From positions 1-41,332 of the IMG/VR virus record IMGVR_UViG_3300026512_000030: a DNA stretch of 41,332 nucleotides, one strand, 5' to 3'. The notes under the pieces are model-generated. The model worked only from the letters and a program-made list of their open reading frames with translations. It did no database searches and had not been told where the DNA came from. Positions 1 to 41,332 of this stretch are shown here, piece after piece (position 1 is the stretch's first letter; every line of letters starts with the position of its first letter). This DNA is from a virus. The position numbers and the translations under genes are program-made.

Positions 1-12
1 CGTTCAGAATGA

Positions 13-82
13 GAACATATGTTCTTATTTGAGCCCGTTTTATTTTATTAGAACATACGTTCTTAAAACAAACATACGTTCT
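13..82. promoter_or_regulatory. Cluster of LexA/SOS-box-like palindromes
   Basis: Two perfect 12-bp palindromes of the form GAAC-N4-GTTC lie here: GAACATATGTTC at 13-24 and GAACATACGTTC at 51-62. A degraded third copy (AAACATACGTTC) lies at about 70-81. The form matches the known Firmicute LexA (DinR) SOS box, which has a GAAC/GTTC core with four central bases. The second and third copies also sit in a larger inverted repeat whose arms are TTTTATTAGAAC and GTTCTAATAAAA. Which gene they control is unknown, because the gene to the left is outside the window. Binding by host LexA or a phage repressor is inferred. Confidence 0.55.
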
Positions 83-272
83 AATAAAATTATACATAAA
101 ATATACAATAGCATTTTGGTATATTTTGAGCAAATAAAACGCCATACATTATATTTACAATTAGAATGCTAAAAGATGTTAGTATTACTGCATTCTATTC
201 TATAGTAATTAACTGTTATAGATATAAGGGTTAATAACTATAGAATTTTACTTTACATTAAAAAAAGTCCAA

Positions 273-298
273 TAAACGTTGATATTTAGCCATTTATA
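273..298 (+). repeat. Direct repeat copy 1, flanking the origin-like region
   Basis: The core TAAACGTTGATATT followed by an AGCCAT block recurs at 2036-2062 with only a few substitutions, in the same orientation and about 1.76 kb apart. Both copies lie in gene-free DNA, on either side of the repeats, parS and DnaA boxes. The function is unknown. Confidence 0.6.
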
Positions 299-598
299 CG
301 TATTTTTATTTTGAGCTGAAAAGTGGTGTTTTTTACAATAGATAAAGAAAACTTTACAATTGTATAATAAAAGTAGGTATATTATATATTTGATTTGAGT
401 ATAATTTAATATACATATTGTTAGTATTATTATATAATTGTAGTATAAAATATATAATTGATATGGTATTAAAATTGTAATGATATCAATAATGATATTA
501 TTTTAAAATTATAATAGGTATCAAATTGTAATGAGTACAAATTGTAATGAGTACAATTTTAATATTAATACAAATTGTAATAATTATAATAATTATAA

Positions 599-968
599 TT
601 GACATATGTTAATAATAAATTAGTGGTAGATATTATTATATAGTATTAGTAGCTGGTATTAATTTAATTAGTAGTAGATATTAATAGTAAGTAATAATTT
701 AATAATTTAATAATTTAATAATTTATTGTAGTAGTGTTATAGTAAAGTATAACACTATAATAGTTATTGACATATGTTATTAATGAGATTGATTGAGAAT
801 GAGAATAGTTATCAATGATAATAGTTATCAATTAGTATAATGATAATAGTTATCAATTAGATTAAGTGTATTATATATAGTAATACAATTATTGACATAT
901 GTTATTAATTGATATAATGAGAATGAGAATAGTTATCAATTGAGTTAATGAGAATAGTTATCAATTAG
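599..968. repeat. Iteron-like / Fur-box-like repeat array
   Basis: TTGACATATGTTAWTAAT occurs at 599-616, 767-784 and 892-909. Five copies of GAKAATAGTTATCAAT lie at 801-816, 817-832, 842-857, 925-940 and 950-965. The GATAA...TTATC copies form the imperfect palindrome TGATAATAGTTATCA, one base from the classical Firmicute Fur 7-1-7 box TGATAATNATTATCA. They could equally be replication iterons, given the nearby DnaA boxes and parS. A perfect 10-bp hairpin lies at 732-757. No ORF uses this stretch. Confidence 0.6.
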
Positions 969-1409
969 ATATTATATAATGATAATGAATATCATTAACA
1001 CGAGCATATACAAGCAAGTATAAAATTATAGTTGTGTAAATTGATTGATAAAATGTTATAGTTGCGTGTATATGCAGGTAATAGGAATATATACCATATA
1101 TAGTGGTTAGTTGTTGTATTAATATACTATATATAGTGTATATAGTAAGTAGTTGTTTTAGTAATGCATATAATAGTTAATTGATAGATAGTTGATAGTA
1201 TATGTATATTATAATAGTGATATAACGCTTGAAATTGAGTTGTGAGCGTTTATTGTGTGATAGTGATATAGTAGCTGAGTATGATATAAAATTGATTAGA
1301 ATTGAAATTTGAGAGTGTGAAGGTGTGTTGATTGATTAATTGATTGATATAATCTCATTTTGAGATTGATTGATTAAGTGATTGATTGATTGATTGATTG
1401 AATTATAGT

Positions 1410-1425
1410 TGTTTCACGTGAAACA
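1410..1425. other. parS: Perfect parS partition site
   Basis: The 16-bp palindrome TGTTTCACGTGAAACA is identical to the consensus bacterial chromosomal parS bound by ParB/Spo0J. It is embedded in C-poor, AT-rich DNA, where such a CACGTG-centred palindrome is unlikely by chance. No ParA or ParB gene was seen in the window. The site may therefore be served by genes outside the window or by the host Soj/Spo0J system (inference). It lies about 370 bp from the DnaA-box cluster, as expected for a replication/partition locus. Confidence 0.85.
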
Positions 1426-1678
1426 TTAATGTGATATTAATAGGTTGTTTAATAGGTTGATTATAATATTAATAGGTTGATTAATAGGTTAACATTAATT
1501 AAAAGTGTATATTGATATAATTAATAATATTAATAATGTATATTGATATAGTTAAGTTGTATATTAATATAGTTAAGTTGCATATTAATATTATTAATAT
1601 AGTTAATATAATATAGTTAATTATATTATAAAATAATAGTAGCATTATATTGTTATTAGTAGCATTATATTGTTTTCT

Positions 1679-1692
1679 GTAACATATGTTAC
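1679..1692. repeat. 14-bp palindrome GTAACATATGTTAC
   Basis: This perfect palindrome is centred on ACATATGT, a core also found in palindromes or repeats at 13, 599, 767, 892 and 5262. It lies about 100 bp left of the DnaA boxes. It looks like a dimeric protein-binding site, but the protein is unknown. Confidence 0.5.
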
Positions 1693-1793
1693 GGAAATTT
1701 TGGCAAGTTGAGCTCCTTGTTACATAATAATATTATGTTAACCTAAAAGGTAATATATAATAAATTTGGTTGCTATAGCAAGTATTTTTAAAG

Positions 1794-1950
1794 TTATCAA
1801 CAACCACTTATTCACATGTTATCAACAATGTTATTAACAATGTAATGATATTTATTCTCATTTAACCACCAAATACTACATTATATACTCAAATAGTTAT
1901 CAACAGATTGTTAATAAGTGTGTGTATAACTCACTTTCTAGTTATCAACA
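1794..1950. other. DnaA-box cluster, putative replication origin
   Basis: Eight DnaA-box-like nonamers lie within 157 bp. Two fit the canonical TTATNCACA: TTATTCACA at 1808-1816 (+) and TTATACACA at 1921-1929 (-). One-mismatch forms TTATCAACA are at 1794-1802, 1819-1827, 1897-1905 and 1942-1950. TTATTAACA lies at 1831-1839 (+) and 1909-1917 (-). The flanks are extremely AT-rich and suited to unwinding. Base asymmetry switches just to the right, and a perfect parS lies to the left. That this is a functional origin is inferred from box density. Confidence 0.65.
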
Positions 1951-2035
1951 AATTAAAGTGTCGTATAATATATAGTTATATGACATTTTTAAGTATTATA
2001 AGTAATAACGAACGTTCGATAGAACACGAACACTC

Positions 2036-2062
2036 TAAACGTTGATATTCAGCCATCTTATA
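2036..2062 (+). repeat. Direct repeat copy 2, flanking the origin-like region
   Basis: This is the second copy of the TAAACGTTGATATT / AGCCAT repeat seen at 273-298. It is preceded by the palindrome CGAACGTTCG (2009-2018) and followed by two GTTCG half-sites near 2074 and 2100, reminiscent of the SOS-box half-sites at the window start. Confidence 0.6.
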
Positions 2063-2099
2063 GGTGGGGGATAGAAAAAACTATGTTCGGCGTACATTT

Positions 2100-2983
2100 G
2101 TTCGATATTTTGGGTAGTAACCCCACTATAAGCCTAAAATAATATTCATTTATCATATAAATAAAATTATCTAAAATTATCTCCCATTTATCATAATTAC
2201 ATTAAATTAAAATTATCCCAATATTATCCTAATCCCAATACTATCACCCAATCACCCAATCACCCAATCACATTATCCCAATATTATCCCATACTATTAA
2301 ACTAAATAACCCCGCAATCATATTATATTAATCATATTATCCCATCCCAAATTACCCAATAGTTACCCAATAATACCCTAAATTACCCAATTATTACCTT
2401 AAATTAACCTAATATTATATTATACTCTCATTGTATATACATGTATATCATATCATATTATATTATCCAATTAATTACCCAATTATTACCCATATTATCC
2501 AATAAAACTATCATAGCCTACTTATCTCACCAATATCCCATTATATTCTATCATATTAGATTTATCTCACATTTTCAAAAGTTTTCCTACTTACATTGAT
2601 AAAACTCTCATTATTACAATAATTTTATTATTAGACTCTTAAAACTTTATTATACTATTATTATACTATTATTATACTATTATTATGCTATTATTAATAT
2701 TCAACCGTACAAGTAACCGTACAAGTAGTCAACTAAATTACTATTACTATTATTACAACTTGCACATTTAAAGCGTTACAACTTGCACATTAAATACATA
2801 TCTATTCTACATACTCACAATTTATTCTACCTACTATTATATTTATTCTGCATATTCCTACTATCAGTTTATGCATATTGATTTATTATTATATTAATAA
2901 TATTAAAATAACTATATAATATTATACACAAAAAAATAGTATATAATTACTAAGGAATACTCTCATACTCTCAGATAATTACA
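2100..2983. other. Gene-free C-rich tract with short repeats
   Basis: No ORF with a credible ribosome binding site was found. The + strand is clearly C-rich and G-poor here, the reverse of 200-1740, where it is G-rich and nearly C-free. Short direct repeats include three tandem CACCCAAT units near 2247-2271, AACCGTACAAGT twice near 2703-2727, ACAACTTGCACATT twice (about 2755 and 2783) and TATTATAC-type tandem units near 2650-2695. It may be the long 3' untranslated end of the leftward operon (inference). Confidence 0.5.
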
Positions 2984-3022
2984 TACTATTACTATTACTA
3001 TTACTATTACTATTACTATTAT
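2984..3022. repeat. TACTAT hexanucleotide microsatellite
   Basis: At least six perfect tandem copies of TACTAT end four bases beyond the stop codon of the leftward gene at 3026-3310. The length is likely to vary between isolates. No coding role was seen. Confidence 0.8.
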
Positions 3023-3025
3023 TCC

Positions 3026-3310
3026 CTACTCTGTTCTCTTAATTATATTATCAACAAAATTATCTTCTAATAACTCTATCTTTAGTCTATCTAAACTATC
3101 ATAAACACATGTTAATAACACATTCTCATATATATCAAGTAGTCTAACTCCTTCTAAACTTGAGACTACTAAATATTCTTCAGCATTACCATAGCTATCT
3201 TCTTCATAGACTATTGTATCACCTACTTCAATATTATTTATTTTATTAATTAATACCTCTCCAATAATTTGTTTTACTCTTCCTATACTCATACTCATAG
3301 TTATATCCAT
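3026..3310 (-). CDS. Small hypothetical protein, last gene of leftward operon
   Basis: A 94-aa acidic protein of unknown function. The ATG has an AGAAAGGTG ribosome binding site lying inside the end of the upstream gene, so translation is probably coupled. No transmembrane segment or Cys cluster is visible. The sequence alternates short beta-like stretches (NNIEVGDTIVYEED, EYLVVSSLEGVRLLDI) with charged turns. It is the third of three leftward genes sharing the promoter at 4546-4574. A small phage accessory protein is the most that can be said. Confidence 0.7.
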   Translation of the reverse strand: MDITMSMSIGRVKQIIGEVLINKINNIEVGDTIVYEEDSYGNAEEYLVVSSLEGVRLLDIYENVLLTCVYDSLDRLKIELLEDNFVDNIIKRTE

Positions 3311-3311
3311 A

Positions 3312-3869
3312 TTAATTCACCTTTCTATAAAATTGATTGTTTACCATATTACTAATTTTCTCAGTATATACAGAAGGATTATCTTCAATAGAAGTAAGCT
3401 TAAAATGTTCACCTTCAGATATCTCTGCACTGCATTCTTTAAATTTTATTACTTCTGTAGATTTTAATTCAATTTTCATTATTATTTCACTATAATTATC
3501 TATCCTCTTACCATAGTAACTAACAAACACTTCTTCATTATTTTTCATCATCTCTAATGCAGTAATAAAGTCAATCTTTTCATATTTTATTTTATCTCTC
3601 TCCCAGATTAATTTTAAATAATTTTTATCTTGAAATTTAAAATTAAATCCTACTATATTCATTGGATTTAATTCATAAACTTTCATTACATCAGATTGAC
3701 TATAATTTTTCATAGTTAAATTATCATTATAACTATTGGGACTTAACCAACTATCCTTACTTAAAAATTGTACTCCAGCATTAACATATAACTCACCTTC
3801 TCTTGTTTCTAATATTTGTCCTAATTGTAAGTCATTCTTTGTAAAATCTTGTTTAATAAAATTACTCAT
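3312..3869 (-). CDS. Hypothetical phage accessory protein
   Basis: A 185-aa protein, unrecognised. The start chosen is the inner ATG (MSNFIKQDF), which has a GAGAGGAG site eight bases upstream; a longer frame begins six codons earlier but would place that site inside the coding part. The N-terminus (about residues 12-40, 'LQLGQILETREGELYVNAG') resembles a small beta domain. Its pattern (a short 'we ask for a value' strand then a polar helix) is loosely shared with the next upstream gene, so the two may be diverged relatives (weak inference). The segment from 110 to 150 is rich in Glu, Lys and Ile. Confidence 0.7.
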   Translation of the reverse strand: MSNFIKQDFTKNDLQLGQILETREGELYVNAGVQFLSKDSWLSPNSYNDNLTMKNYSQSDVMKVYELNPMNIVGFNFKFQDKNYLKLIWERDKIKYEKIDFITALEMMKNNEEVFVSYYGKRIDNYSEIIMKIELKSTEVIKFKECSAEISEGEHFKLTSIEDNPSVYTEKISNMVNNQFYRKVN

Positions 3870-3913
3870 ATTATCTCCTCTCTTCATCTATTACTAAATT
3901 AAATCTATCACTT

Positions 3914-4477
3914 TTAATATTCATTTATACTCTCCTTTGCAATTTTATCTAAGAACATATCTTTTAAATCATCTATTAATAATGGTCTATCATATGGAAG
4001 AAAATTTAATTCATAGTCGAATAAACTGTTTATTCTTACCATTCCTCCTTTTCCCATCCATACATAATTTTCATTTTTAGTAGGCTTATTAACATATAGA
4101 TATACCAATTTTTCGTATCTATCTTTAGCTACATATTTAAATTTACTACTAATCACTCCTAAAAAATTATAAAACTCTACAGGTATTTCAATAGGCTCAT
4201 TAGGCTCTTCATACTCCACAAATCTAAATGATATAATATCACTACTTTTGTAATTTGAATACTTATTCTCTGTTAAACTGTACAATAGTCCTCTTCTAAT
4301 AGTGAATACTTCTTTACTGTTCTCAGGGTATCCTACTATTTGATACTGTTCACCTTCTGTTAATTGCTCAAAAGGATATAACTTACTGTCATTCTCATTC
4401 TCATTCTCATTCTTACTCTCCATTAATGCAGTTCTGCCATTTCCACATGTGCCCCAAGTAATTCCACTCCAACTCAT
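3914..4477 (-). CDS. Hypothetical phage accessory protein, first gene of operon
   Basis: A 187-aa protein of unknown function. The start is supported by AAGGAGATG at a good distance from the ATG, and the promoter at 4546-4574 lies about 70 bp upstream. A short simple repeat of Glu-Asn pairs (residues 24-29) follows a Gly/Trp/Cys-containing N-terminus. The middle part ('LTEGEQYQIVGY', 'GLLYSLTENKYSNYKSSDIISF') resembles in layout the protein encoded just downstream. It is monocistronic with the next two genes, with gaps of at most about 45 bases. Confidence 0.7.
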   Translation of the reverse strand: MSWSGITWGTCGNGRTALMESKNENENENDSKLYPFEQLTEGEQYQIVGYPENSKEVFTIRRGLLYSLTENKYSNYKSSDIISFRFVEYEEPNEPIEIPVEFYNFLGVISSKFKYVAKDRYEKLVYLYVNKPTKNENYVWMGKGGMVRINSLFDYELNFLPYDRPLLIDDLKDMFLDKIAKESINEY

Positions 4478-4545
4478 ACTATCTCATCTCCTTATTCAAT
4501 ATCTCAAATCATCTTCATATAATCACCCTTTGTAATTACTCTCAT

Positions 4546-4574
4546 AGTATATCATATCCTTATTATATTGTCAA
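4546..4574 (-). promoter_or_regulatory. Sigma-A-type promoter for the leftward operon 4477-3026
   Basis: On the minus strand, TTGACA (4574-4569) is followed after exactly 17 bases by TATACT (4551-4546), preceded by TGA to give an extended -10. It is the only consensus promoter seen upstream of the three leftward genes. Confidence 0.8.
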
Positions 4575-4616
4575 GAAAATTTATATTTAATTGTTATATC
4601 TACTCTAATTATCAAA

Positions 4617-4711
4617 CAAGCTCGAAAAACGCCCATAGAGACATTTTATCTGTTAAGAGACCTAATACACCTGTAACGTCTAAAAAGCTCTAGAAATTGA
4701 TTGTAGGACGT
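4617..4711 (+). other. Spaced repeat element, copy A
   Basis: Three boxes in order: CAAGCTCGAAAA (4617-4628), TAAAAAGCTCTAGAAAT (4681-4697) and AGGACGT (4705-4711). Copy B at 14474-14568 has the same three boxes with identical gaps of 52 and 7 bases, although the gap sequences differ. In copy A, ACGTC (about 4676-4680) can pair with GACGT (4707-4711) around the middle box. Conserved boxes at fixed spacing suggest a structured RNA or a multi-contact protein site. The type is not recognised. Confidence 0.6.
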
Positions 4712-5418
4712 CATAGCACTATATATGAGATTATTCATACACTCAAAGTAACTGTTATTATATAGTTAAAGTGATAAAATAATAATAAAATAATATAAAA
4801 TAGTAGTAAAAATCTCAAAAATAGGGGTTAATTTTAAGTGTTTTCCTATTAAAAGAGGGGAGGGTTATTTTAAACTATTATATAGATAAAATAATTAATA
4901 ACCTAAAGTATAGTAATATACACAAAGTTTATTATATTTTATAATATTTAGTTAATTTATTTTTTAAAATTAATAAGCAATAATTTCCCCATAAATTAAG
5001 GGTATTTTGAAATATAATTTTGATAAAATTACTTACTAAAATGTACTATATTTTACCTTAAAATTGCCTTAATTTTACCTTAAAATACGTCTTAAAATAT
5101 ACCCCATAGGGAGAAAAGTATTAGGGTATAAATTTGACGTTTTTAAAAACAGCTAAAATTACGCATTTCTTGATAAAAATTAACGAAAATTATTATTAAA
5201 TAAACTTAAAAGATAAGTATATTACTTAATTTATTAATACATATCGTATTTATTGAATGTATGACATATGTCACATGTAGGATTTTGTACTATTTTCGAA
5301 AAGATGTTGATATATAAACATTAGTATTTTTTAACAGTATAAATACCACAATATATATCGGGATATTAATTTATAAACGAAATTGCCTTATACATAAGAA
5401 AAATAAATTTATTCATTG
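4712..5418. other. Gene-free AT-rich region
   Basis: No credible gene was found. The region contains a 14-base direct repeat TTTTACCTTAAAAT (5051-5064 and 5073-5086, 22 bases apart), a possible hairpin TATACCC/GGGTATA (5098-5104 with 5124-5130) and the perfect palindrome TGACATATGTCA (5262-5273). It separates the divergent leftward operon and rightward gene train and may hold their control sites. Confidence 0.45.
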
Positions 5419-5447
5419 TTGACTTTAAATTATTACTATGATATAAT
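5419..5447 (+). promoter_or_regulatory. Promoter of the small-gene train
   Basis: TTGACT (5419-5424), a 17-base spacer and TATAAT (5442-5447) preceded by TGA. It lies about 50 bases upstream of the first gene (5498) and is the only strong promoter seen for the 5498-9814 train. Confidence 0.8.
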
Positions 5448-5497
5448 ATATTTATAAATGAGATAATAAATAAGAATTTACCAAGGAGGTGATATTT

Positions 5498-5728
5498 ATG
5501 AAGTATGATTTAAATAATGTAAAAATATATGCTTACATTAAAGAATATAATAAATCAATACTTGTAGAAAGAATTAATTTTGATTGTAAGACTGTAGAAG
5601 TTGATTTATCAAATGGTAATAGTGATTATTGGGAATTTGATTTTGATGAAGTTGAGATTGAATTAACAATAACAGAAAAGTATAATAATAAAACTATAAG
5701 AGTAAACTTAAAAGGAGATGATGATTAA
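5498..5728 (+). CDS. Small hypothetical protein, first of accessory train
   Basis: A 76-aa acidic protein with predicted beta character ('VEVDLSNGNSDYWEFDFDEV'). The start is the ATG at 5498 with AAGGAGG eight bases upstream; a GTG three codons earlier overlaps that site and is unlikely. Its stop overlaps the start of the next gene in a TAATG, so the two are translationally coupled. The function is unknown. Confidence 0.75.
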   Translation: MKYDLNNVKIYAYIKEYNKSILVERINFDCKTVEVDLSNGNSDYWEFDFDEVEIELTITEKYNNKTIRVNLKGDDD

Positions 5729-6222
5729 TGGGAATGTACACAGGAATTAGATTTAAGGGTATCGTTAAAAAAGAGTTTAGAAGTGAATTTGAGAGAATAG
5801 CATATGGTGGTGAATGGGATGAGCACTCTGATGAAAAATTTATAGAATTTTCAAAAGTGGATAGAGCTGGATTTATACCTTGTGGAATGTCATGTTATAT
5901 GCCAGATGAGTGGGAAAAAGATTATATTAACAGTAAAGGTGAGAAAGAAATTGATTTTGCTAATTATTATAAACAAGTGGCTACAAATGGATTTAATAGA
6001 ACTTATGATGAGAATACAGGATATTGGAGTTTCCAATGTAGTCTTAAAAATTATAGTTGTACGATAGAAAGTTTCTTTGAGTTATTACCATATTTTATAG
6101 AGTCAATTGAACATCTTGAGTATTTCTATGAAGAATGGCAATATAGTGAAAAATATGAATTAATCAATGGTGAAGTAATTTGTACTAATGAAGAGTTTAT
6201 TAATTATGGAGATGATAAGTAA
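5728..6222 (+). CDS. Conserved phage hypothetical protein
   Basis: A 164-aa protein beginning MGMYTGIRFKG, a start seen in many Firmicute phage hypothetical proteins (recalled, not searched). It is rich in Trp, Tyr and acidic residues, with three Cys in the centre (residues 52-56 and about 104-111) but no clear zinc motif. It starts in a TAATG overlap with the previous stop. The GGAGATGATAA at its 3' end serves as the ribosome binding site of the following gene. No biochemical role can be assigned. Confidence 0.75.
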   Translation: MGMYTGIRFKGIVKKEFRSEFERIAYGGEWDEHSDEKFIEFSKVDRAGFIPCGMSCYMPDEWEKDYINSKGEKEIDFANYYKQVATNGFNRTYDENTGYWSFQCSLKNYSCTIESFFELLPYFIESIEHLEYFYEEWQYSEKYELINGEVICTNEEFINYGDDK

Positions 6223-6779
6223 TGAATACTATGAGAGAAACAATTTTAAAAACCAGAGAGTATTTAGATTATATTGAAGAACATTATGATAATGTGCAAT
6301 TAGCTTGGCAAATAGTACAGGATAAATGTAAAGATGAATTTTTTATTTATGATGATTTTTACTTTAATATTCTTAATGGACAGATTGAAAGACATGACCT
6401 TAGTAAATTATCACATTATGAATTTGTACAGTATAGACGTAATTTCTTTCCAACAGAGTTAGAAAAGAGTCCTGATAGCAATAAACATTTAACTGGAGTG
6501 TTATTTAATAAAGCTTGGGAAAGTCATAAAACTATGAACTCACATCATTGGCAAAATTGGACTAATAAAACTCATGTTACTTTTCTAAAAGAACGAGAGA
6601 TAGATTGTGTCCATATGATAATAGATTGGATTGCTATGGGAATTAAATTTAATGATACTGCATTAGAATATTATTTAAGTGTCAAAGATGAAATTAATTT
6701 ATCTGAAGAAGAAGATAGATTTGTAATGAGAATATTAAATTTAGTATATAATTATGGAGATGATAACAATGAAAAATAA
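6222..6779 (+). CDS. DUF5662 family protein
   Basis: A 185-aa protein with the marks of the DUF5662 family common in Firmicute phages: an N-terminal helix, then HDLSKLSHYEF (about residue 58), a FFPTELE turn, AWESH, the strongly conserved HHWQNW (about 108-113) and CVHMIIDWIAMGIKF (about 130). The His/Asp pattern recalls HD-type metal sites, but catalysis is not established for the family. The start overlaps the upstream stop (TAATG), and the 3' end overlaps the next gene by 11 bases. Confidence 0.8.
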   Translation: MNTMRETILKTREYLDYIEEHYDNVQLAWQIVQDKCKDEFFIYDDFYFNILNGQIERHDLSKLSHYEFVQYRRNFFPTELEKSPDSNKHLTGVLFNKAWESHKTMNSHHWQNWTNKTHVTFLKEREIDCVHMIIDWIAMGIKFNDTALEYYLSVKDEINLSEEEDRFVMRILNLVYNYGDDNNEK

Positions 6780-7209
6780 AACAAAAGAATTTTGTAAATT
6801 AATTGGAGTAGAATATGAAAAGCCATTTAGAATAAAATTCCTACCTCAAAATTCCCATGAACGTCAAATTGGGAAAAATAAATTAAAAGAATTAGAGAAG
6901 AAATATTATGTAATTGGAGAGAATGGGATATATGAAGGAGATGAATATTATCAGTGCTATGTTGATAAGGATACAATAAGTGTATTAGAAAATTTAATAA
7001 TAGGCTATGCTACTGTAGTCAAAGAGTTGTTTAAACCTGAATTAAATGAAGAATATTATGTAGTGGACAAAATGCTAGGTAAGGGATATTTTCGCACTAA
7101 AAACATAGGTCTAGCTCTTGATAAAAGAATAATCAAATATAGTATTATAGCTAAAACAGAAGAGGAAATTATTGAGTTAAGAAATCAACAAGAATGGTGG
7201 GAGGAATAG
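6769..7209 (+). CDS. Hypothetical accessory protein
   Basis: A 146-aa protein using the ATG at 6769, with GGAG nine bases upstream; in-frame ATGs further upstream coincide with the ribosome binding site. The N-terminus 'KNKTKEFCKLIGVEYEKPFRI' followed by Tyr-rich beta stretches is typical of clostridial phage early proteins that begin with a short helix naming a cofactor-free small domain. The sequence resembles in outline that of the following gene (helix, 'VGxxYxxPF/RIxV', then beta strands), so they may be distant relatives. The function is unknown. Confidence 0.7.
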   Translation: MKNKTKEFCKLIGVEYEKPFRIKFLPQNSHERQIGKNKLKELEKKYYVIGENGIYEGDEYYQCYVDKDTISVLENLIIGYATVVKELFKPELNEEYYVVDKMLGKGYFRTKNIGLALDKRIIKYSIIAKTEEEIIELRNQQEWWEE

Positions 7210-7210
7210 T

Positions 7211-7597
7211 ATGAGAATAAAACCAGAAGAAATTTATGCAATGGTAGGGTTAAAAGTAGGGGATAGAATAAATGTTAAAGGCAAAAAAGATAATCCTTTT
7301 ACAGTAGATGAATACGATTTAAAAAGTGCAAGAAAATTTCCATACTCAATTGGTTTGTTAACAATCGACTTTGAGAAGGTTGAGAGTAAGATATGGAATA
7401 TTAAAGATATAAAAAGAGGTAATAAATATTATTATATTATTAATGGATTAGAAATATGCGAAGGGATATTTTCACAGTTTGGTAATGAAAAATGGTTAAT
7501 TGAAAATGGAGTTGTTTTTAAAAAAGAAAAATATGCAGAAAAATACCTTGAAAAGTTGATTGAGTTTAATGAGAATTATAAGAAGGAGTGTGAATAG
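7211..7597 (+). CDS. Hypothetical accessory protein
   Basis: A 128-aa basic protein beginning 'MRIKPEEIYAMVGLKVGDRINVKG', which looks like a small beta barrel (about residues 1-60) followed by an 'IKRGNKYYYIINGLEI' hairpin and a C-terminal Lys/Glu helix. It ends YKKECE because its last codons contain the AAGGAGTGTGA ribosome-binding box used by the next gene. The function is not known. Confidence 0.7.
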   Translation: MRIKPEEIYAMVGLKVGDRINVKGKKDNPFTVDEYDLKSARKFPYSIGLLTIDFEKVESKIWNIKDIKRGNKYYYIINGLEICEGIFSQFGNEKWLIENGVVFKKEKYAEKYLEKLIEFNENYKKECE

Positions 7598-7840
7598 ATG
7601 ATGATTTCACAATATAAAAAAATAAGTTTTAAAGAAGCTTTTAAAATTATATCAAATTATAAAAATGGTGATGAAAACGAAATTTATATAGTTGAAGAAG
7701 GTGAATTTAAAGCTTTAATAAAAGGATATATATGCAATTTTATAATATATGCTCCATTATGTTTAAAAGAAAATAAAACTTTGATATATGAGTTTAGCGA
7801 CCTTATAGACGAACAATTATATAAGAAGGAGTGTGAGTAA
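7598..7840 (+). CDS. Small hypothetical protein
   Basis: An 80-aa protein starting at a double ATG directly after the previous stop. 'KISFKEAFKIISNYKNGDENEIYI' suggests a helix-hairpin unit. It ends in YKKECE, again encoding the AAGGAGTGTGA box for the following gene. The C-terminus is nearly identical to those of its neighbours only because of this shared box. The function is unknown. Confidence 0.65.
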   Translation: MMISQYKKISFKEAFKIISNYKNGDENEIYIVEEGEFKALIKGYICNFIIYAPLCLKENKTLIYEFSDLIDEQLYKKECE

Positions 7841-7841
7841 A

Positions 7842-8015
7842 ATGTGGGAAAGTTTTATGTATTTCAATTCAATAATTGCCAATTTACATTCAAATTTAGG
7901 TCAATCAAAATATAGAAAACGTTGTATAATTTGCGGTGAATGGTTTAATACAAGAGAAATTGACGGAAATAAATGTCCTGAATGTGTGAAAGAATATAAG
8001 AAGGAGCGTGAGTAA
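7842..8015 (+). CDS. Small zinc-ribbon-like protein
   Basis: A 57-aa protein from the ATG at 7842; a GTG three codons upstream overlaps the ribosome binding region. The C-terminal half carries CIICGEWF and CPEC, two CxxC pairs about 18 residues apart, the arrangement of a zinc ribbon. The N-terminal 25 residues are hydrophobic and aromatic. It could bind nucleic acid or protein partners; the zinc site itself is inferred from spacing. It ends KKERE through the shared junction box. Confidence 0.65.
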   Translation: MWESFMYFNSIIANLHSNLGQSKYRKRCIICGEWFNTREIDGNKCPECVKEYKKERE

Positions 8016-8254
8016 TGAGAAATGAAGTAAGCAATGATGACTTTTTAAAAAGCGAAGTTGATTGGAGTAATATATATGGCTTTGAAATGGTAAAAGTTAC
8101 AAATGCACCTTGTTCAGAATTAGTAATAATCAATATGACAAAAGAGCATTTAGAATGGATACCAGAGTGGGGAATGTTATTCTTAGTAAGACACCCTAGA
8201 ATATTTAAAATGTTAAAATGGATATTAAGAAAAATTTATAAGGAGCGTGAATAG
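8015..8254 (+). CDS. Small hypothetical protein
   Basis: A 79-aa protein starting in a TAATG overlap. The first half is acidic; the second is basic, ending in 'FKMLKWILRKIYKERE', an amphipathic helix that could touch membrane or nucleic acid. The start is preceded by the AAGGAGCGTGA box. The function is unknown. Confidence 0.65.
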   Translation: MRNEVSNDDFLKSEVDWSNIYGFEMVKVTNAPCSELVIINMTKEHLEWIPEWGMLFLVRHPRIFKMLKWILRKIYKERE

Positions 8255-8464
8255 ATGATTAAAACTGCTGAAAATTCAAAAATTATGATTGTAAAAGAAG
8301 GCGGACAACAATACGGATATATTATAAATGGAAATGAACCAAAATGGTATGTAGACCCTCAAGGGTATTATATTTCTCAATGGAAAGCAGGCAAGAAAAT
8401 AGAAATAATAAGTTGTGAAGGGCTCACTGCAAATAGTATTGCAATTGAATATAAGTATGTATAG
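8255..8464 (+). CDS. Small hypothetical protein
   Basis: A 69-aa protein rich in beta-forming residues ('NSKIMIVKEGGQQYGYIING', then 'WKAGKKIEIISCEG'). It starts one base after the previous stop behind AAGGAGCGTGA. Unlike most members of the train, it ends YKYV with the ribosome-binding box mostly after its stop. The function is unknown. Confidence 0.65.
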   Translation: MIKTAENSKIMIVKEGGQQYGYIINGNEPKWYVDPQGYYISQWKAGKKIEIISCEGLTANSIAIEYKYV

Positions 8465-8476
8465 GAGTGTGATTAA

Positions 8477-8653
8477 ATGATTGTTTTAAAAATAATATTA
8501 TTAGTAAGTTTAATTTTAAATTTTGTTTTAATCTATAAAATAAGAATTAAAAGTTTATATATTAAGGAATTACATGAATATTATTGTATTAGAATAGGAA
8601 TTAAAGATGCTAGAAAGAAAATAAGAGAATTTTTGAATAAGGAGCGTGATTAA
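8477..8653 (+). CDS. Small membrane protein
   Basis: A 58-aa protein: MIVLKIILLVSLILNFVLIY forms one N-terminal transmembrane helix, followed by a Lys/Arg-rich cytoplasmic-side tail with a helix ending in LNKERD. The start lies behind AGGAGTGTGATTAA. A single-span peptide with a basic tail could act at the host membrane, but nothing specifies a holin or toxin. It is short and placed in tight register with its neighbours, which supports it as a true gene. Confidence 0.7.
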   Translation: MIVLKIILLVSLILNFVLIYKIRIKSLYIKELHEYYCIRIGIKDARKKIREFLNKERD

Positions 8654-8654
8654 A

Positions 8655-8810
8655 ATGATACGTTGTGAGAACAGTAAGTGTAAATATTATTTTGAAGATT
8701 TATGTATCACTGATTTGAATGGTGGGATAATATCACTTAATATTGAAGGAAAATGCGATAATTTTGAAGAAGGAATATGTGAATTGTATGAAGAAAGCGA
8801 GCGTGAATAG
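8655..8810 (+). CDS. Small Cys-rich protein
   Basis: A 51-aa protein with Cys at residues 4, 9, 17, 34 and 42 in the pattern C-x4-C-x7-C-x16-C. Such small 'CxNxxCxYY...C...GKCxNF' proteins are frequent in clostridial genomes and phages and probably bind zinc (inference). It is preceded by AAGGAGCGTGATTAAA and ends SERE in the next junction box. Confidence 0.65.
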   Translation: MIRCENSKCKYYFEDLCITDLNGGIISLNIEGKCDNFEEGICELYEESERE

Positions 8811-8811
8811 T

Positions 8812-8979
8812 ATGTTATGTGATACTTGTAAATATTTAATTGTAAGTAATTATAGAGAGCAGGTTTGTGCTCCAGCATTTTGTCCATCAGGAGCAACAAT
8901 GTTATTATGTGGTTTTGATAAAACAGATATTATTGAAAAAATTGAAGAATGTGAAGATTATGAAAAGAAGTGTGATTAA
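8812..8979 (+). CDS. Small Cys-rich protein
   Basis: A 55-aa protein. The ATG at 8812 follows the GAGCGTGAATAG box; a longer in-frame extension to 8743 overlaps the previous gene and is less likely. Residues 3-6 are CDTC and more Cys occur at about 19, 24, 33, 47 and 54, so it is likely to bind a metal or form disulfides. It has no recognised family. Confidence 0.6.
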   Translation: MLCDTCKYLIVSNYREQVCAPAFCPSGATMLLCGFDKTDIIEKIEECEDYEKKCD

Positions 8980-8981
8980 AA

Positions 8982-9164
8982 ATGATTACTCAAATTAAAA
9001 CATTTAATGGTGCATCAGAAGAAAAAATAAACGAATGGTTATCAATAAATAAAATAAAAATTATAGATATTAAAACTCGTGATGCAATTGAATATCATTA
9101 TAATGGTGACTTTTCTTATCAATTTGTTGAAACTATAATTATTTATGAAAAGGAGCGTGATTAA
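8982..9164 (+). CDS. Cse60-like small protein
   Basis: A 60-aa protein: 'MITQIKTFNG', a helix with INEWL, then 'KIKIIDIKTRD' and a final strand 'YQFVETIIIYEKERD'. This beta-alpha-beta-beta layout with a central IIDIK matches the small Cse60/sporulation-linked protein family of Firmicutes and their phages (recalled similarity, moderate). Its role is unknown. It sits between two junction boxes. Confidence 0.6.
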   Translation: MITQIKTFNGASEEKINEWLSINKIKIIDIKTRDAIEYHYNGDFSYQFVETIIIYEKERD

Positions 9165-9165
9165 A

Positions 9166-9405
9166 ATGATAATAAAGTATAATAAATTAAGAGAAATATT
9201 AGGAATAAAATATAGATATTTTGTACACTATCAATATACAGAAAAAAATATTACCTATTCATCAAATGCTCAATTAATTTATCATAGAAAAATAATAAAT
9301 ATAAATGATATAAATGAATTACAACAATTAATTTATGATGAATTTGGAAGAGAAAATGCAATAATTACTTTTTATAAATTATTAAATAGTAAAGGATGTG
9401 ATTAA
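9166..9405 (+). CDS. Small hypothetical protein
   Basis: A 79-aa protein from the ATG at 9166, behind AAGGAGCGTGATTAAA; the upstream ATG at 9145 lies within the preceding gene and box. It contains Tyr-rich strands ('KYRYFVHYQYTEKNITY') then a helix 'DINELQQLIYDEFG'. Its stop overlaps the next start region. The function is unknown. Confidence 0.65.
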   Translation: MIIKYNKLREILGIKYRYFVHYQYTEKNITYSSNAQLIYHRKIININDINELQQLIYDEFGRENAIITFYKLLNSKGCD

Positions 9406-9558
9406 ATGATAGATAATCCAATAGTAATAATTATTCTTTTAATAATTTCAATAATTACTTGGGTAAATTATAATGAGTTATTAAATTTAAAACATGATGT
9501 CAAAGAATTAAAACAAATACAGCATAAAGAAGGTGGATACTATAAAAGATTGTTGTAA
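9406..9558 (+). CDS. Small membrane protein
   Basis: A 50-aa protein with one N-terminal transmembrane helix (about residues 6-20, NPIVIIILLIISIITWV), followed by a short coiled-coil-like region (LLNLKHDVKELKQIQ). The ATG directly follows the stop of the preceding gene, behind AAGGATGTGATTAA. The layout of a spanin- or accessory-type membrane anchor is possible but no lysis gene is nearby. Confidence 0.65.
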   Translation: MIDNPIVIIILLIISIITWVNYNELLNLKHDVKELKQIQHKEGGYYKRLL

Positions 9559-9604
9559 ATGGACTAAAGAAAAGTTAATATAGATGAATAGGGAATGTGA
9601 TTAA

Positions 9605-9814
9605 ATGACACGATTAAATTATACTACAGTAGAAAGAACTTTTTATTATTTAGATGGAACAGAAATTAAATGGAAAAGAACAAAAGAAGAAGAAGAGTTA
9701 GATAAATTAGATTGGTTTGATACATGGCTAATATACGCTAAATCTATTGGGGTAGATTTTGATAGACTAAGCCATAATCATACAGTAGAATATAGACAGG
9801 AGTGGATTAAATAA
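9605..9814 (+). CDS. Small hypothetical protein, end of accessory train
   Basis: A 69-aa protein with strands 'TTVERTFYYLDGTEIKW', an acidic stretch of consecutive Glu residues, and a Trp/Asp-rich C-terminal half. The ribosome binding site is weak (GGGAATGTGATTAA), a degraded form of the junction box. It ends just before the bidirectional terminator. The function is unknown. Confidence 0.65.
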   Translation: MTRLNYTTVERTFYYLDGTEIKWKRTKEEEELDKLDWFDTWLIYAKSIGVDFDRLSHNHTVEYRQEWIK

Positions 9815-9831
9815 CTAAATATTCCATAATA

Positions 9832-9865
9832 AAAATACCAGATAGAATTAACTATCTGGTATTTT
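9832..9865. terminator. Bidirectional intrinsic terminator
   Basis: A perfect 14-bp hairpin, AAAATACCAGATAG against CTATCTGGTATTTT around a 6-base loop, has a T-run on each strand. It lies between the ends of the rightward train (9814) and the leftward operon (9952), so it can stop both. Confidence 0.9.
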
Positions 9866-9951
9866 ACTGTGATTATAACTCTTGCATAACCTTTTGTACT
9901 AACAACTTACTATATATTACTACAGCCCATAATACTGTAGCATAATTAACT

Positions 9952-10245
9952 CTACTTAATTAACTCATCATATATCTCTTTATATGATTTAAATATTCTC
10001 TCAGCTCTATGCCCTGTAGTTTCAAATACTGCTGTATACATTACTTTGCCATCTTCTAACTCTTCAAGCTCACAATGTAATTTATGTTGTTTAGCATTCC
10101 AAGTGTCAGTATAATCCATAACTTTAGGCTTATACTCTTTATTGTCAAATAATACTTTTTCCAATTGTTTCTTAGTTAATTTCTTTTTCTTAATTAATTT
10201 ACTTATTGTCCTGCATGTAGTTATTTCTCTATCTACTGTATCCAT
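9952..10245 (-). CDS. Small hypothetical protein, end of leftward operon
   Basis: A 97-aa protein with a basic N-terminal helical region ('TISKLIKKKKLTKKQLEKVL') followed by beta strands ('HKLHCELEELEDGKVMYTAV') and a C-terminal helix. The Lys-rich helix-turn-helix-sized start could bind nucleic acid (inference). It starts a few bases after the 49-aa gene and is the last gene before the shared terminator. No family is recognised. Confidence 0.65.
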   Translation of the reverse strand: MDTVDREITTCRTISKLIKKKKLTKKQLEKVLFDNKEYKPKVMDYTDTWNAKQHKLHCELEELEDGKVMYTAVFETTGHRAERIFKSYKEIYDELIK

Positions 10246-10253
10246 ATATCAAC

Positions 10254-10403
10254 CTACTTTTCTACTAAACTGTCTATAGTATCATCTAACTCATTATCAC
10301 CATTATTAATATCATCTTCATTTGAATATCCTATACTTTTATAATAATCATCATAATCAGAGTAAGTATAACCATTGTCTATATAATTATTATTTACACC
10401 CAT
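10254..10403 (-). CDS. Small acidic hypothetical protein
   Basis: A 49-aa protein rich in Asp, Asn and Tyr ('YTYSDYDDYYKSIGYSNEDD'), without Cys or a membrane segment. Its ATG follows GAGAGGAATTAAT, and its ends fit within the gap between the neighbouring leftward genes, which supports it being translated. It has no recognised function. Confidence 0.6.
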   Translation of the reverse strand: MGVNNNYIDNGYTYSDYDDYYKSIGYSNEDDINNGDNELDDTIDSLVEK

Positions 10404-10404
10404 A

Positions 10405-10752
10405 TTAATTCCTCTCTAATTTTTTAATTTTCTCTTTAAGAAATTTATTCTCTTCTTGTAAATTTAATGCATTAAGTAACCACATTAAAGCTTTAGCACT
10501 ACTAACAAACATATCTTCATATTGATAATCTGAAGCTTTTGCATCAAATGACTCTGCTTTTGAATTATATCCTCTGTAACTTGACATAAGTTCTGCTAAA
10601 TCATCATTTAAATTATTATTCAAATATGGACAAGTCAATACATTTCTATAACCTGTATATTTTTTACTAAGAGGACATTCTGATTCGTTCTCTGATGATA
10701 TAGGGCAATCTTCGCAATCTGCATACTTCCAAAAACTAAAATCTTTTGTCAT
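10405..10752 (-). CDS. Hypothetical protein with N-terminal Cys cluster
   Basis: A 115-aa protein. Residues 13-41 carry CEDC, a further Cys at about 26 and one at about 41 (C-x2-C-x9-C-x14-C), a likely zinc site. The C-terminal 25 residues (NLQEENKFLKEKIKKLERN) form a short coiled coil, suggesting dimerisation. It is part of the leftward operon with the thymidylate kinase, and its stop lies two bases from the next start. The function is unknown. Confidence 0.7.
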   Translation of the reverse strand: MTKDFSFWKYADCEDCPISSENESECPLSKKYTGYRNVLTCPYLNNNLNDDLAELMSSYRGYNSKAESFDAKASDYQYEDMFVSSAKALMWLLNALNLQEENKFLKEKIKKLERN

Positions 10753-10753
10753 A

Positions 10754-11113
10754 TTATTCTTCTCCTTCAGTCTCAGTAATAACTAAATTATTTAAATTAT
10801 CTAAAGTCTCTAAATTTTTAAACTTCTCATTAACTACTTCATGAATATCAGCAATATAATTTGCTATCTCTTTATGAGCTAATACCAATTCTTCAATAGA
10901 GTTAACTGTTGACATTCTTAAACCCTCTTCTGATATTATCTGAAGTAAACTTTTAAAACTTCCACAGTACTTTCTACCACTATTTGTAACTTTAACTTCT
11001 CCTTTTTTATCATATTGTAACTCTCCATCTTTTAGTGAATAAGTATCAACTATATATTGTCTATTATCAGTTGTTACTCTAAACTTATTGTCTATATTAA
11101 TATTAAATCCCAT
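10754..11113 (-). CDS. DUF5405-like phage protein
   Basis: A 119-aa protein. The opening 'FNINIDNKFRVTTDNRQYIVDT' with a following 'YCGSFKSLLQIISEEGLR' resembles the DUF5405 phage family, whose members pair a beta-hairpin naming the current state of the strand with a short helix ending in a 'xLxxALxxY' segment (recalled, not searched). A helix-rich C-terminal part has 'SIEELVLAHKEI'. The role is unknown. It lies between the kinase and the Cys-cluster gene. Confidence 0.6.
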   Translation of the reverse strand: MGFNINIDNKFRVTTDNRQYIVDTYSLKDGELQYDKKGEVKVTNSGRKYCGSFKSLLQIISEEGLRMSTVNSIEELVLAHKEIANYIADIHEVVNEKFKNLETLDNLNNLVITETEGEE

Positions 11114-11114
11114 A

Positions 11115-11708
11115 TTATATCTTCTCCCTTATATTGTCAATATATTCTACCATGAAATCAACTATATCTTTAATACTCTGAGTACCATCTATATGAAATA
11201 TATAATGGTCATATTTTTCTGCTAATAAACTTCCCATATCGGAATATCTCATTACTCTACTATTTATAATATCATAATCTAAAGAATCTAATTTATTTAA
11301 CTCTTGAGAATTATTAGCTCTTTCTAATAATATATCATTAGGCACATCTATTATAAAAGTTATATCTGGTTTATATTCTCTCATAAATTGTCTATTTAAT
11401 TCGAATACCATATCAAATGATTTATAATCACAATATACTAATTGACTAAGATAATTTCTATCTGATATAATAATTTTATCAGTATATTTATATGGATATA
11501 CTTGTCTTAATAAAGTCTCATTTCTACTTGCTATTAATAATAATTGTCTTGTGTAGTCATTTATTTTATCATTTAATATGATATCTCTAAGTTTACCTTC
11601 TTTGCTTGGCTCTTGAATAACAACACTATTGGATAATCTCTTATTTAACTCTTTAGCTATAGTTGATTTACCACAGTTATCTACACCTTCTAATACTATA
11701 TATTTCAT
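11115..11708 (-). CDS. tmk: Thymidylate kinase (dTMP kinase)
   Basis: A 197-aa protein that should phosphorylate dTMP to dTDP with ATP, feeding phage DNA synthesis. The P-loop EGVDNCGKST is at residues 7-16, the family DRx motif as DRNY at 83-86, and a 'FIIDVP' strand follows. The length is near the usual 200-210. The start is the inner ATG (MKYIVLEG), with AAAGGA eight bases upstream; an ATG three codons earlier touches that site. The upstream 54-aa gene ends two bases before this start, so coupling is likely. A broader deoxynucleoside monophosphate kinase activity is possible. Confidence 0.85.
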   Translation of the reverse strand: MKYIVLEGVDNCGKSTIAKELNKRLSNSVVIQEPSKEGKLRDIILNDKINDYTRQLLLIASRNETLLRQVYPYKYTDKIIISDRNYLSQLVYCDYKSFDMVFELNRQFMREYKPDITFIIDVPNDILLERANNSQELNKLDSLDYDIINSRVMRYSDMGSLLAEKYDHYIFHIDGTQSIKDIVDFMVEYIDNIREKI

Positions 11709-11709
11709 A

Positions 11710-11874
11710 TTAAACATCCTTTCTTAATAATTTCATAAAGAATGTCAATATCTTTTGTATATAGGGAATATTAATAATTTCTTTATTAGCTTCATTCGCA
11801 AATTCTTGAGCAAAATCATCTAATTCTTTTTCATTATTTTTATACTCATCAGTTACTGTGTAATTTCTGTTCAT
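11710..11874 (-). CDS. Small hypothetical protein upstream of kinase
   Basis: A 54-aa protein (MNRNYTVTDEYKNNEKELDD...) starting in a one-base overlap with the stop of the gene before it (TAATG). An acidic first half is followed by a hydrophobic-basic stretch (IPYIQKILTFFMKLLRKDV), possibly an amphipathic helix. The AGAAAGGA near its 3' end is the kinase ribosome binding site. The function is unknown. Confidence 0.65.
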   Translation of the reverse strand: MNRNYTVTDEYKNNEKELDDFAQEFANEANKEIINIPYIQKILTFFMKLLRKDV

Positions 11875-12293
11875 TAATTATCATCTCCTGTCCACTCGGA
11901 CTCTACATTGACTACCCATTCTGGCTCAGACTCTAATAACTCATCTCTATTGTTATTTATAATTTCAGCCTCTAATAATTTCAACTCTATCTCTGACTTA
12001 TAACCATCAGGTATTCTTGCTATAGCCTGTACTATAACTCCATCAAATTCCCATTCATCCTCATTAATTATTACTTTAATACCATTCCAATACTCTTGAT
12101 TATTAATAAATTGTAATACTCCTATTGAAGTATTCTTACTTAACATTAACAATTTAAATTCTTCATATATATCTGAAGTCAATATAATTTTATCAACTTG
12201 ATACCCATGTTTGTAACTATTTAATACTTCCTCTGTCATTCTTGTTAATGCATTAACTGTTGGTACTTTACTGTTATACTTTTTAGCTTTCAT
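11874..12293 (-). CDS. Hypothetical protein, first gene of leftward operon
   Basis: A 139-aa protein with a basic N-terminus, then a segment 'YQVDKIILTSDIYEEFKLLM' and 'WNGIKVIINEDEWEFDG' that resembles the alternate strand/helix pattern of a short alpha/beta domain. It ends with an acidic Trp-rich tail. The ATG follows AGAGGGG, about 100 bases downstream of the promoter at 12394-12422. There is no recognised family. Confidence 0.7.
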   Translation of the reverse strand: MKAKKYNSKVPTVNALTRMTEEVLNSYKHGYQVDKIILTSDIYEEFKLLMLSKNTSIGVLQFINNQEYWNGIKVIINEDEWEFDGVIVQAIARIPDGYKSEIELKLLEAEIINNNRDELLESEPEWVVNVESEWTGDDN

Positions 12294-12393
12294 TTTAATC
12301 CCCTCTTAATATTCATACTCATATTGTTATATGTAAATTATCTTTTGCTAACTATTAGTAAAAGATATATTGCTTATTAATTATTATAATAGT

Positions 12394-12422
12394 ATTATAC
12401 CACACAAACGTTCACATGTCAA
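12394..12422 (-). promoter_or_regulatory. Promoter of leftward operon
   Basis: On the minus strand, TTGACA (12422-12417), 17 bases, then TATAAT (12399-12394) with an extended GTGTGG before the -10. It is divergent from, and about 50 bases from, the promoter at 12473. Confidence 0.85.
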
Positions 12423-12472
12423 GAAGTATTTTAATTATCTTCTTATAATATAAGAATAAATCTGAGATAAAT

Positions 12473-12501
12473 TTGACTTTTTGTGTAATGTATGATACAA
12501 T
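12473..12501 (+). promoter_or_regulatory. Promoter of the 414-aa gene
   Basis: TTGACT (12473-12478), a 17-base spacer and TACAAT (12496-12501) preceded by TATGA. It reads into the gene at 12548 and is paired back-to-back with the leftward operon promoter, so one regulator between them could control both. Confidence 0.8.
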
Positions 12502-12547
12502 AGAATAGACGTGATACTATGAGTAATAGAATAATAAGGAGGAGTTA

Positions 12548-13792
12548 ATGGCTAACGAAATAATGAAAGTGGAGAACTTAGAATTAAATCATGAGTATAA
12601 AAATTGGAAAGAGGTATGTAAAGTACTGGAAATAAGCACTATGGAAGGTAATACTAAGAAAAAAAATATAAAAAAATTAAACGAATTAACTATTTATGAA
12701 AAAAAAGGACATAAATTTATTTTCACAAAAATAAAGAAACACGATATTATAAATACTATTAATTTACAAGACCATTCAGCACAATTACAATTAATTATTT
12801 TCAATAAAGTACTACAAAGTTATAGAAATGGAGTCCCAATACACGCTTCACTAAGAATTTTATTAGAAGATTTTTCACTAATAAATAGTAACTACAATAA
12901 ATATCATTATAATCAAAAACAATTAAGTAAAATATTAAATGTCGAAGAAAAATTTATAAGTGAAGCTTACGTTAGAAGTTATAATACTTTAAAGAAAAAG
13001 GTAGAATCTATACTTAATAAACTAAAGAATGAATGGTTTATTATATGGGATAAAGATGTTTATATTGGAGGAATTGTTTATACGGATTATACTCATGAAA
13101 CTGGAGCTATAAGACAAAGTATGATAGATGCAGGTCTTAATGTAAATAAGCCTACTAAAGAAAAATTTTATAGACGTATGACCGATTGGGAAAAAAAGAA
13201 ATTTGTAGGAGCTAAAGAAAGAATTGGCTACGATATGGGATATAGAGATGAATTTAGTATACTTATGTCAGGTAAATGGAAAGAATTTTCTGAAAATGTG
13301 TGCTTAGAGTTAAGTGAAATATTTAGCGGAACTAATATGAAAACACATATAAATTATTTTCATACTTCATATAATATTTATATTAATGATGACAGTATGG
13401 AATTATTGAATAAAAGAATAGAACAATTAGTTTTTGAAAATCCTGACGAAGAAAATAAAAAAATGTTAATGTTGACCTATGATGCCCTTATGAAAAATAA
13501 TATAAATTTAACAAAAAAAGCTCAGGAACAATATAATAAAGCCTTGAAACATCATAGAGCTGTAGTAATAGGTAAAGTAATTCCTGATTTACTAATAGAA
13601 TATGATGAAAATAATCCTGAAACTTTTAGAAGTAAGCATCGTGTAGGTAAATTTTCCTCTAGTGTTGATTTACGATTAGAAAAAGATTATTTTAAATCTA
13701 ATGAAAAAATTTTAAAGTATGTTATCTCCCCTATTGAAAAAGAAGAAACAACTGACAATACTACTGAAAATACTATTGAAGAAAAACATTAG
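12548..13792 (+). CDS. Putative DNA-binding / replication-type protein
   Basis: A 414-aa basic protein. Residues about 17-62 (YKNWKEVCKVLE... then ...KKGHKFIF) match a short N-terminal domain common in clostridial plasmid and phage proteins, probably a winged-helix DNA binder (recalled, not searched). A second helical part (about 95-140, 'LSKILNVEEKFISEAYVRSY') precedes a Lys-rich helix. Residues 165-360 are alpha/beta without a recognised active site, and the tail is rich in Glu and Thr. Ribosome binding site AAGGAGG. It is transcribed alone between a divergent promoter and a terminator, as expected for a regulator or replication initiator. The second reading would fit the DnaA boxes and parS, but this is inference. 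Confidence 0.6.
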   Translation: MANEIMKVENLELNHEYKNWKEVCKVLEISTMEGNTKKKNIKKLNELTIYEKKGHKFIFTKIKKHDIINTINLQDHSAQLQLIIFNKVLQSYRNGVPIHASLRILLEDFSLINSNYNKYHYNQKQLSKILNVEEKFISEAYVRSYNTLKKKVESILNKLKNEWFIIWDKDVYIGGIVYTDYTHETGAIRQSMIDAGLNVNKPTKEKFYRRMTDWEKKKFVGAKERIGYDMGYRDEFSILMSGKWKEFSENVCLELSEIFSGTNMKTHINYFHTSYNIYINDDSMELLNKRIEQLVFENPDEENKKMLMLTYDALMKNNINLTKKAQEQYNKALKHHRAVVIGKVIPDLLIEYDENNPETFRSKHRVGKFSSSVDLRLEKDYFKSNEKILKYVISPIEKEETTDNTTENTIEEKH

Positions 13793-13814
13793 TATTATTA
13801 TAATTTTAAATAAT

Positions 13815-13876
13815 AAAACGAACATAGATTTCCTTATATACATTATTCTATATTAGCTATATATGTTCGTTTTTTA
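13815..13876 (+). terminator. Intrinsic terminator after the 414-aa gene
   Basis: AAAACGAACATA (13815-13826) pairs with TATGTTCGTTTT (13862-13873), followed by a T-run. The intervening 35 bases can form smaller stems. The arms contain GAACATA/TATGTTC, the same half-sites as the SOS-like boxes, so the hairpin could also bind a protein. Confidence 0.75.
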
Positions 13877-13939
13877 TAATATTATATATTAATTGAGTTA
13901 TATTAACACTTACACAAGGTCAAAACCATAAGGTCAAGT

Positions 13940-14060
13940 GATAAGTGCTACGCCATAGCTCGCTACGCTACGCCATGGCTAGTAAATTCAACTAATTGTT
14001 CACTCGTTTTCGCTACGCTCAACTCATTCAGACCCAATGAGTTAAATTTACGGGGCTCTT
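13940..14060. repeat. GC-rich repeat island
   Basis: A short stretch far richer in G+C than its surroundings. GCTACGCCATRGCT occurs at 13947-13960 and 13967-13980 (one base differs). CGCTACGCT recurs near 14011-14019, and AACTCATT/AATGAGTT form an 8-bp hairpin at 14021-14043. GGGGCTCTTTTTTT follows. No ORF uses it. It may be an inserted element remnant or a recombination or binding site. Confidence 0.5.
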
Positions 14061-14149
14061 TTTTTATCTTATACTTTCTATTGATAACTTATAACTTATA
14101 TCTTGAGTAATATAATATCTTAAGCAATAGTAAATAATAAATAATTATC

Positions 14150-14178
14150 TTGCCTTCTGTAAGTATAAGTGGTATAAT
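14150..14178 (+). promoter_or_regulatory. Promoter of the 28-aa membrane peptide
   Basis: TTGCCT (14150-14155), 17 bases, then TATAAT (14173-14178) with AAGTGG directly before the -10. The next reading frame with a good ribosome binding site is the 28-aa peptide at 14239. Confidence 0.65.
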
Positions 14179-14238
14179 GTCAATAGGATAACTTGAGTAG
14201 TATAACTTGAGTGTGATTATGCAGAAAGGAGATATAGT

Positions 14239-14325
14239 ATGTTGATGATTGTAATTATTTCTTTTGTAATAGCCACAGTAATATTTGTATTGAGTGGTAA
14301 CAATAGAAATAATAGATTTAGATAG
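14239..14325 (+). CDS. 28-aa single-span membrane peptide
   Basis: The peptide begins MLMIVIISFVIATVIFVLSG, a transmembrane helix, and ends with a short Asn/Arg tail. AGAAAGGAG lies at a proper distance and the promoter at 14150-14178 is about 60 bases upstream. The last codons run into the tandem GATAGATTA-type repeat. The size and shape resemble type I toxin or holin-like peptides, but no antisense RNA was found, so this is only a possibility. Confidence 0.55.
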   Translation: MLMIVIISFVIATVIFVLSGNNRNNRFR

Positions 14326-14390
14326 ATTTAGATAGATTTAGATAGATTAGATAGATTAGATAGATTAGATAGATTAGATAGATTAGATAG
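14313..14390 (+). repeat. Tandem GATAGATTTA / GATAGATTA repeat
   Basis: About three copies of a 10-base unit (RATAGATTTA) are followed by five perfect copies of the 9-base unit GATAGATTA. The array starts inside the end of the 28-aa peptide gene. Its length is probably variable. A repeated protein-binding role is possible. Confidence 0.85.
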
Positions 14391-14473
14391 GTCTTTAGGA
14401 TTATATAGTCTAATGTTCAATAAGTAGGAATAGAGTAAGTTGAGATAAGTCAAAATTATTAATAAAATGGAAA

Positions 14474-14568
14474 CAAGCTCGAAAATTGAGTTTTAAGGGT
14501 ATTTTGGTATTAAGAGTACTAAGTGTCGGGTAAGTAGTAAAAAGCTCTAGAAATCGCTCTCAGGACGT
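14474..14568 (+). other. Spaced repeat element, copy B
   Basis: CAAGCTCGAAAA (14474-14485), TAAAAAGCTCTAGAAAT (14538-14554) and AGGACGT (14562-14568), with gaps of 52 and 7 bases identical to copy A at 4617-4711. It lies 56 bases upstream of the nuclease start codon, so it may form part of the leader. AATCGCT occurs twice around the last box. Confidence 0.6.
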
Positions 14569-14624
14569 AGAATCGCTATTGTGGTGATTAAGTATACTAC
14601 AGACTATAAGAAAGTAGAGGATAT

Positions 14625-16100
14625 ATGGCTAAAAATAGAAATAGTAAAAGCAAAAATCATAAGAATAGTAAAAATAAAGTAGAAGTAGAATTTGTAGGTC
14701 ATAATGCAGAAGGTGTAACTGGAAGTGCTATATTAATTAAATATAATAATGCTCAATTGATTTTAGATATGGGACAAGAACAAGGTGGGGATAGATTTGA
14801 AAACTTTATGGCTAATAAGAATTTATACTCTGGGATAAAAGTTGGAGCTATAGATTTAGTAATACCATTACATTTGAATATAGACCATTTGAGTGGAACT
14901 CCATTGATAGTATCAAAAGGATATAATAAGCCAATGTTATTGCCAAAAAATTCTACAAGTATAGCAAGAGTACTATTAACTGACTCACAATATATTAGTG
15001 AGAAAGATGCTAAGTTGTTCTCTAAGTATAAAAATAAAAAGTATGACCCAGCTTATACTAAAGATGATGTTGAGAAAACATTAAGTTTAATGCAGGAGAT
15101 TGAGTTTAAACAGACAATAAGACTGTCTGAGTATATTCCTAACCTTGAGGGTGAAATCACGTTAGAGTTTATCCCAGCAGGTCATATACCATTATCATCT
15201 CAAGTAATATTAAAATTTGAAGATGGAGCAAATTGGAAAACATTATGTTATACAAGTGACATAGGTAATTTTAATAATAACTCTAAATTAATTCAATCTT
15301 TAGAGAAAATAAAACATTGTGATTTATTAATAGGTGAATGTACTTATTCAAAGAAACCTGAGAAAATTTATAATAGAGATGAAGATATACAAGAGTTAAT
15401 AAAAACAATTAAATATACTTTAGAGAATAAAGGTAGAGTATTAATTCCAGCTTTCTCAATGTCAAGAGCTCAAGAGATATTATCTGTATTACATACTTAT
15501 TATAGGGAATGTCCTTATGAGATTATAATGGATTCTCCAATGATGTTACAAATGAATAATTTATATAGAACTCGATTAATAAAAGAGGGTGCTAATGAAT
15601 ATATGCAGAAGATATTAAAATGGGATAAAGTAAGACAAATAAGAACGTCTAATGCAAGTAAAATGTGTATACAAGATGATAGTCCTAAGATAATAATAGC
15701 AAGTAGTGGAATGATTACTAATTATACAAGGTCAGCATATCATTTAGCCTCTTTAATTGAGGACAGTAGGTCTACAATATGTTTTGTTGGATATTGTGCT
15801 CCAAGTACATTAGGGAATGATATACAGCAAAAATGGGGCACTGACAATAGTGTAGTAATAAATGAAGTAGGATATAAAATAAAAGCTAATGTAAGTGTAT
15901 TCCATAGTTTTAGTAGTCATATGAACTATTATAATTTATTAGAATATTACTCAAGTATAAATACACCTAAAATATGTTTAGTTCATAGTGAGATGAAATC
16001 TAAGAAAGAGTTTGCTAAAATATTACAAGAAAGATGTTCTGAAGAGTGTAAGACAACTGAAATTATTGCAGTTAATAAAGGGCAAAAGATGATTGTTTAG
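14625..16100 (+). CDS. Beta-CASP metallo-beta-lactamase-fold nuclease
   Basis: A 491-aa protein of the MBL/beta-CASP class, whose members are mostly RNases (CPSF73, RNase J, aCPSF). The metal motif is HLNIDH at residues 83-88 (usual HxHxDH, so the second His is Asn), with AGH at 185-187 and SDIG around D212. The beta-CASP region has ECTY (E238), AFSMSRAQEI (276-285), ASSGMITNYT and a C-terminal FSSHMNYYN (the SFSAHAD-type motif). The first 18 residues are Lys/Asn-rich. Most of the fold is intact, so it probably retains metal binding, but the Asn change may alter activity. It lies just before the large structured RNA. Confidence 0.8.
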   Translation: MAKNRNSKSKNHKNSKNKVEVEFVGHNAEGVTGSAILIKYNNAQLILDMGQEQGGDRFENFMANKNLYSGIKVGAIDLVIPLHLNIDHLSGTPLIVSKGYNKPMLLPKNSTSIARVLLTDSQYISEKDAKLFSKYKNKKYDPAYTKDDVEKTLSLMQEIEFKQTIRLSEYIPNLEGEITLEFIPAGHIPLSSQVILKFEDGANWKTLCYTSDIGNFNNNSKLIQSLEKIKHCDLLIGECTYSKKPEKIYNRDEDIQELIKTIKYTLENKGRVLIPAFSMSRAQEILSVLHTYYRECPYEIIMDSPMMLQMNNLYRTRLIKEGANEYMQKILKWDKVRQIRTSNASKMCIQDDSPKIIIASSGMITNYTRSAYHLASLIEDSRSTICFVGYCAPSTLGNDIQQKWGTDNSVVINEVGYKIKANVSVFHSFSSHMNYYNLLEYYSSINTPKICLVHSEMKSKKEFAKILQERCSEECKTTEIIAVNKGQKMIV

Positions 16101-16118
16101 TAAAGAGAGGTGGCTGTT

Positions 16119-16316
16119 ATGAGTGAATTTATATCTAATTATACTAATATGTATAATTATAATGTAAAGGGAAAAAGAAAGAAAATTTTAAATAAATACA
16201 TTCCTAATTATATTACTGAATATGATTATGAAGAATATGAAGAATTATCAAAATCTATAAAAATAAAGCGAAAGTTTTGTAGTAGAAATTATACAGATAT
16301 TACTAATTATTTGTAA
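16119..16316 (+). CDS. Small hypothetical protein
   Basis: A 65-aa protein rich in Tyr, Asn and Lys ('NYTNMYNYNVKGKRKKILNK'), starting at the ATG 16119 with AGAGAGG about eight bases upstream; the GTG at 16110 overlaps that site. It contains an acidic 'YDYEEYEEL' turn and a basic C-terminus. It follows the nuclease at a short gap and ends before the RNA promoter. The function is unknown. Confidence 0.6.
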   Translation: MSEFISNYTNMYNYNVKGKRKKILNKYIPNYITEYDYEEYEELSKSIKIKRKFCSRNYTDITNYL

Positions 16317-16332
16317 ATAATTAAGATAAAGC

Positions 16333-16361
16333 TTGACAAATAATAAGAGATGTGGTATAAT
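16333..16361 (+). promoter_or_regulatory. Consensus promoter of the large structured RNA
   Basis: TTGACA (16333-16338), a 17-base spacer and TATAAT (16356-16361) with TGTGG before it (extended -10). Both hexamers match consensus exactly. Transcription should start near 16368, where no ORF follows for about 900 bases. Confidence 0.9.
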
Positions 16362-16367
16362 AGTAGC

Positions 16368-17230
16368 ATAGCAAGAAATGGCAACAAAAGAAATAGCGGA
16401 AAGTTTTTGAAACGTAAATATTTTTGTCGATATTTAACATTGTCCTAAGTATGACAATATAATTAAAGTGCTAAGTTGGTTAGACATAGATTGTTTATTA
16501 AATTTAGAGAATTACAAGTACTCTAAGCCAACTGATAGTTTAAAAGTTAATTTTGGATATCATGATTATCAGGAATTGCAGTTTCTGATAACACAACTAA
16601 ACTTTTTAAAGTTTAGTAATAATTATAATTAACCCAGTGTATAAGGAGGCTAATCACCTTTTCTGGGACATATCGTAAATAGAGAGGTATGGTTTAAGGA
16701 TATTTTAATCATATAATCTTAGTGAAGTTAAGTAATGACTTCATTGAAGAGGCAAAGTCTCAACTATAAGATGTGGTATATCTCTAAAATTTAATAAAAA
16801 GCATAATCCTAATTGTTGTGGCAATACAAGCTCTAACAAGAGTTAATCCAAAATCCAGCTTTGTGAAAAGAGTGTGGGAAATTGGAAATTCAAAATAACA
16901 CGATTGGTTCTGAAAGAGAGAAATCTCTGTATAAAATTAGTGATTAGTTCAAGTAGCCCTTGTTAACCAAAACTCTTATAAAGAATAGGGAGAAAGAATC
17001 CCTATACAGATATTTTAAGATGAATGATGGGTGAAAGTTGCAAATACAGATGTTTGCGTAAGATAACATGTGGTTGAAAAGTATATAAGTAGCTCTTATA
17101 TGCTCATCTCAACTTCCTTAGTGGCTGAATATTATGGGGTTTTAGAAGAGTAGGGTGAAGGCTCAATTATAATTATTATTAAGCTTTAAATATTCCTAAG
17201 TGTGAGATAAATAATACCACTGCATTTAGT
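16368..17230 (+). ncRNA. Large structured non-coding RNA (GOLLD/ROOL-like candidate)
   Basis: About 860 bases with no credible ORF behind a perfect promoter. Many strong helices can be drawn: 16439-16458, a long bulged stem 16474-16484/16522-16533, 16566-16591, a perfect hairpin 16596-16617, 16633-16667, a GAAA-capped stem 16915-16928 closed by TTGGTT/AACCAA (16904-16909/16965-16970), 16985-17005, 17040-17057 and 17081-17103. AGATGA 17018/TCATCT 17104 and AAGTTG 17035/CAACTT 17110 cross, suggesting a pseudoknot. CCTAAGTRTGA occurs near both ends (16444 and 17194). Length, phage setting and ornate folding recall the GOLLD and ROOL RNA classes; membership is untested. The 3' end is uncertain, as no clear terminator was seen before the next gene. 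Confidence 0.7.
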
Positions 17231-17269
17231 GAATAATGTTTATATATTATTATTGAAAGGAAGTGCATA

Positions 17270-17371
17270 ATGGCAAGAGGAATTCCAAAGAGAGACGGAA
17301 GTGGTGGCGGAAAAGGAAATAATCAAGGTAGAGGTTGCAAGAATCCAAGTAGAAGAAACAGAAGAAAATAG
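17270..17371 (+). CDS. 33-aa Gly/Arg/Lys-rich basic peptide
   Basis: The peptide starts MARGIPKRDGSGGGKGNN and ends in a cluster of Arg/Lys with one Cys (residue 23). The ribosome binding site is GAAAGGAAG at a normal distance from the ATG. There is no hydrophobic part. The composition, like an RGG tail, is suited to binding RNA or DNA (inference). It lies directly downstream of the large RNA and could be read through from the same promoter. Confidence 0.65.
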   Translation: MARGIPKRDGSGGGKGNNQGRGCKNPSRRNRRK

Positions 17372-17390
17372 TTTATTTATTTAATTAAAC

Positions 17391-17589
17391 AAGCAATGAG
17401 AAGCTCAGAGAGTGAGCACTCAAGACAATAATGTTAGTCCAATCATATCCATCATAAATCGTTTTACTCCTTTATACCTCCTTTTTCTTAATAAAATGGA
17501 TATGAGTAAACGTGGGTCATTGCTCAGTTAGTATCGAGTTAAACCATTGGAGGACTTAATAGTGGGTTAGAATCCCACTCTCATTGCTT
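17391..17589 (+). ncRNA. Second structured RNA with tRNA-like T-arm and pseudoknot-like core
   Basis: The ends form a perfect 11-bp helix, AAGCAATGAGA (17391-17401) with TCTCATTGCTT (17579-17589). Inside are a hairpin GCTCA/TGAGC (17403-17417), AGTCC (17436-17440) with GGACT (17552-17556), and a T-arm GTGGG-TTAGAAT-CCCAC (17562-17578). The 3' half keeps the exact tRNA order: five-base stem strand, five-base variable region, T-arm, seven-base acceptor strand. The centre has TCATATCCAT/ATGGATATGA (17443-17452/17496-17505) interleaved with CGTTTTACTC/GAGTAAACG (17460-17469/17504-17512), a pseudoknot arrangement. It is not a normal tRNA because the 5' half is too long and the 3' end lacks CCA. 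The class is unknown. Confidence 0.55.
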
Positions 17590-17658
17590 AATATATAATA
17601 AAAATAATTACATATAACAATTAAATGTTATATTAAAATAATAATGTTACATAAGGAG

Positions 17659-17826
17659 ATGATAATTATCAAAATTAAAATGAGTCAAAAAAGTGAAGTA
17701 GCAGTTGATACTGTAACAGGAGAATTAAGCAATGACAAAACATTAATCACTATAACTTTAGATGGTGATGTTGACGAAAGAAATGAGTTAGTGCAACAGT
17801 TAAAAGGTGTATTATTCACTGAGTAA
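17659..17826 (+). CDS. Small hypothetical protein with uncertain, perhaps ATT, start
   Basis: A protein of about 53-60 aa with 'MSQKSEVAVDTVTGELSND' and 'LITITLDGDVDERNELVQQL', a small beta-rich unit. The only good ribosome binding site, AAGGAG (17653-17658), sits immediately before ATG 17659 (no spacing) and six bases before an ATT codon at 17665. ATG 17644 has no such site, and ATG 17680 is 21 bases away. An ATT start is therefore plausible. The function is unknown. Confidence 0.6.
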   Translation: MIIIKIKMSQKSEVAVDTVTGELSNDKTLITITLDGDVDERNELVQQLKGVLFTE

Positions 17827-17857
17827 ACTATATGTAGAAAGAAATCCTGTGAGAAAC

Positions 17858-17886
17858 TTGACAAAATACACTACATGTGGTATAAT
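17858..17886 (+). promoter_or_regulatory. Promoter ahead of the late operon
   Basis: TTGACA (17858-17863), a 17-base spacer and TATAAT (17881-17886) with the same ATGTGG before the -10 as the structured RNA promoter. The start is expected near 17893. Confidence 0.9.
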
Positions 17887-17923
17887 GTATAATGTAAGAT
17901 AAAAAACAGGGAAATAATAAGAT

Positions 17924-17976
17924 GAAATAAGTGATTTGTGAATAGAAATATTACATAGAATCGCTTATTTTTTTAA
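17924..17976 (+). terminator. Leader terminator / attenuator
   Basis: AAATAAGTGATT pairs with AATCGCTTATTT (one G-U) across a loop of about 24 bases, followed by a run of T ending near 17976. It lies within about 85 bases of the promoter start and before any gene. It can release a short RNA or act as an attenuator for the late genes downstream. Confidence 0.7.
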
Positions 17977-17984
17977 GTAATAAA

Positions 17985-17996
17985 GAACATACGTTT
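17985..17996. promoter_or_regulatory. SOS-box-like site before the late operon
   Basis: GAACATACGTTT differs by one base from the palindrome GAACATACGTTC at 51-62. It sits between the leader terminator and the first late gene. LexA-type or phage-repressor binding is inferred. Confidence 0.45.
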
Positions 17997-18053
17997 GAGT
18001 GGCGTATAAGTGTTTGATATATTAGTGGCAGGAACTAAAGGAGAGATATAATA

Positions 18054-19370
18054 ATGGTAAATAAAATACATGCACCAAAAGATGGTGAGACATATGAAGA
18101 TTATGGTATGAGATTATATCGTAATTCTAAAGAATATGGATTAACTAATGAGATAATAGGATTTTTACTAAATGATTTCAAAGGTGTTAATTGGGATGAA
18201 TCAGCTCATAGAAAAAAAATGACTGAAAGAATAAAAGGTTTTGATAAAGGTTATAATATTGGTTTAGAAGAAGGAATTAATAAATATAAAAAAGAAGTGA
18301 GTAATGGAAACATAGATATAGATGGTATTAATTCTATAATACCTAAAACACATTTAAAAAAATTATCTAATATGATAGGTGAATACAATATAATTAAAAC
18401 AGAAGTTGCGAAAGAACAACGCATACTTAGAAAATATATGAGACAAGCCACTCCCGCAGTATTATTGGCAGAGCAATATAGGGAGTCTTTACAAAATAAT
18501 GAGATACAATTAAGAGATATAAATAATTTTAAATTGGAAGATTTTAATAATACAGTTATAAAAGTTGCTTTATCAGATTTTCATGTAGGACTTGTAATTG
18601 AAGAATCTTATAATGAATATAATTTTGAAATAGCTAAAGAAAGACTTAATAAATTTAAAAAAGAAATATTATATTTAGCAAAAATGAATAATTCAAATAA
18701 AATATCAATAACTATGTTAGGCGATGCTATAGAAGGATTTTCTATGAGAGCAGAACAACCATTTGATATTGAGTTTACTCAATCACAACAAATTGAAAAA
18801 GCTCAACAATTAATATATGACTTTTGTATTGATTTTGTTAATAAAGGATATTATGTTGAATTATCTGGAATATCTGGTAATCACGATATCTATAGGATAA
18901 CTAATCATGGTAGAAATTCCTTGCCAGATGATAATGCTGTAAGAACAATATTTAAAAATTTACAATTGATATCAAAAGTAAGTAATAATGATAAATTCTA
19001 TGTTCATACACAAGATAAATTCGATGAGTTTTCAGAAGAAATAAATGGAGTAATTATTAAATATGTACATGGAGATGATGAAGTTAAAAATGATTCAAAC
19101 AAAATGCAAAAACATTCTAGTATTATGGGTAAACAAGTAAACATATTATTAATGGGTCATTTACATCATTATAGAGCAGTTTCAAGAAATAGAAATGAGT
19201 TTGAAATATATTGTGGAGCATTAACAGGAGCAAATGATTATGCTAAAAAGAAAGTGAAACAGATAGCAAATGCGTCACAAACTGTATTAATAATTAGGGA
19301 AGATGGAACATATTATTCATTAAATGTGGATTTACAAAAGGTAGAGGTAAGGACAGGACTTTTAAAATAG
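18054..19370 (+). CDS. Calcineurin-like metallophosphoesterase
   Basis: A 438-aa protein. The N-terminal 160 residues are helical (an Arg/Lys-rich segment about 50-130) and precede a complete metallophosphoesterase core: SDFH (D175, H177), GDAIEG (223-228), GNHD (275-278), VHGDD (H339) and MGHLHHY (368-373). These are the di-metal ligands of the Mre11/SbcD-like superfamily, so it should cleave phosphodiester or phosphomonoester bonds. The substrate is not shown. Ribosome binding site GGAGAG. Such genes often precede terminase genes in phages, where a packaging or DNA-processing role is thought possible (inference). The N-terminal extension may bind DNA. Confidence 0.9.
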   Translation: MVNKIHAPKDGETYEDYGMRLYRNSKEYGLTNEIIGFLLNDFKGVNWDESAHRKKMTERIKGFDKGYNIGLEEGINKYKKEVSNGNIDIDGINSIIPKTHLKKLSNMIGEYNIIKTEVAKEQRILRKYMRQATPAVLLAEQYRESLQNNEIQLRDINNFKLEDFNNTVIKVALSDFHVGLVIEESYNEYNFEIAKERLNKFKKEILYLAKMNNSNKISITMLGDAIEGFSMRAEQPFDIEFTQSQQIEKAQQLIYDFCIDFVNKGYYVELSGISGNHDIYRITNHGRNSLPDDNAVRTIFKNLQLISKVSNNDKFYVHTQDKFDEFSEEINGVIIKYVHGDDEVKNDSNKMQKHSSIMGKQVNILLMGHLHHYRAVSRNRNEFEIYCGALTGANDYAKKKVKQIANASQTVLIIREDGTYYSLNVDLQKVEVRTGLLK

Positions 19371-19401
19371 TCTTAAATTAGAAATTACTGATATATATAG
19401 A

Positions 19402-19462
19402 GTGGGTATAACACACACTCCTTAGGTGAGTTCTTCTCCTTTCTCACTTGTGTTATGCCCAC
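19402..19462 (+). other. Long hairpin upstream of the small terminase gene
   Basis: GTGGGTATAACACA (19402-19415) pairs with TGTGTTATGCCCAC (19449-19462), 14 bp with a single G-U. The loop contains a second stem AGGTGAG/CTCACTT. No T-run follows, so it is not a normal terminator. It lies 34 bases before the small terminase start and could be an RNA control or processing site, or a DNA site recognised in packaging. Confidence 0.65.
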
Positions 19463-19496
19463 ATGAATACATAGAATATCATTGAGGAGTGATAAT

Positions 19497-20507
19497 ATGG
19501 CAAAAGCTAAAAAAGCAAAAAAAAAGGTTAAAGTAGATAATCATGAAGGGGAAGCTTATTGCTCGAGTTGTGAGCAATATAAGAAATATAAAGATTTTTA
19601 TGTAATGAAGAGTAACCCATCAAGAGGAAATACAAGTTTATATTGCAAAGAGTGTATTAAAGATATGTGTTACTACACACCAGCAAGAGAACATATAGAT
19701 ATAGTTAGATTTCAACAATTATTAAGAAGAATGAATTTACCTTTTATAGCAAGTGTATTTAACACTGTTGAGGCTGGTAAAAGTGAAACAATTGGAAGAT
19801 ATATAAGTGCTATAAAAATGACTCAATATAGAGATTTAGAATGGCATGACTCGCAATTTGCAGATGATGAAATAAAAAATGCAGAGTTAATTAAAAACTT
19901 TGCGACAAGAACTGATTTATCAGAAATGATAGTAGATAAAACTCAAGTAACAATATTTCCGGGTTATATAGTATCTTATGAATATTTAAGACATAAATAT
20001 GGGAAAGACTTCGATGATTATGAAATGACTGAATTTGAAAGAGCTTATTTTAAAATTAAAAAAGGGTATGCAGTTGCCACTGAGGCTGATGAAGCAAGTT
20101 TAATTACAGCAAGTATAGCTCAAGTAAAAATGGTAAAAGTAATGGCTGATGAAAATGGAAATAGAAAAGATGTTACTGAATGGTCTAAAATATATGATAA
20201 AGCAGTTTCTAAATTAAATAAAGTAGATTATACAGGTAAATTAGGGTCATATAGTATGTTAATGAGAGCTTTAGAGGAGTCTGAGGATATTGTTGAAATA
20301 TTCCCTGAGTTTTTAGAAGTACCTAAAGATGATATAGATGTGATACTATTTGCTCATATATATAAAGATAGGGAGTTGTTAGGTTTAGATAATTCAGATT
20401 TAAAATATGGAGATATGTATAAATTCTATGAAAAAGTAAAACAAGAAATACTTAAAGCTAATGAAGAAGATAAAGAAAATAAAGTTTATGAAATTATAGG
20501 GGAATAG
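19497..20507 (+). CDS. terS: Probable terminase small subunit with zinc finger
   Basis: A 336-aa protein. The start is the ATG at 19497 with GAGGAG seven to eight bases upstream; a TTG at 19482 precedes that site. A Lys-rich N-terminus (residues 3-12) is followed by CSSC (22-25) and CKEC (50-53), a four-Cys zinc finger. The body is helical and acidic, ending in a Glu/Lys tail. It lies three bases before the large terminase, the normal place of the DNA-recognising small subunit. It is longer than typical small subunits (about 100-200 aa). The assignment rests on position and zinc-finger content. Confidence 0.6.
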   Translation: MAKAKKAKKKVKVDNHEGEAYCSSCEQYKKYKDFYVMKSNPSRGNTSLYCKECIKDMCYYTPAREHIDIVRFQQLLRRMNLPFIASVFNTVEAGKSETIGRYISAIKMTQYRDLEWHDSQFADDEIKNAELIKNFATRTDLSEMIVDKTQVTIFPGYIVSYEYLRHKYGKDFDDYEMTEFERAYFKIKKGYAVATEADEASLITASIAQVKMVKVMADENGNRKDVTEWSKIYDKAVSKLNKVDYTGKLGSYSMLMRALEESEDIVEIFPEFLEVPKDDIDVILFAHIYKDRELLGLDNSDLKYGDMYKFYEKVKQEILKANEEDKENKVYEIIGE

Positions 20508-20509
20508 TT

Positions 20510-22273
20510 ATGATAGTAGACAAAAGTTTATTAAGTATTGCTAAAGAGAACTCAGTAGACTATGATGGAGAATACGATAAAGTTGATACTCATATTAGAG
20601 AAATTTATTTAAATAGTTCTAAAGGGAAAGATTTTATTCATAATAATAGAGAAAAACTACAATATATAAGAAGTATGATAATATGGTATCCAGATTTATT
20701 TTTAAAATATAATAAACCTGCAACAGGTGGTATTGATTTATATCCAGACCAAGCTTTATTTTTAAGAGGGTATATGAGACATATGAGTATGGTAGGTGTT
20801 TATAGTCGTTCTTACTCTAAAACGTTTCTTGAGATATTAGGGATGTTCATGAGAGCAATGGTAACTCCTACATTAGAACAGGCATTAATGGCACAAACAC
20901 AAAGGAAAGCTACCGAATTATTAGCAGAAAAATATAAGGAAATAATTAAATTTTATCCTTTTTTTAAAGATGAGATAAAAGAGGTTAAAAATAATAAAGA
21001 TACAATAGAGATAGTATTTCAAAATGGGTCAAAAATTATGACAATGGGCATTGGTGAAAATGCTAAAGGCTCAAGAAAACATGCAGTAACTTTAGAGGAG
21101 TCTGCTTTATTAAAGTCCGAAGAAGATTTTAATAATAACGTTGCTCCTGTAGTAGATGAAAGTAGAAGAACTCTAAGAGATGCTAATAAGCATTATCAAG
21201 AAGCACAAAATAGAATAGACTTCTTTACAACTGCTGGATTTAAAGGAACATCTGAATTTGAGAGAACTGTAAGAGCTTTAAAATCTATGGCTAAAATGGA
21301 TGGGACATATTTTGGCTCAGCTGATTATAGATTAGCTATGCATTTTGGAAGAGGAATTAATAAACCAGCACTCAAGAAAAGACGTAAGAGTTATTCACAT
21401 ACAGCTTGGTTACAAAACTACATGAGTACATGGGTAGGTAATTCAGTTGGTGGATTAGTTGACACACAAAGAATATTGACTTCAAGAGCTATCAATACTC
21501 CTGAATTACAATATACTAAAGAAAAAGACACTAAGAATTTTAAATATTATTTAGGCGTTGACGTTGCAAGGTCAGAAAATGCTTCTAATAATCAAGGCTC
21601 AATAAGTGTTGGGAAAGCATTTTTTAATAGTGACTCTTTTGTAAATAAAATAGATATAGTTAATATAATACCATTACCTAATACAGATAGTTTTGAAATA
21701 CAAGCTTTAAAAATTAAAAAAATTGAAGCATTATATCAAGCTGAAGCAGTAGTAGTCGATGGTCAAGGATTGGGTATAGGGCTTATTGATGAGTTAATGA
21801 GAGTTCATGTAGACAATGATACCGATATAGAGTATCCTGCTTATAACACTATTAATACAGATGAAATGCCTATTTCAAATAATTATGTTGATAAATTATT
21901 TGTTATGAAATCAAGTAAAGCTGATTCATCTCAAAGTGATATTTTATCAGTATTTATGGGTGCATTCTCGTCTGGGAAAGTTAAATTATTAATACCTTAT
22001 AAAGGTAAAGTATTTGAAATGCAATCAACTGAAGATATACTTGAAAATGAATTACCATTCATTGAGACTGATTTCTTAATAGAAGAGATATTTAATTTAA
22101 AATTAATTATTAATGGGAATGGTAAATTAAGTATAGTTCAAAGAGCATCTAAAATAAATAAAGATAGATTTTCGGCTTTATCATATTTGATATGGTATAT
22201 TTTAGAAAAAGAAAGTGGTAAAGACTACTTAGACAATGAAGATACAAGTGTGTATACAAGTTTGTTTAATTAG
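20510..22273 (+). CDS. terL: Terminase large subunit
   Basis: A 587-aa protein, the packaging motor and nuclease at the portal. The ATPase part has a divergent P-loop SRSYSKT (residues 99-105) after a Q-like 'YPDQ' (78-81), and the Walker B/catalytic TLEES at 194-198. The nuclease part has the first acidic strand YYLGVDVAR (D351) and VVVDGQGLG (D416), with a further acidic C-terminal region. The length is usual. It starts three bases after the small terminase gene and is followed by the portal. No intron or frameshift was seen. Confidence 0.9.
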   Translation: MIVDKSLLSIAKENSVDYDGEYDKVDTHIREIYLNSSKGKDFIHNNREKLQYIRSMIIWYPDLFLKYNKPATGGIDLYPDQALFLRGYMRHMSMVGVYSRSYSKTFLEILGMFMRAMVTPTLEQALMAQTQRKATELLAEKYKEIIKFYPFFKDEIKEVKNNKDTIEIVFQNGSKIMTMGIGENAKGSRKHAVTLEESALLKSEEDFNNNVAPVVDESRRTLRDANKHYQEAQNRIDFFTTAGFKGTSEFERTVRALKSMAKMDGTYFGSADYRLAMHFGRGINKPALKKRRKSYSHTAWLQNYMSTWVGNSVGGLVDTQRILTSRAINTPELQYTKEKDTKNFKYYLGVDVARSENASNNQGSISVGKAFFNSDSFVNKIDIVNIIPLPNTDSFEIQALKIKKIEALYQAEAVVVDGQGLGIGLIDELMRVHVDNDTDIEYPAYNTINTDEMPISNNYVDKLFVMKSSKADSSQSDILSVFMGAFSSGKVKLLIPYKGKVFEMQSTEDILENELPFIETDFLIEEIFNLKLIINGNGKLSIVQRASKINKDRFSALSYLIWYILEKESGKDYLDNEDTSVYTSLFN

Positions 22274-22293
22274 GAAAGGAGGTTTATTTTAAC

Positions 22294-23868
22294 GTGAATG
22301 AAAGTAAAATTTTAACTGAGAATAAAGACATAAAAAAAGAACCAAGTTATTTAGAAATTTATACTACTTTAAAAAAAGAGAACCCATCAATTTCAGATGA
22401 AAAATTAGAAACTGAAAGTAAAAAAATATATGAATTCGAGCAAGAAGAGTTTAATAAATTTAGTTTTAGTGCAGATGGAAAAACTTATTTTGATGTTAGC
22501 TCATTCTTAAATGGTGTAGGCGATTTTAGAAGTTTAATAAGAGGCTCTAATCGGATAGTTGATAAAGAGTCAGTTATGCTACAAGTACAATATGCTCCAA
22601 ATAAGAAAAACGAATTAATGACAACGTCTTATATGCTTTATAATTATATTCAAGAGTATAAAAATTTAATTAGATATTATGCTGATATGTTATTGTATAG
22701 ACCTGTGGTTAATCCCATTGGTAAAATAACTGAGAAAGATTTTATAAAAGGTATAAAGTTTTTAGAGGGCTATAATTATAAAATTAAATTACCTGAAATA
22801 ACAAATAAAGTATTAATGCAAGATATTTATTTTGGTTATGAGATAACTAATAAAGGCGAGAGTAAAAGAATATTAAAAGAAATACCTTTTAAATATTGTC
22901 AAATAGTTAGTACAGATAAATATGGAGTTAGATTATATCAATTTGATTTAGAGTATTTTAATAAGTATGTAGATGAGATTATTTCTTTTCCTAATGAATT
23001 TGGAATAGCATTTAAAAATTATAAAAATAAAAAAAATAGTCAAGGAAGATATTTTATTCCTAATGTAAAAAAACAATTTGCATTTAAATTTGATATAGCA
23101 GTAGATTATTCACTGCCATTTTTCACAGGCGTATTCGTAGATATGATTAGATTACAAGAGATAAAAACTGTAGCTACCGAGGCTGGTAAAAGTGAAAATT
23201 ATAAATTAATATGGCAAAAGATACCAATGGATACTAAAAATGGAAAAAAAGACCAATACTTAATTGGTAAAGATGTAACTACATTCCATAGTAACTTAGT
23301 TAATAATAGTCCAAATGGTGTTGGTACAGTTACTACTCCTATGGATGTTGGAGTTGTATCTTTAAGTGATACAAATTCAAATGGTAGAGATATAGTTGAT
23401 AGACATTTTTCAAATTTAATGAGTGCTACAGGTACTTCTAAATTAGTATTTAATTCATCATCAACAGGCTCTACAGGTGTATCATCAAGTATTAAAATGG
23501 ACGAAGGCACAATGTTTAAAATGCTTAGACAATACGAAGCTTTCTTTAATAGACAATTTGAATATAGAGATGGTAAAAATGTTCTCACTGTTTCATTCTT
23601 AAATATTACTGTGCATAATGAGGATGAGGTTTATAATAGATATTTAAAATTAGCTCAATATGGTTATAATAAATTCTATCCAGCTGTTGCAAGTGGGATA
23701 GGACAATTAGAGCTTATTTATGGTAGCAAAATAGAAGATACCATAGGATTACATGATATATTAGGTAAGCCTTTAGTGTCCTCTCATACACAAGGTGATG
23801 AGAGTGATAATACTAAAACAGAAGAAGAGCTAACAGATGAGGGTGCTAAAACAAGAGATAAGCAGTAG
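22294..23868 (+). CDS. Portal protein
   Basis: A 524-aa protein following the large terminase, in the canonical portal place. The GTG start has AAAGGAGG eleven bases upstream. N-terminal helices with 'YNYIQEYKNLIRYYADMLLY' (about 113-132) and a C-terminal 'SSSIKMDEGTMFKMLRQY' stretch followed by long helices fit portal architecture (clip, stem and wing inferred). A Thr/Glu/Asp-rich tail is present. It should form the 12-mer DNA channel and attach to the connector proteins downstream. Assignment from position and size is strong; motif evidence is moderate. Confidence 0.8.
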   Translation: MNESKILTENKDIKKEPSYLEIYTTLKKENPSISDEKLETESKKIYEFEQEEFNKFSFSADGKTYFDVSSFLNGVGDFRSLIRGSNRIVDKESVMLQVQYAPNKKNELMTTSYMLYNYIQEYKNLIRYYADMLLYRPVVNPIGKITEKDFIKGIKFLEGYNYKIKLPEITNKVLMQDIYFGYEITNKGESKRILKEIPFKYCQIVSTDKYGVRLYQFDLEYFNKYVDEIISFPNEFGIAFKNYKNKKNSQGRYFIPNVKKQFAFKFDIAVDYSLPFFTGVFVDMIRLQEIKTVATEAGKSENYKLIWQKIPMDTKNGKKDQYLIGKDVTTFHSNLVNNSPNGVGTVTTPMDVGVVSLSDTNSNGRDIVDRHFSNLMSATGTSKLVFNSSSTGSTGVSSSIKMDEGTMFKMLRQYEAFFNRQFEYRDGKNVLTVSFLNITVHNEDEVYNRYLKLAQYGYNKFYPAVASGIGQLELIYGSKIEDTIGLHDILGKPLVSSHTQGDESDNTKTEEELTDEGAKTRDKQ

Positions 23869-23890
23869 TTAAAGTGAGGTGGTGTAGATT

Positions 23891-25270
23891 GTGAATGAAG
23901 AATTAAAAAAATTAAGATTTGCAACTAATTTTGAAATTGAGTCCAATGAAGAAGATGCTAGATTTAAAAAAGTAAAAGTGTGGGTAGCTCATACTAAATG
24001 GAATTTAAATAAAAGTTATTTTTCACAAGAGTTATTAGAAACTATGGCTCAAGAAAGTTTAGCTCATATCCCAATTACAGCTTTTGTTGAAGAGACAGAA
24101 GAGGGGAAAGATTTTGCAGGACATGAGGAAATTGTAGTTGTTAACGAAGATGGAGTAGAGTTTAAGTATTTAGGCGTTCCTATTGGATTTATTCCTAAAG
24201 AAAATAATTATGCTTTCGAAGAGAAAGATGATAAAACATGGTTAACAGTAGAAGGTGTTATTTGGAATAAGTTTGAAACTTCTGATATATTGGGAGATAT
24301 TAAAGGACATTCTATGGAATTACTTGCTACTGATTTAGAAGGTACATATGAAGAAGTAGAGGGTGAGACTGGTTGGAATATGAAATCAGCTACATTTGAC
24401 GCTTTATGTGCATTAGGAGATAATCGTACACCTGCTATGACAGGTAGTATTATTGAAACGTTTTCAAGCAAATTTACATCTAAGACAGAAGGTAAAACTT
24501 TTGCGTCTGAGATGAAAGATATGCTTAAAGAATACACTTCTTATATTGAGGGAGGTGAAAAGGTGAAGAAAGAAGAAAAATTTGAATTAACAAATGACCA
24601 AATAAGAGAGTTATTAATAGGTCAATTAGACACTGAAGGAATTTATTGTTATGGAATTAAATACGATAGTACAACTGTGTATTATTCAAAAAATTGGAAA
24701 GATATGAAACTTTATGGAGCTGAATATTCTTTAGATAAAAATGAAGTTACAATAAACTTTGACTCTGAAAAAGAATATCTTATGCAACCTGTATTAATTG
24801 AAGAAGTAAATTTTGAAATTAATGATGGCATGATTGAGAGTGTTAGAAAAGAAACTATTGAAAGTTTTACAGCTGAAATTGAAGAGTTAAAAGCTAATCA
24901 CACTGTTGAGTTAGAGAGCAAAATGACTGAAAAAGATGTTATTATTGAGACTTTAAATACTGATAATGAAGAATTAAAAGCATTTAAAAATAGTACATTA
25001 GAAATTCAGCGTAAGGAATATGTTGAATCTGTTGAGAATTTATCAAAAGATGAAAAAAGCGAATTAACTGAAAAAATTAATGAGTTTACAATGGATACAC
25101 TAAAAGATGAGATAGCATTAATTGTTGGTAGAAATGCTCTTAAATTCACAGTTAAGAGTGAAAATGTGATGGTAGATAAAGTAAATAATAAAGGTCTTGT
25201 AAAAGACTTTACAATTGATGAAAAGAAAAGTAAGTACAAAGGCAAATCATACGAAAATTTAATTAAATAA
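23891..25270 (+). CDS. Capsid protease fused to scaffold
   Basis: A 459-aa protein. Residues about 1-215 look like a prohead serine protease of the XkdF type: a beta-rich domain with the 'KGHSMEL' box (about residue 138-144) and a conserved 'WNMKSATFDALCALG' region. From about 325 to 385 there are Glu/Lys-rich coiled coils typical of a scaffold. The GTG start has AGGTGG upstream. A perfect ribosome binding site and a GTG at 24563 within the gene allow a separate scaffold product. It would act inside the prohead and be degraded after capsid maturation. Confidence 0.75.
   Translation: MNEELKKLRFATNFEIESNEEDARFKKVKVWVAHTKWNLNKSYFSQELLETMAQESLAHIPITAFVEETEEGKDFAGHEEIVVVNEDGVEFKYLGVPIGFIPKENNYAFEEKDDKTWLTVEGVIWNKFETSDILGDIKGHSMELLATDLEGTYEEVEGETGWNMKSATFDALCALGDNRTPAMTGSIIETFSSKFTSKTEGKTFASEMKDMLKEYTSYIEGGEKVKKEEKFELTNDQIRELLIGQLDTEGIYCYGIKYDSTTVYYSKNWKDMKLYGAEYSLDKNEVTINFDSEKEYLMQPVLIEEVNFEINDGMIESVRKETIESFTAEIEELKANHTVELESKMTEKDVIIETLNTDNEELKAFKNSTLEIQRKEYVESVENLSKDEKSELTEKINEFTMDTLKDEIALIVGRNALKFTVKSENVMVDKVNNKGLVKDFTIDEKKSKYKGKSYENLIK
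24563..25270 (+). CDS. Internal in-frame scaffold start
   Basis: Within the protease-scaffold gene, GAGGGAGGT (24548-24556) is followed after six bases by GTG at 24563, exactly in frame (codon 225). This would give a 235-aa scaffold alone, the C-terminal part with coiled coils. The layout is that of lambda C and Nu3, where the scaffold is translated from inside the protease gene. The expression is inferred from the signal. Confidence 0.6.
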   Translation: MKKEEKFELTNDQIRELLIGQLDTEGIYCYGIKYDSTTVYYSKNWKDMKLYGAEYSLDKNEVTINFDSEKEYLMQPVLIEEVNFEINDGMIESVRKETIESFTAEIEELKANHTVELESKMTEKDVIIETLNTDNEELKAFKNSTLEIQRKEYVESVENLSKDEKSELTEKINEFTMDTLKDEIALIVGRNALKFTVKSENVMVDKVNNKGLVKDFTIDEKKSKYKGKSYENLIK

Positions 25271-25287
25271 TTTTAGGAGGAAATAAA

Positions 25288-25779
25288 ATGATGGATTTAT
25301 TAAAAGCTCAAGGGATATACAATGGTAATATTGACAATGTAGTGCATAGTGCAGATTTAAAAAATGGTAATGTAGTATCATTAGGTACTATTAACACAGA
25401 CTTCGCTGGTGAACAGGTATACAATGCTGTACTTCCTGCAACTGCAAGTTTAGCAACAATGGAATTTTTATTAGTAGCACAAGATGAATATGATTACTCT
25501 AATGGCGAAACAGATGTTGAAGCTTTCGTTGTAGTAAAAGACGTACCTTTCAAAGGTTTACATTTAACAGTTGGAGATAAAATTAAATTAGCTAAAACTG
25601 ATTTTTCAGGAACTTCAGCAGTAGGCAAATACTTAATTCCTGCTAATGGAACAGCAGTATTGGCTGTAGCTAATGATTTAACAGGTGGAACAAGATTAGC
25701 TCTTAAAATCACAAGTGTAACTGAAACAATTGGTTACTCTAAAGCTCCAGCAGTAAAAGCAGAAGTAGTTAGTTGTTAA
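25288..25779 (+). CDS. Head decoration protein
   Basis: A 163-aa protein in the usual place between scaffold and capsid gene. It is beta-rich, with Gly/Ala/Thr/Val segments ('NGNVVSLGTINTDFAGEQVY', 'LIPANGTAVLAVANDL') typical of small capsid-stabilising proteins. Ribosome binding site AGGAGG, double ATG start. There is one Cys at the C-terminus. A role in stabilising the shell by binding capsid hexamers is inferred from position. Confidence 0.65.
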   Translation: MMDLLKAQGIYNGNIDNVVHSADLKNGNVVSLGTINTDFAGEQVYNAVLPATASLATMEFLLVAQDEYDYSNGETDVEAFVVVKDVPFKGLHLTVGDKIKLAKTDFSGTSAVGKYLIPANGTAVLAVANDLTGGTRLALKITSVTETIGYSKAPAVKAEVVSC

Positions 25780-25838
25780 TTAACACAGTCGAATATAAAT
25801 AATAATATATTAAATTAAAATTAAACAGGAGGTTACAA

Positions 25839-26831
25839 ATGAATAAACAAGCATTAAAAGACTTGATGAATGATATTGTAGTTGGAAAAGGAATGGCTTC
25901 TGACTACTCAGTAATAAACAAAACTTTAAGAGAACAAATGGTAGAAATTATAGGTACTGATAGACCTACAATGAGAGATATGAGAAAACCTGAAGCATCG
26001 GCTTTATTTGAATTAGTTGAAGAATGGTTAGGTGCAGAGATACCTAAGTCTATTCAAGAAGATTTACAATTTGCAGAGTATGCTAATGTAGCTTGGGGAC
26101 AAAAAAGAAAATTTAACTTAGAAAACCCTGATTTATTTAATGTAGCTGTAGTTGCATCTGGTAATGGTAATGTTGAAAGACAAAGAATGCAAAATGGTTC
26201 AGTAGAAGTTACAACTGCTCCAATGGCTATTAAAATTTGGGCTAACTTTAAACAATATATTTCTGGAGATATTGATTTCCCTAGAATGGTTGAAAAAGTA
26301 AAAGCTTCTTATTTAATGAAAATTAAAGAGTTAATCTGGGTATCATTCTTCACAACTCCAGCTTATAACTCTGACACTACTTACAATGTTGCTGATACAG
26401 GTGGAATTAATGCAGATAATATTGATACTTTAGCAGACCACGTTTCAGCTTCTAATGGTCAAGCAAAAGTAATGATAGTTGCTTCTAAAGCATTTATTAA
26501 AGCTTATGTAGGAACTACTTTATCTGATGGTATGTTAGATGAATTAAATAAAAAAGGCTATGTAGAAATGTTTAATGGTAATATTTTAATGCCTGTTGAG
26601 CATATGCATAAAGCTAATACAGATACATTTATCTTTGATAACAACACTGCTATATTATTACCTGTAGCAAGTGAAAAAATTGTTAAAATTGTTGAAGAAG
26701 GAAATCCAATTATTATGGATGCTCCACTTAACATCAATGGAGATATGAGCAAAGAATATTTATACTATGTTGAAGTTGGCGTTGCAGTTGCAGTTGCTAA
26801 AAAGTATGGTAGATATACTTACACTGCATAA
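25839..26831 (+). CDS. Major capsid protein
   Basis: A 330-aa protein, strong ribosome binding site AGGAGG, and codons and position typical of the most abundant head protein. HK97-fold features are suggested by an N-terminal helical arm (1-70), 'AYANVAWGQKRKF', 'VEVTTAPMAIKIWANF' and the C-terminal 'YVEVGVAVAVAKKYGRY' P/A-domain strands. It probably forms the icosahedral shell with the decoration protein. The gene is followed by a 10-bp hairpin. No delta domain is separate, since the scaffold is encoded upstream. Confidence 0.85.
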   Translation: MNKQALKDLMNDIVVGKGMASDYSVINKTLREQMVEIIGTDRPTMRDMRKPEASALFELVEEWLGAEIPKSIQEDLQFAEYANVAWGQKRKFNLENPDLFNVAVVASGNGNVERQRMQNGSVEVTTAPMAIKIWANFKQYISGDIDFPRMVEKVKASYLMKIKELIWVSFFTTPAYNSDTTYNVADTGGINADNIDTLADHVSASNGQAKVMIVASKAFIKAYVGTTLSDGMLDELNKKGYVEMFNGNILMPVEHMHKANTDTFIFDNNTAILLPVASEKIVKIVEEGNPIIMDAPLNINGDMSKEYLYYVEVGVAVAVAKKYGRYTYTA

Positions 26832-26845
26832 TAATAAAATAAATA

Positions 26846-26871
26846 ATGCGGGAGATTAATTTCTCTCGCAT
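26846..26871 (+). terminator. Hairpin after the capsid gene
   Basis: ATGCGGGAGA (26846-26855) pairs with TCTCTCGCAT (26862-26871), one G-U, around a 6-base loop. No clear T-run follows, so it is a weak terminator or an mRNA-stabilising/processing hairpin, separating the highly expressed head gene from the connectors. Confidence 0.55.
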
Positions 26872-26922
26872 ATTAAACTATTAGGACTATTAAGGATGTA
26901 ATAATATTAAGGAGAGATAATT

Positions 26923-27486
26923 ATGGCTACAAAAAAAGAGACAGTTAAAAAAGAAACAGTTAAGAAAACTACTAAACCTAAAGCTAAAACTACAGTTAAG
27001 AAAGTTGCACCTAAAGTTGAAGTTAAAAAACCTGTGGTATTTGATGATGATGATTTAGTAACAGTATTTAATTATTTTAATGGAACATTGAATTTACGTT
27101 CAAAAGACCCTACTGAATATGATGAATATGTATTTGAAGGATTTATGGATGAACAAGATGTTAGATATGGTTTTTTACGTTCTTTAGTTAGAACTAAAAG
27201 TAAAGCTTTAACTATTCCTAGAATATATATAGGTGATGAAGATGTAATTAAATCTTTGAAATTAGATAGAGTTTATAAAAATTTATTTAACCCAAAAGAT
27301 TTAGATGAATTATTTAAAAAACCTGTAGAAGATTTAACTAACATAATTGATAAAGCAGATAGAAATATGAAATCTGTTCTTAGAGATATAGCATTAGCTA
27401 AAATTCAAAATAAACAATTAAATAATTATAGTGCAATTAAAATATTAAGTGAGAAATTAAACTTTCATTTACAAGATGAATTTTAA
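26923..27486 (+). CDS. Head protein with Lys/Thr-rich N-terminus
   Basis: A 187-aa protein with a low-complexity Lys/Thr/Val N-terminus (residues 3-40, repeats of KKETV and KTT), then a mainly helical part with 'DEDVIKSLKLDRVYKNLF' and 'ADRNMKSVLRDIALAKI'. The N-terminus could contact DNA or capsid. It lies between the capsid and connector genes. No specific family is recognised; it could be a neck or capsid accessory protein. Confidence 0.6.
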   Translation: MATKKETVKKETVKKTTKPKAKTTVKKVAPKVEVKKPVVFDDDDLVTVFNYFNGTLNLRSKDPTEYDEYVFEGFMDEQDVRYGFLRSLVRTKSKALTIPRIYIGDEDVIKSLKLDRVYKNLFNPKDLDELFKKPVEDLTNIIDKADRNMKSVLRDIALAKIQNKQLNNYSAIKILSEKLNFHLQDEF

Positions 27487-27506
27487 GATAAGATAGGAGG
27501 TACAAA

Positions 27507-27932
27507 ATGACTCCTTATAGTGATATTTATAAAAGATTTGAAAGAAAAATTATAGATTATGATTTAGATGACCTAATAGAAGTAGACAAGCATGATATTG
27601 AAATAGGTTTTTTAATTAGCTCTATTTCAGATTTTGTAGATTGTGAAAGTGATTTAACAGATAGAGATGACTCTTTACAAACATTCAATATTACTTTAAC
27701 TGAATTGGAGATAGAGATTTTATCTTTACTTATGGTAAAACATTGGACAGTACAGTTTAAGAACACTCAAGATTTATTGGAAACTATATTAAGCCCAGAC
27801 TCTTTTAAAAGATTTTCTCCAGCTAATCAATTAAATGCTGTGAACAGTCTTTACAAAGACTCAATTATTGAGAGTGATTTATTAATCAGTAAATATACAT
27901 ATACTGATGAGTTTATAGGGGGATTGGGTTAA
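27507..27932 (+). CDS. Head-tail connector / adaptor-like protein
   Basis: A 141-aa, mainly helical acidic protein ('IYKRFERKIIDYDLDDLIEV', 'ITLTELEIEILSLLMVKHW'), as in gp6/gp15-type adaptors that bind the portal. Its position after capsid and before the closure-type proteins supports this. The match is by pattern and position, not by a unique motif. It starts behind AGGAGG. Confidence 0.6.
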   Translation: MTPYSDIYKRFERKIIDYDLDDLIEVDKHDIEIGFLISSISDFVDCESDLTDRDDSLQTFNITLTELEIEILSLLMVKHWTVQFKNTQDLLETILSPDSFKRFSPANQLNAVNSLYKDSIIESDLLISKYTYTDEFIGGLG

Positions 27933-27933
27933 T

Positions 27934-28167
27934 ATGAAAATAATAGATGAGTTAAAAAATACTATTAATATGATGAATAGTAGAATGACAGAGGCTACAA
28001 TTAATACTCAATTAGAATTAGTAAAAAGCTTAATTAGAAGCAGTCAGATGTCACAGGAAATTAAAAGTGATACAATAGGTCAACTTGATGTCAGTATTGC
28101 TGTGAGCGACTATAATGTTAGAAGAAAAATAATGTATGATTTAATCAATATTTATAAAGATAGGTGA
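27934..28167 (+). CDS. Small helical protein in the neck cluster
   Basis: A 77-aa protein of two or three amphipathic helices ('IIDELKNTINMMNSRM', 'TINTQLELVKSLIRSS'). Its start overlaps the end of the previous gene. It may help connect adaptors or assist assembly. No family was recognised. Confidence 0.6.
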   Translation: MKIIDELKNTINMMNSRMTEATINTQLELVKSLIRSSQMSQEIKSDTIGQLDVSIAVSDYNVRRKIMYDLINIYKDR

Positions 28168-28171
28168 TTAA

Positions 28172-29134
28172 ATGCCAAATTATAAGAATAAATATAGTGG
28201 AATGAGTTTAAGACAAAGAAATGATTTAAAACAGACTTCTAATTTATCAAGATTATTTTCATTATCACCTTCATATTTTGAAGTAGATAAGTATAATAGT
28301 GATAATACTATAACTGAAAATTTTCCGATACAATTATTTAACCATATATCAAATGCGAATGAACATAAAAGATTTATTACTCAACCTAATTTTGATTTAT
28401 CTTATGGAGATATAATTAAAGAATCTGATGATTATTATATAGTCTATAAATTAAAAGAAATAAATCATATTAATTTTGAAGGCGAAATGAGACAATGTAA
28501 TAATAGTATTAAATGGGAACAAAATGGAAGAATAATAGAACAACAATGCTATTTAGAAAAATTCAATGTTAGTGGTGATGATGATAAAAATATAAATTTA
28601 TTAGAAGGTGGAGTTAAATTATATCTACCCAATAATATCAATACAATAAATATATATGAAAATCAAAGATTTATTATTGGTAATACAAAATTAAATGCGT
28701 ATAAAATTGAGTCTATAAATGATTTTATAAAAAAAGGCATGTTAATTATTGATTTAGAGATTGATGAGTTTAATGAAAAAGATGATTTAAATACAAAAGT
28801 CGCATATAATCAATCTAACATAGTTGCAAATTTAATTGAGTCAAGTATTGATAATAGCTACTATATTATTAACCCTGAATTAATTAAAGTGAGATATGAA
28901 GAAATAGTTAGTGTAAATATAATACATTATGATAATTTTAATACACCTATCACTACTAATTTTACCTATAGTATTATTGATATTGATATATCAGATTATG
29001 AATTGATAAAAATAGATGATAATAATATTACTATTAAAAATGGTAATTTCCCTAATAGTGGGAAATTAAATATTAAAAATGATGACAATGGAGAGATTAT
29101 TCAAGTTGACATTAATTTCGTAGGGTTGTGGTAA
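28172..29134 (+). CDS. Probable head closure / stopper protein
   Basis: A 320-aa protein with a basic N-terminus ('MPNYKNKYSGMSLRQRNDLK') and a beta-rich body. The closing part has small beta domains ('ITTNFTYSIIDIDISDYELI', 'GEIIQVDINFVGLW') that look like an Ig-like module. Its neighbourhood (adaptor before, tail completion after) suggests a head-closure protein, but it is longer than most stoppers; the extra domains may be accessory. The function is inferred from position. Confidence 0.5.
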   Translation: MPNYKNKYSGMSLRQRNDLKQTSNLSRLFSLSPSYFEVDKYNSDNTITENFPIQLFNHISNANEHKRFITQPNFDLSYGDIIKESDDYYIVYKLKEINHINFEGEMRQCNNSIKWEQNGRIIEQQCYLEKFNVSGDDDKNINLLEGGVKLYLPNNINTINIYENQRFIIGNTKLNAYKIESINDFIKKGMLIIDLEIDEFNEKDDLNTKVAYNQSNIVANLIESSIDNSYYIINPELIKVRYEEIVSVNIIHYDNFNTPITTNFTYSIIDIDISDYELIKIDDNNITIKNGNFPNSGKLNIKNDDNGEIIQVDINFVGLW

Positions 29135-29135
29135 T

Positions 29136-29681
29136 ATGTTAGGAACAAATAAATTATTCAGTTATAAAGTTGATAAAGTTGATTTAGTAATAAATTTCAT
29201 TATTAATCAATTAATAAATGAATCTGAAGATATATGGAAATTATTGAAATATAATACACCAGATGCTTTAAGTAAAGGTAATTTAACTAGGACAGAGAAA
29301 TTAGAGTTAATTGATAAAGGCGATATTTCAGTTAGTCCTTTTGATATAAAAATTAAATTAGTACCTTATAATAATGGTCAAATTTTAAATAAAGCAATGA
29401 CAGAAATTAGAATCATTGATTATAGGACAATGTTTAACAGTGTAGATAGTGTTGAACAATATTATCAAATACAATTATTAACTCATTATAGTCTTTGGAC
29501 ATTAGAAAATGGATTACTTAGATGTAATGTAATTAAAAAAGAATTAGTTAAAGCATTAAATCAAGAAAGAGTTGATGGAGTTATTGGGACTTTATCATTT
29601 GATGGTACTTCAAGTCAATTACAATATTGGAATGATGAGTTTATGGGATATACATTAATGATACATGGAATGTTAGGTTAA
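29136..29681 (+). CDS. Tail completion / terminator-like protein
   Basis: A 181-aa alpha/beta protein starting one base after the previous stop. An opening helix ('KVDLVINFIINQLINESEDI') and strands 'ISVSPFDIKIKLVPYNN' are compatible with the tail terminator fold (gpU-like). It lies just before the tail tube region, which supports the assignment, but no signature motif is visible. Confidence 0.5.
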   Translation: MLGTNKLFSYKVDKVDLVINFIINQLINESEDIWKLLKYNTPDALSKGNLTRTEKLELIDKGDISVSPFDIKIKLVPYNNGQILNKAMTEIRIIDYRTMFNSVDSVEQYYQIQLLTHYSLWTLENGLLRCNVIKKELVKALNQERVDGVIGTLSFDGTSSQLQYWNDEFMGYTLMIHGMLG

Positions 29682-29684
29682 ACT

Positions 29685-30443
29685 ATGGAGCATATAAATA
29701 ATACAAGTTATTTAAAAATAAATGGATTTCCTTTTAATAGTGAATATGGATTATTAAAACCAATAAAAGTATATGAGTATGAAGAGTTTATGAAGTATGT
29801 TACTTTTTTAAAGAAAACAACTAAAAATGTAAAAATGTTGTTTTTAGGTGAAATGATGAAAGCTACTGATAATAAAGAGACTATAAAAGAATTTAGGGAT
29901 TCATTGATTAATAATGAAATGGTTAAGTTTATACATCAAGACTTTTTTCAAACAAAAAGGTTTATAGAAAGTTTAATAAAATTAACTTTTGTAAATAATG
30001 AGGAATTAGATATTGATACAGTATTTATAAATATTACGAAATCAGATAAAGAATGGGATAAGTTTAGAAAATTTATTTTAGCATTTAATGGGATAGTTAC
30101 TAAAGATGAAAGTGGTGATGCAGAAATACAGAGATTTAATAATTTATCTAATGCCATGAAAGAGGCAAAAGGTGACACTATTAATTTTGAAAGTACATAC
30201 ACTACTATTATGGCTTTTAGTGGCTATGATACAGATAAAATAAATAACCTTACTCTATATCAATTTAATACATTATTCCATAGAATAATGGCTTTTAAAA
30301 ACTATGATACTTCTGTTTTATTTAAAACAGTAGATAGTAAAGGCAGTGTTAAAATTACTTCATGGGCTAGCCCTAAAGAAGATAAATTAAAAGATAATGA
30401 ATTTGTTAAATTAACAAGTTTATCGGAGAAACAAGATATTTAA
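29685..30443 (+). CDS. Unknown tail-region protein
   Basis: A 252-aa protein, largely helical ('EYEEFMKYVTFLKKTTKNVK', 'KEFRDSLINNEMVKFI'), with a C-terminal stretch 'NLTLYQFNTLFHRIMAFKNY'. It is placed between the tail completion gene and the major tail protein. The weak ribosome binding site may lower its expression relative to the tube. A tail-assembly chaperone-like or minor tail role is possible. Its outline (an N-terminal mixed part and a helical end) partly resembles the 137-aa gene downstream of the tube gene. Confidence 0.5.
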   Translation: MEHINNTSYLKINGFPFNSEYGLLKPIKVYEYEEFMKYVTFLKKTTKNVKMLFLGEMMKATDNKETIKEFRDSLINNEMVKFIHQDFFQTKRFIESLIKLTFVNNEELDIDTVFINITKSDKEWDKFRKFILAFNGIVTKDESGDAEIQRFNNLSNAMKEAKGDTINFESTYTTIMAFSGYDTDKINNLTLYQFNTLFHRIMAFKNYDTSVLFKTVDSKGSVKITSWASPKEDKLKDNEFVKLTSLSEKQDI

Positions 30444-30457
30444 GAGAGGTGTAAAAT

Positions 30458-31195
30458 ATGAGTATAGCTTTAGATAATATTAAAGTACAAGACGTTGCAG
30501 AAGTATTAATAATTAATGATACAACAGGAGAAAAATTCTTTTATGGATGTACTGAGGGAACTGGTTTTTCTAAGAGTGCAGAAAGTGAAATGTTAACATG
30601 TGGTATAGGTAATGCTCAAAGAGCTAAATTATGGAAAGGTCAAAGTTTAAGTGTAACAGTTCAAACTTTGTTATTTAGTCCTAATTTAATAGCTATGCAA
30701 ACAGATTCTTTGGGAAGTTTTATTAATGGAAGTAAAAACTTTTGGAAGAAAGAAATGGGTGTTGGAGTAAGTGGCACAGGAATAGAAGTAACTATTACAG
30801 GTACTCCTGTTGATGATGAGGTTACAGTAGTAGATTTAAATAATAAACAATATACTGCTACTTATTCAGCAGGCACTGTAACAATTACAGATGGTGTTGA
30901 AGGGGATACTTATATAATATTATACCAAGAGACAGAAGCTACTACTGATTACTTAGAATTTGATTCTACTAAGTTCCCATCTAATGTTCATTTACAAATG
31001 CATACAATCGCATATAATGTAGATGCAGATGTTCCTGTAGCAGATTTATATTGGGATTTCCCAGTTGCAAGTCCAGACGGAAATATTGATAGTGGATTAA
31101 ATAAAGGGGAAAATACAGGTACTTCAGTTAAGTTTGATATAATGAAACCATTTGGTGTTGATACTTACGGAATATTTGCTGTTGTTCCTAAATAA
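30458..31195 (+). CDS. Major tail tube protein
   Basis: A 245-aa protein in the major-tail position, with a strong GAGAGG ribosome binding site and an intrinsic terminator after it. The tube core includes 'VAEVLIINDTTGEKFFYGCT' and a late 'PDGNIDSGLNKGENTGT' strand-loop. Residues about 107-165 ('GIEVTITGTPVDDEVTVVDL', 'YSAGTVTITDGVEGD') form an inserted Ig-like beta unit, probably displayed on the tube surface. Many copies polymerise around the tape measure. Confidence 0.75.
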   Translation: MSIALDNIKVQDVAEVLIINDTTGEKFFYGCTEGTGFSKSAESEMLTCGIGNAQRAKLWKGQSLSVTVQTLLFSPNLIAMQTDSLGSFINGSKNFWKKEMGVGVSGTGIEVTITGTPVDDEVTVVDLNNKQYTATYSAGTVTITDGVEGDTYIILYQETEATTDYLEFDSTKFPSNVHLQMHTIAYNVDADVPVADLYWDFPVASPDGNIDSGLNKGENTGTSVKFDIMKPFGVDTYGIFAVVPK

Positions 31196-31209
31196 CGTAA
31201 GAAATTAAT

Positions 31210-31241
31210 AATGAGTGGAGATTAATCTTCACTCATTTTTT
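31210..31241 (+). terminator. Intrinsic terminator after the tube gene
   Basis: AATGAGTG pairs with CACTCATT, with an inner AGAT/ATCT, followed by a T-run. It would reduce read-through to the tape measure genes, as is common for the abundant tube protein. Confidence 0.85.
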
Positions 31242-31285
31242 ATAGTAAATTATGCTATAAGTATACATACAAAGGAGAGATAAAT

Positions 31286-31699
31286 ATGGATAATATAAAC
31301 AAAAATTTAGGGAATATAAATGACAATGATGTATTTAATGGTAAATTAGTTATTAAAGAGTATAACTTTTTTAACTTAGGGAATGTTAAAATACTTTACC
31401 CTAATCAAGAGGATATAGAATATTTATTAGGAGTAATGATTAAAAGTGCTACTGCAAATGATGAAGGCGAAATTAATATTAATATAGATATTTATGATAT
31501 TGTTTATGAAATAATGCCTTTAGTTACAAATATTGACGTATCAGAAGTTACAAAAGAAAATATAGAACACTATATTAAAATAGCTCACCCAGAGTTTTTA
31601 GAGGTGGTAAATGATATATCTGTAATAATAAAATCTCTTAGTGATTTATTTGCAAAAGTAGTGTTAGATAAAACTCAAGAAAATAAAGCTAAAGAGTAG
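31286..31699 (+). CDS. Tail assembly chaperone-like protein
   Basis: A 137-aa acidic protein between tube and tape measure genes, the usual place of a gpG-type chaperone. It opens with a short beta part ('NDNDVFNGKLVIKEYNFFNL') and continues with helices. No convincing slippery heptamer was seen near its end, so a frameshifted gpGT product cannot be shown. Confidence 0.55.
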   Translation: MDNINKNLGNINDNDVFNGKLVIKEYNFFNLGNVKILYPNQEDIEYLLGVMIKSATANDEGEININIDIYDIVYEIMPLVTNIDVSEVTKENIEHYIKIAHPEFLEVVNDISVIIKSLSDLFAKVVLDKTQENKAKE

Positions 31700-31707
31700 G
31701 TGATATA

Positions 31708-32163
31708 ATGGCTTCATACAGAACTGTACAAAGTTTAGTTGAACATTTGATAAAGAGAGTTTATTATATAACTTTAGAAAGTATACAGCCACAATTATTA
31801 GAAATGTATAAAGCAAGTATTAGAGAAAATGTATATGCAGTACAGAGAAGTGGATTATATGAAAGAACAGGAACACTATTATCTTCATCAACAGCTAATA
31901 TTAAAATTACAAATAATATGTTGACTATGGATATATTTAATGATGAGAATAAAATGATATGGACTTATCCTTCAGTTTCACCTAAATCACCTAGAGACAA
32001 TAGAAGTAATATTGTTGGTTATGTTGAATATGGAAATAAGACAGGTTTATTTCATTATAATGCAACTAATTTCTTTAGTAAAGCGAAATTAGATATAGAG
32101 AGTAATATAGTAACTATGTTGAAAAATGCTTTAACTATTAATGGGTTAAGGACGGTGAGATAA
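31708..32163 (+). CDS. Minor tail / HK97 gp10-like protein
   Basis: A 151-aa protein directly upstream of the tape measure; its stop overlaps the tape measure start (TAATG). It has a helical N-terminus then 'SGLYERTGTLLSSSTANI' and 'VGYVEYGNKTGLF', a layout like gp10-type tail proteins ('xxYxRTGxLxxS ... YxxxxExG'). The function in tail assembly is inferred. Confidence 0.5.
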   Translation: MASYRTVQSLVEHLIKRVYYITLESIQPQLLEMYKASIRENVYAVQRSGLYERTGTLLSSSTANIKITNNMLTMDIFNDENKMIWTYPSVSPKSPRDNRSNIVGYVEYGNKTGLFHYNATNFFSKAKLDIESNIVTMLKNALTINGLRTVR

Positions 32164-35100
32164 TGGCAGAAAAAAATCAATTTAATATTAAAATAGGGGT
32201 AGCAATAGACCAAGCTGAAGCATATGCAGAGGTTAAAAAAGCGATAGCCCTATTACAAGCACAAGTTAATAAAAAGAAAATTAAAGTATTTGATACTGCT
32301 GGAGCTAAATTATATAGAAAAGAATTGGCTAAAGTTAGTAAAGACTTAACAGCAATTAGAGGTAATTTAAAGAAAACAGGGACTCAGTCTAAAACAGCTT
32401 TTAAACAAGCCTCAGATGGAGCTAAAGATACTACTAAGCAGACTAAAAAACTTGGTGGAAGTTTAGTATCAGCTGTTGGTAAATTCGCCTTATGGTCTGG
32501 TATAGCGACTGTATTCTATGGTGCTATTAATGGTATGAAGAATTTAGTTAGCACTACTGTGCAATTAGAAACTGAAATGACTAATTTTAAAATAGTATCC
32601 AATGCTACTGAGGAAGAATTATCTCAAGTAGATATGACAGTTAATAATTTAGTATCAAGTCTTGGTGCTTTAAAAACAGAGGTAATGGGAGCAAGTACTG
32701 AATTTGCTAGAGCTGGGTATGATATGGCAGATTCAATGGCTATGGCTGAACAAGCTATTATTGGTGCAAGAGTAGGTTTTACAAGTTTAGATAATGTATC
32801 TACTGTAATGATTTCATCATTAAAAGCATTTAATTTAACAGCACAAGACAGTAAAGATGTAGTTAATGATTTATTTGTAACTTCTAAAGAGTCAGCTGTA
32901 ACATTTGAGGGTTTAGGACAAGCAATTAGACGTTCTGGTAACTCATTAAAAACCGCTGGTGCAAGTTATCAACAATCATTAGCATTAATAGCTTCTGCGA
33001 ATGAATCAATTCAAGACCCTGCTACTGTAGGTTCTGGATTAAAAACTATATCAGCAAGACTAAGAGGTATTGATAAAGATAGTAATTTACCTAAGTTAAC
33101 TCAACAAATGAGAGAATTTGGTGTTGAGATTGAAAATGGTGCTGGTGGATTTAGAAATGTTTATGACATATTAGATGATTTACAAGAAGCATTTAGAAAC
33201 TCAAATGATGAATTTGCTAAACAAGCAGTATTAGAAGAATTAGCTGGAAAAAGACGAGCTAATATATTAGCAGGTTTATTAAACAACTTTAGTGTAGCTC
33301 AAGATATATTAAAGAAAACTACTGATGATATTAATTCAGCCGAAGAAGCTCAAAATGAATTATTAGAAACTGGAGCTGGACAAGTTGAATTGATGAAAGG
33401 TAATTGGCAAGTATTTGCTCAAGCTGTTGTTAATTCAGATGGGATAAAAAATACATTAAGTTGGATTAATGATAAATTAAAAGATATTAATACTCAAATG
33501 ACGAAAGAACAGCAAGTAGGTGATGTTAAAGATAAACTTGGTATTACAAAATGGGATTCTAAAGGAATAAAATGGGCATTTGACTATGTAAATTTTATAA
33601 ATGGGAGCGAATTTAAAAAAGCTCAAGATAAATTAAATAAATTAATTTCAGATGGGACTAATTCAGAAAAACAAAAACAATTAGAAATCCTTGAAGAAGA
33701 AAAAAGAGCGTATGACAACAATATACGCAGATTAGAGCATATAAAAATTTTAAAAGAGAACATAAAAAAGAAAGACCACATTGATGTGTTAGCAATAAAG
33801 AAGGATAATATAAAAATAAACGCTTTGTCTAATGAAGCTCTCAATATACAAAAAGAAGTAGAAAAGTCTATGAATAAAATGAGCGAGCATGGCTATACTA
33901 TTGGAACAATTGCTTCTGCTATAACTGATTTACAAGATGCTTTACAAGGTGTCGCAGATAAATCTAGTAATGTAGTTAGCCCAGAGTTAACAGCTTATGA
34001 ACAACATATGGTTGATATGAAAAATACCTCATCAGATACTTTTCAAGCAATGGTTAGTGATTGGGAGTATTTAACTGATGAAATGAAAACTCAAATGAGA
34101 GCTCAATATTTATTTGAAATAGATACAATAAGCAAAAGAATTGAAGCTAATAAATTATTAATTACAACTTATGAGAGTATTAAAACTATTAGTGCTCAAA
34201 CTATGGGTGGCTCTGTGGGTGGAGTGACAACAGCTTTAGAAAAAATGGGGGCTACTTCAACAGGGTCTTTAAAACTTAAAATAGACCAAAGTATAATTGA
34301 ATTAAATAAACTTAAAGCAGAGTATGAGGGTTTAGATAGTTCAAGTTCAAGCTCTAGTAAATCTAGTTTTACAGCTGAGTCATTATTTGATAGAGAATTA
34401 AGAAATATTGAATATACTATTAGTAAACGTAAAGAGAATATAAATCAAATGACTGAAGAAAAAGCTAATGAAGAAATTAAAATATTAAAAGATAATTTAA
34501 ATAAGAAAATTGATATTTTACAGAAAGAAGCTGACTTACAATTAGAAGTTGTCAATAATACTAAATTAGGCTCTGAGGCTAATGAATTAGCAAGTAAATC
34601 ATATCAAAAATTATCTCTTGAAATTGGTAAAGCTCATTCAGAAATATATGGTTACAATGAAGAGATACAAGAGTCAATTGATAAAGCTAAAGAATTAGCT
34701 AATAAGGAAACACTTGAAGCTTTTGAAAAAGGTACAGATGATTATTTTGACAATCTTGAACAAAAGTATAAAGATGATTTAGATAAATTTGAAAAATCAC
34801 AAGAAGCTAAAATTAAGATTTTAGATGACCAATTAAAAAAATTAAGACGTACTTATGAAACAAGTGAATTTGAAGAAAGAGAAGAAAGAATATTAAATAA
34901 AATAAATACTTTAGAGGCAGAAAAACAAAAGTTATCTTTAGATAATTCACTTTCTGCTAAACAAAGAAAATTTGAGATAGACGAGGAATTAGCTGAACAA
35001 AGAATTAATTTAGAAGATGAGAGAGAGCAACGTGAATTTGATTTAGCTGAGAATGCAATAGAAGATAAAAAAGATTTAATTAATGATGAGACAGATGCCA

Positions 35101-35843
35101 GAAAAGATGCTTATGATGAAGATATGAAAAATTTAAAAACTTATCGTGATGAAGTTGAAAATTTAATGGATGATTTTGTTATTAATTGGCAAAACTATGG
35201 TATTAATATGGCAGACGCATTTAAGAAGTCTGTGTTACCTGTTATAAATGAAATGAACAAAGCATTAGGTCAACCAACTGTTAGTGGCAGTGATATCCAA
35301 AATGGTGGCTCAGGCGGTTCTAGTAGTTCTAAGAAAGCTCCTAAAATTTCAAGTAAGGACACTGAAAAAATAGATAGATATAGTGATTGGTGGAAAAAAG
35401 CTGACGATAAACTTAAAGCTGGAACTTATACTAAAGAACAAGCTGATAGAGTTAAACAATATGCACATAATGAGGCTGAAAAAGTTAGAAAGAAATATGG
35501 ATATTCTGGTGGAAGTAGTGGGGATAAATACATTCCTGTTATGCATAGTGGCGGTATTGTAGGTGGAAAAAGTTTTAATGGATTAGGTATAGATGATATT
35601 ATGTCACAATTAGCAAGTAATGAAACTCCTGCTATTTTACAAAATGGAGAGGCTGTATTAACAGAAAGGCAACAGTCAGAAATTGCTAATAGTGGAGATA
35701 ATATTGGTAATTTAATAAATATAGAAAACTTAAATGTTCAAGCTTCAAGTTCTTATGATGTAGAAAGAATAGGTGAAGATTTAGCTAAAGGCTCTCAGAG
35801 AGCAATGTCTAAACGAGGTAGACCAAACTTTAGACAAAGGTAG
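32163..35843 (+). CDS. Tail tape measure protein
   Basis: A 1226-aa protein setting tail length (roughly 180 nm at about 0.15 nm per residue, inferred). A coiled-coil N-terminus leads to a hydrophobic 'FALWSGIATVFYGAINGM' (about 107-124) and a TP901-type core with 'MGASTEFARAGYDM', 'AIRRSGNSLKTAGASYQQSL' and 'GSGLKTISARLRGI'. Extended Glu/Lys coiled coils run from about 745 to 980. A Gly/Ser linker (about 1045) leads to a small C-terminal part 'MHSGGIVGG ... PAILQNGEAVLTERQQ', typical of these proteins. No lysozyme or peptidase motif was noticed. Confidence 0.9.
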   Translation: MAEKNQFNIKIGVAIDQAEAYAEVKKAIALLQAQVNKKKIKVFDTAGAKLYRKELAKVSKDLTAIRGNLKKTGTQSKTAFKQASDGAKDTTKQTKKLGGSLVSAVGKFALWSGIATVFYGAINGMKNLVSTTVQLETEMTNFKIVSNATEEELSQVDMTVNNLVSSLGALKTEVMGASTEFARAGYDMADSMAMAEQAIIGARVGFTSLDNVSTVMISSLKAFNLTAQDSKDVVNDLFVTSKESAVTFEGLGQAIRRSGNSLKTAGASYQQSLALIASANESIQDPATVGSGLKTISARLRGIDKDSNLPKLTQQMREFGVEIENGAGGFRNVYDILDDLQEAFRNSNDEFAKQAVLEELAGKRRANILAGLLNNFSVAQDILKKTTDDINSAEEAQNELLETGAGQVELMKGNWQVFAQAVVNSDGIKNTLSWINDKLKDINTQMTKEQQVGDVKDKLGITKWDSKGIKWAFDYVNFINGSEFKKAQDKLNKLISDGTNSEKQKQLEILEEEKRAYDNNIRRLEHIKILKENIKKKDHIDVLAIKKDNIKINALSNEALNIQKEVEKSMNKMSEHGYTIGTIASAITDLQDALQGVADKSSNVVSPELTAYEQHMVDMKNTSSDTFQAMVSDWEYLTDEMKTQMRAQYLFEIDTISKRIEANKLLITTYESIKTISAQTMGGSVGGVTTALEKMGATSTGSLKLKIDQSIIELNKLKAEYEGLDSSSSSSSKSSFTAESLFDRELRNIEYTISKRKENINQMTEEKANEEIKILKDNLNKKIDILQKEADLQLEVVNNTKLGSEANELASKSYQKLSLEIGKAHSEIYGYNEEIQESIDKAKELANKETLEAFEKGTDDYFDNLEQKYKDDLDKFEKSQEAKIKILDDQLKKLRRTYETSEFEEREERILNKINTLEAEKQKLSLDNSLSAKQRKFEIDEELAEQRINLEDEREQREFDLAENAIEDKKDLINDETDARKDAYDEDMKNLKTYRDEVENLMDDFVINWQNYGINMADAFKKSVLPVINEMNKALGQPTVSGSDIQNGGSGGSSSSKKAPKISSKDTEKIDRYSDWWKKADDKLKAGTYTKEQADRVKQYAHNEAEKVRKKYGYSGGSSGDKYIPVMHSGGIVGGKSFNGLGIDDIMSQLASNETPAILQNGEAVLTERQQSEIANSGDNIGNLINIENLNVQASSSYDVERIGEDLAKGSQRAMSKRGRPNFRQR

Positions 35844-35851
35844 GTGGATAA

Positions 35852-37312
35852 ATGGTAAATGACTATATATTAAAAATATTAAATTATGAGCATAAAACTT
35901 TAATCTATTTAAAAAGTGCTTATGAAATAAATGAAGATAGAATATTCGGAGATATGAACGAACTAAAATTTAAAGTTCCCTATTATCAATATAATGGTTA
36001 TGGGGAGCTATTACTAAATAATTTAAATGAGCCTATACAAAATTATAGTTTACAATTTTTAAAAAATGAGAATTTAATTGATTTAAATAATACTATGTAT
36101 GTTATTAAAAATATTACTGTAATTAGAGATAATAATAATACTAAATACTATAGTGTTGAATGTATTGAAAAAGCTATTGAATTATCTTATAAAGAAATTC
36201 CAATTTTAGATTTATCACCAAGTGTAGCTGACCCTACTAGAGTTGATGCAATAATTAATAATGTATTATCAGCTAAATTTGAAATTAGAAGTGATACAAT
36301 ACAATCATCAACAATAAATAGTATTACATTAGATACAGGTGCTAGTGCAGTAGATGATTATTATAATAACATGTATATAGCAATTATAGGTGGTACAGGA
36401 CAAGGACAGACATTTAGAATATTAGATTATGTAGGAAGTACAAAAGTTGCTACAATACCTACTCAGAGTTCCATAACATTAGATTCTACTTCTATTTATA
36501 GAGTGCATACATCTACTTGGATATGCGGAGATGTAGATGAGATATTTTTAGAGAGTGGTGGAGTTGATATAAAAAGGTATTTTAAATTTGAGAATAATAC
36601 AATATCTGAATGTTTATTTGATATAGCAGAAAGATTTAATGGGTATTTAACATTTAACAGTGTTTATGATGAGATATATAATGAATTTATTAATACAGTA
36701 GGTTTAGCTAAACCTAATTTATATGATAATAAAGAGATTAGATATAATAAAAATTTAAATAGTTCTAATAAGAATATTGACAGTGAAACACAAATTTATA
36801 CTAGATTATTTCCTTATGGAGATGCAACATTAACAATAAATGCTATAGCAACTAAAACAAGAACTGATAGTGGTGTAACTTATAATACTCATACATTAGG
36901 ACAATCATATATTGAAAATTTTCAATATTATTTATCATTAGGGTATGACATTGATTTTTGTAGAAAAACTTTTTTAAATGATAAAATTATAAATAATGAT
37001 TTATATATAGATGAGGATGATTTATATAATTATGGGGAAGAGTTATTAGATATATTAAGTTTACCAAAAATAACTTATAGAATATCTTATGTAGACTTAA
37101 AGAAAGTTAAAGATATAGACTATGAAGATATTAATGAGGGAGATACAATAAGGGTTGTGGACGAGGAATTAGGTATTACTATTTATACTACTTTAATTAA
37201 GAAACCTATAAGATGGGATAGTATGCAATCTTCAACTATACAATTAGAAAATAGTTTTAATAATCTTGGTGATTATTTTAATATAGTTATTGATAAAATA
37301 CAACAGTTATAG
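35852..37312 (+). CDS. Tail hub / Tal-like protein (prophage tail endopeptidase family)
   Basis: A 486-aa protein. The N-terminal part ('LKILNYEHKTLIYLKSAYEI', 'NTMYVIKNITVIRDNN') and the closing 'INEGDTIRVVDEELGITIYT' with 'IQLENSFNNLGDYF' fit the gp27-like hub of siphophage tails. Residues about 150-215 hold an inserted beta module (ITLDTGASAVDDYYNN ... ILDYVGSTKVATI) also found in the next gene. It lacks the long C-terminal peptidase extension of some relatives. It lies before the Dit gene, the reverse of the common order. Confidence 0.65.
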   Translation: MVNDYILKILNYEHKTLIYLKSAYEINEDRIFGDMNELKFKVPYYQYNGYGELLLNNLNEPIQNYSLQFLKNENLIDLNNTMYVIKNITVIRDNNNTKYYSVECIEKAIELSYKEIPILDLSPSVADPTRVDAIINNVLSAKFEIRSDTIQSSTINSITLDTGASAVDDYYNNMYIAIIGGTGQGQTFRILDYVGSTKVATIPTQSSITLDSTSIYRVHTSTWICGDVDEIFLESGGVDIKRYFKFENNTISECLFDIAERFNGYLTFNSVYDEIYNEFINTVGLAKPNLYDNKEIRYNKNLNSSNKNIDSETQIYTRLFPYGDATLTINAIATKTRTDSGVTYNTHTLGQSYIENFQYYLSLGYDIDFCRKTFLNDKIINNDLYIDEDDLYNYGEELLDILSLPKITYRISYVDLKKVKDIDYEDINEGDTIRVVDEELGITIYTTLIKKPIRWDSMQSSTIQLENSFNNLGDYFNIVIDKIQQL

Positions 37313-37324
37313 AGGAGGTGACGA

Positions 37325-38407
37325 ATGGATTATTTTATTTATGATGGAGTAGATAGTAGAGATTTTGGTTTATATGTAATGAATGATAAAAATTTAAAAT
37401 TAAATTTATCTCCTCCTAAAAGAAGTTATACTGAGACAGTAAACGGTATTGATGGTAAATTATTATTTGGGCAGGACTATGAAACTAGAAGCATACATTT
37501 AAAATGCTATTTAACAGACTCTAGCGAAACTAATTTAAGAACAATTATGTCATGGCTTGGGGGACTTAATGAAAGACAATTAATACTTAGCTATGAAGCA
37601 TATAAAATTTATACAGGTACTTTTGAAAATCAAGTTGAATTGAACATATATAGTAATAAGGGATTATTTGAATTAGAATTTCAATTATACTCACCATTAG
37701 CTAAATCAAGATTCACTACATTGGAAACAGCAAATATAGTTTATGGTGGAGGATATTCTTATGGTGGTGGTTGGGTATATGGGTCAACAAGTGACGATTA
37801 CACTTTTAACGATATTACTGTAAGTACAGATATAGAAATCTATCATGGGGGAAATGTTAATAAAGCTTTACCTATTATAACAGTAGAAGGTAGTGCTGAC
37901 GATATTACTTTTAAACAATATACTGATAGTACTAAAACAGAAGTATATAAAGAGTTTTCGTATGGTAGTTTTAATGGAACTTTAGTCATTAATTCTGAAG
38001 TGTATAATACATTTTTAAATGGAACACTAGATAACTCAAGCTTTGAAGGAAGATACTTACAGTTATTTGGGAAAACAAATTGGGATGTTAAAGGTAGTGG
38101 AAATATAATAAGTGGTAGTGGTTTATATATTACCTTAGATGATAGAGCAAGTGATGTCGATGATTATTATAATAATGAAGTAGTATTTATAGGTTTAGGT
38201 GAACAAGAAATTATCAATAGAAAAATAATTGACTATGATGGAAATACTAAAACAGCGACATTAGAATATGCATTGAATTCAGATTTAACTATTAATTATA
38301 GATATTCAATATATTCAGTAGCAAGTGGGATAAATTATATAAATATAAATGGTACAAATTTAAATTTAACATCTGTTAAATTTGATTTTAATTATATTTA
38401 TTTATAA
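37325..38407 (+). CDS. Distal tail protein (Dit)
   Basis: A 360-aa protein. It opens MDYFIYDGVDSRDFGLYV and carries 'KRSYTETVNGIDGKLLFGQD' and 'IMSWLGGLNERQLI', hallmarks of the distal tail protein that forms the ring between tube and tip. Residues about 255-335 carry the beta module ITLDDRASDVDDYYNN ... IDYDGNTKTATL shared with the hub gene upstream. The C-terminal part is likely a carbohydrate-binding or structural extension. Ribosome binding site GAGGAGGTG. Confidence 0.75.
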   Translation: MDYFIYDGVDSRDFGLYVMNDKNLKLNLSPPKRSYTETVNGIDGKLLFGQDYETRSIHLKCYLTDSSETNLRTIMSWLGGLNERQLILSYEAYKIYTGTFENQVELNIYSNKGLFELEFQLYSPLAKSRFTTLETANIVYGGGYSYGGGWVYGSTSDDYTFNDITVSTDIEIYHGGNVNKALPIITVEGSADDITFKQYTDSTKTEVYKEFSYGSFNGTLVINSEVYNTFLNGTLDNSSFEGRYLQLFGKTNWDVKGSGNIISGSGLYITLDDRASDVDDYYNNEVVFIGLGEQEIINRKIIDYDGNTKTATLEYALNSDLTINYRYSIYSVASGINYININGTNLNLTSVKFDFNYIYL

Positions 38408-38428
38408 AATGAAAGGAAGTGGTGTTTA

Positions 38429-39352
38429 ATGGCTATAAGCGTGAAAGAAATAGGTAATGACCCTATTTATGGGAGAGAAATAATTTCGCCTCCATTGAAT
38501 TATAATTTTGAATTAATTCAAAATTTAATTAATCAACATATATTAGATATTGCGAATAATACTGCACAAATTAGTACTAAAGCAAACGCCAATGATGTAT
38601 ACACAATTGGGGATATTGATAGTGGAGATGTGAATAATATAAGTAGTGTAACAGGAAGTAAAGTAACAACTGCGTTAGATACTTTAAAAAACTTAATTGA
38701 CAATATTGTTGCTGGAGATAGTAATGCAAGTATTGGTATATATAAATTTAATGATATGATAAATACAAACAGTTATGTAAGTGAGTATGGAAGTTTAACT
38801 CTATTTGCAGGGTTAATAGCAACATTAAGTGTGGCTAATATTAATACAGGTAGTAGCACACTAGATATTACAGATGGTAGTGGTATTAAAAATATTAAAA
38901 AATATAAAAGCGATGGGACTAAAGAGTTATTAACAGGAGGAGAGATATATGGGACTATAATATTATATTATGATGGGGTAGACTGGATTAATTTATCTTA
39001 TAATTATAAAGTAGGTAATTTAGCGAGTTTAAATACCACTGAAAAATCTAATATTGTAGGTGCTATTAACGAAATAGATGCAAATATGCTTGTAATATTA
39101 GAGAATACAGGTAGTATACCAACTACAGGTTGGGTTGCTAATACCGGAGATTACGCTTTGAAAAACGATATTACGATTAGTGGAATCTTAGCTACTGATT
39201 GGATTGATATAGTCATAGATAAAGATTCACATGATATTGCGGGAGATGCTGAAATATGTCCTACTGTAACAGAGGGAACTGATACAGTTACTATGTATTG
39301 TAACACAGCACCAACAGAAGCAATACCTTTTAAATGGAAGGTGGTGCGATAA
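38429..39352 (+). CDS. Tail fibre / baseplate protein
   Basis: A 307-aa protein. A short helical N-terminus ('PPLNYNFELIQNLINQHILD') for attachment leads to a repeat-poor beta region with 'STLDITDGSGIKNIKKYKSD'. The C-terminal domain (about 225-307, 'TGWVANTGDYALKNDITISG', 'WIDIVIDKDSHDIAGDAEIC') matches a C-terminal domain common in clostridial phage fibre proteins. It probably contacts the host surface. It overlaps the next gene in TAATG. Confidence 0.65.
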   Translation: MAISVKEIGNDPIYGREIISPPLNYNFELIQNLINQHILDIANNTAQISTKANANDVYTIGDIDSGDVNNISSVTGSKVTTALDTLKNLIDNIVAGDSNASIGIYKFNDMINTNSYVSEYGSLTLFAGLIATLSVANINTGSSTLDITDGSGIKNIKKYKSDGTKELLTGGEIYGTIILYYDGVDWINLSYNYKVGNLASLNTTEKSNIVGAINEIDANMLVILENTGSIPTTGWVANTGDYALKNDITISGILATDWIDIVIDKDSHDIAGDAEICPTVTEGTDTVTMYCNTAPTEAIPFKWKVVR

Positions 39353-41332
39353 TGGGTAAAATAAACGTTGCAGGCGGTGGGGGTAATGTAGCTTGGCTTC
39401 AACAATACACTGGAGCTAATTCTGTATTAAAAAAAGACAAAGGTAAGGATGTTGGGGTAAAAACTGGTGAATATGTTTATAATGAGTTTTATGAGGTTGC
39501 AGTAGTACCTGTAGATGGAGATTTAAAAGTTAAGTCATTATTACACATGGATGGTACAGATGCTAGTACAACTTTCACAGATGAAACAGGTAGGATATGG
39601 ACTGCCAATGGCAATGCTCAAATAGATATTTCTGAAAAGAAGTTTGGTACAGGTAGTGTTTTATTTGATGGTAGTAGTTGGATTAATACACCTATTTGTG
39701 ATGATTTCAATCTTGGAGGTAGTGATTTTACAATTGACCTTTGGGTTAACCCATCTATTTTAGGTTCAATTGGCTTCATATATGGAACAAATGATACTGG
39801 CTCTAGTAATGGCTCTATCGGTATTGCCAAGTTAGCTGGAGATAACGTGTATGTAAGTATTTATAAAGATGGTGACTCAAGTATATCTGGGACTATAACA
39901 AGTAACGATGTACTAGAATTAAATATTTGGCATCATATAGCAATTACTTGTTTAAATAATTTAGTAACACTTTATATTAATGGTGTATCAAATGGAACTT
40001 ATGATTTAGGAGCTAGTGTTTTACAAGATGCTTTGAACTTACCTACTATTGGCAGGAATGGTGCATATACGTCATCACCTTTCAAAGGGCATATTGATGA
40101 AGTTAGATTCTCAAAAGGAATAGTAAGATGGACTGAAAACTTCACACCACCTACGCAATCATATGATTTTGCTCTTAGCCAAATAATACCACCTACTACA
40201 CAAGCAGAAACAATTGGTGCTGATGTATTACTATTACACATGGATGGTACAGATGCTAGTACAATATTTACAGATGAAAGCGGTAAGATATGGACTGCCA
40301 ATGGCAATGCTCAAATAGATACAGCTGATAGTAAATTTGGTGGAGCTAGTGGAATATTCGATGGGAGTAGTTGGATTGATACACTAGATGATAAAGATTT
40401 TGATTTATCTGATAATGATTTCACTATTGACTTTTGGGCTAAAAGGATAGGTTTACCTAGTGGGGCTGAATATGTGGCGGGACAAGCGGATTCATCAGGT
40501 AATAATGCAAGTATACTTTTATATTTGTTATCTGATGGTACTCTAATAGCAAGAGCGTGGGATGAAAATAGTACATTAAAGCAGATACAGTCAACAACAG
40601 TCATAGCTGATGGAAGCTTTAAGCATATAGCACTTGTAAGAAAAAATGGAGAGTTAAAACTATATATTAATGGTACTGAAGAAGGAACTTCTCAAATATG
40701 TGCTACTTCATATTTTTCTAGTTTTAAATTTTCTATTGGGCGATATGGTGAAGTAGATGGTTCATGTTTTAATGGTTATATAGATGAGTTTAGGTTTATC
40801 AATGGTGAAGCTAAATGGACTACTAATTTCACACCACCTACTGCACCACATATATATAATGAAGGAACTTTAAATTTAATGTCAACTATTGATGGCACAC
40901 TTGAAATGGCTAACCCAGAAATAGACCAAGTATATCAAGGATTTGTTAGTAAAGAAAATTTATGGGATGGTAATATGGAAGGGTATGGGTTTAGTAATAT
41001 AAAAAGTATTCAAAATGGTGTCGCAGTTTTAAATAATGAAACGCTTGATATTGCTATATCAAAAATTGATTTAGAAAAAAGTATTATATTAATTAGTTTT
41101 AACGGGATAGAGTCTTATAATTTTAAAGCAAATAATATTTTAGTTGAAGCTTTTTTTACAAATGCAGAAACATTAACTTTACAAAGAAATACAAGTACTT
41201 ATTCGGTAAAAGTTTCGTGGCAAGTTATTGAGTACGTTAATGTGAAATCATTACAAACTGGGTTATATATATTTGATGCGACAGATAATTTAATACAAAA
41301 TATAGCAATTTCTGCTGTTGATATATCCAAAG
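39352..41332 (+). CDS. Tandem LamG-domain tail fibre (incomplete)
   Basis: An open frame from the ATG at 39352 to the window end (660 codons, no stop), so the C-terminus is outside. A Gly-rich N-terminus (about 1-60) leads to two concanavalin/LamG domains beginning LLHMDGTDAST at about residues 64 and 295, each with 'IWTANGNAQID', 'F(D)GSSWI', 'FTID(L/F)W', 'LYING' and 'IDE(V/F)RF'. The two copies share long identical DNA, 693 bases apart. LamG folds bind carbohydrates or proteins, so this is probably the receptor-binding fibre. The rest (from about 510) is a different beta domain. Confidence 0.8.
   Translation, partial: MGKINVAGGGGNVAWLQQYTGANSVLKKDKGKDVGVKTGEYVYNEFYEVAVVPVDGDLKVKSLLHMDGTDASTTFTDETGRIWTANGNAQIDISEKKFGTGSVLFDGSSWINTPICDDFNLGGSDFTIDLWVNPSILGSIGFIYGTNDTGSSNGSIGIAKLAGDNVYVSIYKDGDSSISGTITSNDVLELNIWHHIAITCLNNLVTLYINGVSNGTYDLGASVLQDALNLPTIGRNGAYTSSPFKGHIDEVRFSKGIVRWTENFTPPTQSYDFALSQIIPPTTQAETIGADVLLLHMDGTDASTIFTDESGKIWTANGNAQIDTADSKFGGASGIFDGSSWIDTLDDKDFDLSDNDFTIDFWAKRIGLPSGAEYVAGQADSSGNNASILLYLLSDGTLIARAWDENSTLKQIQSTTVIADGSFKHIALVRKNGELKLYINGTEEGTSQICATSYFSSFKFSIGRYGEVDGSCFNGYIDEFRFINGEAKWTTNFTPPTAPHIYNEGTLNLMSTIDGTLEMANPEIDQVYQGFVSKENLWDGNMEGYGFSNIKSIQNGVAVLNNETLDIAISKIDLEKSIILISFNGIESYNFKANNILVEAFFTNAETLTLQRNTSTYSVKVSWQVIEYVNVKSLQTGLYIFDATDNLIQNIAISAVDISK

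Follow-up and report, generated by a model that had tools for sequence, protein, structure and literature searches.

A complete ROOL RNA between two candidate small structured RNAs in a phage island of variable content

What is encoded in an ORF-free gap that opens with an exact consensus promoter? The question is raised by positions 16333 to 17371 of a 41,332-nt stretch of viral DNA (the window; IMG/VR record IMGVR_UViG_3300026512_000030), where an earlier note, made from the letters alone, had drawn an ornate RNA of about 860 bases, likened it to the phage-associated giant RNAs GOLLD and ROOL, and proposed a new family or a divergent member. The best explanation overall, which we regard as nearly certain, is a complete ROOL RNA in a large phage of the Bacillota type, probably transcribed from the promoter at 16333-16361 with a leader of about 240 nt and, by homology, likely to form an octameric cage. 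The less expected part is the setting, in which the ROOL lies between two small structured RNAs at a site where a close relative has none.

Family identity of the large RNA

A scan of the window that took in all Rfam families returned ROOL as its single match, at positions 16609..17184 of the + strand (RF03087, 263.2 bits, E 3.5e-59), with a score 2.7 times the gathering cut-off of 99.1 bits. The match spans the model from its first position to its last (1-574 of 574) and is not cut off. GOLLD had no match anywhere in the window in this all-family scan, and the covariance-model check proposed in the earlier note bears out its analogy to GOLLD and ROOL by a full-length match to ROOL. By the same result, both GOLLD and a new giant family were excluded as the identity of 16609-17184, a stretch that matches a known model end to end. 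The proposed extent of about 860 bases also gives way, since the ROOL part is 576 nt long and the leader upstream of it carries a separate element (element A, below).

Retention of the ROOL pairing is evident in the printed RF03087 alignment: both positions carry a letter in 154 consensus pairs, of which 124 are standard, and 53 of these 124 differ from the consensus at both positions; sliding the partners by 1-3 positions, as a control, left 37-55% paired. The 30 non-standard pairs fall mostly in the P16-P18 part, with ten model positions missing. Candidate ROOL loci were also fetched by a motif scan of IMG/VR and GTDB genomes, and with the Rfam model 36 other records proved to carry ROOL, at scores of 216-363 bits, a range in whose lower part the window copy (263 bits) sits. 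A decayed ROOL, that is, a relic unable to fold or assemble, would suit this low-ranking score and the local mismatches in the P16-P18 part, but the 53 pairs kept through change on both sides, the complete model match and the exact promoter upstream make decay quite improbable. The window ROOL adds a further copy to a family already known and is ordinary and somewhat divergent; the description "divergent member" holds as to family and low place in the range, although the divergence is only mild.

The promoter upstream is of the sigma-70 consensus type, TTGACA-17-TATAAT, at 16333..16361 on the + strand, and is as exact as had been claimed (12/12), with TG preceding its -10 element; transcription would start near 16368. 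Shuffles of the window lead one to expect only 0.04 exact copies per strand, whereas the window itself has two on the + strand (16333 and 17858) and one on the - strand. Across 16362-17190 the longest stop-free run is 64 codons on the + strand and 54 on the - strand, and the longest ORF in the gap is a 54-aa GTG frame at 16468-16632. No credible ORF thus lies over the RNA, as described, although the end of the gap at 17371 takes in a 33-aa ORF. Strong structure was borne out by the fold of 16362-17210 (-200.5 kcal/mol versus -167.9 +/- 6.3 for 20 shuffles, z -5.2), and the GAAA stem (GAGA-GAAA-TCTC) and ornate architecture noticed earlier match ROOL consensus helices. The repeat CCTAAGTRTGA, noticed near both ends of the RNA, is of a kind that arises by chance, and both copies fall outside the ROOL model. 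Pairs of 12-mers that differ at one position or none number 12 in the region and 6.8 in shuffles, and 14.5% of the shuffles have 12 or more. As near-repeats are this frequent in shuffles, the repeat was rejected as a terminal signal.

The island in related phages

Two related phages were reached through the gene at the downstream border of the island, an exonuclease/metallophosphoesterase-like gene (18054..19370, + strand; phrog_284, PHROG E 1.9e-64) that was not found in GTDB genomes. Its protein is 94% identical in L004, an 8.9-kb fragment, and 82% identical in L003, a 102-kb record; L004 is the closer relative and L003 a sibling phage. The window and L003 have in common the gene order beta-CASP gene, island, exonuclease-like gene. 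At the upstream border is a beta-CASP/RMMBL metallo-beta-lactamase-fold nuclease (14625..16100, + strand; PF10996 E 2.1e-22, PF07521 E 5.5e-7), which holds the same position in L003, adjoining an island of four tRNAs and an ORF resembling an HNH endonuclease, from which ROOL is absent. The promoter of the L003 island, also 12/12 with a 17-base spacer, aligns with that of the window, and 16333-16361 is thus the promoter of the island; the RNA had been credited with its own promoter, which is indeed exact but whose homologue precedes tRNAs. Also in L003, the beta-CASP frame is split into two ORFs, and at 4310-4440, upstream of the tRNAs, stand the hairpin units CCCTTTGGCGGACACCAAAGGG and ACTTTAGCTGACACTAAAGT, which resemble each other and have the tail TTTATTTTTTATACAAAGT in common.

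At the same site of L004, as read from the 8.9-kb fragment, the conserved elements A and B lie side by side (matches at 134-228 and 230-471, respectively) with no ROOL between them. An 853-bp segment comprising ROOL and the 33-aa ORF (16538..17390, + strand) is present in the window and not at the L004 site, and no target-site duplication is evident at this segment. Across the three sequences the contents of the island vary, from four tRNAs, to A and B alone, to A, ROOL, the 33-aa ORF and B. Searches of phage and plasmid collections gave no nucleotide match to the locus.

Neither protein-coding neighbour emerged as a ROOL partner. The 33-aa ORF (17270..17371, + strand; ATG at 17270) is a basic, glycine-rich orphan (MARGIPKRDGSGGGKGNNQGRGCKNPSRRNRRK) and was rejected as a ROOL-linked protein, having no relatives beside other ROOLs or in phage records. 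The beta-CASP nuclease, for which a direct search of IMG/VR returned nothing, has relatives in ten gut phage records, and ROOL occurs in 0 of 8 phage records with its relatives. The gap before the beta-CASP gene, at 14320-14390, holds a short tandem repeat resembling TAGATTAGATAGATT. Relatives of the portal protein are, among the matches listed, mostly from Bacillota phages of about 120-160 kb (27-31% identity), so that the 41-kb window probably represents part of a large phage genome.

Downstream of ROOL, small same-strand ORFs at 17270 and 17644 would suit a riboswitch-like leader or a long 5' untranslated region of a downstream gene in place of a free RNA. The core of the region, however, matches a free-standing RNA family, and a separate 12/12 promoter, at 17858, stands before the next full gene, so that such a leader deserves hardly any credence beside a free ROOL RNA. 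No strong terminator-like site was found on the + strand from ROOL to the 17858 promoter. Between that promoter and the 18054 gene lie a hairpin and a T-run; at L004 743-895 the same type of promoter is also exact, and the terminator-like hairpin differs in sequence and still forms. An attenuator or a small RNA is possible at 17858-17978.

Elements A and B

Element A (16474..16533, + strand; L004 164-224) is a small conserved RNA in the ROOL leader, for which the same three-way junction is predicted in the window and in L004. The region of A is 79% identical to L004 134-228 over 99 nt, and its second hairpin is TTAGAG/CTCTAA in the window and TTAAGGA/TCCTTAA in L004. The closing stem adjoins a hairpin directly, an arrangement that to some extent recalls how acceptor and T arm are placed in a tRNA. 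A conserved structured element in the leader, together with a whole stretch that folds better than shuffles, would fit a giant RNA of a new family, neither ROOL nor GOLLD, that starts at the promoter, runs to about 17210 and so covers about 860 nt. Yet 576 of those nucleotides are an end-to-end ROOL match, chance accounts for the repeat near the ends, and element A occurs in L004 without ROOL and is hence a separate unit, all of which renders a new family scarcely believable and leaves ROOL with a leader as the reading of the stretch.

Element B (17391..17589, + strand; L004 230-467) is predicted to be a structured RNA with a 10-bp acceptor-like stem and a branched inner domain. Its D-like arm is GCTCA/TGAGC in the window and GTTTA/TAAAC in L004, and its T-like arm, with the loop TTAGAAT, differs between the copies at both positions of four pairs. 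The pairing is complete in each copy (41 of 41), a percentage that is partly built in because the structure was picked from the same two sequences; 0 of 500 shuffles equal this pairing, slid versions are 34-45% paired, and the fold has a z of -3.1 against shuffles. The double changes, found in 11 of the 41 pairs, are stronger evidence for element B than the pairing percentage. Neither an Rfam match (for the tRNA and tmRNA models, at E up to 1) nor an ARAGORN tRNA or tmRNA at normal threshold was found for B. An intron-bearing tRNA was considered and rejected, as the ARAGORN intron mode was empty at normal threshold and no anticodon stem is common to the copies. Because it has no anticodon arm, B is best termed tRNA-like, not a tRNA.

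Two copies each of A and B were found, in the window and in L004. A model built from both B copies (the L004 copy minus 43 loop bases) found only the same two among 51 sources; applied to 391 genomes from a single bacterial class, a search run without a positive control, it gave no copy, and scans of IMG/VR with the B loop motif and with its 5' end returned only the L004 relative again. Elements A and B are thus apparently undescribed structured RNAs flanking ROOL, and the novelty of the locus would lie here, in two sequences. More speculatively, A and B may derive from tRNA genes, B may act on the ROOL transcript as a processing signal or accompany it as a tethered partner, and ROOL may be a cassette gained or lost between them, a proposal that we consider possible and rather doubtful.

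The proposed cage and comparison with known RNAs

For the window locus, transcription, processing from a longer transcript, cage assembly and a role with cargo are proposed as follows. The single promoter at 16333-16361 would drive the leader, A, ROOL and perhaps B. Tight spacing from tRNAs, a few bases in some ROOLs elsewhere, suggests that tRNA-type processing may set the ROOL ends, which would here be cut from the longer transcript, possibly at element B. Like the homologous ROOLs whose structure is known, the RNA would form a flat monomer of many helices. Such monomers would assemble into a hollow, protein-free octamer, inside or on which cargo may be carried. The octameric cage is the best supported of these steps, such cages having been observed by cryo-EM for env-120 (PMC12286853) and for the ROOLs of E. 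faecalis and Firmicutes CAG:227 (PMC12515178). A ROOL-type RNA of L. salivarius rivals 16S rRNA in abundance (PMC12286853, PMC5643018), and cages have been suggested to enclose tRNAs, ribosomes, metabolites or proteins (PMC12286853).

ROOLs are encoded in phages or prophages. Their frequent closeness to tRNA islands is already known (PMC12286853) and recurs among the 30 relatives with flanks read, whose counts are partly non-independent owing to near-identical contigs: a same-strand tRNA lies within 1.5 kb of ROOL in 26, such a tRNA lies at most 200 nt downstream in 15 and within 25 nt of the 3' end in nine, and a 12/12 promoter lies at most 500 nt upstream in seven. No canonical tRNA was found in the 41-kb window, itself from a phage record. 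The probable self-kissing loop L18, which precedes GCTCA in the 3' part of the RNA, is variable among copies L188-L217 (GTCGCTC, GTAGCTC, GTTAGCTAC, CGACGG), and a short self-complementary core is kept in the copies read; more sequences may allow a covariation test of this intermolecular contact.

With the structure of the ROOL cage solved, close phages with and without ROOL at one site, with conserved flanks, offer a natural comparison for what ROOL contributes to a phage. The tRNA-like element B, if further copies confirm it, would be relevant to the as yet unexplained association of cage RNAs with tRNA islands.

Compared with tRNA, the predicted element B has an acceptor-like stem, a D-like arm and a T-like arm with its TTAGAAT loop, but no anticodon arm, no GG in the D-loop, and A in place of T-loop C56. 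In tmRNA, too, a branched domain stands in place of the anticodon arm; B differs in having no recognised tag ORF and no Rfam or ARAGORN match to tmRNA. With GOLLD the window RNA has in common its size class, phage setting and tRNA association (features of GOLLD as described in PMC12286853), whereas it has no Rfam GOLLD match. With known ROOLs it has in common the full-length model match, the retained pairing, the phage setting, a consensus promoter as in several relatives, and an island position that holds tRNAs in the sibling L003. It differs from them in local divergence of the P16-P18 part and in lying in a phage without an adjoining canonical tRNA, with element A in its leader and the tRNA-like element B 206 nt downstream.
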